Shown: piece by piece, positions 1-48,259 of the stretch | How positions within the stretch are numbered: position 1 is the stretch's first letter | How the letters are laid out: every line of letters begins with the position of its first letter | DNA from: Thermoflexales bacterium | GTDB taxonomy: Bacteria; Chloroflexota; Anaerolineae; J036; Brachytrichaceae | DNA: 48,259 nt | Reading direction: 5' to 3' | NCBI GenBank assembly: GCA_019694215.1 | Contig: JAIBCK010000014.1 | Coordinates: forward strand, 1-48,259 | Program-made: the position numbers and the translations under genes | The notes under the pieces: generated by a model | The model's input: only the letters and a program-made list of their open reading frames with translations | Told to the model about the DNA's origin: nothing | Databases searched by the model: none

Positions 1-1101
1 CTCGGCGACGGCGTCGTCTCCAAGCAGTCCCTCTCGAAGTACGAGAATGGCAGGGCCGTACCCGGAATGCGTGTGTTGCGACCGTTGGCCGCGATTTTCG
101 GGCTGCGCGCCACCGACTTCATCGATGAAACGCGCGTCGAAGTCGTCGCGTATCGCAAACGTGCCGCGCTTCCGAAGAAGGTGGCCGCCCAGCTCATCGC
201 GCAGTCGAGCGAACACTTTCTGGCGGCCGTGCGCGTGAGGCAGCTGCTTCAGCCCGCGGCGAAGCTGCCCTTCGCGCGGCCGCAGTCCACGCCGGTGGAT
301 GCTGCGGGGGCGGAGCGGGCCGCCGAGACGCTACGGCGCGCCTGGGGGCTGGCCCACGAACCAATCGGTAGCCTGGTCGAGACGATGGAGTCGCGCGGCA
401 TTCACGTCCTCTTTGTCGATGCGCCGCCGCGTTTTGATGGCCTCGCATTGGTTGCTCGTCGCGCCGACGATGCCGCGGAAATCGCCTACGCTGCAGTTAT
501 TCGCCGTACGGGGCCGGGCGAGCGTCAGCGCTTCAGCCTCGCGCACGAGCTCGGCCATTTGTATCTGGCGCAGGCCGGCGAAAGGCGGCGGGATGAGACA
601 AACGCGCATCGTTTCGCCGGCGCCCTCCTTGCCCCACGGTCCCTCCTGATCAGCGACATCGGCGAACGCCGTCACGTCGTCGGGGCGGAGGAGCTGTTCA
701 GCCTGAAGGCGAAATACGGCATGAGCATTCAAGCGCTGCTTCATCGTTTGGCCGACCTCGACATCATTTCGCAGGCCTACTACGGCCAGTGGTGCATCGA
801 GATCAATCGTCGCGGCTGGCGGGTGGAGGAGCCCCGGCCCGTGCCCCCGGATCAGTCCGACTGGCTGCGGCGCAGTGTGCTGCGTCTCGTGTCGGAGCAG
901 GTCATCGCCATCGACGAAGCGGAGCGCATCCTGGGAGAGCGACTTCCGCATGGGCCGGCCCAGGGCCTGGCCGCCAAGCGCAGACTAATGGCGCTGCCGT
1001 CCGAACAACGCCATCGGCTGCTGGCGCAGGAAGCCGAGCGTGCCGCGTCCAGCTATGAGGTCGATCAGGACTGGCAGGAGGTGGACCTTGCAGGTGCGTA
1101 G
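1..1101 (+). CDS. HTH (XRE) / ImmA-IrrE metallopeptidase, 5' end outside window
   Basis: The reading frame is open from base 1, so the gene starts upstream; 366 codons are visible. The first residues (SKQSLSKYENGRAVP) are the recognition-helix end of an XRE-type DNA-binding domain. A zinc peptidase domain of the ImmA/IrrE (COG2856, M78) family follows, with HELGH at about residues 182-186 and the downstream Glu of ETNAHRFAGALLAP as probable third ligand. Proteins of this architecture act as regulators or antitoxin-like factors that cleave a repressor or bind their own promoter. The stop codon lies inside the next gene, a MazF/PemK toxin, so the two are probably co-translated as a toxin-antitoxin-like pair. 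The C-terminal 100 residues are a helical tail that I do not recognise. Family assignment is firm; the antitoxin role is inferred from the neighbour only. Confidence 0.88.
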   Translation, partial: LGDGVVSKQSLSKYENGRAVPGMRVLRPLAAIFGLRATDFIDETRVEVVAYRKRAALPKKVAAQLIAQSSEHFLAAVRVRQLLQPAAKLPFARPQSTPVDAAGAERAAETLRRAWGLAHEPIGSLVETMESRGIHVLFVDAPPRFDGLALVARRADDAAEIAYAAVIRRTGPGERQRFSLAHELGHLYLAQAGERRRDETNAHRFAGALLAPRSLLISDIGERRHVVGAEELFSLKAKYGMSIQALLHRLADLDIISQAYYGQWCIEINRRGWRVEEPRPVPPDQSDWLRRSVLRLVSEQVIAIDEAERILGERLPHGPAQGLAAKRRLMALPSEQRHRLLAQEAERAASSYEVDQDWQEVDLAGA

Positions 1102-1468
1102 GTCACCCCGGCGCGGTGAAATCTGGTGGGTCAACCTCGATCCAACGGTGGGCGCCGAGATCAAGAAGATCCGCCCGGCGGTCATCCTGAGTTCGGATGC
1201 GGTGGGCAAACTACCCATCCGCATCGTTGCGCCCGTCACTGGCTGGCAGGACCGATTTGCCCACCAGAGTTGGTTCGTCCGCCTGATGCCGGACAAGACA
1301 AATGGCCTGACAAAGATGGGAGGCGTGGACACGCTGCAAATCCGCGGCGTCGATGAACAGCGGCTGGTCAGGCGGCTGGGCGTGCTGGCTGCTGAAACCG
1401 TAGACGAGATTGCCGTGACCGTTGCGATGGTCATTGACTGCCCCGCGCCGAAGGGCGAGAGCGCATGA
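1088..1468 (+). CDS. MazF/PemK-family mRNA interferase toxin
   Basis: About 126 residues, the usual size for MazF/PemK. The start of the fold is typical: RRGEIWWVNLDPTVGAEIKK, followed by RPAVILSSD and IVAPVTGW, the strands that carry the catalytic Arg and the Thr/Ser of the ribonuclease site. Family members cut mRNA at short sequence motifs and are normally held in check by a small antitoxin. The start is uncertain: AGGAGG at 1076-1081 is 6 nt from a TTG at 1088 and 12 nt from a GTG at 1094, so I use 1088. It overlaps the upstream HTH/ImmA-IrrE gene by 14 nt and its stop overlaps the rimI start (ATGA). No AbrB-, PHD- or MazE-like antitoxin gene is visible, so the upstream protein is the only candidate partner. 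Confidence 0.88.
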   Translation: MQVRRSPRRGEIWWVNLDPTVGAEIKKIRPAVILSSDAVGKLPIRIVAPVTGWQDRFAHQSWFVRLMPDKTNGLTKMGGVDTLQIRGVDEQRLVRRLGVLAAETVDEIAVTVAMVIDCPAPKGESA

Positions 1469-1962
1469 ATCCCGTGATCCGTCCGATGACGCTCGCCGAT
1501 GTGCCGGCGGTGATGGCCATCGATGCCGTCTCCTTTCCGCGCCCGTGGTCGGCCGATGAGTTCCGGCGCGAGGTCGAGGCCAATCCGTCTGCCTGCGCCC
1601 TCGTCGCCGAGCTTGAGGGCGAGATTGTCGGTTATGCGGTGCTATGGATGTTCCACGACGAGGCCCACGTCGGCACCATCGCCAGCGCACCCGCAGCCCG
1701 GCGGCGCGGGGTCGGGGAACGCCTGCTGATTGCGCTGTTCGAGGAGGCCTGGCGGCGCGAGGCCATCACCCTCACCCTCGAAGTGCGGGTGAGCAACCTC
1801 GCCGCGCAGGCGCTGTATGCCAGGTATGGCTTTGTCGAGGCCGGCCGGCGCAAGCGCTATTACCGTGACAATGGCGAGGATGGGCTGATCCTCACCGTCG
1901 AGGATTTCACGACGCCGGCGCGCCGCGCGGCGCTTCGAGCGCGCGCGCAAAGCCTTCGATGA
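1465..1962 (+). CDS. rimI: Ribosomal-protein-alanine N-acetyltransferase
   Basis: A 165-residue GNAT enzyme predicted to acetylate the N-terminus of ribosomal protein S18 (or other N-termini) using acetyl-CoA in the cytoplasm. The acetyl-CoA loop is seen in RRRGVGERLL, and the RimI hallmarks LEVRVSNLAAQALYARYGF and RYYRDNGEDGLIL are present. The start ATG overlaps the toxin stop by 4 nt, so translation is probably coupled. The 3' end runs 56 nt into the 3' end of the convergent M20 dipeptidase gene. A GNAT gene after a toxin could suggest a GNAT toxin, but the RimI signature argues for a housekeeping enzyme. Confidence 0.9.
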   Translation: MNPVIRPMTLADVPAVMAIDAVSFPRPWSADEFRREVEANPSACALVAELEGEIVGYAVLWMFHDEAHVGTIASAPAARRRGVGERLLIALFEEAWRREAITLTLEVRVSNLAAQALYARYGFVEAGRRKRYYRDNGEDGLILTVEDFTTPARRAALRARAQSLR

Positions 1963-3298
1963 TGCGCGCCACGTGGCGCGTGCCATTCACAAAGTCGTCG
2001 ATGCGCACATGCTCGTCCGGCGCATGCTGGCGGTTGCGCATGTTGCCGATCCCGGCCGTGATGACGGGGATGCCGAGCGGGCGAGCGAAGGCGTAGACGG
2101 GGCTGCTCCCGCCCGTCGTCGGGATGAGCGAGGCGGGCTTGCCATACACGGCCTCGCCCGTCGCCGCCGCCAGCGCGACCAACGGATGGTCGGGCTCCGC
2201 CTTCCACGGCCACATCGCGCCCAGCCACTCAACGTTGACATCGTCAAAGCCCTGCGCATCGAGGTGCCGGCGCAGCTTGCGGAAGACATCCTCGGGATCC
2301 TGGCTCATCACCAGGCGGAAGTCCAGCTTGGCGCTGGCCCGCGCCGGGATCACGGTCTTGAACCCCGCGCCCTGGTAGCCCGTGGTGATGCCCTCGATCG
2401 TGCAGGTGGGATTGAACACTGCGGCGTTGAGCGCGCCGCCGGTCATGCCATTCAGGAAGCTGCGCACGCCGGTCTCGGCCCGCAGCGCCTCGGTCGGGTC
2501 GGGCTGCCCGGCGATGAGCGTCGTGTCCAACGGACTTGGCCCACGCGCCTGTTCGTAGAAGCCCTCGATCAGGATGCGCTCGTTGGCATCCTTGAGCGTG
2601 TTGAGCGCGCGCACCAGCCGCCAGGCCGCGTTCGGCAGCAGGTGCCCGCCGCCGGAGTGCGCGTCGCGGTCCATCACCTCGACGCTGAGCTCGACCGCGA
2701 GGATGCCGCGCCCGCCCAGCGCCATGCGGTGGCGGCCGCTCTCGTCGGTGCCGCCCTCCTCCCAGATCGCGCCATCACAACGCAGCAGGTCGAGATGCTC
2801 CTGCACGAACGCCTTCATGTGCGGGCTGCCGATCTCCTCCTCGCCCTCGGTGACCATGACGATGGAACAGGGCAGGGTGCCCCCACAGGCGGCGCGCACC
2901 GCGTCGATGGCGGCCAGCCGGCAGACGATCTCGCCCTTGTCATCGCGCGACCCGCGTGCATACAGCGCGCCGTCGCGGACCGTCGGCGTGTAGGGCGGGG
3001 TTGTCCACAGCTCCAGGGGCTCGGGCGGCTGGACGTCGTAGTGGTTGTAGCACAGCAGGCGCCGCGGCGACGCGCCCTCGAGATGGGCGACGACGACGGG
3101 CTGCCCGCCGGTCTCGATCATCCGCGTGCGGAAGCCATAGTCGCGATACAGCGCTTCGACCAGCGCGGCGCAGTCGCGGTTGCCCTCCCCGCGCGCGCTC
3201 ACGCTGGGCTGGGCGCACAGCGTCGAAAGCTCAGACAAATGGCGGTCCAGGTTGGCGGTGATGTGCGCGTCGATGGCGCGCGTGATGGTGCTCTCCAT
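1907..3298 (-). CDS. M20 family metallodipeptidase
   Basis: 463 residues, the usual length of M20A/F dipeptidases (PepV/CNDP-like). Metal-site motifs are in order: YNHYDVQPPEPLELW (first His/Asp), ARGSRDDKGE (bridging Asp), EGEEEIGSP (catalytic Glu and ligand), and GIGNMRNRQHAPDEH near the C-terminus for the last His. It should hydrolyse dipeptides or similar small amides in the cytoplasm. It begins 4 nt after the stop of pepF with no clear Shine-Dalgarno sequence, so the two peptidase genes form an operon and translation is likely coupled: PepF cuts oligopeptides and this enzyme finishes the dipeptides. Its last 56 nt are antisense to the end of rimI. Confidence 0.92.
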   Translation of the reverse strand: MESTITRAIDAHITANLDRHLSELSTLCAQPSVSARGEGNRDCAALVEALYRDYGFRTRMIETGGQPVVVAHLEGASPRRLLCYNHYDVQPPEPLELWTTPPYTPTVRDGALYARGSRDDKGEIVCRLAAIDAVRAACGGTLPCSIVMVTEGEEEIGSPHMKAFVQEHLDLLRCDGAIWEEGGTDESGRHRMALGGRGILAVELSVEVMDRDAHSGGGHLLPNAAWRLVRALNTLKDANERILIEGFYEQARGPSPLDTTLIAGQPDPTEALRAETGVRSFLNGMTGGALNAAVFNPTCTIEGITTGYQGAGFKTVIPARASAKLDFRLVMSQDPEDVFRKLRRHLDAQGFDDVNVEWLGAMWPWKAEPDHPLVALAAATGEAVYGKPASLIPTTGGSSPVYAFARPLGIPVITAGIGNMRNRQHAPDEHVRIDDFVNGTRHVARIIEGFARALEAPRGAPAS

Positions 3299-3302
3299 GG
3301 CG

Positions 3303-5120
3303 TCAGGCGATCAGCCCCTCCAGGCGGTCGACCAGCCCGGCCAGCAGCGCGAAGGCCTTCTCGACCGGCTCCGGGCGGGTCATGTCCACCCCGGCCAGCT
3401 TGAGCGCATCGAGCGGATACAGCGCGCTGCCGGCCCGCAGCATCGCGCGGTAGTCGGCCACCGCGCCCGGCGCGCCGTTCAGGATCCGATCCGCCAGCGC
3501 GTGCGCAGCCGAGATGCCGGTCGCATACTGGAAGGGGTAGAAGTTGGAATACAGGTGCGTGGCGAATTGCCCCCACGTGATGCCGACGCGCGGGCCGTCC
3601 TCGTCGTCGATTTGCATGGCATCGCCGTAGGCCTCGCGGAACAGCCCCAGCATGAGCTTGTTCAACCCGTCCGCGCTCAGTCCCTCGCCGCGCTCGACGC
3701 GCTCGTGCACCTCCAGCTCAAAGCGGGCCAGGGTGGGCATGATGAGGAAGTAGCGCCCGAAGTTGGACATCGCCTCCTCGATCATCGCGATTTGGAAGTC
3801 GCGCCCGGGGTGCGTGGCGAGCAGGTGCGCGCGCACCATGGCCTGGTTGAAGTTGGAGGCCACCTCGGCGACAAAGAGCGAGTAGTTGGCATACACGAAG
3901 GGCTGTTCGCTGCGGGCGTAGTACGAGTGCATGCTGTGCCCGAGCTCATGGGCCAGCGTGCTCATCGAGAACAGGCTGTCGTTGTAGCTGATGAAGATAT
4001 ACGGTTTTGTGCCCTGCGAGCCGCTGCTGAAGGCGCCCTGGCGCTTGCCCTTGTTCGGGTAGATGTCCACCCAGCGGTCTTTGGTCAGGCCGGCCCGCGC
4101 CACCTGCACGTAGTCGTCGCCGAGCGGGGCCATCCCCGCGCAGATCCATTCCACCGCCTGCGCGTAGGGGACCTTGACCGGGGTGGTGGTGAGGGGGGCG
4201 ACAATGTCCCACGGACTGAGCACATCCACGCCAAGCGCCTTGCGACGGGCGCGGAAGTAGCGGTGCCAGGTCGGGGCATTCTTGCGGAACACGGCGATCA
4301 GGTTGTGGAAGACCTCGACCGGCAGGTTGTGCGGCGCAAGCGCGGCCTCGAGCGAGGAACCGTAGCGCCGGGCGCGGGCGAGGAAGACGTCCTGCTTCAT
4401 CCCGACCGAGAGACAGGCCGCCAGGGTGTTCTTCACGCCGAGGTGCGCGTCGCGGTCGGAGCGCCAAACGGTCTTTCGCAAGGTGCGATCTGGGCTCTGC
4501 AGGCCGCTTGCGATGTTGCCGAGGGCGAGCTCGATGGCCTGGCCCGCGTCATCGGTCGCGGGCGCGTAGCGCAGATCGGCGTCGGTCAGGATGCCATGCA
4601 CGCGCCGCGCCGACAACATCGAGTCGCTGGCCTGCGAGAGCAGCTCCTCGACCTCATCCGAACGCACGTGCTCGACCTCCCGCGCCAGCGCGTCGAAGGC
4701 GTGGGCGTAGACGGCCAGCCGCGCATCCTGGGCCTCCCAGCGCGCCAGTGTCGCAGCGCCAATGCGCAGCACCTCGGGCCTGTAGAACGCCATGGCCGCG
4801 CGCGCCTTGGCGAGAAAGGCCATCACCTGTCCGTTGCGCGCCAGCCAGACCGGGTCGGCGGTGTCCACGCTGTGGTTGAGGTTGGCATACATGAAGAGCT
4901 TGTTCAGCCGCGCCGACAACGCGTCCTGCAGGGCGAGGTAGTCGGCGAGGGTCGCGGCGTTGTCGCCCAGGCGGCCCTTGAAGGCGAGCAGTTTGGGCAA
5001 TTCGGCGTCGACGGCCTTGAGCTCCGCCTCCCAGGCCTCCGGGGTGGCAAAAAGCGCGGCGGTGTCCCAGGTGGCTTCGGCTGGGATTTCGGAACGGGCG
5101 GGAACGGTCGCTGGGCTCAT
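3303..5120 (-). CDS. pepF: Oligoendopeptidase F (M3 family)
   Basis: 605 residues, the normal PepF size (about 600). The zinc site is HELGHSMHSYY, with the downstream Glu in VAEVASNFNQAM, both hallmarks of the M3B family. It degrades short peptides in the cytoplasm. An in-frame ATG lies further upstream, but the one at 5120 has AGGAG a few bases before it and gives the N-terminus MSPATVPARSEIP, which fits homologues. A TAGAAT -10 hexamer at 5143-5148 (minus strand) lies in the 91-nt gap shared with the divergent iolB. The M20 dipeptidase follows after 4 nt. Confidence 0.95.
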   Translation of the reverse strand: MSPATVPARSEIPAEATWDTAALFATPEAWEAELKAVDAELPKLLAFKGRLGDNAATLADYLALQDALSARLNKLFMYANLNHSVDTADPVWLARNGQVMAFLAKARAAMAFYRPEVLRIGAATLARWEAQDARLAVYAHAFDALAREVEHVRSDEVEELLSQASDSMLSARRVHGILTDADLRYAPATDDAGQAIELALGNIASGLQSPDRTLRKTVWRSDRDAHLGVKNTLAACLSVGMKQDVFLARARRYGSSLEAALAPHNLPVEVFHNLIAVFRKNAPTWHRYFRARRKALGVDVLSPWDIVAPLTTTPVKVPYAQAVEWICAGMAPLGDDYVQVARAGLTKDRWVDIYPNKGKRQGAFSSGSQGTKPYIFISYNDSLFSMSTLAHELGHSMHSYYARSEQPFVYANYSLFVAEVASNFNQAMVRAHLLATHPGRDFQIAMIEEAMSNFGRYFLIMPTLARFELEVHERVERGEGLSADGLNKLMLGLFREAYGDAMQIDDEDGPRVGITWGQFATHLYSNFYPFQYATGISAAHALADRILNGAPGAVADYRAMLRAGSALYPLDALKLAGVDMTRPEPVEKAFALLAGLVDRLEGLIA

Positions 5121-5142
5121 GATCTCCTTGTGGAACAGCGCG

Positions 5143-5148
5143 ATTCTA
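5143..5148 (-). promoter_or_regulatory. -10 hexamer for pepF
   Basis: TAGAAT on the minus strand, 22 nt before the pepF start, giving a short leader that still contains an AGGAG ribosome-binding site. The -35 region is poorly conserved. The hexamer is the same as that of several leaderless genes in this window. Confidence 0.5.
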
Positions 5149-5211
5149 CGCGGGCGAAGGGTGGACAATACTCCCGGCGCGCGGGTGAATGCGCGTCACA
5201 GGAGCAAGATC

Positions 5212-6096
5212 ATGAAGACCTACTCGGCAGAGTCCCTCATCGTTCGTCCGCACGCGTCCGGCGATGTCATCGTCTCGGTCACCCCGCAGCAGGCGGGTTG
5301 GGAGTTCATCTCGTTTCAGGCCCGCCGTCTGGCCACGGGCGCGCGCTGGTCGTTTGACACGGGCGAGAATGAGCTGGCACTGGTGAATCTCACCGGCCGT
5401 TACACGGTGGAGTCGGAGCGCGGGCGCTGGACGGGCATCGGCGGGCGGGCCAACGTCTTCGCCGGCGGCGCGCACGCGCTGTATCTGCCGCGCCGCACGT
5501 CGTTTGAGGTGATCGCCGAGCAGGGTGGCGATTTTGCCGTCACCTGGGTGCCGACAGATCAGGACCATGCGCCCTGGTTGATTGCGCCGGAGGCGGTCAA
5601 GCGCTCGATCCGCGGCGGCGACAACGTCAGCCGTCAGATCAACGACCTGCTCCCGCCGGGTTCGCCGGTGCATCGCCTGGTGCTGGTCGAGGTCTACACG
5701 CCCAGCGGCAACTGGAGCAGCTATCCGCCGCACAAGCACGACCGCCACATCGTGGGTGCGGACGGGACGCTGATCGAGGCCGATCTCGAAGAGGTGTATT
5801 TCTACAAGATCGACCGGCCGGGCGGATTTGCCTACCAACGTATCTACACCACCAGCGATGCTTCGCCGCTGCACGCGGCGGGCCGCGGCTTCGACGCGCT
5901 GGTGCGCGCCGAGGACAACTGCGCGGTGCTCGTCCCCGAGGGCTATCACCCGGTCGTGAGCGGCCCGGGCTACACGACCTATTACCTGAACGTGCTGGCG
6001 GGCAGCGCCCAGAGCCTGGCCAATCAGGATGATCCCGCCCACACCTGGGTCAAGACCGCCTACCGCGGCACAGACCCGCGCCTGCCGCTGTACTGA
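5212..6096 (+). CDS. iolB: 5-deoxy-glucuronate isomerase
   Basis: 294 residues. IolB isomerises 5-deoxy-D-glucuronate to 5-dehydro-2-deoxy-gluconate in myo-inositol breakdown. It is a bicupin; the metal-binding segment is visible as YPPHKHDRH, then LEEVYFYKI, with a further His in EGYHPVVSGPGY. GGDNVSRQINDLLPP is also typical of the family. The start at 5212 is preceded by AGGAG. It opens an iol operon with iolD and iolG downstream, but a four-helix-bundle gene framed by inverted repeats sits between iolB and iolD. The other pathway genes (iolC, iolE, iolJ, iolA) are not in the window. Confidence 0.93.
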   Translation: MKTYSAESLIVRPHASGDVIVSVTPQQAGWEFISFQARRLATGARWSFDTGENELALVNLTGRYTVESERGRWTGIGGRANVFAGGAHALYLPRRTSFEVIAEQGGDFAVTWVPTDQDHAPWLIAPEAVKRSIRGGDNVSRQINDLLPPGSPVHRLVLVEVYTPSGNWSSYPPHKHDRHIVGADGTLIEADLEEVYFYKIDRPGGFAYQRIYTTSDASPLHAAGRGFDALVRAEDNCAVLVPEGYHPVVSGPGYTTYYLNVLAGSAQSLANQDDPAHTWVKTAYRGTDPRLPLY

Positions 6097-6127
6097 GTGG
6101 GGCCGGGAAGGCGTTTGAGTCCTGCCA

Positions 6128-6157
6128 TCCGTCATCCGTCATCCGTCATGCGTTAGG
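6128..6157 (+). repeat. Left inverted repeat of the four-helix-bundle element
   Basis: Tandem 7-bp units, three CATCCGT (the first from 6126) then CATGCGT, ending TAGG. The 30 nt from 6128 to 6157 match the reverse complement of 6632-6661 at 28 positions. The array lies 31 nt after the iolB stop codon. Confidence 0.85.
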
Positions 6158-6180
6158 CAATGCGGACCCACAGGAGGCTT

Positions 6181-6636
6181 GTGACCGAGAACTTCGAATC
6201 GTGGAAGCAGCACGTTCCCCCGGAGATCACCCGGGATGCGCTCTGGCGGGTGACCGCCTATCAGCTTGCGACCTATCTCGCAGACCTGAGCTGGGCGGAT
6301 GTCACCGGGCTCGTCCGGGATCGGCGAACGGTGGCACTGGCCGACCAGCTCTATCGGGCCGCGTGCTCCATCGGCGCGAATATCGCCGAGGGCTACTCGT
6401 ATGGCACGGGGCCGAACCGTGCCCGCTTCTATGAATACGCCCTGGGCAGCGCCAGGGAGACCCGAGACTGGTACTTCAAGGCCCGGCACGTGCTCGAGCC
6501 GGAGACGCTGCGCCTCCGCCTCAGCGTGCTGGAAAGAGTGATACAAATGCTCCTCACACTGATTCCGAGTCAGCGCGCCACGCGAGCCATGGAGGAAACC
6601 GCCCCGTACGAGACCGACGGGACACAGCTCCCCTAA
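6181..6636 (+). CDS. Four-helix-bundle protein (23S rRNA IVS / S23 family)
   Basis: About 151 residues from GTG at 6181 (AGGAGG at 6172-6177, only 3 nt away); an ATG at 6160 is possible but has no ribosome-binding site. The motif LADQLYRAACSIGANIAEGY, then an ARFYEYALGSARET segment, marks the four-helix-bundle family (TIGR02436) first found in intervening sequences of 23S rRNA and related to the Avd accessory protein of diversity-generating retroelements. The molecular role of the family is unknown; RNA or DNA binding is often assumed. The gene interrupts the iol operon on the same strand and is framed by near-identical inverted repeats, and its TAA stop codon is the first triplet of the right repeat. 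It is therefore probably cargo of an inserted element and not an inositol gene. Confidence 0.85.
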   Translation: MTENFESWKQHVPPEITRDALWRVTAYQLATYLADLSWADVTGLVRDRRTVALADQLYRAACSIGANIAEGYSYGTGPNRARFYEYALGSARETRDWYFKARHVLEPETLRLRLSVLERVIQMLLTLIPSQRATRAMEETAPYETDGTQLP

Positions 6637-6661
6637 CGCATGACGCATGACGCATGACGGA
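6632..6661 (-). repeat. Right inverted repeat of the four-helix-bundle element
   Basis: Reads CCTA followed by three ACGCATG units and ACGGA on the plus strand. Its reverse complement matches 6128-6157 at 28 of 30 positions; both differences are C-for-G changes in the 7-bp unit. It supplies the stop codon of the four-helix-bundle gene and ends 23 nt before iolD. I see no target-site duplication outside the repeats. Confidence 0.85.
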
Positions 6662-6684
6662 ATAAAGTAACCCAAACCGTAACC

Positions 6685-8556
6685 ATGACAATCCGCCTGA
6701 CAACCGCCCAAGCGCTTGTGCGCTATCTGCTCAGCCAGTCCACCGAACGGGATGGGGTCACCCAGCCTTTCTTTGGCGGATGTTTTGGCATCTTTGGCCA
6801 CGGCAACATCGCCGGCGTCGGCCAGGCCCTGCGCCAATACCCGGCCCTGCGCTACTACCAGGCGCGCAACGAGCAGGCCATGGTGCACACCGCCGCTGCC
6901 TATGCCCGCCACAGCCTGCGCCTGCGCACCCTGGCCTGCACCAGCTCGGTCGGCCCCGGCGCGCTCAACATGGTGACCGGCGCGGCCGCCGCGACCGTCA
7001 ACCGTGTGCCCGTGCTGCTCCTGCCCGGCGACATCTTCGCCCGCCGCAACGTCGCGCCCGTCCTGCAACAGCTCGAAAGCGAACACTCGCAGGACATCTC
7101 TGTGAACGATTGCTTCAAGCCGGTCAGCCGCTACTGGGACCGCATCAACCGGCCCGACCAGCTGATCACCGCGCTGCCCGAGGCCATGCGCGTCCTGACC
7201 AGCCCGGCCGACACCGGCGCCGTGACCCTGTGCCTGCCCGAGGACGTGCAGACCGAGGCCTGGGACTTCCCCGCGGCGCTCTTTGCCCCGCGCGTGTGGC
7301 ACATCCCGCGCCCGCGCGCCGACCGCGACGCCCTGCTGCGCGCCGCGACGCTGATCCGCAGCGCACAACGCCCGATGATCGTCGCCGGCGGCGGCGTGCG
7401 CTACAGCGAGGCCACTGGCACCCTGGCGCGCTTCGTCAAGCGCACCGGCATCCCCGTGGGCGAGACCATGGCCGGCAAGGGCAGCCTGCGCTATGACAAC
7501 CCGCTCTGCCTGGGCGCGATTGGCGCGACCGGCACCTTTGCCGCCGATCAGGTCGCCCTCGAGGCCGACCTGGTGATCGGCATTGGCACGCGCTACAGCG
7601 ACTTCACCACCGCCAGCAAGACCCAGTTCCAGAACCCGGAGGTGGCGTTTGTCAACATCAACGTCGCCGAGTTCGATGCCGCCAAGCACAGCGGGCTGAT
7701 GCTGGTCGGCGACGCGCGCGAGACTTTGGATGAGCTCCTGACGTTGCTCGACGGCTGGCGCGCGCCCGAGGCGCACACCCGCGCCGCGCAGGTCCTGCAC
7801 ACGGCCTGGGAGGCCGAGGTGGACGGGCTGTATGGCCGCCGCAACGCGCCGCTGCCCAGCCAGAGCGAGCTGCTGGGCGTCCTCAACGAGCAGGGCGACC
7901 GCGAGGCCGTCGTCCTCAACGCCGCCGGCTCCATGCCCGGCGACCTGCACAAACTCTGGCGCGCCCGCCATCCCACCCAGTATCACGTCGAGTATGGCTT
8001 CAGCACCATGGGTTACGAGGTCGCCGGCGGGCTGGGCGTCAAGATGGCCGATCCCGGTCGCGAGGTCTATACGTTGGTCGGGGACGGCTCATATCTCATG
8101 CTGGCGACCGAGATCGCCACGGCCGTGCAGGAGGGCTATAAGCTCACCATCATCCTGATGGACAACCGCGGCTACAACAGCATCGGCAGCCTCAGCCGCT
8201 CGCTCGGGCAGAAGGGGTTTGGCACGCGCTACACGCGCCCGGTCGGGGAGGCCCCCGGCCGCATCGCCGAGGATGGCGAGCAGGCCGATGACCTTCCAGT
8301 CGATCTTGCGGCCAACGCCCGCAGCCTGGGCGCCACCGTGTTCGAGTGCGATGGCACCGACGCCTTCGCAGCCGCGCTGCAGCAGGCCCGCGCCGAGACC
8401 AACACGGTCGTCATCTACGTCCGCAACGATCGCCATGTCGGCGTGCCCGGCCACAGCTGGTGGGATGTCCCCCCCGCCGAGGTGAGCGAGAGCGTTGACG
8501 TGCAGGCCGCGCGCGCGGCCTGGGAGCGCATGCGCGCCAAAGAGCGCTACTACTGA
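6685..8556 (+). CDS. iolD: 3D-(3,5/4)-trihydroxycyclohexane-1,2-dione hydrolase
   Basis: 623 residues, a ThDP-dependent enzyme that opens the ring of the inositol-derived dione to 5-deoxy-glucuronate, the substrate of IolB. The ThDP-activating Glu lies in YYQARNEQAMVHTA, and the diphosphate/Mg2+ motif is GDGSYLMLATEI followed by MDNRGYNS. FGGCFGIFGHGNIAG near the N-terminus is typical of IolD. There is no Shine-Dalgarno sequence before ATG 6685, and the nearest upstream sequence is the right inverted repeat, so the element may have altered its leader. iolG follows after 18 nt. Confidence 0.94.
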   Translation: MTIRLTTAQALVRYLLSQSTERDGVTQPFFGGCFGIFGHGNIAGVGQALRQYPALRYYQARNEQAMVHTAAAYARHSLRLRTLACTSSVGPGALNMVTGAAAATVNRVPVLLLPGDIFARRNVAPVLQQLESEHSQDISVNDCFKPVSRYWDRINRPDQLITALPEAMRVLTSPADTGAVTLCLPEDVQTEAWDFPAALFAPRVWHIPRPRADRDALLRAATLIRSAQRPMIVAGGGVRYSEATGTLARFVKRTGIPVGETMAGKGSLRYDNPLCLGAIGATGTFAADQVALEADLVIGIGTRYSDFTTASKTQFQNPEVAFVNINVAEFDAAKHSGLMLVGDARETLDELLTLLDGWRAPEAHTRAAQVLHTAWEAEVDGLYGRRNAPLPSQSELLGVLNEQGDREAVVLNAAGSMPGDLHKLWRARHPTQYHVEYGFSTMGYEVAGGLGVKMADPGREVYTLVGDGSYLMLATEIATAVQEGYKLTIILMDNRGYNSIGSLSRSLGQKGFGTRYTRPVGEAPGRIAEDGEQADDLPVDLAANARSLGATVFECDGTDAFAAALQQARAETNTVVIYVRNDRHVGVPGHSWWDVPPAEVSESVDVQAARAAWERMRAKERYY

Positions 8557-8574
8557 TTTCGTTGGAGGTCACAC

Positions 8575-9582
8575 ATGAAGCAGGAATACCGGGTCGCCTT
8601 TCTCGGGGCGGGGCGCATGGGCCTCACCCATCTGCGCAATCTGGCCGGGGTGAAGGGCGTGCGCGTCGTCGTCGTTGCCGATACCGTGGAGGAGAATGCG
8701 CGGCGGGGCGCGCAGGTCGCCGGAGCCGAGCGGGCCAGCGACGACATCCTGGGCGCGATCAAGGCCCCGGACGTCGACGCTGTCATGATCGCGACGCCCA
8801 CGCCCACGCACGCCGAGCTGCTCGAGGCCGCGGTGCTGGCCGGCAAGCCCACCTGGTGCGAGAAGCCCATCACGCAGGACCTGGCCGGCACCCGCCGCGT
8901 CGTGGACCTGATCGCAGCGCGCGGGGTGCCCGTGCAGATTGGCTTCATGCGCCGCTTTGACCCCGGCTATGCCGAGGCGCGCCGCCGCATCGACGCGGGC
9001 GATATCGGCGTGCTGGAGCGCTTCTCGGCGTCCAGCTGCGACACGGCCCCACCGCCCATCGGCTACATTGCGACCAGCGGCGGCATCTTCGTCGACATGT
9101 CCGTGCATGATTTCGACCTGGCCCGCTTCCTGTGCGGTGAAGTGGATGAAGTCTTTGCGTGGGGTGATTCGCGCATCGACCCCGCCTTTGCCGAGGTCGG
9201 CGATGTTGACATTGCGGTCGCCACGCTGCGCTTCCGCAACGGCGTGCTGGGCACGCTGCAGGCCTCGCGTCGGGCGGTGTGGGGCTATGACATCCGCACC
9301 GAGGTGGCCGGCTCGACCGGCAAGCTGGTGATCGATGCGCCGCAGAAGACGCCTGTGCGCCAGTATGGCCCGCTCAGCAGCACGGTCGATCACTTCGCCA
9401 GCTTCCCGGACCGCTTCGAGGCGGCCTATCGCCTGGAGATGGAGGCCTTCTTCGATGCGCTGCGCAATGGCCGCGCGCCGACGCCCTCGGCTGCCGACGC
9501 GCTGGAGAGCCTGCGCGTGGCCCTGGCCGCGACCCGCAGCCTGCACGAGCGCCGCGCCGTCAAGCTGAGCGAGATTGTGTAG
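8575..9582 (+). CDS. iolG: Inositol 2-dehydrogenase (Gfo/Idh/MocA family)
   Basis: 335 residues. An NAD-dependent dehydrogenase that oxidises myo-inositol to scyllo-inosose, the first step of the pathway. The Rossmann motif is FLGAGRMGLTHL; CEKPITQDL carries the conserved Lys, and DMSVHDFDLARF carries the catalytic Asp/His pair. GGAGG precedes the start. It completes the iolB-iolD-iolG set here. Gfo/Idh/MocA enzymes are hard to assign by sequence; the operon supports inositol as substrate. Confidence 0.88.
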   Translation: MKQEYRVAFLGAGRMGLTHLRNLAGVKGVRVVVVADTVEENARRGAQVAGAERASDDILGAIKAPDVDAVMIATPTPTHAELLEAAVLAGKPTWCEKPITQDLAGTRRVVDLIAARGVPVQIGFMRRFDPGYAEARRRIDAGDIGVLERFSASSCDTAPPPIGYIATSGGIFVDMSVHDFDLARFLCGEVDEVFAWGDSRIDPAFAEVGDVDIAVATLRFRNGVLGTLQASRRAVWGYDIRTEVAGSTGKLVIDAPQKTPVRQYGPLSSTVDHFASFPDRFEAAYRLEMEAFFDALRNGRAPTPSAADALESLRVALAATRSLHERRAVKLSEIV

Positions 9583-9586
9583 GAGC

Positions 9587-9632
9587 GCCGTCTGAGGGCG
9601 GAACGCCCTCGGACCTCCGACCGCGGACGGCG
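9587..9632. repeat. Nested palindrome between iolG and feoB
   Basis: In the 58-nt gap between the convergent iolG and feoB genes. A 7-bp outer stem (CGCCGTC at 9587-9593 with GACGGCG at 9626-9632) encloses a perfect hairpin GAGGGCG-GAA-CGCCCTC at 9594-9610. There is no T-run on either side, so it is not a canonical terminator. It may act in both transcripts or be a copy of a dispersed palindromic repeat. Confidence 0.5.
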
Positions 9633-9640
9633 GCCCGCCC

Positions 9641-11632
9641 TCATCCCCCCAGCGCCACGCTGGCCCAATACACGCCAAATGCGGCCAGCCAGCCGACGAT
9701 GAAGCTGTAGGCCAGGAAACCCAGCGACGCCTTGCGGCCGAGCTCGCGCGCCATCACGCTGGCCACGGCCAGGCAGGAGTTGTAGAGCAGCATCAGGACC
9801 ATGAACGACAGCGCCGTCGCCGGCGTCATGCTCTTCGAAATCGTCTCGCGCAGCGCGCTCCCGCCGATGTCGTCGCTTGTTTGCAGTGTGTCGATGCCCA
9901 ACGTAAACAGTGATTTTGCGCTGTTCACGAATGCCTGCACCAGGCCCTCCGCCTGCTCGGCGGCGGCCGGCCCCAGCTCGATCGGCTCCGCCGTGCTCGT
10001 GTCCTCCGCCGAATACACCGTCGCCATGAAGCTCAGCGCCGTCTCGCGGGCGAGAAAGGCCGGGATGAGCGACGTCGTCACGCGCCAGTCACGAATCCCG
10101 ATTGGCTCGAACACCGGCGTGATCGCCTTGCCAACCGCGCCCAGCACGCTGTTCTCGGGCGTCGCGCCAAACGGCACGTGGGCCAGACTCCATACGATGA
10201 CTGAGACCGCGAAGATGACGGTGCCCGCGCGGCGCAGAAACTCGCGCACATGGCTCCACACGATCACCAGCACGGTGCGCAGCCGCGGCAGGCGATAGGG
10301 CGGCAGCTCAATCAGCATCGAGGTCGCCTCATTGCGATACACCGAGCGCTTGAGCAGCAGCGAGGTCAGCGCGGCGATCACCACGCCGCCGAGATACAGG
10401 CCAATGATCACCAGCGCCGGGTTGGGGAAGAACAGCGCCGCAAAGAAGGCGTAGATGACGAGCCGGGCGGGGCAGGAGATGAAGGGGATCATCATCGTCA
10501 CCAGCACCCGGTCGCGCCGGCTCTCCATCGTCCGCGTCGCCATGATGGCTGGCACATTGCAGCCCATCCCGAGCATCAGCGGGATCACCGCCTTGCCGTT
10601 CAGCCCAAAGCGCCGCATGAAACGGTCCAGCACAAAGGGCAGCCGCGCCATGTAGCCCGACATGCCCATCATCGTCAGCAGGAAGAACATCACCGCGATA
10701 AGCGGCATGAAGGTCAAGGTGAACCCGACCCCGCCGATGATGGCTTCGCCCACAAACGCGGCCAGGATGGGCGGCGCGTTGAGCGCAAGCAAGCCCTGCT
10801 CGGCCAACGGTCCAAGGAAACCATTCATGAAACCGTCCAGCCAATCCATGAACGGCGCCGACATGTCAAAGGCGATTTTGAAGAACAGATACATGATCGC
10901 CAGGTAGGCGCCCACGCCGAGAATCGGGTGCAGGAACAGTGCGTCCAGGCGCGCGGTCAGCCCGCGCCGGCTTGGCCCGTGTTGCCGGGTCACCGCTTGC
11001 GCCAGGCGCTCAGCGGCTTCGGCGCGAGTTGCCTGCAGGGCGGGCCCGGCCGCGAGGATGCGCGGCGGCGTCCCGGCGCGCGCCGCGGCGAGCAGCAGGG
11101 GGAGCAGCGCCTTCGTCCCCTGGCCGGTGCGGCCCACGGTTGGCGTGGCCGCGATCCCGGTCAGCGTCTGAAAGCGCGCGCAGTCAACCGACATCCCGCC
11201 GCGCGCGGCCTCGTCGGCCATGTTGAGCGCGGCCACCATCGGAATGCCCAACGCACTCAATTCAACCGTCAGCCCGAGATCGCGCTCCAGATTGGGCGTC
11301 TCGATGACGTTCAGCAGCACGTCCGGCCGTTGTGTGGTCAGAAAGGTGCTGGCGATCTGCTCATCCTCGGACACCGGTTCGAGCGTGTAGACGCCGGGCA
11401 GGTCGACGATCTCGACGACGGTGTCCTCGAAGAGGGTCTGCCCCTGCTTCTTCTCGACCGTCACACCCGGCCAGTTACCAACGGTGAAATTTGCCCCGAC
11501 CAGGTGGTTGAGGAGGGTGGTCTTGCCTGTATTCGGATTCCCGGCGATGGCGACCCGCACGCGCGCGCGGCCGGCCGCCTTGCGGGCGTCGACGACGACG
11601 TCGGCGTCCGTGTGGCACTCGGCGACCGTCAT
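9641..11632 (-). CDS. feoB: Ferrous iron transporter FeoB
   Basis: 663 residues. FeoB is the membrane Fe2+ transporter with an N-terminal GTPase. G1 is GNPNTGKTT, G2 lies in NWPGVTVEKKQG, G3 is DLPGVYTL and G4 is NMADEA. Two Gate domains follow with the conserved cysteines in GMGCNVPAIMATRT and PFISCPARLVIY. It lacks some of the C-terminal cytoplasmic extension of the E. coli protein (773 residues). The start overlaps the feoA stop (ATGA), so the two are translationally coupled. Iron-responsive control is likely, and a DtxR-type regulator is encoded at 33222, though no iron box is evident before feoA. Confidence 0.96.
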   Translation of the reverse strand: MTVAECHTDADVVVDARKAAGRARVRVAIAGNPNTGKTTLLNHLVGANFTVGNWPGVTVEKKQGQTLFEDTVVEIVDLPGVYTLEPVSEDEQIASTFLTTQRPDVLLNVIETPNLERDLGLTVELSALGIPMVAALNMADEAARGGMSVDCARFQTLTGIAATPTVGRTGQGTKALLPLLLAAARAGTPPRILAAGPALQATRAEAAERLAQAVTRQHGPSRRGLTARLDALFLHPILGVGAYLAIMYLFFKIAFDMSAPFMDWLDGFMNGFLGPLAEQGLLALNAPPILAAFVGEAIIGGVGFTLTFMPLIAVMFFLLTMMGMSGYMARLPFVLDRFMRRFGLNGKAVIPLMLGMGCNVPAIMATRTMESRRDRVLVTMMIPFISCPARLVIYAFFAALFFPNPALVIIGLYLGGVVIAALTSLLLKRSVYRNEATSMLIELPPYRLPRLRTVLVIVWSHVREFLRRAGTVIFAVSVIVWSLAHVPFGATPENSVLGAVGKAITPVFEPIGIRDWRVTTSLIPAFLARETALSFMATVYSAEDTSTAEPIELGPAAAEQAEGLVQAFVNSAKSLFTLGIDTLQTSDDIGGSALRETISKSMTPATALSFMVLMLLYNSCLAVASVMARELGRKASLGFLAYSFIVGWLAAFGVYWASVALGG

Positions 11633-11856
11633 GAAGCCGGCACCTGAACCTGAACTTTCTCGGCCAGGTCGCGGGTCAGCGCAACGCGGCTCTGCCCAAC
11701 CCGGGCCAGGATCAAGCGGCCACTGTGTCGAAGCACTTCGATCGAGCGACCCTCACGCAGGCCAATCGCGCGGGCCTTGACAAGCAGTGCATCCGCGCCA
11801 TGCACCAGCGCGATCACGGAAACGATGCCCGGAGGCAGGAGATCCAATGTCATCAC
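11629..11856 (-). CDS. feoA: Ferrous iron transport protein FeoA
   Basis: 75 residues, a small SH3-like cytoplasmic partner of FeoB. ARAIGLREGRSIEVLRHSG and RVALTRDLAEKVQV match FeoA strands. Three in-frame starts exist (ATG 11880, GTG 11856, ATG 11853). None has a ribosome-binding site, but TAAACT at 11864-11869 lies 7 nt before GTG 11856, which fits the leaderless pattern of this genome and gives the usual MTLDLLPPG N-terminus. It overlaps feoB by 4 nt. Confidence 0.88.
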   Translation of the reverse strand: MMTLDLLPPGIVSVIALVHGADALLVKARAIGLREGRSIEVLRHSGRLILARVGQSRVALTRDLAEKVQVQVPAS

Positions 11857-11863
11857 GCGGTCG

Positions 11864-11869
11864 AGTTTA
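11864..11869 (-). promoter_or_regulatory. Putative leaderless -10 of feoA
   Basis: TAAACT on the minus strand, 7 nt before GTG 11856. No Shine-Dalgarno sequence precedes the start. The hexamer lies inside the longer possible reading frame, so it also argues for the shorter protein. Confidence 0.4.
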
Positions 11870-11982
11870 CGGATGCGCATCGCCCCGACAAGCCCCCCGC
11901 GTTACGCCGGCGACGTGACAGGCCTGCGAACCGAAGTTTCACGCGCTGATGCGCGCCGGTTAACGTGGTTATCGCGGTGTGG

Positions 11983-11988
11983 CACAAT
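11983..11988 (+). promoter_or_regulatory. Putative leaderless -10 of the mevalonate decarboxylase gene
   Basis: CACAAT, 7 nt before ATG 11996, with TTAACG at 11960-11965 at a 17-nt spacing. It is a weaker match than the other -10 elements here. No ribosome-binding site is visible. Confidence 0.4.
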
Positions 11989-11995
11989 CCCGCGC

Positions 11996-12958
11996 ATGAC
12001 CTCACGCTTCGCCACCGCGCGTGCCTGCTCGAACATTGCCCTGATCAAATACTGGGGCAACCGCGACAACGCCCTGCGCCTGCCGGCCAATCCGTCGATC
12101 TCTTTCAACCTGGCCACGCTCTACACCGAGACCACGGTCAGCATCGAAGGCGGCGAGCGTGACGGCGTCGAGCTCGATGGCGCCCCCGCCACGGGCGATG
12201 CGGCGCGCCGCGTGACGGAACATCTCGACCTGCTGTGGGGGGCGAACAGGCCGCACGCCAGGGTGCGCTCGCACAACAACTTTCCGATGGGAGCAGGCAT
12301 CGCATCGAGCGCCGCCGCCTTCGCCGCCCTCACGGTCGCCGCCTGCGCGGCGATGGGACACCAACATGCGGAGGCCGCGCTCTCCGCGCTGGCCCGTCGT
12401 GGCAGCGGCAGCGCCAGCCGCAGCGTGCCCGGGGGCTACGTCGCCTGGCGCGACGAGTCGGCCTATTCGATCGCGTCCGCCGAGCACTGGCCGCTCGTCG
12501 ACGTCATCGGCGTGGTCTCCGCCGGCCACAAGAAGGTCGGCTCGACCGAGGGCCACGCGCTCGCCCCGACCTCTCCGCTGCAGGCTGCCCGCGTCGCCGA
12601 CGCCGCCCGCCGTTTCGAGGCCTGCCAGCGCGCCGTCGCGCAGCGCGATTTCGCCCACCTGGCCGATCTGATCGAGGAGGACGCCCTCATGATGCACGGG
12701 GTGATGATGACGTCAACGCCGTCACTGATGTACTTCCTGCCCGGCACGATGGCCATCCTGCATGAGATCCGTGCGTTGCGCGAACGGGGTGTCGAAGTCG
12801 CTTTCACGATCGATGCCGGCCCGAACGTGCATTGCATCTGCGCGCCCGCGGCGGTGCCGGCGGTCGAAGCCGCGCTGCGTGGCCTCGATGGCGTGCGCGA
12901 CGTGCTGACCTCGGGCATCGGCGGCCCCGCTCAGGTCATCGCGCAAGCGGCAGGCTGA
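11996..12958 (+). CDS. mvaD: Mevalonate-pathway decarboxylase (diphospho- or phosphomevalonate)
   Basis: 320 residues, GHMP-kinase superfamily. It converts mevalonate diphosphate (or, in some Chloroflexota, mevalonate phosphate) to an isopentenyl product with ATP and CO2 release. The family signature IALIKYWGNRDNALRLPANP is at the N-terminus; the phosphate-binding loop GAGIASSAAAFAA, GSGSASRSVPGGYV and TIDAGPNVH follow. The start at 11996 is leaderless-like. No other mevalonate gene is nearby. Roseiflexus is known to use a phosphomevalonate decarboxylase with isopentenyl phosphate kinase, so the exact substrate is open. Its 3' end overlaps the convergent kinase gene by 23 nt. Confidence 0.9.
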   Translation: MTSRFATARACSNIALIKYWGNRDNALRLPANPSISFNLATLYTETTVSIEGGERDGVELDGAPATGDAARRVTEHLDLLWGANRPHARVRSHNNFPMGAGIASSAAAFAALTVAACAAMGHQHAEAALSALARRGSGSASRSVPGGYVAWRDESAYSIASAEHWPLVDVIGVVSAGHKKVGSTEGHALAPTSPLQAARVADAARRFEACQRAVAQRDFAHLADLIEEDALMMHGVMMTSTPSLMYFLPGTMAILHEIRALRERGVEVAFTIDAGPNVHCICAPAAVPAVEAALRGLDGVRDVLTSGIGGPAQVIAQAAG

Positions 12959-14057
12959 TTGTCATCGTTGTGCCCTGGCCGGGCGCGCTGCTCGCGCTGA
13001 TCCGCCCGCCATGCGCATCGACCAGCCCCTTGGCAATGGCCAGCCCCAGGCCGCTGCCACGCGACGTGTCGTCCTTGTAGAAGCGGTCAAAGATGCGCGC
13101 CAGGCGGTCGGGCGCAATCCCCGGGCCGGTGTCCATCACCGTGAGCTGCGCCTCGCCGTCGCCGCCCCGCGACGCGTGCAGCGTGATCGAGCCACCCTGC
13201 GGGGTGTAGCGCAGTGCGTTGGCGACGAGGTTGTCCAGCACCTGCCGGATCCGCACGCCATCCACGTCCAACGGTTGAATGTCAACTTGAGCCGAGGCGC
13301 TCAGCGTGATGCCCGCCTGTGCGGCCTGCCCGGCAAAGGCGGCCACGCAATCGGAGAGCAGCTCGCCCGCCTCGACGCTCTGACGCTCCAACTGCAGGGC
13401 GCCGGCCTCGCTCAGCGACAGGGTGCGCAGGTCCTCGATCAGGCGCGCCATCACCCGGGTCTGCTCCAGCGCGGTCTCGAGGTGCGCGTCATCGCGGGCA
13501 TACACACCGTCCAGCTGGCCTTCGAGCTGGCCCTGCAGGATGGTCAGCGGCGTGCGCAGCTCGTGCGTGACGTCGGCCAGAAGCTGCCGACGCTGCTCGG
13601 CGTTGCTCTCCAGCCGCTCAGCCATGGCATTGAAGGCGCGCGCCAGCCGGCGCGACTCGCGGGCGCCGCCCTCGGTGGCGCGGGCGCGATAGTCGCCGCG
13701 CTCGAGCCGCGCCGCCGCCCTTGCGATGTCGCCCATCGGGCGCACCCAACGGCGCGCCTCAACGACCAGCCGGAAGACGCCGAACACCACCAACACGGCC
13801 ACTCCCGCCACAACGAACCGGCTGATCGGCGCGATGATGATCGACCGGCCCATCGCCATCTCGCCGTGTTCGCCGCTCAGCGAGAAGATCGTCAGCCACA
13901 GCGCTGACACGCAGCCGACCGTGACCAGCAACAGCAGCACCACAAAGCCGATGGCTCTTCGGATCATCGTGCGTTGTGCGGCTCGCCCCCACTGCCGCGG
14001 CGGGAAGGGCTCGTTGTCCGGCCACCAGGGCGGGCGCTCGCGGGGTTGCTCAGTCAT
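12936..14057 (-). CDS. Two-component sensor histidine kinase
   Basis: 373 residues. Two transmembrane helices (about residues 30-55 and 75-100) enclose a very short external loop, then a HAMP region, the HisKA motif DVTHELRTPLTI, the N box VLDNLVANALRYTP, G1 MDTGPGIAP and G2 GSGLGLAIAKGLV. All catalytic boxes are intact. I start at ATG 14057, whose ATGACTGA overlaps the regulator stop by 8 nt; an upstream in-frame ATG at 14078 is less likely. The loop is too short for a sizeable ligand-binding domain, so the signal may be sensed in the membrane or through the small membrane protein encoded upstream at 14831. Confidence 0.94.
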   Translation of the reverse strand: MTEQPRERPPWWPDNEPFPPRQWGRAAQRTMIRRAIGFVVLLLLVTVGCVSALWLTIFSLSGEHGEMAMGRSIIIAPISRFVVAGVAVLVVFGVFRLVVEARRWVRPMGDIARAAARLERGDYRARATEGGARESRRLARAFNAMAERLESNAEQRRQLLADVTHELRTPLTILQGQLEGQLDGVYARDDAHLETALEQTRVMARLIEDLRTLSLSEAGALQLERQSVEAGELLSDCVAAFAGQAAQAGITLSASAQVDIQPLDVDGVRIRQVLDNLVANALRYTPQGGSITLHASRGGDGEAQLTVMDTGPGIAPDRLARIFDRFYKDDTSRGSGLGLAIAKGLVDAHGGRISASSAPGQGTTMTISLPLAR

Positions 14058-14742
14058 CGGCAAAACGATAGCCGACACCGTAGACGGTGTGGATGTAGCG
14101 CGGGTGATGGGGATCGGGCTCTAGCTTGCGGCGCAGGTTCTTGACGTGCGCGTCGATGGCCCGCTCATACGACTCGAAGGCCACGCCCTGCACGGCATCC
14201 AGCAATTGCGCGCGGGTGAAGACCCGCCCGGGCTGGCGCGCCAGCGTGGCGAGCAGCTTGAACTCGGTGGCCGTCAGCTCGATCGGTGTGCCATCCCGGC
14301 GCACCCGCAGCCGCGCCACGTCCAGTGTCAGGTCTGCCGCCGTGATGACATCACCCGTCTCCGCGACAGCCTCGCTGCGGCGCAGCACGGCGCGTGCGCG
14401 GGCCACCAGCTCGCGCGGGCTGAAGGGCTTGGTGATGTAGTCGTCGGCGCCCAGCTCCAGCCCGATCAGCCGGTCGCTCTCGTCGCCGCGCGCGGTGAGC
14501 ATGATGATCGGGAGGCGTGACTGGCGGCGCAGCTCGCGCGCGACATCCAGGCCATCCAGACCGGGCAACCCGAGGTCGAGGACGATCAAATCGGGGGCCA
14601 GGGTCTGCGCCAGGCCCAACGCACTGCGGCCATCACCGGCCACGCTCACCTCGAAGCCGGCCCGGCTGAGGTAGTCGCGCGCGATGGCGGCGATCTGCGG
14701 TTCGTCGTCGACGACGAGGATGCGTTTGGCGCGCTCGCTCAC
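14050..14742 (-). CDS. OmpR/PhoB-family response regulator
   Basis: 230 residues. Receiver domain with the acidic pair in VVDDEP, phospho-acceptor Asp in VLDLGLPGLDG and Lys in ITKPFSPREL; winged-helix DNA-binding domain with TEFKLLATLARQPGRVFTRAQLL and a YGVGYRF end. A longer reading frame exists upstream, but GTG 14742 starts the receiver directly and TATCAT lies 7 nt before it, so the gene looks leaderless. It overlaps the kinase gene and lies 88 nt after the small membrane protein gene, so it may be transcribed both with that gene and alone. Confidence 0.95.
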   Translation of the reverse strand: MSERAKRILVVDDEPQIAAIARDYLSRAGFEVSVAGDGRSALGLAQTLAPDLIVLDLGLPGLDGLDVARELRRQSRLPIIMLTARGDESDRLIGLELGADDYITKPFSPRELVARARAVLRRSEAVAETGDVITAADLTLDVARLRVRRDGTPIELTATEFKLLATLARQPGRVFTRAQLLDAVQGVAFESYERAIDAHVKNLRRKLEPDPHHPRYIHTVYGVGYRFADD

Positions 14743-14749
14743 GGGGCGG

Positions 14750-14755
14750 ATGATA
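14750..14755 (-). promoter_or_regulatory. Putative leaderless -10 of the response regulator gene
   Basis: TATCAT (5 of 6 matches to TATAAT) on the minus strand, 7 nt before GTG 14742, in a gap with no ribosome-binding site. It decides the start codon. Confidence 0.55.
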
Positions 14756-14830
14756 AGGCGGATGAATACGGGCGGCGGAGGGTGCATCCCCATCCGCCGC
14801 CCGCAGGTTGTTTGATCGCGCTTGCGCCGG

Positions 14831-15316
14831 CTATGCCGCAGGCGCGTCGCCACCAGTCGGCGGGGCCGCGGGCGCATGCTGCTTGCGATGCCACTCCTCG
14901 ACCCAGGGCGGCACGCCGTGGCCCTTGTCGCCCATCGGCCCGCAACCCCGCATCGGCCCATACCCGCCCATCATGTGGCGGCCAAAGGCCATGCGGGCCA
15001 CGATGCGAATGACAATCGCCAGCACGAACAACCCGATCAGCAGGCCGACCAGGCCGCCGAAGGGGTGGAACCCGCCCATCATCGGGCCAAGGCGCCCAAC
15101 CGGCATGGGCATGCCATACCCGCCACGCCCCGGAACCGCGCGCGGATACGCCGGAACGCCGGGGGCCACAGACGGTTGGCCTTCGGCCACGACCACCTGA
15201 CTTTGCGCCGCGATGGCACCCTGCGCGTAGCCCATGCGGAAGGCCATGCCTCCCGCGGCCGCGACGGCGGCCACCAGCAACACGGCGGCCAACACCCCAA
15301 AAAACAGCTTCTTCAT
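14831..15316 (-). CDS. Small Gly/Met/His-rich membrane protein next to a two-component system
   Basis: 161 residues from ATG 15316 (AGGAGA about 10 nt upstream). Residues 1-25 form a signal-anchor helix, the middle is Gly/Pro-rich, and a second hydrophobic helix (GGLVGLLIGLFVLAIVIRIV) is followed by a Met/Gly/His-rich tail ending in WVEEWHRKQH. I do not recognise a named family, but small proteins with this layout are common beside OmpR-type two-component systems in Gram-positive-like bacteria. The Met, Cys and His content suggests, without proving, metal binding. It probably belongs to one operon with the regulator and kinase and may be their accessory sensor. Confidence 0.75.
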   Translation of the reverse strand: MKKLFFGVLAAVLLVAAVAAAGGMAFRMGYAQGAIAAQSQVVVAEGQPSVAPGVPAYPRAVPGRGGYGMPMPVGRLGPMMGGFHPFGGLVGLLIGLFVLAIVIRIVARMAFGRHMMGGYGPMRGCGPMGDKGHGVPPWVEEWHRKQHAPAAPPTGGDAPAA

Positions 15317-15419
15317 TTCGTTTGTGTTCTCCTCTGACGCGCGATGGCGTCGAATGCAATCATCCTCGGCCGGAAATGCGCGCAAATTGTGAAGACGGCG
15401 CGGAGAACCTGAGGATGCG

Positions 15420-15425
15420 TAGAAT
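15420..15425 (+). promoter_or_regulatory. Leaderless -10 of the lipoate ligase gene
   Basis: TAGAAT, 7 nt before GTG 15433. It lies inside the alternative reading frame that would begin at ATG 15415, so it supports the GTG start. Confidence 0.55.
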
Positions 15426-15432
15426 CGCCCCT

Positions 15433-16248
15433 GTGTCCAGACTTCCCTTTCGCCTGATCTTCGATTCCGAGTTCCCCGGGTCCGTCAACATGGCCCGCGA
15501 CGAGGCCATCTCGCGCGCGATCAGCGCGGGGGACAGCCCCGCCACGCTGCGTTTCTACGGTTGGGCGCCCCCGGCCATCAGCATCGGCCAGGCCCAGCGC
15601 TTGGACAGCCTGGACCTGACCGCCTGCGCGCGCGATGGCGTCGGCATCGTCCGCCGGAGCACGGGCGGGCTCGCCATCCTGCACACGGATGAGTTGACCT
15701 ACAGCGTGGGACTTCCGAAGGACCACCCCATCGCTGAAGGCGATCTGATGACTTCGTATCGCCGCATCGCCGATGCCATTCTGCTGGCCCTGACCCGCCT
15801 GGGCGTGCAGGCACCCACCGCCAGCCGCGTCGCGCGGGAGGACAAGGCCCGCACCGGGGTGTGTTTCGAGGCCCCCAGCGACTACGAGGTGGTCGGGCAA
15901 TCCCCCGATGGCGTCATTCGCAAACTGGTGGGCAGCGCGCAGTGGCGGCGGGTGGATGGCGTGCTCCAGCACGGCAGCCTGCCGTTGTGCGGCGACATCG
16001 CCCGCATCACGCGCTACCTGCTCGACACGCCCACGCCCGAGGCCGTCCACGCCCACGCCCAGACGCTGGAGACCGCCACCGGGCGGTCAATCGCGTGGCG
16101 CGAGGCGGCCGAAACCTGGGCCGGTGCCTTTGCCGATCAGCTCGGGTTGGACCTGCACGAAGGCGCGCTCACGCCCGCGGAACGCGACGCGAGCAATCGG
16201 CTGTTGTCTGAAAAATATGCCGATGACGCCTGGACGCGAAGACGCTAG
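15433..16248 (+). CDS. Lipoate-protein ligase A / octanoyltransferase family protein
   Basis: 271 residues of the biotin/lipoate ligase fold. Family motifs: FDSEFPGSVNMARDEAI at the N-terminus, RFYGWAPPAISIGQAQ, and RRSTGGLAILHTDELTYSV, which contains the Arg-Arg-x-Ser/Thr-Gly-Gly lipoyl-AMP loop. GSAQWRRVDGVLQHGSL carries the conserved Lys/Gln-rich turn and the QHGS motif. A Cys in TGVCFEAPSDYEV sits where LipM-type octanoyltransferases have their catalytic Cys (xCF), so LipM is as likely as LplA. The start is GTG 15433 on the basis of the TAGAAT box. The stop is 2 nt from the convergent epimerase stop. Confidence 0.88.
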   Translation: MSRLPFRLIFDSEFPGSVNMARDEAISRAISAGDSPATLRFYGWAPPAISIGQAQRLDSLDLTACARDGVGIVRRSTGGLAILHTDELTYSVGLPKDHPIAEGDLMTSYRRIADAILLALTRLGVQAPTASRVAREDKARTGVCFEAPSDYEVVGQSPDGVIRKLVGSAQWRRVDGVLQHGSLPLCGDIARITRYLLDTPTPEAVHAHAQTLETATGRSIAWREAAETWAGAFADQLGLDLHEGALTPAERDASNRLLSEKYADDAWTRRR

Positions 16249-16250
16249 GG

Positions 16251-17186
16251 TTAGGCCGTTGGCCAGCCGCGCAGGCTGACGTTCAGCTCGGGCTTCAGCG
16301 CATCCGGCCGCAGAAAGTCGAGTTTGGCCCCCATCTTGGCCGGCACAAAGCCAAACATGCGGTGCACCGCACCGATCTCCGTTGTGCGGTTGTAGGCCAG
16401 CGCCTCGATCTCGGGCTCACTCAGCGCATGCCGGAAGCGCGCCACGAAGCCCGCCAGCTGATGCGTCATCGAGGTTGGCAGCCGCACCAGCCGCCGGCGT
16501 CGCCCGGTCGCGGACAGCGTCGTCGCCATGATCTCGTCCAGCCGCATGGAGGCCGGCCCGCCAATCGGCACGACCTGTCGGAACGTCGAGCGGGTGCTCA
16601 GGCTGCGCACGATGCAGGCCGCCACATCGCCCACCCAGATCGGTTGGAGTTTGGTCTGCCCGCTGTGCGGGGTGGGCATGACCAGCGGCAGGCTGCGCGC
16701 CATGCCGGTGATCCAGCTCGTCAGCCAGTCGCCCTCGCCATACACCACAGCAGACTTGATGACCGTGAAATTCAGCCCGCTCCCGCGCGCGATCTCCTCG
16801 GCCCGCCCAATGCTGCGGTGCAGGGGATACGGCGAGCGCGTCTCCGCGCCCAGACAGCTCATCGTGATCAGCCGGCCGACCTTGTGATCGCGGCAGGCCT
16901 GCACCACGTTCTGGGTGCCCTGGATGTTGACCTCGTCAAACGCGTCGGTATCGCTCTCCCGGCGGATCGAGGCAAGGTGGATGACCGTGTCGATGTCGCC
17001 TTCCTCAGTGAAGGCGGCCTTCAGGGTTTCCGGCTGCCGAACATCCCCACCGATGATGGTGACCCGTCGCGGCACGGGATGCTCGTGATTCCAATGCCAC
17101 AGCAGTTTGACCGCGTGACCGGCCGAGATCAGGCGTTCCACCACGGCGCGACCCACGCAGCCCGTGGCTCCGGTTACCAGAATCAT
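16251..17186 (-). CDS. NAD-dependent epimerase / complex I NDUFA9-like SDR
   Basis: 311 residues of the atypical short-chain dehydrogenase group. The NAD(P) loop VTGATGCVGRAVVERL is at the N-terminus, HLASIRRESDTDAFDEVNI follows, and the active-site Tyr-Lys pair is replaced by SPYPLHRSIGRAEE, as in NmrA/NDUFA9-like members that lack classical catalysis. The C-terminal 60 residues are unusual in no clear way. ATG 17186 has TAGAAT 8 nt before it. It is a single gene, and the substrate is unknown. Confidence 0.85.
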   Translation of the reverse strand: MILVTGATGCVGRAVVERLISAGHAVKLLWHWNHEHPVPRRVTIIGGDVRQPETLKAAFTEEGDIDTVIHLASIRRESDTDAFDEVNIQGTQNVVQACRDHKVGRLITMSCLGAETRSPYPLHRSIGRAEEIARGSGLNFTVIKSAVVYGEGDWLTSWITGMARSLPLVMPTPHSGQTKLQPIWVGDVAACIVRSLSTRSTFRQVVPIGGPASMRLDEIMATTLSATGRRRRLVRLPTSMTHQLAGFVARFRHALSEPEIEALAYNRTTEIGAVHRMFGFVPAKMGAKLDFLRPDALKPELNVSLRGWPTA

Positions 17187-17194
17187 GAAGGCGT

Positions 17195-17200
17195 ATTCTA
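17195..17200 (-). promoter_or_regulatory. Leaderless -10 of the epimerase gene
   Basis: TAGAAT on the minus strand, 8 nt before ATG 17186. It sits just downstream of the stop of the preceding gene (17211) and no ribosome-binding site is present. Confidence 0.55.
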
Positions 17201-17210
17201 GCCCATCGGG

Positions 17211-18113
17211 CTATGTGCGAGCCACGATGCTGAGCGCGGCCAGCGCAAAGGCGATTTGGACGAAAATGCCGCCCGCCCAGGCCAGATATGCCCCCAGTTT
17301 CTCGCCCAGACGATAGGCGATGACGCCGAGCACGGCGTTGCCCGCCAATGCCGCCAGGGCAATGGCCACCACGCTGAAGATCGAGCTCGCGGCACCAAAG
17401 CGATCCGGCAGCCCCAGACTGTTGTAGTGCAGGGCCAGCGCCCGCGGCAGGCCCGGATAGACTGCAAACGCGTAGGCCGTCAGCCCGAGAAACACCACGA
17501 TCGCGGCCAGAATCAGCCCCTGCGCCAGGTGGTCGCGAAACGCGGCGGTGGAGCGCAACCCCGGCACGATGCGCGCATACTGAACATCCTGCGTCGGCCG
17601 CATGGCAAGACGCTGGTTGAAGGCGTCGTCAAACGCCTCTGGATTAAGCGAGGAGACCGCAAAGCTCTTGTCGGGGGTGACGATGATCGACTGACGGTCG
17701 AGGTCGTCGTTGCTGTAGAAATGGATCTCACCCAGGGCGGGATGCCGACCCACGCCCACCCACCAGCCGGGCAGGGGCACCCGCCGCACCCGCAGCCCCT
17801 GGCGGATTTCGCTCCCCGCGATCACCCGCTGCGCCTCCGCCATCGGGATGATCTCGCGCACCTCCCCCCAGCGGATGACGAACGAGTTTCTGTCCAGGCT
17901 GTAGCTCAACGACCGCAGGCCGCGCAGTTGGTAGAGCAGAAACACCACCGCGAGGCCCGCGCCCAGCGCAACCAGCAGACAGCCAAAGGTCACCAGCGAG
18001 GCCGGGATCGCCAGGGCCACCACCAGGGCGAAGACGCCCAACACGCCAAGCACGGCACAGGCGATCACACCGAAGCGCGTCGCGAGGCGGGGATCGGTCT
18101 CGAACACGGTCAC
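17211..18113 (-). CDS. Membrane protein with bacterial PH-like domain
   Basis: 300 residues. Two N-terminal helices (about 15-65), a soluble 120-residue beta-rich segment (SLDRNSFVIRWGEVREIIPM, then GEIHFYSNDD and QSIIVTPDKSFAVSSLNPE) that resembles a bacterial PH domain, then three C-terminal helices (about 200-295) with a YNSLGLPDRFG loop like that of DUF1648-type proteins. Role unknown; probably a membrane regulator or signalling protein. The start is a GTG with TAGAAT 6 nt upstream, and it is divergent from the CoA-binding gene with only 59 nt between starts. Confidence 0.75.
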   Translation of the reverse strand: MTVFETDPRLATRFGVIACAVLGVLGVFALVVALAIPASLVTFGCLLVALGAGLAVVFLLYQLRGLRSLSYSLDRNSFVIRWGEVREIIPMAEAQRVIAGSEIRQGLRVRRVPLPGWWVGVGRHPALGEIHFYSNDDLDRQSIIVTPDKSFAVSSLNPEAFDDAFNQRLAMRPTQDVQYARIVPGLRSTAAFRDHLAQGLILAAIVVFLGLTAYAFAVYPGLPRALALHYNSLGLPDRFGAASSIFSVVAIALAALAGNAVLGVIAYRLGEKLGAYLAWAGGIFVQIAFALAALSIVART

Positions 18114-18119
18114 GCGCGC

Positions 18120-18125
18120 ATTCTA
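18120..18125 (-). promoter_or_regulatory. Leaderless -10 of the PH-like membrane protein gene
   Basis: TAGAAT on the minus strand, 6 nt before GTG 18113. It lies back to back with the promoter of the CoA-binding gene (TATAAT at 18158). Confidence 0.55.
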
Positions 18126-18157
18126 CCGGTTCCGCGCGCCCCGTTGCCCCGCGCTTC

Positions 18158-18163
18158 TATAAT
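18158..18163 (+). promoter_or_regulatory. Leaderless -10 of the CoA-binding protein gene
   Basis: A perfect TATAAT, 9 nt before ATG 18173. There is no ribosome-binding site. No good -35 hexamer is seen at 16-18 nt. Confidence 0.6.
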
Positions 18164-18172
18164 CCCAATGAC

Positions 18173-18634
18173 ATGGCAAAGCAACTGAACACCCCGGAAG
18201 CGCGCAAGGCGCTGCTGACCGCCTGCCGCAACATCGCGATCATCGGCCTGAGCGGCAAGCCAAACCGCCCGAGCTACCGCGTCGCCGAGTATCTGATCGG
18301 CGCAGGCTACAACGTGCTCGGTGTGCACCCGCACGAGAAGGAGGTGCTCGGCCGGCCCGTATACCCCTCGCTCGCGGCGCTCGCGGACGCGCATCCGGGC
18401 TGGATTCAGATTGTTGATGTCTTCCGCAACGCCGACGACGTGCCGCCGCTGGTCCCGGAAGCCATCGCCGTCGGTGCGCGGGCGCTGTGGCTGCAGCTGG
18501 GGATCGTCAATGAGGCCGCCGCTGCGGCCGCCCTGGCGGGTGGCCTCGACGTGGTCATGGACCGCTGCATCAAGATCGATCACGCGGAGCTGTTCGACAA
18601 CGAGGAGGCCGATCTCACATGCCCAACCCCCTGA
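18173..18634 (+). CDS. CoA-binding protein (YccU family)
   Basis: 153 residues, one Rossmann CoA-binding domain. NIAIIGLSGKPNRPSYRVAEYL and GYNVLGVHPHEKEVLGRPVY are the family signature, followed by VDVFRNADDVPPLV, LWLQLGIVNEAA and VMDRCIKIDHAEL with a conserved Cys near the end. The biochemical role is unknown; homologues are cytosolic and bind CoA. The gene is leaderless and overlaps the start of the downstream hydrolase by 16 nt. Confidence 0.92.
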   Translation: MAKQLNTPEARKALLTACRNIAIIGLSGKPNRPSYRVAEYLIGAGYNVLGVHPHEKEVLGRPVYPSLAALADAHPGWIQIVDVFRNADDVPPLVPEAIAVGARALWLQLGIVNEAAAAAALAGGLDVVMDRCIKIDHAELFDNEEADLTCPTP

Positions 18635-20694
18635 CCCGCCTCGGTCTGGCGGCCCTGACTGCAACGCTGGCCATCGCCGGCGCGCTCGTCATGGGCCCGG
18701 GATCCGCCGCCGCGCAGACGCCCACGCCGCCGCGTTTCGAGCCCGCCGATTGCGCGCTGCTGCTCGCCCGCGCCGCGACGGGGCCGCTCGACAACCTCTT
18801 CAGCCAGCCGAATGATGGGCTGCGCTGTGGCTACGTGACCGTCCCGGCCGAGCATGCAAAACCAACGGGCCCAACCATCAAACTCGCCGTCGTCGTCCTT
18901 CCGGCCCGCGACGCAAAGGCGGTTGCGCCCGATCCGCTGTTCATGCTGCAAGGCGGGCCGGGTGGCTCGACCATCGACACCTACGCCGTGATGATGCGGG
19001 TGGCCGCCGTGGGCGCCTCGCGCGACATCGTGCTGTTCGATCAGCGCGGCACCGGAAAGTCCCAGCCGTCGCTCAAGTGCGACGAGGTGTTCGCGTACAC
19101 CCGCGCCAACGCCGAGCGCCTGATCGATCACGCCACCGGGCTCCGCGAGGGCGACGCCACCCTCCAGGCCTGTCGCGAGCGCCTGATCCGCGAGGGTGTC
19201 AACTTGTCCGCCTTCGACAGCCTCGAAAACGCCGCGGACGTCAACGATGTCCGCCTGGCGCTCGGCTACGACAAGATCAATGTGTATGGCGTCTCGTATG
19301 GCACGCTGCTCGCTCAGCACGTCATGCGCCCCAAACCCGCCTGGCTGCGCTCGGTGATTCTGGACTCGGTCGTCCCGGCCCAGACCAACTTCATCGTCGA
19401 TGTGGCCCGCTCCGAAAACCGCGCCCTGACCGAGCTCTTCGGCGCCTGCGCGGCCGACCCGCGCTGCAACGCCGACTACCCCAACCTCGAACGCGTCTAC
19501 CTCGAGCAGATCGAGCGGCTGAACAAGACCCCGGCCCGCGCGCGCGCCATCGACCCAACCACCAACAAGGTCTACAACACCTACGTGGATGGTGACACCC
19601 TGCGTGCGTTGGTCTTCCAGGCGCTCTATTCGACCGAGATCCTGCCCCTCCTGCCGCGCATGATCTACGCTGCCCGCGAGAACGACTTCAACGCCTGGGG
19701 CAAGCTGATCACGCTGATGTCGTTCGACACCAGCCTCGCGCAGGGCATGTATCTCTCCGTCTTGTGCGCCGAGGACGCCGACTTCAACCCCGCCGATGCC
19801 GCCAGCCCCGATGTGCGCGCCCCGCAGGCAAAATACGCCGTCGAGGATGCGAAGGACTTCCTCAACCAGTGCGCAACGTGGAAAGTCGAAGCGCTGCCGG
19901 CCACCGTCGACCAGCCCGTGCAGTCCGACACGCCGACGCTGATCTTCAACGGACGCTTCGACCCGATCACCCCGCCGGCCTACGGCGCGACCGTTGCCCG
20001 GTCGCTCTCGCGCAGCACCAGTGTGGTCTTCCCGAACTCCGGACATGGCGGGCTGCGCCTTTCTCCAACCAGCTGCTCGCAGAAGTTGCTCGCCGCGTTT
20101 CTGAATGCGCCAACCAGCCGGCTGGAGGCGTCGTGCGTCGATGGCCTCGGCGCGCCCGCCTTCCTCGCCCGCTCCGAAATCCTTGCGCAGCCCATCGTGG
20201 GCGAGTTCCTGACCTACGCCGGCCAGGACACAACGCTGCAAGCCGGCCTGCTCGGCGTCCTCCTCCTGGCCGTGCTGACCACGCTGCTGGTGATTCCGCT
20301 CGGCTGGCTCTTCCGCACCATCCTCAAGCGCCACCACCCGACGCGCAAGCCGCCGTTGCTGGCCACGCTGTCGGCCTGGTCGACGGTGGTTGCGGCCGGG
20401 CTGCTGTTGGTCTTCCTGATCGGCTTTCTTGTGCTGCCCGTCCTCGATGCGGGCGGCGACGCCTATACCTTCCTCATCGGCGTGAGTGCTGGCATGCGGC
20501 CGGTCTATATCCTGCCCTGGCTGATCGCGCTGCTCACTGCGCTCACGGTGGCCGGCGTGATCGCCGGCGTGGCCAGCCCGGCATGGGGCGTGCTGCGCAA
20601 GCTGTATCGCAGTGCGGCGGCGCTTGGCCTGGTTGCCGCCTGTGCCATCCTGCTGATCTGGGGGACGTTCGGGACGCTGTTCGGCGGGCGCTGA
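18619..20694 (+). CDS. Secreted/membrane alpha/beta hydrolase, S33 TAP-like peptidase
   Basis: 691 residues. A signal peptide (to about residue 34, AAAQT) precedes an alpha/beta-hydrolase fold: oxyanion segment MLQGGPGGSTID, DQRGTGKSQPS, nucleophile elbow GVSYGTLLAQ, acid in FNGRFDPITPP and His in NSGHGG, the last two in a TAP-like C-terminal domain. The final 160 residues hold four hydrophobic helices, so the enzyme is anchored with its catalytic domain outside. It is expected to trim peptides (prolyl- or tripeptidyl-aminopeptidase-like). The membrane tail is unusual for the family, which normally ends after the TAP domain. It overlaps the CoA-binding gene by 16 nt. Confidence 0.88.
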   Translation: MPNPLTRLGLAALTATLAIAGALVMGPGSAAAQTPTPPRFEPADCALLLARAATGPLDNLFSQPNDGLRCGYVTVPAEHAKPTGPTIKLAVVVLPARDAKAVAPDPLFMLQGGPGGSTIDTYAVMMRVAAVGASRDIVLFDQRGTGKSQPSLKCDEVFAYTRANAERLIDHATGLREGDATLQACRERLIREGVNLSAFDSLENAADVNDVRLALGYDKINVYGVSYGTLLAQHVMRPKPAWLRSVILDSVVPAQTNFIVDVARSENRALTELFGACAADPRCNADYPNLERVYLEQIERLNKTPARARAIDPTTNKVYNTYVDGDTLRALVFQALYSTEILPLLPRMIYAARENDFNAWGKLITLMSFDTSLAQGMYLSVLCAEDADFNPADAASPDVRAPQAKYAVEDAKDFLNQCATWKVEALPATVDQPVQSDTPTLIFNGRFDPITPPAYGATVARSLSRSTSVVFPNSGHGGLRLSPTSCSQKLLAAFLNAPTSRLEASCVDGLGAPAFLARSEILAQPIVGEFLTYAGQDTTLQAGLLGVLLLAVLTTLLVIPLGWLFRTILKRHHPTRKPPLLATLSAWSTVVAAGLLLVFLIGFLVLPVLDAGGDAYTFLIGVSAGMRPVYILPWLIALLTALTVAGVIAGVASPAWGVLRKLYRSAAALGLVAACAILLIWGTFGTLFGGR

Positions 20695-20720
20695 CGCCCT
20701 CGCGCGTGCCCGAAAAATTC

Positions 20721-20752
20721 CGACGCCGGAGCTCGTGAGAGCCCCGGCGTCG
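20721..20752 (-). terminator. Intrinsic terminator of fhs
   Basis: A 9-bp stem (CGACGCCGG / CCGGCGTCG) continues after one mismatch into a GCTC/GAGC stem with a GTGA loop. On the minus strand it is followed by GAATTTTTCGG, so it ends the fhs transcript. Confidence 0.75.
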
Positions 20753-20798
20753 TCGTTGTCAGCGTGGTCGCGGACGATGCGAAACCAGGAGGAGATGT

Positions 20799-22514
<1,716 letters not shown>

Positions 22515-22520
22515 GTGACT

Positions 22521-22526
22521 ATCATA
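22521..22526 (-). promoter_or_regulatory. Leaderless -10 of fhs
   Basis: TATGAT on the minus strand, 6 nt before ATG 22514; no ribosome-binding site is present. Confidence 0.6.
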
Positions 22527-22641
22527 CGCTCACGAGTCCGGCCCTTCCTCCATCGGCTGGTCGGACAATAACTGGCCAGGTGGCTGTCTGAGCGATGGAT
22601 GAGTGGCCCCGCTGTGGGGCCGGCCCCGCAGCGGAAACCGG

Positions 22642-22647
22642 GATAAT
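22642..22647 (+). promoter_or_regulatory. -10 hexamer for the riboswitch-controlled P-type ATPase gene
   Basis: GATAAT just upstream of the riboswitch. Transcription from about 22654 would include the whole aptamer and about 165 nt of leader. Confidence 0.5.
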
Positions 22648-22651
22648 GCGC

Positions 22652-22760
22652 GTCCGTTTGGGGAGTAGCCGCCCGCACTGTGCGGGCCCGTGCGCCGTCA
22701 ATACGTCCACCGTCGGTGGACCGGCCGCGGGATGACCTTCGGGTCCCTGGCAAGACCATC
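22652..22760 (+). ncRNA. yybP-ykoY manganese riboswitch
   Basis: The three conserved blocks of the yybP-ykoY (RF00080) aptamer are present in order: GGGGAGTAGCC at 22660-22670, CCGTCAATACG at about 22695-22705 and GGCAAGACC at about 22749-22757. Between them are GC-rich stems such as CCCGCAC/GTGCGGG and GTCCACCG/CGGTGGAC. This class senses Mn2+ and turns on exporters. The ATPase ribosome-binding site (GGAGG) lies about 55 nt downstream. I see no terminator, so control of translation is more likely than attenuation. The rest of the gap between fhs and the ATPase gene shows no gene. Confidence 0.9.
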
Positions 22761-22820
22761 TCGACACGTTGCGCTGTCGTGATGCGTCCCATTTGCGCCA
22801 GCGCGGACACCGGAGGATTC

Positions 22821-25568
<2,748 letters not shown>

Positions 25569-25577
25569 AAAACAGAG

Positions 25578-25603
25578 CGGGGCGGTCCAGCTGGACCGCC
25601 CCG
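25578..25603 (-). terminator. Palindromic terminator between the ATPase and solute-binding protein genes
   Basis: A perfect 26-bp palindrome (13-bp arms, CGGGGCGGTCCAG and its complement). On the minus strand it is followed by CTCTGTTTTTC, so it ends the solute-binding protein transcript; it could also slow plus-strand transcription from the ATPase gene, which has no T-run on its side. Confidence 0.75.
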
Positions 25604-25631
25604 CGACGCGAACAGGATTCAGCAGCCGAAG

Positions 25632-27161
25632 CTACTTGTTCTTGGGCGCGTTCTCCTTGAGGATCTGGTTGGCCTTGGTGACGGCAGCGTCGAGCGCGGC
25701 CTTCGGATCACCCTGGCCCTTGACCGCGACCGCAACGACCATGTCGTTGATCAGCGCGCGGACGGGGTCGTAGCCGGCGATCGGGGCCTCGATCTTGCCG
25801 TAGGGCATGGCATCGGTGAACAGGCTCTGGAACCCGGCGGCGGCTTCCGGATAGTCCGTGAAGCGCTTGTCAGCCTTGGTGGCCGCAACCACGCCCGCGG
25901 CCGCGCTCTGGCGGACCGGGAAGTAGCCGGAGATGTTCGAGAACTTGGTCGTGTTGTCCTTCTCACCGAAGAACTTCATGAACAGCCAGGCCGCGAGTTC
26001 CTTCTCAGGCGTGGTCTTCAGCACCGACCAGGACGCGCCGAACAGGTTGGTCGCCGGCTTGGCGTTGTCAGCCTGCGGGAAGCGCGTGATCGTCCACTTG
26101 ACCTTGGCACCCTTCGCAACGGCATCCGCGTAGAAGGGCAGGCCGGCCTGCGAGGACGTGACGAACAGCAGCTTGCCATTGGCGAAGCGGGTCTGGTCGC
26201 CGTTGCGCTCGGAGGAGGGCAGCTCGACCGCGCAGCCGTTCTTGAACAGGCGCTGCAGCATGCTCAGGGCCTCGACGCCCGCGGCGCTGTTGAAGTCATA
26301 CGCGCTGGCATCCGACTTGAGGATCTGGCCGCCGTTCGCGAACACGAACGAAGCGAAGTTCGACGCATCGCCGCGCCAAATGAAGCCGTACTGCTCCTTG
26401 GCCTTGTCGGTCGCCTTGCACGCCATCTCCTCGAACTCCTTGAGGGTCTTGGGCGGCGCGCTGTAGCCGGCGGCCTTGAGCATGTCCAGGTTCACATACA
26501 GCGAGTCCATCGAGCGCTGCGTCGGGAAGCCGAGCACTTCACCCGGGAACTGCGGGGCCTTGTCGCTGTCCAGGAAGGACTGGTAGTAGTCCTTGAGGTC
26601 ATCGGCGGTCAGACCGTAGGTCTTGCTGTCGAGGAAGGGCTTGAGGTCGATGGCCTTGCCGAGGTCGCGATACGTCGCGGCCTGGTTCTGATAGGCGATG
26701 ACCAGGTCGGGCAGCGCCGCGTTGGCCGCGATCGCGCCGTTGACCTTGTTGAACACGTCGTCATAGCTGGCGCCCGCGTTCTCGAGCTTGACCGTGATGC
26801 CGTACGGGTTCTTCGTGTTGAAGTCGTTGACGATCTCGATCACCGAGCTGTAGGTCGCGCCGGTGTAGCGGTGCCAGAACAACACCGTGGTGGGGTTGTC
26901 CTTGCTCAGCTTGATCGCATCGACATCCGCCACGGTCTTGGGCGGGTTGGGGCCGGCGGCGGGCTTGGTGGCGGGGACAGCGGTCGCGGGAACGGCCGTC
27001 GCGGCAGGCGCAGCAGTGGTCGCGGCGGGCACCGCCGTCGCAGCGGGCGCGGCAGGCTTTGCGGTCGCCGGCACGGCGGTGGCAGGAGCAGCCGCTGGCT
27101 GGCAGGCGGCGAGCAGCATGCTGGCTGCGGCCGCGATCGGAAGGAACTTCTTCAGGGACAT
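25632..27161 (-). CDS. ABC transporter sugar-binding lipoprotein
   Basis: 509 residues. A lipoprotein signal peptide ends at LLAAC (Cys at about residue 19). A low-complexity linker of about 60 residues rich in Ala, Pro, Thr and Val (AATAVPA-type repeats) leads to an extracellular solute-binding protein family 1 domain (VLFWHRYTGATYSSVIEIV ... FPTQRSMDSLYVNLDMLKAAGYSAPPKT). It captures a carbohydrate outside the cell and hands it to the permeases at 27336-29315. AGGAG precedes the start and a separate promoter lies in the 174-nt gap behind the permeases, allowing more binding protein than permease. The sugar is not known. Confidence 0.93.
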   Translation of the reverse strand: MSLKKFLPIAAAASMLLAACQPAAAPATAVPATAKPAAPAATAVPAATTAAPAATAVPATAVPATKPAAGPNPPKTVADVDAIKLSKDNPTTVLFWHRYTGATYSSVIEIVNDFNTKNPYGITVKLENAGASYDDVFNKVNGAIAANAALPDLVIAYQNQAATYRDLGKAIDLKPFLDSKTYGLTADDLKDYYQSFLDSDKAPQFPGEVLGFPTQRSMDSLYVNLDMLKAAGYSAPPKTLKEFEEMACKATDKAKEQYGFIWRGDASNFASFVFANGGQILKSDASAYDFNSAAGVEALSMLQRLFKNGCAVELPSSERNGDQTRFANGKLLFVTSSQAGLPFYADAVAKGAKVKWTITRFPQADNAKPATNLFGASWSVLKTTPEKELAAWLFMKFFGEKDNTTKFSNISGYFPVRQSAAAGVVAATKADKRFTDYPEAAAGFQSLFTDAMPYGKIEAPIAGYDPVRALINDMVVAVAVKGQGDPKAALDAAVTKANQILKENAPKNK

Positions 27162-27239
27162 TGTTTCTCCTCTTGATTTGGGCCGCGGTTTCCGGTCCTT
27201 TTTCCGGAGATCACGGCCGCTTCAGGGCGTAATAACGCT

Positions 27240-27245
27240 ACTATA
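27240..27245 (-). promoter_or_regulatory. -10 hexamer for the solute-binding protein gene
   Basis: TATAGT on the minus strand, about 79 nt before the start; the leader has an AGGAG ribosome-binding site. No convincing -35 hexamer is seen. Confidence 0.45.
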
Positions 27246-27335
27246 CACGGGTTCGCGCTGTATCGCCCCGACCGCGAGCCTACGCAGCCTGCGTTAGTGC
27301 ACGGTTGGAATACGGTAAGCGCATCGCGTCGTGGC

Positions 27336-28328
27336 CTATTTCACGCCCGACTTGGCCACGCCTTCGACGAAGTATTGCTGCGTAAAGAAGTACAGGATGA
27401 TGATCGGCAGCACGATCATCACGGCGACGGCCATCGCCAGCTGGCCCTCCGCGCCACCGTCCGTCTGCAGGAAGTTCTGCAGCGAGACGGACAAAGTACG
27501 TTGCTCAAGGGTTCGCGTTACCAGCTGTGTCCACTTGAACTCGTTCCACGAGCCGATGAACTGCAGCAGGCCGACGGTCATGACGGCGGGCTTGGCCAGC
27601 GGCAGCATCATGACGGTGAGATAGCGCAGATGGCCGGCCCCGTCGATGCGGGCGGCATCGAAGAGCTCCTTCGGGATCTGCATGAAGTACTGCCGCAGCA
27701 TGAAGATGGCGAAGGCGCTGGCCATGAACGGGATGGTGAGCGCGGCGACGGTGTTCTGCCAGCCCGTGCGCGGGATCAGCCGGATGAGTGAGTCCGTTGT
27801 GGCAAAGGCCTCGGCGGACAGTGGCTCATACATCATGATCACGCGCGGGACGAGCACCAGCTCCTCGGGGATCATCAGTGTCATCAGCACGATGATGAAG
27901 AGCACGTTGCGGCCGGGGAACTCCAGCATCGCGAAGGCGTAGGCGGCCAACGAGGACGTGATCACCACGCCGGCAACAACCGCGATGCTGACGCCAAACG
28001 TGTTGATGAACTGGCGGAAGAAAAGCGGGATGCCGGTTTGCTTGAAGTATTCCGAGCTGCGATCGATGCGGCGAATGGCTTCAGCGAAGTTGTCCAGGGC
28101 GGGCGTCGAGTCACCGAAGGGCGGCCACGGCCAGAACGACTTCATGATGTTCGGCAGGCTGCTGAAATCGACAAACGAAAAGTCGCCAAATGACTTGACT
28201 GAGCTCAGCACCATCCACACGAAGGGGGCCAGCGCCAGAGTGCCGACCAGGATGAGGATGACATACATGAGCGGATTGGGCCGGGTCAGCCGGCCCATGC
28301 TCGCGGGTGCAGTGGGAACGTTTGCCAT
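27336..28328 (-). CDS. Carbohydrate ABC transporter permease (MalG type)
   Basis: 330 residues with six predicted membrane helices. The EAA loop that contacts the ATPase reads ELFDAARIDGAGHLRYLTVMMLPLAKP. N-terminal helix LILVGTLALAPFVWMVLSS and C-terminal GVAKSGVK are typical of the MalG branch. A long periplasmic segment between the first two helices (about residues 50-115) is larger than in E. coli MalG. It begins 12 nt after the stop of the partner permease. Confidence 0.93.
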   Translation of the reverse strand: MANVPTAPASMGRLTRPNPLMYVILILVGTLALAPFVWMVLSSVKSFGDFSFVDFSSLPNIMKSFWPWPPFGDSTPALDNFAEAIRRIDRSSEYFKQTGIPLFFRQFINTFGVSIAVVAGVVITSSLAAYAFAMLEFPGRNVLFIIVLMTLMIPEELVLVPRVIMMYEPLSAEAFATTDSLIRLIPRTGWQNTVAALTIPFMASAFAIFMLRQYFMQIPKELFDAARIDGAGHLRYLTVMMLPLAKPAVMTVGLLQFIGSWNEFKWTQLVTRTLEQRTLSVSLQNFLQTDGGAEGQLAMAVAVMIVLPIIILYFFTQQYFVEGVAKSGVK

Positions 28329-28340
28329 GACGGAGCTGCC

Positions 28341-29315
28341 TTAGTAGTTCACCCGCCGGCTGCCATACCATTGCTGGAAGATGGTGATGCCGAGGATGAC
28401 GGTGAAGAGCAGGAAGGCCAGCGCGGAGGCGTAGCCCGCACGCTGGAATTCATACATCTGCCGATAGGTCAGGATCGCCGCGGTGTTTGTCCCGTTGCGC
28501 CCCTGGGTCATGACCCAGATGTGATTGAAGGCCTTGAACGTGCCGATGATGGTCACCAGCGAGAGGAAGAACGTCGTCGGCGAGAGAAGCGGCCAGGTGA
28601 TGTTCTTGAACAGCTGCCAGTTCCCGGCGCCGTCGATCTTGGCCGCCTCGTACATCTCGTTCGGGATGTTGCCGAGGCCGCCCAGAAAGATCGTCGTGTC
28701 ATAGCCAACGAACACCCAGGTGGTGTAGATGATCACGGCGACCATGGCCAGGCTCGGCCCCGTCAGCCAGGACGGCAGTGGGATGCCGGCCGCCTGCCCG
28801 ATCAAGGTGAAGATCCCCTTGTCCTCGAGCAGCCACTTGAGCGGCGTGCCGCCCAGCGACTTGATGATGGCGTTGATCAGCCCTGCATCCGGGCTGAAGA
28901 GGCGCGCCCACACGGCCGCCGATGCCACGGTCGAGGTGATGTAGGGGAGGAACATCACCACGCGGAAGATCGCCCGCCCGCGCAGCTTCTGATACAGCAC
29001 CATCGCCAGCAGCAGCGCCAACCCGAGTTGGACGGGCACACTGATGAACGAGTAGGTGATCGTCGCGCCGAGCGACGACCACATGTCGCTGTCCGGCGCA
29101 AGCGCATTGGCGTAGTTGTCGAAGCCCACCCATTCACGGAAGATCACACGAAAGCTTGCCAGGCTGATCATGAAGCCGATGAGGACGGGGATAAGCGTAA
29201 AGAAAATCAGGGCCAGCAACGCAGGCGATAACATGCCATAGGCCAGCAACGCTTCGCGCGTCTTCTTGCTGAGGGTCGGCCGCTTTGTCGTTGCGGCAGG
29301 GATAATGCTCGCCAC
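28341..29315 (-). CDS. Carbohydrate ABC transporter permease (MalF type)
   Basis: 324 residues, six membrane helices, EAA loop EMYEAAKIDGAGNWQLFKNITWPLLSP. GTG start with GGAGGT 5 nt upstream. First gene of the transporter operon (MalF-type, MalG-type, then the binding lipoprotein). No ABC ATPase is encoded in the window, so a shared MsmK/UgpC-like ATPase elsewhere probably drives it. Confidence 0.93.
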   Translation of the reverse strand: MASIIPAATTKRPTLSKKTREALLAYGMLSPALLALIFFTLIPVLIGFMISLASFRVIFREWVGFDNYANALAPDSDMWSSLGATITYSFISVPVQLGLALLLAMVLYQKLRGRAIFRVVMFLPYITSTVASAAVWARLFSPDAGLINAIIKSLGGTPLKWLLEDKGIFTLIGQAAGIPLPSWLTGPSLAMVAVIIYTTWVFVGYDTTIFLGGLGNIPNEMYEAAKIDGAGNWQLFKNITWPLLSPTTFFLSLVTIIGTFKAFNHIWVMTQGRNGTNTAAILTYRQMYEFQRAGYASALAFLLFTVILGITIFQQWYGSRRVNY

Positions 29316-29392
29316 TCACCACCTCCAGGGACGATGTTTCGATTGTGCGCGGTGCGCGCGTTTTCGACGCGTTGCCCAAATGGGCCGTCAGG

Positions 29393-29420
29393 ATTCTACC
29401 CCAGCGCCCGTCACCGGCAA
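29393..29420 (-). promoter_or_regulatory. Promoter of the sugar ABC operon
   Basis: TAGAAT at 29393-29398 with TTGCCG at 29415-29420, 16 nt apart, on the minus strand. The leader to the GTG start is about 75 nt. The rest of the gap to 29488 holds only the terminator of the protease gene. Confidence 0.5.
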
Positions 29421-29452
29421 AGGGGGTTGCGGGCCTCCGTCCTCGAAAAACA

Positions 29453-29482
29453 CAACGGCGCGGATTGATCTCCGCGCCGTTG
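29453..29482 (-). terminator. Intrinsic terminator of the C25 protease gene
   Basis: A perfect 12-bp stem (CAACGGCGCGGA and its complement) with a 6-nt loop, followed on the minus strand by GTGTTTTTCG. Confidence 0.85.
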
Positions 29483-29488
29483 ATTGAA

Positions 29489-32470
29489 TCAGCGTCGAAC
29501 CTGGGGTAGATAGGCTCTTCCGCTGCCCGCCCAGGAGTATGTCACCCTGACCTTTGTCAGCGGATCACCGAGCAGGAGATAGGTCCGGATCGAGTCCCCA
29601 CAGCACAGGTAGGCGTTGGTGAAGAGGTTGACATAGCCGTTCTGGATGGCTGGCCCGAGGCGGGTCTGGTTCGACGGGGTCGACCACAGCACGCCAAAGA
29701 ACCCGCGGGCCAGGAAGTCATGGCCGTGCGAGACACCCTTGCCCGCCGATCCCCACACGGCAATCGATCCGCCCGTGGTCGAGGCCACCAGCCGTTCGTC
29801 GATGGTCTGCGGATAGAACTGGCCGGGATACTGGAATGCCGAGGTGAGACAGGTCAGCTGCATCGAGACCGGCAGCTTGTTGCCGTTGCTCATCACGGGG
29901 TTGCCATAGAAATCGCCAAACGGATCGAAGTAGTTGATCAGCGCGTAGTTGGGATAGGCGGCCGTGGGGTCAGTGCCGGCAAGCTGCTGCGGGTTGCCGT
30001 GCCCGTTATAGGTCACCACGGCCGCCCCCTGGCTGTAAACGTTCAACGCGCGACTGTGCGCCGGGGTCGCGTATTGTTCGAAGCACGGGCTGTTTGGCAG
30101 GGTGGTCAAATACGGGTTGTAGTACGAGCAATTCTTGGTCAACCCGGGCGGCGTGATCCCGGGCACGGGGTCCCAGGGGTGGTTGGCGATCTTCTCCTGA
30201 TAGGTCGCGAAGTCGCCGCCAGCATCCTTGGCACCATTGGCTTCCTGGAAGTTGTCCGCCAGCCAGCCCAGCGTCTTGTTCCAGGCGTTGACGCTGGTGT
30301 CCGTTTCGTAGGTGGTGATCTTGCTTACCAGCGTCGTGAGCTCGTCAGTGCTGTTGGCGCTGAGGCGCCCCAGCCACATGTCCGGAAGCGCGTCGTTGAG
30401 CGGGTTGTCACCATCGAGCTGCACGTAACAGGTCTCACACGCCGTCTCGCCGCCATCCGAGTCCACGCTCATCAGGTAGGGCGGGATGAAGTTGGGGGAC
30501 ACGAAGGACTTGGCCAGCCGGTTGAAGGGGTCCATCGTGCCATCGCCGACCAGCACGGCGGCGATCGGTGCACGCGGCGTCCAGGTGGCTACAGCGTGCC
30601 GGAAGAAGTTGCGGATGGCGTGCGGGCCAACCATGCCAAAGCCGAAGACGTCATAGATCCGCGCGAGATCGACGACCTGCACGACATAGCCCTGGTTCTG
30701 GCGCAGGGTGGTCAGGGGCCCCAGGGGCGCCATCAGCCCTGCCGGGGAGATATAGATGACATCGGCGCTGCGCGGGGACGCCAGGTCATAGGCGCTGTTG
30801 CTTGCGACCGCCGGCGTCGATACGAAGCTCGGCCCGGCGACGATGAGGTGATGTTGGTCGGGGCCGGCCTGGGTCACCCCGTTGCTCGATTGAGCCAGCC
30901 GCGGCGCGTTCGGATCGGTGACATCAAAGATCGGCCAGGCCGCGTTGTAGCTGGCCAGCGGATAGGTGCGCACGAGATCGGGCCGGGTGTAGAAGTCCCC
31001 ACCGCCGCCGGACACATTGAGGTCGACGGGGCGCTCCCAGAACACCTTGTCGATCAAAACCTTCGAGTATGTGCTCGTCAGGCTGAACAGGGCCTGGCCG
31101 CCGGAGGCGGTCATCGCAAAGGCAAGTGTGGCGGGGTTTGTGCTCGTCCACCCAGTTGTCTGAGAGGCGCCATTGGTCTGCGCATTCAGATAGTGCTGAT
31201 AGCCAAAAGTCCCCTGCAGCGTGACGGTGAGCAGCGAGCTGCCCGCCACGGCGGGCATGCGGGTCGGCGTGGAGACGGACACGGTGTAGACGGAACCCAC
31301 ATAGCCTGCGGTGAGTTGGCCGTAGAACCAGTGATCGCCATCGGTACCAGCCTGGATGGAACGGTAGTCGAGCGGCACATACCAGCTGCCGCGTTCGAGG
31401 CCGTAGCCGGCGCCGGCTGCGGGCGAGGCGGGTGGCTGCAAGTTGACGGTCGCCATGCGCGCGCCGTCAATGGCAGGGTCGACCGACATCCAGTACACCG
31501 TGCTCTGGTTGTAGCGGTCGCCAACAGTTGGCGCGTACCATAGGAAGTCATCGCCAGCGTCGAGGATGCCGGGGGAGGTGCCGCCGTCGCGGAAGAAGAG
31601 CGGGACCTCGATGCCAAGAAGGAAAAGTCGCACCCGGTTCGGGTTAATCGTCGCGAGGCTGTTGCCGAGCGGACTGAGCGCGCTGCCTGAGATGCGCTGC
31701 ATGCCGGCCTGCACAACGGTGATCTTCAGCGCAGTCGTGTTCGCGAGCGGATTGATTGCGTAGGCCTCGGCCACGAAAGGGGCGGCCAAGCCTTCTGTCG
31801 CGACGGCCGTCTTGACCCGGCTCTCCGCATCAAATGGTGAGCGGCTTGTGTCCAACGGTTTTACGCCACTCACATAGCCTTCGACGCGCGTCGCAATGCG
31901 CGTTTCGCCCTTTTCGTTCCGATAGATCGGGCTCATGGCGACGACCACGATGGTCTGCCCGCGCTGGATGGCGCTGTGCGAAATCAGCAAGGGCAGGTCG
32001 GGCAGGTTGATCTCCCGGGTCTCGGCCAGGTTGGGATAGGTCTCGCCGGTGAGGGGCTCGCTGGGAACCTCGGTCCGGACGGGTGAGAGCTCGCCCGTGA
32101 ACGGAGCATCCTCGACGACGCTGAGGTGGACGGCCGGTGCCACGGCACCCGTTGCTTCGAGCGCGGTGAACTTCACCGGGAGCTCGGCCCCCCCCAGGGT
32201 GCCCAGGGCCCAGTCAGTGATGTCACGCACAGTGGATTTGCCATCCGGGGTTCGAGCCTCCTGGCCGCGCCAGGCAAAGCTCACGGTGTCGCCCGTTTGC
32301 AGGACGGTGACGGGCTGCAGGAGGGGTGCGACGTCATCGGGACGCGGTGCAGCACCGGGGCTCGCAGATTGGACGAGCCCGGTTGGCAGGAGGCTGGCGG
32401 CCAGAGCCGCCGCAATGGCGACCCGGCGAAGGTTGATTCGCCGGACACGTGCAAGATTAAGGTGATTCAT
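29489..32470 (-). CDS. Secreted gingipain-like peptidase, C25 family
   Basis: 993 residues from ATG 32470. A signal peptide (LRRVAIAAALAASLLPTGLVQS) is followed by about 500 residues of beta-rich propeptide-like and lectin-like sequence. The C25 catalytic domain starts near residue 540 (SADVIYISPAGLM), contains VLVGDGTMDPFN, the catalytic His in TYNGHGNPQQL (about 820) and the catalytic Cys in MQLTCLTSAF (about 871). It should be an extracellular cysteine protease. The C-terminus ends SGRAYLPQVRR without the T9SS domain of Bacteroidota gingipains, so secretion is by another route, and the short hydrophobic-basic end resembles tails I have seen on other Chloroflexota exported proteins. Single gene with its own terminator. 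Confidence 0.88.
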   Translation of the reverse strand: MNHLNLARVRRINLRRVAIAAALAASLLPTGLVQSASPGAAPRPDDVAPLLQPVTVLQTGDTVSFAWRGQEARTPDGKSTVRDITDWALGTLGGAELPVKFTALEATGAVAPAVHLSVVEDAPFTGELSPVRTEVPSEPLTGETYPNLAETREINLPDLPLLISHSAIQRGQTIVVVAMSPIYRNEKGETRIATRVEGYVSGVKPLDTSRSPFDAESRVKTAVATEGLAAPFVAEAYAINPLANTTALKITVVQAGMQRISGSALSPLGNSLATINPNRVRLFLLGIEVPLFFRDGGTSPGILDAGDDFLWYAPTVGDRYNQSTVYWMSVDPAIDGARMATVNLQPPASPAAGAGYGLERGSWYVPLDYRSIQAGTDGDHWFYGQLTAGYVGSVYTVSVSTPTRMPAVAGSSLLTVTLQGTFGYQHYLNAQTNGASQTTGWTSTNPATLAFAMTASGGQALFSLTSTYSKVLIDKVFWERPVDLNVSGGGGDFYTRPDLVRTYPLASYNAAWPIFDVTDPNAPRLAQSSNGVTQAGPDQHHLIVAGPSFVSTPAVASNSAYDLASPRSADVIYISPAGLMAPLGPLTTLRQNQGYVVQVVDLARIYDVFGFGMVGPHAIRNFFRHAVATWTPRAPIAAVLVGDGTMDPFNRLAKSFVSPNFIPPYLMSVDSDGGETACETCYVQLDGDNPLNDALPDMWLGRLSANSTDELTTLVSKITTYETDTSVNAWNKTLGWLADNFQEANGAKDAGGDFATYQEKIANHPWDPVPGITPPGLTKNCSYYNPYLTTLPNSPCFEQYATPAHSRALNVYSQGAAVVTYNGHGNPQQLAGTDPTAAYPNYALINYFDPFGDFYGNPVMSNGNKLPVSMQLTCLTSAFQYPGQFYPQTIDERLVASTTGGSIAVWGSAGKGVSHGHDFLARGFFGVLWSTPSNQTRLGPAIQNGYVNLFTNAYLCCGDSIRTYLLLGDPLTKVRVTYSWAGSGRAYLPQVRR

Positions 32471-32631
32471 CGTTTTCAGGCATCCCACAGCCTACCCCAA
32501 CGCGCGATCCCCCACAGACGCGCCCACACACGACAGGATCAGACTACGTGTTCATTATCGAGGGCACTCTCTATTTGTGGCCAATGGTCGGTTGACAACG
32601 CCAGGAACGCCCAAAATTGACATAACAAAAA

Positions 32632-32663
32632 AGAGCGGACACACACGGCTGTGTGCCCGCTCT
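32632..32663 (-). terminator. Intrinsic terminator of the LPPTG protein gene
   Basis: Stem AGAGCGG/CCGCTCT plus CACAC/GTGTG after one mismatch, 6-nt loop, followed on the minus strand by TTTTTTG. It lies in the 247-nt gap that also holds the 5' region of the protease gene. Confidence 0.88.
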
Positions 32664-32717
32664 GAGAATTATGTAATGCCGACGGGTTCGGACCGCGACC
32701 GGCTTGCCGTGAACGGC

Positions 32718-33113
32718 CTAGTGCGTCTTGCGCCGCGACGCGAGCAGCAGACCGGCACCACCGCTGGCCAGGGCGGCCGCAATCAGCGCCACGCCGGAGC
32801 CCGGAATGCTGTCCGGCAGACCGGTCGGCGGCAGCACCACGATCTTGGTTGGCGTGGCCGTGGGCGTCGGCGTTGGCGGGACGACGGTATTGGGCGGAGA
32901 CGTCGGCGGGGGCGGTGTTTGGGTCGGCACCGGCGTCTTGGTCGGTGTCGCCGTGGCCGGGGGCGGGAGCGTGAAGGTCGGTGTTTCCTGCGGGCTGTTC
33001 GTCGAGGCCTCCGCGGACGAGCCTCCCGTCATGGCCGTGGCCGCCATCGTGAGTGCGAGCGCGACGAGCAGTGCGCCAACGATTCGCACAACGTTAGTAG
33101 TTGTCGTCTTCAT
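32718..33113 (-). CDS. Small surface protein with LPPTG-like C-terminal anchor
   Basis: 131 residues from ATG 33113. Signal peptide MKTTTTNVVRIVGALLVALA with cleavage near AEA, then about 55 residues of Pro/Thr-rich, repeat-like linker (TPTKTPVPTQTPPPPT), then LPPTG, a 20-residue hydrophobic helix and the basic tail SRRKTH. That is the layout of a sortase substrate, but almost nothing lies between signal and linker, so the mature protein would be a bare stalk. No sortase gene is in the window. It may instead be a simple membrane-anchored spacer. A strong terminator follows, and it is divergent from the DtxR-type regulator gene. Confidence 0.78.
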   Translation of the reverse strand: MKTTTTNVVRIVGALLVALALTMAATAMTGGSSAEASTNSPQETPTFTLPPPATATPTKTPVPTQTPPPPTSPPNTVVPPTPTPTATPTKIVVLPPTGLPDSIPGSGVALIAAALASGGAGLLLASRRKTH

Positions 33114-33166
33114 AGATTTTCCCTTTATCCCCCAAGAACGATGCGTAACTGATAGCACCATGATGA

Positions 33167-33180
33167 TACCTGCACAGGTA
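33167..33180. promoter_or_regulatory. Inverted repeat in the LPPTG/DtxR-family divergent promoter region
   Basis: TACCTG-CA-CAGGTA, a 14-bp inverted repeat located 40-55 nt upstream of the regulator start and 54-67 nt upstream of the LPPTG gene start. It could be an operator for the adjacent metal-type regulator. It is not a classical DtxR box, so this is only a candidate. Confidence 0.35.
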
Positions 33181-33207
33181 CCGCTGGCATGGCCCGATAT
33201 GATAACC

Positions 33208-33213
33208 TATGTT
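33208..33213 (+). promoter_or_regulatory. Leaderless -10 of the DtxR-family regulator gene
   Basis: TATGTT, 8 nt before ATG 33222. It lies inside the alternative longer reading frame that starts at 33189 and so supports the shorter protein. Confidence 0.5.
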
Positions 33214-33221
33214 CACGAGCC

Positions 33222-33938
33222 ATGAGGAATGAGGACACAGCGACGGAGCGTCGCCACCATGTTGCGACGGCGGGCGCGACCGACTTTTTGACCGAGACAC
33301 ACCTGGAAGGCCAGGAGCACGGGCGGGTGGCCTTGCGTGCGCTGGCGGGGCGTTTGTCCGTGTCGCCGCCTGCCGTTTCCCGCATGGCGCAGCGCATGGC
33401 CCGCCGGGGGCTGGTCAAACGTGAGGGGGCATGCGGGCTGGCGCTGACCGAGCAAGGTCTGCGCATTGCGATGCGTGCCCTGCGCAAGCGCCGCATCTTC
33501 GAGGTTTTTCTGGTGCGTCAGCTCGGGTATGGCTGGCATGAAGTGTATCCGGTTGCTGCGCCCGTCAGCAACACGCTGGATGATGAGCTGGTTGAGCGGA
33601 TGTATCAACGTTTGGGGCACCCTGCGCGCTGCCCGCACGGGGATCCGATTCCCGGGTTGGATGGGAGCATTGCACAGCCTCCATCGCGCGCCCTTTCGGA
33701 GCTGGGGGAGGGCGAGCGCGGTGTGATCGGGCGGATTGGCTCTCACGACAGTGAAATGCTGCGCTATTTGAACTCGATCGGGATCCGGCCCGGCGTACCG
33801 CTTATGGTCGTTGCGCGCGCGCCGTTTTCGGGGCCGCTGCGAGCGCGTCTGGGCGAGGGCGACCACGCCTACGATCAGGCCCTGGGCGTTGAGCTGGCCT
33901 CGCGGGTGTGGGTCGAGCCGGCGAGTGCCTTCGCATAG
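33222..33938 (+). CDS. DtxR/MntR-family metal-dependent regulator with FeoA domain
   Basis: 238 residues. A winged helix (ALRALAGRLSVSPPAVSRMAQRM, then RRGLVKREGACGLALTEQGLRIA) is followed by a dimerisation segment (VYPVAAPVSNTLDDELVERM) with GHPARCPHGDPIPG, the C-x-x-H element typical of DtxR-family metal sites. The last 75 residues are a FeoA/SH3-like domain (LSELGEGERGVIGRIG ... LNSIGIRPGVPLMVVARAP). It should bind Fe2+ or Mn2+ and repress uptake genes or activate efflux. Natural targets here are feoAB and the Mn2+-linked ATPase, but no shared operator is seen. The gene is leaderless and its last 64 nt overlap the convergent glycosyltransferase gene. Confidence 0.88.
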   Translation: MRNEDTATERRHHVATAGATDFLTETHLEGQEHGRVALRALAGRLSVSPPAVSRMAQRMARRGLVKREGACGLALTEQGLRIAMRALRKRRIFEVFLVRQLGYGWHEVYPVAAPVSNTLDDELVERMYQRLGHPARCPHGDPIPGLDGSIAQPPSRALSELGEGERGVIGRIGSHDSEMLRYLNSIGIRPGVPLMVVARAPFSGPLRARLGEGDHAYDQALGVELASRVWVEPASAFA

Positions 33939-35077
33939 GCAGCCAGGGTCTCGTCGGCGACGCGCGACCAGCTGAAGCCCGCCGCGCGCGCCAGCCCGCG
34001 CCGTCGCAGGTCTGCGCGCAGGCCGGGATCTCGAAGGACGCTGGCCAACGATGTAGCCCAACCGTCGACGTCCAAGGCGTCGACGAGCAGCGCAGCATCA
34101 CCGACCGCCTCGGGCAACGAACTGGCGTTGCTGCAGACGACGGCGGCACCGGCCGCCATCGCTTCGAGCGGTGGCAGGCCGAAGCCTTCATACAGCGAGG
34201 GAAAGGCGAAACAGTCGCAGGCAGCCTGCCAAAGCGCCAGCTCCGCTTCCGGCACACGGCCAAGCACGACCACCGCATCGCGCAGGGTGGCGGAATTGGC
34301 TTCGTCCAACACGCCCTCGTAGTGCCAGGCCGCCGCACCCCCGAGATAGAGGCGGGCACCGGCCAGATCGGGCGCCGTGGCGCGCAGCCGCGCAAAGGCG
34401 CGCAGCAGCGTCGTCAGGTTCTTGCGCGGTTCGAGGCTGCCCAGATAAAACACCGCGCCAGGTTGCAGGCCCTTTGCAACCCGAAAGGCGGCGATGGCAT
34501 CCTGCGCCGGCGGTTTGTGATGAGCGTTTGGCGCAAGCAGGGTGACGTCAATCTTCTCCGCCGGCAGCCCGTACAGGCGCACCAGGTCGTCCCGGGTATG
34601 TGCGCTGATCGAGAGCACGCGCGTCGCGCGCCGGCTCGCCCAGCGCGTCATGGCAGTCAGATAGGTCCGGTTCACCCACTTGTGCGTTTGCGCAGCGGTG
34701 ATGAAGCTCAGGTCGTACACCGTCAGCACGCTTGGTCCTCGCCAGGCCCGGGGCAGCGCAAAGGCCAGCCCGTGATATAGCCGCGCACCAAACCTGCGCG
34801 CCACGCGGGCGCTCTCGGTCTGCTCGGTCCAGATTCGCGCATACGGCGATTCGGTCGAGCGGGCCGCGGCGCGCACTTCGAAGCGGGGGCCAGGCGGCGG
34901 GGCTTCACCGAGGGCGCTGGGGGAGACGAGCGCCCACAACCGGTAGTCCAGCTCCGCCAACATCCGCGATTCCGCCAGGGCGGTCAGCAAGGACTTCGTA
35001 TAACGGTGAATGCCGGCCTGCCGGAAACCGGCCACGCCGCTCAAGAGGTAGGCACCCAACGCGATCCCGGTCGGCAT
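33875..35077 (-). CDS. GT4-family glycosyltransferase
   Basis: 400 residues. The N-terminal domain contains GVAGFRQAGIHRYTKSLL, and the C-terminal nucleotide-sugar domain contains LGSLEPRKNLTTLLRAFARL and the E-x7-E motif in YEGFGLPPLEAMAAG, with SNASSLPEAVGDAALLVD. It is a retaining, cytoplasmic transferase; acceptor and donor are unknown. TAGACT 8 nt before ATG 35077 makes it leaderless. It shares a 39-nt divergent promoter region with dinB and its 3' end is antisense to 64 nt of the regulator gene. Confidence 0.93.
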   Translation of the reverse strand: MPTGIALGAYLLSGVAGFRQAGIHRYTKSLLTALAESRMLAELDYRLWALVSPSALGEAPPPGPRFEVRAAARSTESPYARIWTEQTESARVARRFGARLYHGLAFALPRAWRGPSVLTVYDLSFITAAQTHKWVNRTYLTAMTRWASRRATRVLSISAHTRDDLVRLYGLPAEKIDVTLLAPNAHHKPPAQDAIAAFRVAKGLQPGAVFYLGSLEPRKNLTTLLRAFARLRATAPDLAGARLYLGGAAAWHYEGVLDEANSATLRDAVVVLGRVPEAELALWQAACDCFAFPSLYEGFGLPPLEAMAAGAAVVCSNASSLPEAVGDAALLVDALDVDGWATSLASVLRDPGLRADLRRRGLARAAGFSWSRVADETLAAYAKALAGSTHTREASSTPRA

Positions 35078-35085
35078 AGGCCGTC

Positions 35086-35091
35086 AGTCTA
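35086..35091 (-). promoter_or_regulatory. Leaderless -10 of the GT4 gene
   Basis: TAGACT on the minus strand, 8 nt before ATG 35077. The dinB -10 lies 13 nt away on the other strand, so the two promoters overlap. Confidence 0.5.
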
Positions 35092-35104
35092 CCCGGCGTG
35101 CTGG

Positions 35105-35110
35105 TAGCAT
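35105..35110 (+). promoter_or_regulatory. Leaderless -10 of dinB
   Basis: TAGCAT, 6 nt before ATG 35117, with no ribosome-binding site. I see no LexA-like palindrome. Confidence 0.5.
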
Positions 35111-35116
35111 GAACCC

Positions 35117-36280
35117 ATGGCGCGTCTCATCGCCCACGTCGATCTGGATGCCTTCTTCTGCGAGGTCGAAGCCCTGCGGCAGCCCACGCTGCGTGGCAAG
35201 GCCTACGCCGTCGCGGGCCGGCCCGACCAGCGCGGCGTGGTCGCCAGCGCCTCGTATCCCGCCCGCGCCCATGGCGTGCGCAGCGCCATGCCGACTGCGC
35301 AGGCGCTCCGGCTTTGTCCGGGTTTGATCGTTGTGCCGCCCTCGCACGGTGTGTATGGCACGCACTCGCGGCAGGTCATGGAGGTGCTGCGCGGCTATTC
35401 CAGTGACTTTGAGCAGATCTCCGTTGACGAGGCCTTTCTTGATCTGAGTGGTTTTCCCGAGGACCCCCACGCGCTCGGCCTCGAGATCCAGCGCCGCATC
35501 GCCGAGTCGTGCCAGCTGCCGGCCTCGCTTGGCCTGGCATCCTGCAAGCTGGTGGCCAAGATGGCCAGTGGCGAAGCCAAACCCAACGGGGTGCTGGTCG
35601 TCCCGGCGGGCGGGGAAGCGGCCTTTCTCGCCCCCATGCCCGTTGGCGCGTTGTGGGGCGTTGGCGCGGCCACCAGTGCCCGGCTCAAAGCGTTGGGCAT
35701 CGAGACCGTCGGCGCGCTGGCGAACACTGATCCGGCCATGCTCCGTGGCGTCTTTGGCAACCAGGCCAGCCAGGCGGTCGCCCGCGCGCGCGGCGTTGAT
35801 CTCTCCGAAGTTCGGGGCGGGCGCGAGCTCAAATCGGTCAGCGAGGAGCGCACCTTCACAAAGGACCTGGCGGATCATCATGCCTTGCACGCTGTGCTGG
35901 TCGCGTTGAGCGACGAGGTGGCGCGCCGCCTGCGCGACAACCATGTCTATGCCCGTACGATTCATCTCAAGTTGCGCTGGAGTGATTTCGAGACGATCAC
36001 CCGCCAGGTCACATTGAGCGCGCCGACGCATTTCGGGGAGGATATCCGCGCGGCCGTCGACGCCCTGTTTCGCGTGGCCTGGGCGCCCGGGCGCCGCGTG
36101 CGCCTGCTTGGGGTTGGCGCGAGCGGGCTGAGCGAAGGCGTGCAGGCAGATCTGTTCTCCGGTCAGGTCAACCCGTCGCGCGAGGCGCTGGCGCGCACCC
36201 TCGATGCGCTTCAGGAACGCTATGGCCGAGATGCGGTCGGGCGCGCGACGCTGCGCAAACGCAAGCCGCCAGCCCCCTGA
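35117..36280 (+). CDS. dinB: DNA polymerase IV (Y-family)
   Basis: 387 residues. Error-prone translesion polymerase. Metal-binding motifs HVDLDAFFCEVE and SVDEAFLDLSG are intact; ARAHGVRSAMPTAQA is the fingers region; PVGALWGVGAATSARLKALG is the helix-hairpin-helix thumb, and the little-finger domain ends in a basic tail KRKPP. No clear beta-clamp motif (QxxLF-like) is seen at the very end, although QADLFSG occurs earlier. Leaderless start. Its stop is 2 nt from the convergent UPF0114 gene stop. Confidence 0.96.
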   Translation: MARLIAHVDLDAFFCEVEALRQPTLRGKAYAVAGRPDQRGVVASASYPARAHGVRSAMPTAQALRLCPGLIVVPPSHGVYGTHSRQVMEVLRGYSSDFEQISVDEAFLDLSGFPEDPHALGLEIQRRIAESCQLPASLGLASCKLVAKMASGEAKPNGVLVVPAGGEAAFLAPMPVGALWGVGAATSARLKALGIETVGALANTDPAMLRGVFGNQASQAVARARGVDLSEVRGGRELKSVSEERTFTKDLADHHALHAVLVALSDEVARRLRDNHVYARTIHLKLRWSDFETITRQVTLSAPTHFGEDIRAAVDALFRVAWAPGRRVRLLGVGASGLSEGVQADLFSGQVNPSREALARTLDALQERYGRDAVGRATLRKRKPPAP

Positions 36281-36282
36281 TG

Positions 36283-36744
36283 TCAGTGCGCTTCGCCAAC
36301 CTTGTCGGATCGCTTTGAGAAAACAGCGAGGGCCAGGATCATCGCGGCGGAGGCCAAACCCTTGAAAAGGAGATCTTGCGTGTTCTTGATCTCCACGAGG
36401 GCCTCTAGAAACTTGATGGCGATGATCAGCGACACCACGTCCGCAAGCTTGCGTTTGAGCGCGCGCAGGTCGTGGATGGTCAGCCAGGCCGGCAGGGCCA
36501 ACTCCCCGCAGAAGAGTTCATACAGCCCGAGGGCGAACACGAGCAGGACGGTGCCCAGGAGGATGAGGTCCACCAGTTTGATGGTCTCGACCACGCTGGC
36601 GCTGACATCCGGGCCCGACAGGATGCCAATCACCAATGACACGGTGCTGATGGCCCCGCGCACAAACGTGGCGATGCTGAGCACGATCAGGGTGACGACC
36701 GCAATCAGGGTGATGTAGCGCGTGCGCTCCAGAAGGGTCTTCAT
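36283..36744 (-). CDS. UPF0114 (YqhA) family membrane protein
   Basis: 153 residues with three to four hydrophobic helices (about 12-35, 55-80, 105-125 and 130-145). FVRGAISTVSLVIGIL, VDLILLGTVLLVFALGLYELF and ALKRKLADVVSLIIAIKFLEAL are typical of UPF0114/YqhA. Function unknown. It is last in a four-gene overlapping operon; its ATG overlaps the stop of the preceding gene. Confidence 0.9.
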   Translation of the reverse strand: MKTLLERTRYITLIAVVTLIVLSIATFVRGAISTVSLVIGILSGPDVSASVVETIKLVDLILLGTVLLVFALGLYELFCGELALPAWLTIHDLRALKRKLADVVSLIIAIKFLEALVEIKNTQDLLFKGLASAAMILALAVFSKRSDKVGEAH

Positions 36745-37076
36745 GACGGCGACCCCGCGCGCGAGGCCAGCCAGGCCTCATAGTCGACCTTTGTCACGAA
36801 CTCGCCGCCCTCGATTTCGCGGCCGATCTCATTGTGGCGGCTGTCAAACCGCAGCGTCAGGTCGACGCGCCCAAAACACACGTCGTCGATCACGCCCTTG
36901 CGGACGATGAAGGAGACGCCATCCTCGTCGCGGCTGAGGTCGTTCATCCGGTTGATCCGAACGCGGGTGACGGCGCCGCAACGCTTTCCGCGGACAAAGT
37001 AGATCAGGGCATTGGCATCCGGGCCGCTGGGCACCGGCGCAAACAGCGAACCAAACAACTGCTTCAGCGCTTTCAT
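36741..37076 (-). CDS. Uncharacterised 111-residue protein
   Basis: No family recognised. The N-terminus (MKALKQLFGSLFAP) is an amphipathic helix, followed by a beta-rich core with ANALIYFVRGKRCGAVTRVR and a single FIVRKGVIDDVCFGRVDLTL stretch, and a C-terminal EGGEFVTKVDYEAWL segment. It has no signal peptide or membrane span. It overlaps both neighbours by 4 nt (ATGA), so it is firmly inside the rhodanese-GH3-UPF0114 operon and is surely translated. Confidence 0.8.
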   Translation of the reverse strand: MKALKQLFGSLFAPVPSGPDANALIYFVRGKRCGAVTRVRINRMNDLSRDEDGVSFIVRKGVIDDVCFGRVDLTLRFDSRHNEIGREIEGGEFVTKVDYEAWLASRAGSPS

Positions 37077-40021
37077 CGTGATACTCCTCGATTGGATTCG
37101 GCCGGGTTCGCGCGGGTGGTCTTTGAGCGTAAGGTCGCCCAGGCCGCGCCGAGCGCGGCCGCGACCGCACCAAGCAGCGCCAGGAGGGTGCCTCCGGGGC
37201 TGGACAGCGCCGGCCGCACGAGAACGCCCAGCAGCGCATAGGCCGCCCAGCCGGCGGACCAGGCGATCAGCAGCGTCCGCACCAGGTCACTCTCCGGGGG
37301 GACGGGCCGGCGGGAGCGCAGCACGAACAGAACCCCCACGCTCGTGATGCACAACGCAAGCACAGTCAGACCAAACGCGGCCAGCCCGGATGGCTGGGGC
37401 ACTGGCGTGGGCACGGGCGTTGCAGAGGGTCGCGGCGGTGGGCTGGTCTCGGTCGGCCTGGGCGTCACGGATGGCGGCGGCTCACTGGTCACGGTCGGGA
37501 AGGGCGTTGGCCGCGAGATCACGACCTCGCCGGCGGCGTCGCTGATGTTGGCCTCGATGATGTCGGACTGGCGGGCGGTATCAGTGCGGGCGGAGATTTG
37601 CAGCTTGCCCTTGCGCTCGAAGGTGATCGTGGTCTCGGCGTAGCCGTTGCGTGAGGCGACGCGCCGCTCTTGAGGCTCCCGAACGCCTTCGGTCGGATAG
37701 GCCAGGATGAACTGGATTGGCGTGCCGTCCGGAATCAGGCGGCCATTGCGATCCACGATCGGGCCGGCCCGCACGCGCAACGTGTCGTTCAGGCGTGGGG
37801 ACAGCGGCACCGGCGTGCCCGAGGTGCGCGTGGTGGGCTCGGTGGGCCCGAGCGCGACGAGCGGGATGATCTGCTTGGGGTCAGGCTGCGTTTGCTCCGA
37901 GAGCAGGTAGTTCACGGCGGGCACGGAGACGGGCGACGCGCCCTGGCCGTACTCGCCAAAGAGCGCCCGGATGGCCGCTTCCTGCGCCGCCGGCCCGTGT
38001 TGGTACAACGCAAAATAGGCGGTTAGCTTGGTGATCTCGGTCGAGTCCAGGTGATAGGGCGCGCCAAAGCCAAACACCACCACCTTCTTGTCCCGCAGCG
38101 CGTCGCCGCGCAGCGCCAGAAAATCCCGGAAGGCCTGGGCCGAACGCGACGCTTTGACGTCGAAGTCGAGCATGCCAACCACGATCCAGTTGGCCGAATC
38201 GATTGCCGCCAGCACGCCGGGCACCGTGCCGGTCACGGCGGTGGTCGGCTTTGGCGTTGCAGCGACGGTTGTGGCAGATGCAGCCGGCGCGCCGTCGGCG
38301 CGTGCGAGCGCGTCGGCGAGCTCGCTGAACCCGTAGGCGAATACCCGCGAAGGATTGAGTTGTCCCGTGGTTCGGGTCCCATACAGGCGCAGCGCTGCGT
38401 CGCGCAGCGCGGTGGGCGAGATCGCGGCATACGGCTGACAGCGCGCGCACTCCCGGAATTGCCGGTCGTCGGTGAGAAAGACGACCGTGTCATTCGGGCC
38501 GGGCGCGGCGGGCAGCGCTGAGGGCAGATCGCGCAGCCCCGGCCATAGCACGGTCACGCTTTCCTTGGCCACACTGGCGGCCAGCTCGGCATTGGGCTGG
38601 ATGGCCGCCGCGACATCGGGGCTGGGCGTGGCGGCCGGCCCGAAACGCTCGCCGTACAGCTTGAGCTTGAGCGCGAGGATGCGCACCACGGCGGCGTCGA
38701 CATCGCTGGCGAAGGCGGGATCTATCAGATAGCGCTCCCGGAAGGAGCGGATGGCCGCCTTGATGTTGTCGCGCTGCTCGGCCCAGCTGGCGGTCAGGCC
38801 GAAGGCGCCCAACGTCAAAACATCATTTCCCGCCCTAAAGGCGTTCTGTGTGATGAGTCGGACGTTGAAGGGCGCGTCAGGCGTCTCGAAAATGCGTCGC
38901 ACGCTGCGCGCGCCGAGCGCATCGGAGAACGTCACGCCGCCGGCCGCGCGCCAGGTCGCCAGCTCCTTCTGCGCCATGAAGTCCTTCTGAGCCTGCTGGT
39001 CGAGGCTGATCGGGTTCGTCACGGCACGCGGGTTGCCCTGCAACCCGCGGAAGCGGATGTGCGCCATGAGCAGGCCATCGACCGTCACCGCGCCTTCGCC
39101 CTCAGGCGCAGTCACCGCGAAGAAGGGGGCCAGCTCGAATTGGCGCAGCTGGTCCATCGAGCGTTGGACAGTCGGGGCCTCATCCTCCGGGTTGCGGTCA
39201 GAGGCTCCCAGGCCCGGGAAGCGGGCCGCCACCACGGCCAGCCGGCCATTACTGCCCGTCTTCAAGCCCCGCGTCATGGCGGCCGCGTGCCGGCCCACCC
39301 AGTACGGATCGCCACCAAAGACGCGCGTGCCGGGATCGCCGGCATTGCCCGGCTTCGGCGCGTCCACGAGGTCGAGCATTGGGCCAAACAGCAGGTTGAC
39401 GCCCAGCCGGGTGAGCTCCGCTCCGAGCGTTTTGCCGGCGGCCTCGGAAAGCTCCGGACGCCAGGTCGCGCCGAGCGCCATTTCGCTCGGCAGCGGCGTC
39501 AGCCCCTGCGTAATCTCAGAGTTGGGCCAGCCGTCGCCCTCCTGTTCGATGCCGATGAACAGCGGTATGTAGGGCTGGTTGTTGCTCGCGCCCGTTGTGC
39601 TCGGGGATGGCGTCGGAACGATGTCCGGCAGCGTGCCGGGCGTTCCCGACAGCGCCACGAGCGCCTGCAGCTGTGTCGTCAGGGTGAGGATCTGGCGCGG
39701 GCCGTCCGGGCCATTTACGAAGTTGCCCCGTCCGGCGCTGATCTGCACCCCACCGACCTTGTAGTTCACGATCAGGTCGGCGATGTCAGATGTGTTCGAC
39801 AGGTCATCGCCTTCAAACTGGATGAGGAAGAGCTGGCCGACCTTCTGCGCCACCGACATCGACTTGAGAAGGGTCTGGGCCGTGCGGACTGCGCCCGGGA
39901 CGGGCGTCGGCGGGACCGGCGTCTGCGCCGCCACCGGTGCCAGCGGGGTGAGCAGGAGCAGGATTAGCGCAAACGCGGCGCGCAGGGTGGCGCTTGCGGA
40001 AGCCCTAGTAGCGCGGGACAC
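37073..40021 (-). CDS. Membrane-anchored GH3-like protein with altered catalytic loop
   Basis: 982 residues from GTG 40021 (GGAGGG 9 nt upstream). A signal peptide (AAFALILLLLTPLAPVAAQT) precedes a GH3 N-terminal barrel similar to NagZ/beta-N-acetylhexosaminidase: KVGQLFLIQF, IGIEQEGDGWP, TFSDALGARSVRR with the nucleophile Asp. However, the KHFPGHG...DSH loop that supplies the acid/base dyad reads ARFPGLGASDRNPEDE, so both His are gone. A GH3 C-terminal-type domain (SVTVLWPGLRDLPS ... VVFGFGAPYHLDS), an Ig-like segment, a Pro/Thr linker and three C-terminal helices follow. It is probably an envelope protein acting on, or merely binding, peptidoglycan sugars. It overlaps the rhodanese gene by 17 nt. 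Confidence 0.85.
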   Translation of the reverse strand: MSRATRASASATLRAAFALILLLLTPLAPVAAQTPVPPTPVPGAVRTAQTLLKSMSVAQKVGQLFLIQFEGDDLSNTSDIADLIVNYKVGGVQISAGRGNFVNGPDGPRQILTLTTQLQALVALSGTPGTLPDIVPTPSPSTTGASNNQPYIPLFIGIEQEGDGWPNSEITQGLTPLPSEMALGATWRPELSEAAGKTLGAELTRLGVNLLFGPMLDLVDAPKPGNAGDPGTRVFGGDPYWVGRHAAAMTRGLKTGSNGRLAVVAARFPGLGASDRNPEDEAPTVQRSMDQLRQFELAPFFAVTAPEGEGAVTVDGLLMAHIRFRGLQGNPRAVTNPISLDQQAQKDFMAQKELATWRAAGGVTFSDALGARSVRRIFETPDAPFNVRLITQNAFRAGNDVLTLGAFGLTASWAEQRDNIKAAIRSFRERYLIDPAFASDVDAAVVRILALKLKLYGERFGPAATPSPDVAAAIQPNAELAASVAKESVTVLWPGLRDLPSALPAAPGPNDTVVFLTDDRQFRECARCQPYAAISPTALRDAALRLYGTRTTGQLNPSRVFAYGFSELADALARADGAPAASATTVAATPKPTTAVTGTVPGVLAAIDSANWIVVGMLDFDVKASRSAQAFRDFLALRGDALRDKKVVVFGFGAPYHLDSTEITKLTAYFALYQHGPAAQEAAIRALFGEYGQGASPVSVPAVNYLLSEQTQPDPKQIIPLVALGPTEPTTRTSGTPVPLSPRLNDTLRVRAGPIVDRNGRLIPDGTPIQFILAYPTEGVREPQERRVASRNGYAETTITFERKGKLQISARTDTARQSDIIEANISDAAGEVVISRPTPFPTVTSEPPPSVTPRPTETSPPPRPSATPVPTPVPQPSGLAAFGLTVLALCITSVGVLFVLRSRRPVPPESDLVRTLLIAWSAGWAAYALLGVLVRPALSSPGGTLLALLGAVAAALGAAWATLRSKTTRANPAESNRGVSR

Positions 40022-40328
40022 TTCCGTCCACCCTCCGCGACCAGGCGTCGATGCCGCCGGCGAAATTCTGCACATCGCGAAAGCCGAGGCTGCGCAGGAA
40101 CTGACAGGCCATCGCGCTTCGCTCGCCCAGGTGGCAAATCAGGACATATCTCCCGGCCTTGTCCAGCGTGCCGGACCAGTTGTAGATCTCGCCCATCGGA
40201 AGCCACTCGGCCTCGGGCAGGCGCGCCAGCGCCGTCTCCCAGCCTTCGCGCACGTCGATCAGGCGCGGCCGGGCCGGCTCGGCGCGCATACGCGCCCAAT
40301 CCTCCGGGGTGATCTCCAGGCCAGCCAT
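40005..40328 (-). CDS. Single-domain rhodanese
   Basis: 107 residues from ATG 40328. RPRLIDVREGWE is the rhodanese CH2A-type start and the catalytic loop reads CHLGERSA, with the active Cys; FRDVQNFAGGIDAWS closes the domain. It may carry sulfane sulfur in the cytoplasm. It is first in an operon with the GH3-like gene, and TATAGT 7 nt before the ATG makes it leaderless, which rules out the longer in-frame start at 40370. Confidence 0.92.
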   Translation of the reverse strand: MAGLEITPEDWARMRAEPARPRLIDVREGWETALARLPEAEWLPMGEIYNWSGTLDKAGRYVLICHLGERSAMACQFLRSLGFRDVQNFAGGIDAWSRRVDGSVPRY

Positions 40329-40335
40329 TGCGGAC

Positions 40336-40341
40336 ACTATA
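40336..40341 (-). promoter_or_regulatory. Leaderless -10 of the rhodanese operon
   Basis: TATAGT on the minus strand, 7 nt before ATG 40328. A small 6-bp hairpin (GCCGGT-CCAA-ACCGGC, 40351-40366) lies just upstream between this and the PHP gene stop. Confidence 0.55.
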
Positions 40342-40391
40342 CCAACCGCAGCCGGTCCAAACCGGCGCAACGCGCACGATTCAGGCCCGCC

Positions 40392-41216
40392 TTAGGCGGC
40401 CGGCTTTGGGTTGGGCGGCAGGTCGACGAAGGTCACTTTGCGCTTGTTGAAGGTGGCGAGGCGGGTGAAGCCAGCGGCGCGGGCGAGGACGATCGCCTGA
40501 TCGATGCAGGCGCCGGTCGTGGCCGGCCGGTGGGAGTCGGAGCCCACCGTTAGCACTTCGCCGCCCTCCTCGCGGAACCAGCGTACGGCGATGCCGGGGG
40601 GGTTGGGATGCGCCTTGTGCCTCCACAGCGGGTTGGTGTTGATCTCCATTCCCTTGCCGCGGTCGGCAAGGATGCGCAGGGCGGGCCGGATCTCGCGCTC
40701 GAAGTCGGCGATGTCATAGGCATCCCCAAAGACCTGCACGCCATAGCGCACGGGATAGTCCAGGTGCGACATCACGTCGAAGTCCCCGCCGCGCGCCAGG
40801 TCGGACAGCTCACGAAAGTATTTCCGCATCGATTCGCGCCAGTCGCCAAAGCGCAGGTAGTAATCCTTCAAATAGGCGTTGTATTGCCCGTCCACCCAGT
40901 GCAGGCTGCCCAGCACAAAATCCCAGGGATAACCGGCCAGCACCGGCCCGCAGAGGGGTGCTGTGCGATGTGGCTCGGAGACCTCTATGCCGCGCAGGAT
41001 GCGGATGCGGTCACCATACTGCGCCTGACAGCGATCGACCTCGGCATGGTAGTCGGCATGGCGGAAGAAGAACGAGGTCTCGTCGCCCGGGTTGTAGTCC
41101 TCGTGCTCGGTGAAGGCGATTTCGCGCAGCCCGGCAGCGATGGCGGCTTCGACCTGGGCGGCCATGGGGGTGGCGCTGTCGGCGGAGAAACTGGTATGGA
41201 CGTGGTAGTCGAACAT
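40392..41216 (-). CDS. PHP-domain histidinol-phosphatase-like hydrolase
   Basis: 274 residues from ATG 41216. The PHP metal motifs are in order: DYHVHTSFSAD, TEHEDYNPGD, GIEVSE, GSLHWVDG, SHLDYPVR and GSDSHRP. The domain order and the DYNPGD insertion resemble HisK-type histidinol-phosphatase, so histidine biosynthesis is possible, but no his genes are nearby. Leaderless, with TATGCT 9 nt before the start. It is divergent from a second PHP gene. Confidence 0.88.
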   Translation of the reverse strand: MFDYHVHTSFSADSATPMAAQVEAAIAAGLREIAFTEHEDYNPGDETSFFFRHADYHAEVDRCQAQYGDRIRILRGIEVSEPHRTAPLCGPVLAGYPWDFVLGSLHWVDGQYNAYLKDYYLRFGDWRESMRKYFRELSDLARGGDFDVMSHLDYPVRYGVQVFGDAYDIADFEREIRPALRILADRGKGMEINTNPLWRHKAHPNPPGIAVRWFREEGGEVLTVGSDSHRPATTGACIDQAIVLARAAGFTRLATFNKRKVTFVDLPPNPKPAA

Positions 41217-41225
41217 GAGGGGGCA

Positions 41226-41231
41226 AGCATA
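41226..41231 (-). promoter_or_regulatory. Leaderless -10 of the minus-strand PHP gene
   Basis: TATGCT on the minus strand, 9 nt before ATG 41216; same hexamer and same spacing as the divergent PHP gene. Confidence 0.55.
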
Positions 41232-41239
41232 GCCCCACC

Positions 41240-41267
41240 TTGACGCGCGCCCGTCCTCGCGTATGCT
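41240..41267 (+). promoter_or_regulatory. Leaderless promoter of the plus-strand PHP gene
   Basis: TTGACG (41240-41245), 16 nt, TATGCT (41262-41267), then 9 nt to ATG 41277. This is the clearest full -35/-10 pair among the leaderless genes. Confidence 0.65.
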
Positions 41268-41276
41268 GGCCGTCCG

Positions 41277-42353
41277 ATGAAGATGGGCCGCGAAGCGGAG
41301 ACCGGCGTGGAGCTGGTCGCCAACCTGCACGCGCACACGCCGTACAGCGACGGCGAGTGGCACCGCCAGCGCATCGCCGAAGCGGCCGCGCGGGCCGGCG
41401 TCGATGTCCTCGTCGTCACCGATCACAACGTGTATGTGCGCGGGGCGGATCGTTTCGTTGGGCGCGTTTTGGTGCTGGCCGGTGAGGAGGTGCATGACCC
41501 CACGCGCCAGCCCCAGGCCAGCCACTGCCTGATCTACGAGGCGCGAGAGGAGCTCGCACCGCTGGCCGCGAAGCCACAGGCCCTCATCGATGCCGCCAAC
41601 GCGCGGGGTGGGATGGCCTTTCTCGCCCACCCGTTCGAGGTGGCCAGCCCGCTGACCTTTGATCTGCTCGCCATCCCATGGGCGGACTGGGAGGTCAGGC
41701 GCTTCGCCGGGATCGAGCTCTGGAACGCGATGTCGGACTTCAAGGCTCGCGCGCGATCCTGGCCATTGGCCGTGTTCTACGCCTTCTTTCCGTCCTGGGC
41801 GTTGCGCGGCCCCTTTCCACAGACCCTGCGCAAATGGGATGAACTTCTGACGTCAGGCGAAAAGGTGGTCGCGATCGGCAATTCCGACGCGCACGGCACC
41901 GTCTTTCACGTCGGGCCCATCCAGCGCGCCGTGCTCGGGTACGAGGTGCTCTTTCGCAGTGTCAACACGCATCTGCTGCTGCCGCGCCCGCTCACGGGCG
42001 ATGTCGAGGCGGATCGGCAGGCGGTGTTTGCGGCGCTCAGGGCGGGGCGCTGCTTCATCGGCTATGACCGGCCCGCCTCCACGCGTGGCTTCCGATTCAC
42101 GGCCCAAAGTGGCGCGCAGGTGGCCGGGATGGGCGAGACGCTCACGCGAAGCGGCGTCACGACCCTGCGGATCACAGCACCCCGCCGCGCGCGGCTGCGC
42201 CTGTTGCGCAACGGGGCCTGCATCGCACAACGGACCGGAGATACCCTTGAACATCTGGCGCTGGAACCGGGCAGCTATCGCGCGGAAGCCTGGCTGGACT
42301 ATCGGCTTGCCCGCCGGCCGTGGGTGTTTTCCAACCCGATCACGGTGCGCTGA
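41277..42353 (+). CDS. PHP-domain metal-dependent phosphoesterase
   Basis: 358 residues. PHP motifs: NLHAHTPYSDG, VTDHNVY, AGEEVHD, FLAHPFE and GNSDAHG. A C-terminal Ig-like domain of about 80 residues (TLRITAPRRARLRLLRNG) follows, which is common in CehA-type members. Substrate unknown. Leaderless start at 41277. It is a different PHP subfamily from its divergent neighbour (HAHTPYSDG against HVHTSFSAD), so the pair is not a recent duplication. Confidence 0.88.
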   Translation: MKMGREAETGVELVANLHAHTPYSDGEWHRQRIAEAAARAGVDVLVVTDHNVYVRGADRFVGRVLVLAGEEVHDPTRQPQASHCLIYEAREELAPLAAKPQALIDAANARGGMAFLAHPFEVASPLTFDLLAIPWADWEVRRFAGIELWNAMSDFKARARSWPLAVFYAFFPSWALRGPFPQTLRKWDELLTSGEKVVAIGNSDAHGTVFHVGPIQRAVLGYEVLFRSVNTHLLLPRPLTGDVEADRQAVFAALRAGRCFIGYDRPASTRGFRFTAQSGAQVAGMGETLTRSGVTTLRITAPRRARLRLLRNGACIAQRTGDTLEHLALEPGSYRAEAWLDYRLARRPWVFSNPITVR

Positions 42354-42363
42354 AAAAGGAACA

Positions 42364-42389
42364 GGGCCGACCCGCGTTGGGGTCGGCCC
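42364..42389 (-). terminator. Terminator of ridA
   Basis: 10-bp stem (GGGCCGACCC / GGGTCGGCCC) with a 6-nt loop, followed on the minus strand by TGTTCCTTTTTC. It may also act on the plus-strand PHP transcript, which ends here. Confidence 0.72.
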
Positions 42390-42416
42390 GTTGCGTTGTG
42401 CGGAAGTGCACCGGCA

Positions 42417-42800
42417 TCAGGCCAGTGCGATGCACTCGATCTCGACCAGGACGCTGCGGGGCAGCTTGGCCACCTCAACCGTCGAGCGCGCCGGCGGATT
42501 GGCGACGAAGTAGGTGGCATAGATCCCGTTCATGGCCGCGAAGTCGCCCATGCTCTGGAGGAAGACCGTGGTCTTCACGACTTTGTCCAGGCTGGAGCCC
42601 GCGCCTTCGAGCACGGCCTTCATGTTGTCGAGGACGCGCTTCGTCTGCGCCTCGATGCCGCCTTCGATGACGTTGCCTGAGACGGGATCGAGCGGGATCG
42701 AGCCTGAGCAGAAAACCAGCCCATTTGCGACTATGGCTTGGGAGTACGGGCCGATGGCCTGTGGGGCAGCCTGGGTCTTCACGATGCTTTTGTGTGTCAT
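42417..42800 (-). CDS. ridA: RidA-family enamine/imine deaminase
   Basis: 127 residues from ATG 42800. RidA hydrolyses reactive 2-aminoacrylate and related imines in the cytoplasm. QAIGPYSQAI, VFCSGSIPLDP, the Arg in NPPARSTVEV and the Glu in VEIECIALA are the conserved site residues. A longer in-frame start exists, but this one matches the family length. It stands alone with its own terminator. Confidence 0.95.
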   Translation of the reverse strand: MTHKSIVKTQAAPQAIGPYSQAIVANGLVFCSGSIPLDPVSGNVIEGGIEAQTKRVLDNMKAVLEGAGSSLDKVVKTTVFLQSMGDFAAMNGIYATYFVANPPARSTVEVAKLPRSVLVEIECIALA

Positions 42801-43101
42801 GGTCTCTTGTATGTTTGTATTCCGAACGGGAGTCGGAGGTCTACCGGGGAACAGTGAACGACAATATCGAGGACGCAATGGTGCTCACCAGCAATGTGAC
42901 GATGATGATCAAGCTGATCAACGACCAGAGCTTGCTTGACCGCCGCCTGCGATTTGGTTCCATGGCGCACATTGTAGCGGGATCGTGCCGGGGTACCTCC
43001 TAGTGAAAATCCTAGATACGGCCCGAGGGGACGTGTTAAATTCTAGACAGTCAGACGCTACGATTATCGCTTGAGATGCGCACTGGGGGAGGGCATCAGG
43101 C
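42801..43101. other. 301-nt gap between ridA and the REC-REC gene
   Basis: This is a divergent promoter region. On the plus strand it holds a 49-residue open frame from GTG 42854 to 43003 (MNDNIEDAMVLTSN start, GGGGA just upstream) that I cannot match to anything and treat as doubtful. TACGAT at about 43056 is a possible -10 for the gene at 43102. I see no tRNA, riboswitch or clear hairpin. Confidence 0.4.
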
Positions 43102-44682
43102 ATGACCATGTTACATCATCAGGATGTCGGTGTCCCTGGGGCGACCGATCGCTCCGCCGAACAGACCGCACCACAGACCCAACTAACTCTCGCCACGCTG
43201 GAGTCCGATGTTCGCACCCCGATGCAGAACATCCTTGGGCTTTCTGATCTGCTCCTTGATTCGGCGCTGGACAGCAAGCAGCGTGGCTATGCCAACATCA
43301 TCCGCGATTCCACAGAGCAGTTGGTCGCGATCCTCAACGATCTGATCGATGATGCCAAGCTGCGCGACGGCTCCTTCAAGCTGTCGTCGGAGATCTTTGA
43401 TATCACGGCTTTGGTCGAAAGTGTTGCAGGTGCCAGCGCCGATGCATCCAGCGGCGTGAGTGTGCTGGTTGACATTGCCCCCGACGTGCCGGCCCGACTG
43501 CGGGGGGACACCGCTCGGCTGCGTCAGATTCTGAGTGGTCTGGTGGCTGAGCTGGTGAGTCGCCGGCCCGATGAATTGGTCATCGCCGTCGAACAACGGC
43601 CGGGCGATGCCGGCGACGCAAAGCTGATGCTGCGCTTCGTCCTGACGGCATACGGCCAGCTCAAAGCTTCACCGGATGTCAATCAGCTCCCCAACGCGCG
43701 AAACTCGCTGGCGAGCCGGGTGCGTTCCGGCATCATTCAGCGTCTGGGCGGCAGCCTCACCTCGCGAAACCTGCCCGATCCGGGATATGAAGTCGCGTTT
43801 GATGCAATCCTCGAGGCGCCCGGTGTGAGTGTGACCAGCGAGGTGACGGAGCCGGATGGCGAGGCCTCTGTGCTGTCGCACCTGCGCGTGCTGATCGTTG
43901 ACGACAGCAGGCCCACACGGGAAATTTTGGCGCGCTACGTGGCTGCCTGGAAGATGAAATGCCGCGGGGTGAGCAATGCGACGGACGCGATGGCGGTGCT
44001 GCGCGACGCCGCCTCGGCCGGCAGTCCCTTTGACGTAGCCGTGATCGACTACCGCTTGCCTGGCCTGAACGGCTTCGATGTCGCCAGCATGATCAAGAGC
44101 GACCGCCGCTTTGCCTCCATGGCGCTGATCCTGCTAACGGGCAGCGACGACCTGCTGGCGCAGAGCGCCGAAAAGGCCGGCTTCTCGGCCTATCTGACCA
44201 AGCCCGTCCGGCAGTCCACGCTCTTCGACGCGATTTCCACCGTATTCCTGGCCGAACGCATGCCAGAGGTCCTCACCCGCCGGGGGGATTTGCCCGTCCG
44301 CGCGAACCCGCCCACCGTGCTGCTGGTGGAGGACAACCTCGCCAATCAGAAGCTCGCCATGGCACAGTTGGAGAGCATGGGATGCCAGGTCCGCGCGGTC
44401 AACAATGGCCATGACGCCGTGCGTGAGGTCGCTGTCAGCGGTGACCAGTACGCCCTCGTCCTGATGGATTGTCAGATGCCGACCATGGATGGCTATGCGG
44501 CGACCCATCAGATCCGGAACGCCGAGAAACTGACCGGCCAGCACATCCCGATCGTGGCCATGACCGCCAACGCCATGCAGGGCGCGCGCGAGGAGTGCCT
44601 CCTCGCCGGGATGGACGACTATCTGTCCAAACCCGTCAGCCGCGAATTGCTCCGCGACATGGTGCGCAAATGGGCACGCTGA
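43102..44682 (+). CDS. Degenerate histidine kinase with two receiver domains
   Basis: 526 residues, cytosolic (no membrane helix). Residues 28-85 match a HisKA dimerisation domain, but the phospho-acceptor block reads ESDVRTP in place of SHELRTP, so the His is Ser35. The following 170 residues keep the outline of an ATPase domain (RLRQILSGLVAELV ... GIIQRLGGSLTSRN) but lack the N box, the DxGxG box and the GxGLGL box. Two intact receivers follow: VLIVDDSRP, AVIDYRLPGLNG, LLTG, LTKPV (about 258-375) and VLLVEDNLAN, LMDCQMPTMDG, AMTANA, LSKPV (about 403-520). It is probably a phospho-relay or scaffold that takes phosphate from another kinase. GGGGGAGGG precedes ATG 43102. No output domain is seen. 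Confidence 0.85.
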   Translation: MTMLHHQDVGVPGATDRSAEQTAPQTQLTLATLESDVRTPMQNILGLSDLLLDSALDSKQRGYANIIRDSTEQLVAILNDLIDDAKLRDGSFKLSSEIFDITALVESVAGASADASSGVSVLVDIAPDVPARLRGDTARLRQILSGLVAELVSRRPDELVIAVEQRPGDAGDAKLMLRFVLTAYGQLKASPDVNQLPNARNSLASRVRSGIIQRLGGSLTSRNLPDPGYEVAFDAILEAPGVSVTSEVTEPDGEASVLSHLRVLIVDDSRPTREILARYVAAWKMKCRGVSNATDAMAVLRDAASAGSPFDVAVIDYRLPGLNGFDVASMIKSDRRFASMALILLTGSDDLLAQSAEKAGFSAYLTKPVRQSTLFDAISTVFLAERMPEVLTRRGDLPVRANPPTVLLVEDNLANQKLAMAQLESMGCQVRAVNNGHDAVREVAVSGDQYALVLMDCQMPTMDGYAATHQIRNAEKLTGQHIPIVAMTANAMQGAREECLLAGMDDYLSKPVSRELLRDMVRKWAR

Positions 44683-44747
44683 CGCGCCGGGTGGCCTGAG
44701 CGCGGGTCGGCCCGCTGCGCCCACCGGTTCTGGGACCAACAACGCGG

Positions 44748-44753
44748 TATAAT
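44748..44753 (+). promoter_or_regulatory. -10 hexamer for the rpmH operon
   Basis: A perfect TATAAT about 114 nt before rpmH, so this operon, unlike many in the window, has a long leader. The -35 is not well conserved. Confidence 0.6.
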
Positions 44754-44787
44754 CACCGTTCGCGTACTCTACGCAAGATGACGTTTT

Positions 44788-44828
44788 CAGCGCGCGGGTG
44801 CCTCGCCAGGCGGGGACCTTGCGCGCTG
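44788..44828 (+). promoter_or_regulatory. Hairpin in the rpmH leader
   Basis: CAGCGCGC (44788-44795) pairs with GCGCGCTG (44821-44828) around an inner CCTCGCC/GGCGGGG pairing. It ends 38 nt before the rpmH start and has no following T-run, so it is a candidate regulatory structure and not a terminator. Confidence 0.45.
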
Positions 44829-44866
44829 TCTGCGCGTGAACAACTGACGAAGCAGGTGCTGAACAA

Positions 44867-45088
44867 ATGACGAAGCGAACCTTTCAACCCCGCAAGCGGC
44901 GCCGTGTGCGCGTACACGGCTTCCGCGCGCGCATGGCGACCAAGGGCGGTCGCAAAGTGCTCGCGCGCCGCCGCGCGCGCGGCCGCGCCACGCTGACGAC
45001 GCTGGCCAACAATCACGTCAAGCAGGTGGATTGGAACGAGGTGTACTCGGTCGCCCGCAGCAAGCGCGGGACCGAGGGCAGCAAGTAG
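44867..45088 (+). CDS. rpmH: Ribosomal protein L34 with C-terminal extension
   Basis: 73 residues. The first 44 ([20 protein letters not shown] ... RARGRATLT) are a standard L34; about 28 further residues ([19 protein letters not shown] within them) have no counterpart in the usual 44-47-residue protein. The extension is mixed acidic/basic and reads through to TAG at 45086-45088, 8 nt before rnpA. The frame of rnpA is also open through part of this region, so a longer, overlapping rnpA as in Thermus was considered. L34 is a 50S subunit protein; the conserved rpmH-rnpA order supports the call. Confidence 0.95.
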
Positions 45089-45096
45089 GCCCACGC

Positions 45097-45450
45097 ATGG
45101 CCCGCCTGGTCGCGCTCCGCGCCGCAGCGGATTTCCAGCGGGTCAGGGCCACAGGGCAGACATGGCGCGGTCGGGGCATGACGCTCAACGCCGCGCCCTG
45201 GCCCGGAGATGGAACATCCTTTCGAATCGGCCTGATTGCCAGCCGCCGCGTCGGAGGGGCTGTTGAGCGCAACCGGGCGCGCAGAATTCTGCGCGAGGCC
45301 CTGCGCCACCTCGCCCCTGATGTCGCGCCGGACTGGGATCTGGTGTTTGTCGCGCATCCTGCGTTGCTGTCGAGCAAGGCCGCATACCGGGACGCGCGAG
45401 ACGAAATCGTTTGGCTTCTGAGCAAAGCGCGAGCGCTTCGAAAGACCTGA
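45097..45450 (+). CDS. rnpA: Ribonuclease P protein component
   Basis: 117 residues. Assists the RNase P RNA in tRNA 5' maturation. The N-terminal [19 protein letters not shown] and the basic RNR motif in [20 protein letters not shown] are typical. The start at 45097 fits the family; an ATG at 45031 would overlap rpmH by 58 nt. The stop is followed by yidD after 26 nt. Confidence 0.95.
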
Positions 45451-45476
45451 GGGAGCCGGTGCGCGAAGGTGAGGGT

Positions 45477-45707
45477 ATGTCGCCTTCGACGTCCTGGCCG
45501 CGGCGCGCCCTTGTCGTGCCAATCCGCGTCTATCAGAAGACGCTCTCTCGCGCTTTTCCACCCTCCTGCCGCTTCTATCCCTCCTGCAGTGAATACACCG
45601 CCCAGGCCATTCTCAAGCACGGGCCCTTGCGCGGGATCTACCTCGGTATCAGGCGCATCCTGCGCTGTCATCCCTTTCATCCGGGCGGCTATGACCCGGT
45701 TCCCTGA
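45477..45707 (+). CDS. yidD: Membrane protein insertion efficiency factor YidD
   Basis: 76 residues from ATG 45477 (GGTGAGGG upstream). [20 protein letters not shown], then [15 protein letters not shown] and [14 protein letters not shown] are the complete family signature with three Cys. A small amphipathic membrane-associated protein thought to help YidC. An in-frame ATG at 45411 is possible but would overlap rnpA. Confidence 0.95.
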
Positions 45708-45718
45708 GTCTTGATTCC

Positions 45719-46894
45719 ATGACAAAACTTCGCGGTCTCTGGCTGGCCCTCCCGGCGCTGGCCCTGACGCTGAGCGCATGCGGGGCCTCTGAGCCGGCCC
45801 CCGGCGGCTTTCCCGGCCTTCTGGTCACGGACAGCAATGCCTATCTCGCCAGCAACACGCACGTCTACAAACTGTCGCTCGACACGGCGGCGGAGCAGTG
45901 GCGCTTCTCGCTGGGCAGTCCTGCGACGGTGGTCTTTGCCGGTGCGCCAGTCCGCTTCGACAAGACCATCGTGGTGGCCGGCGGCATCGGGACGGGTTTC
46001 ATCGACAACCATGTCTACGCCATCTCGGATGCGGACGGCAGCGAGGTCTGGCGCTTCAACGGCGGCGAGGCCTCGCGCGAGTATGTTGACGGCGTTGCCA
46101 CCGATGGCAAGCTGATCTACGCCGCGAATGGTGATGGCACGTTGTACGCGCTCGATCCGGCCACGTTGAGCGATGTCAACGATGCTGGCGTGGCCCGCAA
46201 GTCCCCGACCCTGGTCTGGAAGTTCAGCACCGGGAATCGCTTGTGGAGCCGGCCCCTGATCGATGGCGGGCACGTGTATCAGGCCTCGATGGATCACAAG
46301 CTGTATGCGTTGGACGCTGCCACTGGCGCGCTGTTGTGGACGTTCGACCTGGCCGGCACCCCCATCGGGGTGCGGCCCGCCATCGGCAATGGGACGCTCT
46401 ACTTTGGCGCGTTCAACAGCACGTTCTACGCCGTGGAGGCAGCGACGGGCAAGGTCAAGTGGCAGCAGAAGCTGGAGTCGTGGCTGTGGAGCGACCCGCT
46501 GCTGGACAATGGCGTGGTCTATGCCGGCGATGTCCAGGGCCGCGTCTTCGCCCTAAAGGCCGACACCGGCGAGAAGCTGTGGTGGTTCCAGATCCGCGAC
46601 GCCGTGCGCGCCCAGCCTGTGGTGGACAAGGGCACGCTCTTCGTGGCCGGGATGGACACCCAGGTCTATGCGTTGGACCTGGCCAATCTGAAGCCCGGAG
46701 CCGATGGACGGGTCGAATACAAGGACAGCAGCCGCAAGTGGAAGGATGACGTCAATCTCGGGCGTCGCATGCCCTCGACACCGGTGGCGCGCGCGAATCA
46801 GCTGTGGACGCCGCTCTTCGACGGCGACATCAAGCTGCATGTGCTGGATCAGACGACGGGCGCGAAGCTGCTGTCGTTCCAGCCGGCCAAATAG
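45719..46894 (+). CDS. PQQ-type beta-propeller lipoprotein
   Basis: 391 residues. Lipoprotein signal ending LTLSAC (Cys about 20). Six to seven propeller blades follow with the pattern of a PQQ-like/BamB domain, e.g. HVYKLSLDTAAEQWRF, LYALDAATGALLWTFDL, FYAVEAATGKVKWQQKL, VFALKADTGEKLWWFQI. Its place between yidD and yidC is unusual and suggests a role in folding or insertion of exported proteins at the membrane, by analogy with BamB. That is inference; there is no sign of an outer-membrane assembly machine here. No ribosome-binding site is evident; the start is 11 nt after yidD. Confidence 0.9.
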   Translation: MTKLRGLWLALPALALTLSACGASEPAPGGFPGLLVTDSNAYLASNTHVYKLSLDTAAEQWRFSLGSPATVVFAGAPVRFDKTIVVAGGIGTGFIDNHVYAISDADGSEVWRFNGGEASREYVDGVATDGKLIYAANGDGTLYALDPATLSDVNDAGVARKSPTLVWKFSTGNRLWSRPLIDGGHVYQASMDHKLYALDAATGALLWTFDLAGTPIGVRPAIGNGTLYFGAFNSTFYAVEAATGKVKWQQKLESWLWSDPLLDNGVVYAGDVQGRVFALKADTGEKLWWFQIRDAVRAQPVVDKGTLFVAGMDTQVYALDLANLKPGADGRVEYKDSSRKWKDDVNLGRRMPSTPVARANQLWTPLFDGDIKLHVLDQTTGAKLLSFQPAK

Positions 46895-46906
46895 GGGGAG
46901 CGCAAG

Positions 46907-47815
46907 ATGGGCTTTGATATTTTCGACTTTCTGGTCAACAACCCGCTGACCAATGCGCTGCTGGCACTCTACGGCCTGTTCGGCAACAACTTCGTTCTGG
47001 CCATCGTCGTGCTGACCATTGTCATCAAACTGAGCACGCTGCCGCTCTCATATCGGCAGCAGGTGTCATCGATGAAGATGGCCGCCCTGCAGCCCAAGAT
47101 GAAGGAGCTGCAGGAGAAGTACAAGAACGATCCACAGAAACTGATGGAGGAGCAGCGCAAGCTGGGCTTCAGCCCGCTCAGCGGGTGTCTCCCCATGCTG
47201 ATTCAGTTCCCGATCCTGATCGGCCTGTACAACGCCATCAACCGAGCACTTGCGGTGACGCCGCTCAGTCTGCTCGACCTGGGCAAGCACGTCTACGGCT
47301 TTTTGCCCAACATCTCGACGCTCGTCCCGATCAACAGCAAGTTTCTGTTCTGGGACCTCGGTCAGCCCGATCACCTGTACATTCTGCCCATCCTGCCCAT
47401 CGGGATCATCCCCGTGCTGGTGGTGCTGACGACCTGGCTGTCAAACAAAGCGATGACACCGCCGTCGACGGATCCGCAGTCGGCGCAGATGAACAACACG
47501 ATGCAGCTGATGATGCCGCTCATGTTTGGCATGTTCATGATCTCGGCCCCGGTGGGCCTGGGCATCTACTGGCTGACCTCGAACCTGCTCGGCGTTGCGC
47601 AATACTTCCTGCTCAAGCCGCGGATCGCGCATGCCAAGACGCAGCTGGCCGCAGCCAATGCGGCAAGCACTGCAGGTTCGGGCTCTGTGAGCCGCCCCGT
47701 GGCCAAGCCGAGCGAGCCCCGGCCGCTTCCGAAGTCGAAGGGTCGCGGCACGCCATCGATCGATCTCAGCAAGGCGAAGGACAAAGACAAGGACAAGGAC
47801 AAGGGCCGACGCTAG
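46907..47815 (+). CDS. yidC: Membrane protein insertase YidC/Oxa1
   Basis: 302 residues. Inserts membrane proteins, alone or with Sec. Short form without the large periplasmic domain of Gram-negatives, as in Gram-positive-type bacteria: helix 1 ALLALYGLFGNNFVLAIVVL, cytoplasmic hairpin KMAALQPKMKELQEKYKNDP, then GCLPMLIQFPILIGLYNAI and GLGIYWLTSNLLG. The C-terminal tail is rich in Lys and Asp (KDKDKDKDKGRR), fitting ribosome contact. It lacks a lipoprotein Cys at the N-terminus. GGGAG precedes the start. Confidence 0.96.
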   Translation: MGFDIFDFLVNNPLTNALLALYGLFGNNFVLAIVVLTIVIKLSTLPLSYRQQVSSMKMAALQPKMKELQEKYKNDPQKLMEEQRKLGFSPLSGCLPMLIQFPILIGLYNAINRALAVTPLSLLDLGKHVYGFLPNISTLVPINSKFLFWDLGQPDHLYILPILPIGIIPVLVVLTTWLSNKAMTPPSTDPQSAQMNNTMQLMMPLMFGMFMISAPVGLGIYWLTSNLLGVAQYFLLKPRIAHAKTQLAAANAASTAGSGSVSRPVAKPSEPRPLPKSKGRGTPSIDLSKAKDKDKDKDKGRR

Positions 47816-47843
47816 GCCGCCGACCCCGCGGAGGGAAAAGACC

Positions 47844-48259
47844 ATGCCAGCTATCGAAATCCAGGCACCCGATGTGGAAGCCGCCATCAATCAGGGTTTG
47901 GCGCAACTGCGTCTGCTGCGGGCCGAGGTCAAGATCGAGGTTGTGGATGAAGGCGCGCGTGGCGTGTTGGGCATCGGTGCCCGGCCGGCCAAGGTGCGCA
48001 TGACCCCGTATGCCGAGGTCGAGGCGCGCACGCGCGCCGCGGCCGTGACCGCGTTGAACGCGCCGCCCAAACCGATGGAGGCCCCGCCGCCTCCCCCGCC
48101 GCCGCCGCCCCCGCCTCCGGCTGCCGTTGCACCGCCCGTTGTGCAAAGCGCGCCGGCCCCGGCCACACCCGCCCAACCCCCGCGTCGCCCGCTGGCCCCG
48201 CGCGAACCACAGAAGCGCCAGGAGCGCCCCGAGCGCGCAGAGCGTCGGCCGGCCACGCC
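47844..48259 (+). CDS. jag: Jag/KhpB RNA-binding protein, 3' end outside window
   Basis: 138 residues are visible and the frame stays open to the window end. The Jag_N domain is clear: PDVEAAINQGLAQLRLLRAE and GARGVLGIGARPAKVRM. A linker with 12 consecutive prolines and Arg/Glu-rich sequence follows; the KH and R3H domains would lie beyond the end. It is the expected gene after yidC. GGAGGG lies 9 nt before the ATG. Confidence 0.92.
   Translation, partial: MPAIEIQAPDVEAAINQGLAQLRLLRAEVKIEVVDEGARGVLGIGARPAKVRMTPYAEVEARTRAAAVTALNAPPKPMEAPPPPPPPPPPPPAAVAPPVVQSAPAPATPAQPPRRPLAPREPQKRQERPERAERRPAT

Follow-up and report, generated by a model that had tools for sequence, protein, structure and literature searches.

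S23-family "four helix bundle" genes occur widely but still lack an explained function, and where intervening sequences (IVS) come from and how they move is a long-standing question. In the 48,259-nucleotide stretch of DNA analysed here (the window), one such gene stands between iolB and iolD, framed by inverted repeats built of heptamers, which raises the question of what kind of element this is and whether the gene and the repeats belong together.

The S23 gene and its heptamer arrays at the iol site

The predicted protein matched PF05635 with an E value of 2e-15 and 57.1 bits (curated cut-off, 33.8) and TIGR02436 with 64 bits (cut-off, 24), in each case above the curated cut-off. Its AlphaFold2 model was helical (pLDDT 80), and 2gsc and 2rld, both structures of the S23 family, were the top PDB matches, with DGR Avd as a much weaker one behind them. 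On these matches the protein is a true member of PF05635/TIGR02436, predicted to adopt the helical-bundle fold of the family. Given the profile matches and the equivalog models of its neighbours (Table 1), the S23-family gene placed between iolB and iolD by the preliminary description is real, and the third gene is consistent with iolG. The ATG at 6160 was assumed as the start codon, and later alternative starts are possible.

The same description had the repeats matching at 28 of 30 positions and the right repeat supplying the stop codon of the gene; both statements were confirmed, the two mismatches being C opposite C and the stop being TAA. Its count of four 7-bp units per repeat held for the left array, while on the right only three units are complete and a partial one, ACGGA, follows. 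The inverted-repeat score of the element was 24, compared to a maximum of 11 among 2000 letter shuffles of the flanks, which rules out a chance origin. No similar heptamer pair was found elsewhere in the window, and S23 is the sole coding content of the element, which has no transposase gene. Apart from the element, a PemK/MazF-like toxin gene (1040-1468) stands behind an IrrE/M78 peptidase-domain gene (67-1101) in the window, a possible toxin-antitoxin-like pair.

Table 1. Features of the array-bounded element and its neighbours (window coordinates)
Feature	Position	Strand	Support
iolB, upstream neighbour (start uncertain)	5254..6096	+	TIGR04378 equivalog, 303 bits
Whole array-bounded S23 element	6126..6661	+	Inverted heptamer arrays at both ends; shuffles 0/2000
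Left heptamer array, CATCCGT x3 + CATGCGT	6126..6153	+	TRF period 7, 4.0 copies
Left inverted-repeat arm, 30 nt	6128..6157	+	28/30 complementary to 6632-6661
S23 / 23S_rRNA_IVP four-helix-bundle protein gene, 158 aa	6160..6636	+	PF05635, TIGR02436, fold match 2gsc/2rld
Right inverted-repeat arm, holding the S23 stop codon (6634-6636)	6632..6661	+	
Right heptamer array, ACGCATG x3	6636..6656	+	TRF period 7, 3.4 copies
iolD, downstream neighbour	6685..8556	+	TIGR04377 equivalog, 874 bits
GFO/IDH/MocA oxidoreductase, iolG-like	8575..9582	+	PF22725, PF02894, PF01408

The genome from which the window comes (G000) yielded 45 matches to the pattern CATNCGT x3 and none to its reversed control. Most of them mark the termini of an apparently non-coding family that is scattered through the genome, (CATSCGT)n-TTAGGGGTGTCTGCATGGC, for which 36 ends were counted at three mismatches or fewer. 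What this family has in common with the window element is the heptamer sequence and, next to it, TTAGG / CCCCTAA, but nothing of the remainder. This family carries internal repeats around CAGAAGAACGAAGAAACGAAGG (for example, L030 122-1127 and L040 1321-2006), and many contig breaks of the draft genome fall at it. The only other TIGR02436 match in this genome (C17:9876-10190; L042) adjoins its sole RVT_1 match and looks like a DGR Avd gene, and no heptamer arrays were found around it.

Relatives show the iolD site in several states. G021 and G023 carry S23 orthologues (54% identity) directly upstream of iolD with TCGGGAG-type arrays, and these are sister to the window S23 in the tree (100/93). 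Arrays are retained around a partly deleted S23 gene in G016 and G026, only array-like remnants are left in G006 and G027, and the site is empty in G020 and G025. With orthologues in G021 and G023 that have different arrays, the window element would be long established at the iol site in part of the family and would have had its arrays exchanged for others. The preliminary description took retention of the gene in all relatives with diverged or absent repeats, or a lack of other copies of the repeat pair, as evidence against itself, and the outcome is mixed: the arrays of G021 and G023 have diverged but are still mutually complementary, and further repeat pairs do recur at other S23 loci. In another genus, G009 has nothing at the site, G019 has an unrelated S23 gene and G002 has a GxxExxY gene together with octamer arrays; judged from these sequences, the site upstream of iolD as such appears to attract inserts.

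Recurrence of the architecture and joint gain and loss

TIGR02436 genes were present in 43 of 60 related genomes, often with many per genome. Complementary arrays surrounded 54 of the 68 S23 loci from the window's class and 44 of the 79 loci that could be tested after scanning genomes of other phyla, compared to 6 of 2000 random segments, and the array-bounded loci outside the class come from at least a dozen lineages. The array unit varies from locus to locus, with the left and right arrays of one locus being reverse complements, and the period is nearly always 7 or 8. An independent detector scored both arms in 91 of 148 loci; left and right periods agreed in 88 of these 91 (76 were 7/7 and 10 were 8/8), and the units of the two arms differed by a distance of at most 1 in 59, a closeness reached by 2.4% of arms taken from different loci. 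The co-change correlation of the arms (rho 0.72) was computed on loci pre-selected for complementary arms and is partly circular for that reason, so it is not counted as evidence. Loci with the same period tend to group on the S23 tree, where the period changes 6 times, compared to 8.8 times in shuffles (1/500); a strict tie of unit sequence to S23 phylogeny was not borne out, the relation being only weak (Mantel r 0.26). A single query of 50,697 phage records returned no S23 match. Searches of open-access papers gave no description of S23 genes with such inverted arrays, and novelty on that scope is provisional; array-bounded S23 inserts are a widespread kind of mobile insert between operon genes that has apparently not been described before.

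Comparisons of filled and empty sites, exact or close in each case, bear on how the architecture arises. On a conjugative plasmid of Trichormus variabilis, an S23 element lies between two transfer-region genes (L287), and the same site is empty on sister plasmids that are ~97% identical (L289-L291). PCC 7003 has an S23 element at cas10-cmr3 where the PCC 7002 site is empty, Calothrix 7716 has one where NIES-4105 has none, and G023 (L102) has one where G021 (L128) is empty. In Nostoc, L307 and L319 are filled vs L315-L317 empty, and L308 and L312 are filled vs L311 empty. Since the empty sites lack both the gene and the arrays, and since S23-less copies (described below) have arrays at both ends, the arrays are part of the inserted unit; as far as these alignments go, they show that the gene and its arrays come and go together. 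These sites largely contradict the idea that the arrays are secondary, having formed by slippage and template switching at hairpins, either once a gene had simply been inserted or independently of it, and we regard that idea as very improbable even though orthologous sites differ in their unit and its copy number with the arms still complementary, and quasi-palindrome correction could keep the arms alike. Slippage may be behind later unit turnover. The suggestion of a small mobile element that uses the S23 family is thus supported by recurrence across phyla, by empty and full sites and by dispersed S23-less copies. S23 orthologues have been retained for long at single sites (groES-groEL, dprA-topA and iolD), a slow pace for an element that moves.

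Among 90 deduplicated sites, with neighbour orientation taken from a crude ORF caller, S23 was in the sense orientation relative to both neighbours in 62 and antisense to both in 4 (p 2e-14). Among the flanking genes are groES-groEL, argC-argD and those of a topA junction; dprA and pil neighbours were assigned by reading translations, not by profile match. Even essential gene pairs, groES-groEL for one, thus accept an insert between them. The dN/dS ratio of S23 pairs was 0.04-0.28, and S23 is under purifying selection. In five Flavobacterium species (L271, L273, L275, L277 and L278), an S23 element lies between groES and groEL with extra array copies in the gap, and S23 elements were also seen in CRISPR operons (L285, L288 and L309), once at cas10-cmr3 and at cas6-cas4 in two cyanobacteria.

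S23-less elements, interior exchange and other cargo

On a Nostoc plasmid (L318), an S23 gene is itself interrupted by a 182-bp S23-less element bounded by TCAGAAG/CTTCTGA arrays. L307 and L319 have the same stretch intact, GGGAGAGCA|GATAAAG, and no base was lost at the insertion. This 182-bp element matched 98 places in 43 plasmid records. L316 and L307 have a common insertion junction with different interiors between the arrays, which suggests, at the level of sequence comparison, an exchange of interiors between identical arrays. One operon gap contains S23 with AGGATGA arrays in G019 and G002 and a bare GTTGAGA hairpin in G014. In Chloroflexus-like relatives, the units of solo arrays matched S23 units of the same genome in 21 of 36 cases in G021, compared to 6.7 for letter-shuffled units, and in 66 of 87 cases in G019, compared to 32. 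The array architecture is a concrete and testable link, in that S23 travels with inverted short-unit arrays that also bound scattered non-coding hairpins.

Taken across genomes, the occupant of a single junction may be an S23 gene, a GxxExxY gene or a bare hairpin, and the junction may also be empty. The GxxExxY loci (TIGR04256; L155-L184) often have inverted arrays with 8-10 bp units (CACGGAGA, CGCAGAGAA and CGCGAATGAA) and are a possible second class of array-bounded element; 7 of 28 passed the strict array test. Because array-like ends occur around GxxExxY genes too, S23 is not the sole cargo. A serious rival, which we rate as rather unlikely, has S23 as a passive cargo: the arrays would be mobilised by the host or by a transposase, interiors would be swapped by recombination between arrays, and S23 would be kept because, once transcribed by read-through, it is of use to the cell. 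It fits the large excess of S23-less elements in the stretches that were sampled (400 kb of G021 with 36 solo arrays and 2 S23 genes, and 303 kb of G019 with 87 and 11), the different interiors between the same arrays, the presence of GxxExxY and S23 genes at the same junction at two sites (the iolD site, and L112 vs L176) and the purifying selection on S23. However, arrays around most S23 loci in many phyla are a strong association for a passenger, and the clustering of array period on the S23 tree also argues against it.

Pairing of the arms and proposed movement of the element

The preliminary description also considered an IVS-like element in mRNA. In that reading, pairing of the arrays within the operon transcript would give RNase III a stem to cut, and the gene would be released or the mRNA divided in two. 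The sense orientation in operons (62:4) would suit this reading, as would arms of ~24-36 nt, close to the 28-bp stem of the Coxiella burnetii 23S rRNA IVS that is cleaved by RNase III (PMC4990558), and the RNA of the window, which folds with its arms paired (z -5.8). However, arm mismatches across S23 loci showed G.U:A.C at 55:71 after deduplication, and no excess of G.U over A.C was found at any stringency (85:97, 126:136, 188:207 and 50:49 at the others); arms without such an excess do not look selected for pairing in RNA. In addition, an Rfam scan of 20 S23 loci other than the window returned no family match, rRNA included, and the S23-less hairpins behave alike. We consider cleavage of such an mRNA stem improbable. 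A 23S rRNA IVS as such was rejected, given the position of the window copy between iolB and iolD and the Rfam result at the other loci. The elements do have a strand polarity: G exceeded C in the left arm of 79 of 99 S23 elements (79:20) and in every one of the 40 scorable periodic solo hairpins of G019 (40:0), compared to 19:30 for non-periodic hairpins, with the window arrays, C-rich inward, being an exception.

No transposase or cut site was found for the S23 elements. A reverse transcriptase was rejected as the mover since RVT_1 is absent from several S23-rich genomes; the complete genome G021, with 7 S23 genes, gave no match, and in G000 the only match is the one on C17, with no reverse transcriptase beside the window element. 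The Y1 (RAYT) transposase (PF01797) gave no match in G000, G002 and G013 (drafts, 93-96% complete) and was rejected as well, being absent from the G002 and G013 drafts despite 8 S23 matches in each. A candidate 7-8 bp target duplication, GTAATTA(A), was seen in Trichormus, none was evident at the L318 insertion or the L318/L319 site, and a fixed target-site duplication is inconsistent among cases.

Taking as established the common architecture, joint gain and loss, the inserted S23-less copies, interior exchange between identical arrays and selection on S23, we favour, at somewhat better than an even chance, an array-bounded single-gene mobile element whose S23 protein recognises the arrays and aids persistence or movement, with the cutting enzyme supplied by the host or in trans. 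An S23 gene flanked by inverted arrays whose tandem unit is short (7 bp in the window) would form one inserted unit that lands in the gaps between operon genes, usually in sense, so that the host promoter could drive S23 transcription. Counterparts in the same genomes that have these arrays and lack S23 take the form of short hairpins or MITE-like inserts. The arrays would act as DNA, not RNA, as hairpin ends or recombination arms, and the S23 protein, by analogy with its relatives, is probably a nucleic-acid-binding oligomer; from its association with the arrays and the selection on it, it may recognise them and help the element to persist or move, while the strand-cutting enzyme would come from the host or be provided in trans. 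More tentatively, and with less than even confidence, these elements could form a new class with ends set by period and pairing instead of a fixed sequence, S23 serving as its own recognition or mobility factor, the S23-less hairpins as non-autonomous copies and the GxxExxY elements as a parallel class.

Several known systems resemble the present elements in part. The 23S rRNA IVS with an S23p ORF (PMC4990558) likewise has terminal inverted repeats around an S23-family ORF, is suspected to be mobile and lies in sense with the host transcript; in contrast, the elements described here are in protein operons and not in rRNA, their arms are tandem 7-8-mer arrays, and there is no sign of RNA-stem selection. 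REP/REPIN sequences with RAYT (PMC3116915, PMC2817692) share dispersed short intergenic hairpins, a rarer gene-bearing relative and one-strand polarity, but the present arms are arrays of variable units and the gene carried is that of S23 instead of a Y1 HUH transposase. MITEs and IS-derived elements also produce short non-coding copies with inverted ends and insert cleanly, as at L318, whereas the present ends are set by period and pairing, no transposase was found and target duplication is not consistent. DGR Avd belongs to the same protein fold family, and the Avd-like C17 gene adjoins a reverse transcriptase; heptamer arrays were not seen around this copy, and the window element has no adjacent reverse transcriptase. 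Finally, the heptamer direct repeats or STRRs of cyanobacteria and Beggiatoaceae (PMC4679880) are intergenic tandem heptamers as well, although they were described as direct repeats without an S23 gene or an inverted partner array; array-bounded elements would explain the build-up of heptamer repeats in some genomes.

What the first reader, a model, noticed from the sequence alone, without database searches (positions are those of the whole stretch)
43102..44682. Pseudo-histidine kinase: His replaced by Ser, ATP boxes lost, both receivers intact
The HisKA block reads ESDVRTP (Ser35 at the phospho-acceptor site). The N, G1 and G2 boxes of the ATPase domain are unrecognisable, although the overall layout RLRQIL...QRLGGSL survives. 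Both receivers retain the acidic pocket, Asp, Thr and Lys. Coordinated loss of the catalytic parts while the receivers stay intact suggests the protein was retained as a phosphate sink or scaffold and is not a pseudogene.
Basis: partly seen in the sequence, partly recalled or inferred. Interest (0 to 1): 0.62.

Follow-up and report, generated by a model that had tools for sequence, protein, structure and literature searches.

The report
Dead kinase with two live receivers
A bacterial signalling protein has lost everything it needs to act as a kinase but keeps two working-looking phosphate-receiving domains and is still maintained by natural selection, which suggests that a different kinase uses it as a receiving partner.

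Summary
ORF 43102-44682 (526 aa) has a HisKA/DHp domain with Ser35 at the phospho-acceptor site (Pfam 41.3 bits), no HATPase_c match at E<=1, and two receivers with all catalytic residues. It has no sensor domain: 29 residues precede the DHp.

It is not an error or a recent pseudogene. The same-genus orthologue (60% identity, same RidA-X-rpmH site) has Leu at that position and lacks the same ATP boxes. dN/dS is 0.26 (DHp), 0.50 (CA-like), 0.24 and 0.11 (receivers). Two genomes of a sister genus have a sensorless protein with a likewise degenerate CA domain but His kept (SHELRTS), so CA loss need not go with His loss.

No Hpt was found in 6 genomes, and none of 11 other HisKA kinases scanned carries a receiver. 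The most similar DHp belongs to a receiver-less PAS/GAF kinase (C57) with a G001 orthologue.

Best explanation: a pseudokinase whose receivers are phosphorylated in trans, most likely by the C57-type kinase. Partner and output are inferred. New variant of a known kind (DivL, RcsD, FasC, ETR2/EIN4), not a new class.

The parts
43102..44682 (+). gene for the sensorless pseudo-hybrid histidine kinase, 526 aa
   Evidence: open frame and ATG; orthologue in G001; dN/dS
43189..43371 (+). HisKA/DHp domain, residues 30-90
   Evidence: Pfam PF00512, 41.3 bits; two long helices in the model
43204..43206 (+). Ser35 codon (TCC) at the phospho-acceptor His site
   Evidence: alignment, codon
43372..43821 (+). 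degenerate CA (ATPase-like) domain, residues 91-240: N, G1, F and G2 boxes lost, lid region shortened
   Evidence: no HATPase_c match at E<=1; motif table; span 81 against 93; model
43888..44235 (+). receiver 1, phospho-acceptor Asp316 at 44047-44049
   Evidence: PF00072; residues
44317..44667 (+). receiver 2, phospho-acceptor Asp456 at 44467-44469
   Evidence: PF00072; residues
42417..42878 (-). RidA family neighbour (Ribonuc_L-PSP), same neighbour in G001
   Evidence: Pfam; tblastn in L134
44867..45088 (+). rpmH (L34), downstream neighbour; name from the sequence and recall
   Evidence: translation

Best explanation
The gene encodes a cytosolic, sensorless former hybrid histidine kinase that can no longer bind ATP in the usual way or phosphorylate itself. 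Its DHp helices are kept as a dimerisation and docking platform for two competent receivers. A separate, receiver-less kinase, most likely the orphan PAS/GAF kinase on contig C57 whose DHp is the most similar in the genome, phosphorylates the receivers in trans, by docking or as a DHp heterodimer. The protein then acts as the receiver subunit or modulator of that kinase. Shown: the losses in sequence, the intact receivers, the selection, the orthologue, no Hpt match, and the presence of a C57 orthologue in both genus-g1 genomes. Inferred: catalytic death, trans-phosphorylation, partner identity and output.
For: Ser/Leu in place of His and lost ATP boxes in both species of the genus; purifying selection, DHp 0.255 and receivers 0.243 and 0.114; all receiver residues kept; no Hpt in 6 genomes, control 8 of 14; no receiver in 11 of the 12 other HisKA kinases, the twelfth not validly scanned; C57 DHp best match in the genome, E 2e-13, next 6e-8; C57 orthologue at 51% in G001; in G014 a kinase that groups with C57 (96/82) is followed by a stand-alone receiver that falls in one clade with the pseudokinase REC2s (91/69); precedents for pseudokinase-kinase pairs, FasC and ChrS.
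Against: No genomic linkage between this gene and C57. Only 1 of 3 REC2-like stand-alone receivers is seen beside a kinase, and tree supports are moderate. G000 has a stand-alone-looking receiver in a 182-aa frame that C57 might serve instead. ChrS pseudokinase heterodimers with the truncated form were not seen in the paper's own assay. Catalysis was not tested.
Confidence: 0.5

Rival explanations
1. Phosphate sink: the protein docks on or forms a DHp heterodimer with an active kinase and drains phosphoryl groups into its receivers, damping that kinase's real output.
For: Two intact receivers and no output domain; RetS siphons phosphoryl groups from GacS (PMC12189002); RetS and the RetS-GacS complex are among the closest solved structures.
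Against: No output regulator of the presumed partner was identified, so there is nothing known to be damped. A sink does not explain why the CA-like part stays constrained.
Confidence: 0.2
2. DivL-like scaffold or sensor: the kinase-like part binds a response regulator or kinase and transmits its state; the receivers are regulatory and phosphotransfer through this protein is not its main role.
For: DivL has a non-His residue, binds DivK~P and controls CckA (PMC5361649, PMC4211667); DHp selected; DivL 4q20 is a structural match.
Against: DivL has no receivers and keeps the N, G1, F and G2 boxes (and recall for the receivers); here the receivers are the best conserved parts, 65 and 78% identity with all catalytic residues.
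Confidence: 0.12
3. The protein is a homodimeric receiver pair charged by small phosphodonors such as acetyl phosphate, with no dedicated kinase.
For: The architecture allows it, and no dedicated partner is encoded next to the gene.
Against: The DHp stays close to a kinase DHp, including the region after the His site, which is more than bare dimerisation would seem to need.
Confidence: 0.08
4. A decaying gene on its way to loss, with the receivers the last to go.
For: CA-like part has the highest dN/dS, 0.50, and 44.7% identity between species; found in 2 of 2 genus-g1 genomes, but a clear relative in only 2 of 4 genus-g2 genomes.
Against: Intact frames in two species with synonymous distances near 1; CA-like dN/dS upper bound 0.742; in genus g2 the degenerate CA evolves at 0.070.
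Confidence: 0.05

Closest known systems
ShkA (Caulobacter), sensorless DHp-CA-REC1-REC2 hybrid kinase
   Same: Domain order and absence of a sensor domain; best structural match (6qrj, Foldseek E 8.6e-30; VIA Z 24.8, rmsd 11.0 over 396 residues)
   Different: ShkA is an active kinase with His, has a c-di-GMP-binding pseudo-receiver as REC1 and works through the Hpt ShpA (PMC7010744, passages). Here the kinase is dead by sequence, REC1 has its Asp and no Hpt was found.
DivL pseudo-histidine kinase
   Same: Histidine-kinase fold with a non-His residue at the acceptor site, kept in evolution (PMC4211667, PMC5361649, passages)
   Different: DivL keeps N, G1, F and G2 boxes and has PAS domains; here the boxes and sensors are gone and two receivers are present.
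RetS
   Same: Kinase that acts on another kinase, GacS, by heterodimer formation and phosphate siphoning (PMC12189002, passages); close structural match (6dk7, 7n0e)
   Different: RetS is membrane-bound with a sensor region and keeps its His (recalled).
FasC and evolved ChrS pseudokinases
   Same: CA domain dispensable or lost; act through a second, active kinase (PMC12675982, PMC9491836, passages). The genus-g2 relatives, with His kept and CA degenerate, look most like FasC.
   Different: No receivers; membrane proteins (FasC from the paper's passages, ChrS recalled).
RcsD
   Same: Kinase-like domain without the conserved His (PMC3762810, passages)
   Different: RcsD carries an Hpt domain that does the phosphotransfer; no Hpt here. 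That paper also reports ATP-dependent labelling of RcsD, so a missing His does not prove inactivity.
Plant ethylene receptors ETR2/EIN4
   Same: Divergent kinase domain without the His, receiver kept (PMC7402358, passages)
   Different: Membrane receptors with a sensor; one receiver; reported Ser/Thr kinase activity.

Membership tests
Hybrid histidine kinase | DHp (HisKA) domain | tested here: met
   PF00512 41.3 bits, cut-off 26.9
Hybrid histidine kinase | phospho-acceptor His | tested here: not met
   Ser35; Leu in the orthologue
Hybrid histidine kinase | ATPase domain with N, G1, F and G2 boxes | tested here: not met
   no HATPase_c match at E<=1; motifs absent
Hybrid histidine kinase | receiver with phospho-acceptor Asp | tested here: met
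   two, D316 and D456, with pocket residues
Pseudo-histidine kinase (DivL kind, broad sense) | kinase fold kept without the acceptor His, under selection | tested here: met
   fold prediction, Ser/Leu, dN/dS
Pseudo-histidine kinase (DivL kind, broad sense) | regulates another kinase or binds a response regulator | not testable with these tools
   needs binding assays
DivL itself | N, G1, F and G2 boxes retained | tested here: not met
   motifs absent; feature from PMC4211667
ShkA-type sensorless hybrid kinase | DHp-CA-REC1-REC2 without sensor | tested here: met
ShkA-type sensorless hybrid kinase | active kinase, pseudo-receiver REC1 | tested here: not met
   His and ATP boxes absent; REC1 has D316
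RetS-type siphon | DHp heterodimer with a partner kinase | not testable with these tools
   complex prediction and two-hybrid tests not available
RcsD-type phosphotransfer protein | Hpt domain | tested here: not met
   no Hpt match in the protein at E<=1, none in 6 genomes at E<=0.01

The most novel reading that the evidence does not exclude
A split hybrid kinase made by complementary decay. One gene (C57 type) has sensors, His and ATPase but no receivers; the other (this one) keeps receivers and dimerisation helices but has lost sensors, ATPase and finally His. The two would work together as one hybrid kinase in trans, and the genus-g2 relatives (His kept, CA lost) would record an intermediate step in which the partner could still phosphorylate the His of the receiver subunit.
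Probability: 0.25. Interest if true: 0.65.

Novelty: new variant of a known kind. Interest (0 to 1): 0.45.

Why it matters
About 1% of sequenced histidine kinases lack the acceptor His (PMC5361649, passages), yet few are understood. This lineage gives a natural series: active hybrid kinases at about 40% identity or less, a form with a degenerate CA domain and His, and a form with neither, all with receivers kept. That makes it possible to ask in which order a hybrid kinase loses its functions, and whether receivers can be served wholly in trans without an Hpt.

Tried and rejected
Sequencing or assembly error: rejected, because an independent genome has the same losses with a different residue.

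Single origin of the degenerate state in genera g1 and g2: favoured by three trees (all columns, SH-aLRT 98; DHp+REC1+REC2 with the CA and H-box columns left out, 86/88; REC1+REC2 only, 90/68), not by two (DHp+REC1, one clade in 10% of bootstrap trees; DHp+CA, long branches, not together). The signal lies mostly in REC2, which is missing in G014 and cut short in G019 by contig ends. Two independent CA losses are not excluded.

More degenerate relatives: sought in 396 genomes of the class with a four-row profile. Motifs were checked on 32 rows from 26 fetched loci and 6 regions, some of them the same place: 29 of 32 rows carry His, 3 rows (2 places) do not cover the H-box, and all 32 have GLGL in the G2 box. 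Lower-ranking matches were not read.

Synteny: in 14 regions fetched upstream of yidC from 14 other family genomes, no match to the pseudokinase was found; several regions stop at contig ends. The rpmH query in that script was off by one frame (seen), so its hits there are not used as identification.

Other ideas dropped: the 490-aa C52 protein with two receivers reads as receiver - LuxR-type HTH - receiver (by eye) and is no likely partner. I first thought that G000 has no stand-alone receiver, but one search lists one in a 182-aa frame and a weak match in a 146-aa frame, so that claim was dropped.

Limits: VIA-align rows are dominated by the receivers and barely test the CA part. The AlphaFold alignment holds 40 relatives, so the predicted CA fold leans on them. 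Rfam found nothing in the window; there is no sigma-70-like promoter site and no striking repeat at the gene.

Papers: searches. None of the listings showed by title or abstract a sensorless pseudo-hybrid kinase with two intact receivers; texts were read only as the passages cited.

Full report
WHAT IS THERE. The window is the whole contig C18 of a 3.4 Mb draft genome, 96% complete. ORF 43102-44682 encodes 526 aa. Pfam finds HisKA at residues 30-90 (41.3 bits) and two receivers, and no HATPase_c at E<=1. The H-box has Ser35 where 100 of 102 distinct aligned rows have His. N, G1, F and G2 boxes are gone, and the stretch from GDxxRL to GG is 81 residues instead of 93. Both receivers have the acidic pair, Asp, Thr and Lys. 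Only 29 residues precede the DHp and the frame opens 9 codons further upstream, so there is no sensor. An AlphaFold model (mean pLDDT 83.2, 41 sequences) gives two DHp helices, an alpha/beta CA-like domain in which residues 193-198 fall below pLDDT 50, and two receivers. Its best PDB match is full-length ShkA, followed among kinases by GacS, RetS and, lower, DivL.

IT IS OLD AND KEPT. The only other genome of the genus found (G001, 67% complete) has an orthologue with 60% identity between the same neighbours, RidA and rpmH-rnpA. It has Leu at the His position (CTC against TCC here) and the same missing boxes. dN/dS (Nei-Gojobori, 300 bootstraps): DHp 0.255 (0.097-0.534), CA-like 0.499 (0.280-0.742), REC1 0.243 (0.131-0.396), REC2 0.114 (0.050-0.208); neighbours RidA 0.168, rnpA 0.339, yidC 0.195. 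Synonymous distances are 0.9-1.4, so the ratios are rough. The CA-like part is the least constrained of the four domains, but its upper bound stays under 1.

RELATIVES. In genus g2 of the same family, G019 and G014 encode a protein of the same build, with no sensor, in both cases downstream of a gene that reads as an alpha-glucan phosphorylase (by eye). It has SHELRTS (His kept), a CA domain without N, G1 or G2 boxes, and an intact REC1; REC2 is missing in G014 and cut short in G019 by contig ends. Between these two, DHp dN/dS is 0.011 and CA-like 0.070 (0.034-0.116), so the dead-looking CA domain is strongly constrained there. The other two genus-g2 genomes, G002 and G009, have no match at E<=1e-40. 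Whether g1 and g2 share one loss is favoured but not settled: one clade in three trees (98; 86/88; 90/68), not in two. The canonical relatives in the class have intact motifs, and most have long N-terminal parts.

WHO PHOSPHORYLATES IT. No Hpt was found in G000, G001, G002, G009, G014 or G019 (0 of 6; control 8 of 14). G000 has 12 other PF00512 kinases. Eleven were scanned: all have HATPase_c, none a receiver; the twelfth (C183) was scanned in wrong frames and only seen to have GLGL. Kinases with other DHp families were not counted. The DHp of this protein matches the C57 kinase best (E 2e-13), then C68_1097 (6e-8), then 0.005 or worse. C57 has PAS and GAF domains, HisKA and HATPase_c and ends after the ATPase. 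It has a 51% orthologue in G001, which also has the pseudokinase; C68_1097 has no match in the other 27 family genomes at E<=1e-60. In a DHp+CA tree C57, its G001 orthologue and the G014 C431 kinase group (96/82; bootstrap not settled). The G014 C431 kinase is followed at 141 nt, same strand, by a stand-alone receiver that falls with the pseudokinase REC2s and two other stand-alone receivers in one clade (91/69). Of those three stand-alone receivers only this one is seen beside a kinase: the G009 one has other neighbours and the G019 one lies near a contig end. I read this as a hint that C57-type kinases serve REC2-type receivers in trans.

MECHANISM. Most likely the protein is a receiver-bearing pseudokinase subunit. 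The C57 kinase autophosphorylates and passes phosphate to D456 and/or D316 here, by docking or in a DHp heterodimer. Precedents for parts of this exist: FasC (CA dispensable, heterodimer with FasB; PMC12675982), the ChrS pseudokinase (PMC9491836), DivL (PMC5361649, PMC4211667) and RetS siphoning from GacS (PMC12189002); passages of each were read. A caution: RcsD lacks the His of its kinase domain, yet labelling with ATP is reported (PMC3762810). Whether the result here is a productive output, a sink or a scaffold cannot be decided from sequence.

NOVELTY. Pseudo-histidine kinases are known, about 1% of kinases by one estimate. What differs is the combination: no sensor, His and all ATP boxes gone, two fully competent-looking receivers, no Hpt found in the genome, and relatives that have lost the ATP boxes but not the His. 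Eight paper searches listed nothing that by title or abstract matches this combination; the library is open-access only. I call it a new variant of a known kind.

Noticed in passing
window 12936-14961 (-): An ordinary HAMP-HisKA-HATPase kinase next to an OmpR-type regulator.
   Followed up: partly
window 45719-46894 (+): A PQQ/BamB-like beta-propeller protein lies between rnpA and yidC; it also sits there in 9 of the 14 other family regions fetched, and in G001.
   Followed up: partly
window 45477-45707 (+): A short frame that reads as YidD between rnpA and the PQQ protein (name recalled).
   Followed up: no
L124 (Magnetococcales): Another relative with His kept but N and G2 boxes altered (GHALRTPL, HRLGPAI), far from this clade: possibly a separate case of CA decay.
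   Followed up: no
L136, last bases (G014 contig C192): The contig ends in a transposon-adapter word (CTGTCTCTTATACACATCT), so the last residues of that frame are not genomic.
   Followed up: yes
L253:620-2089 (G000 contig C52): A protein reading as receiver - LuxR-type HTH - receiver, an unusual order with a receiver after the DNA-binding part.
   Followed up: no
L106 (JADDQE010000027.1): Two neighbouring canonical hybrid kinases of this family on one unclassified-bacterium contig.
   Followed up: no
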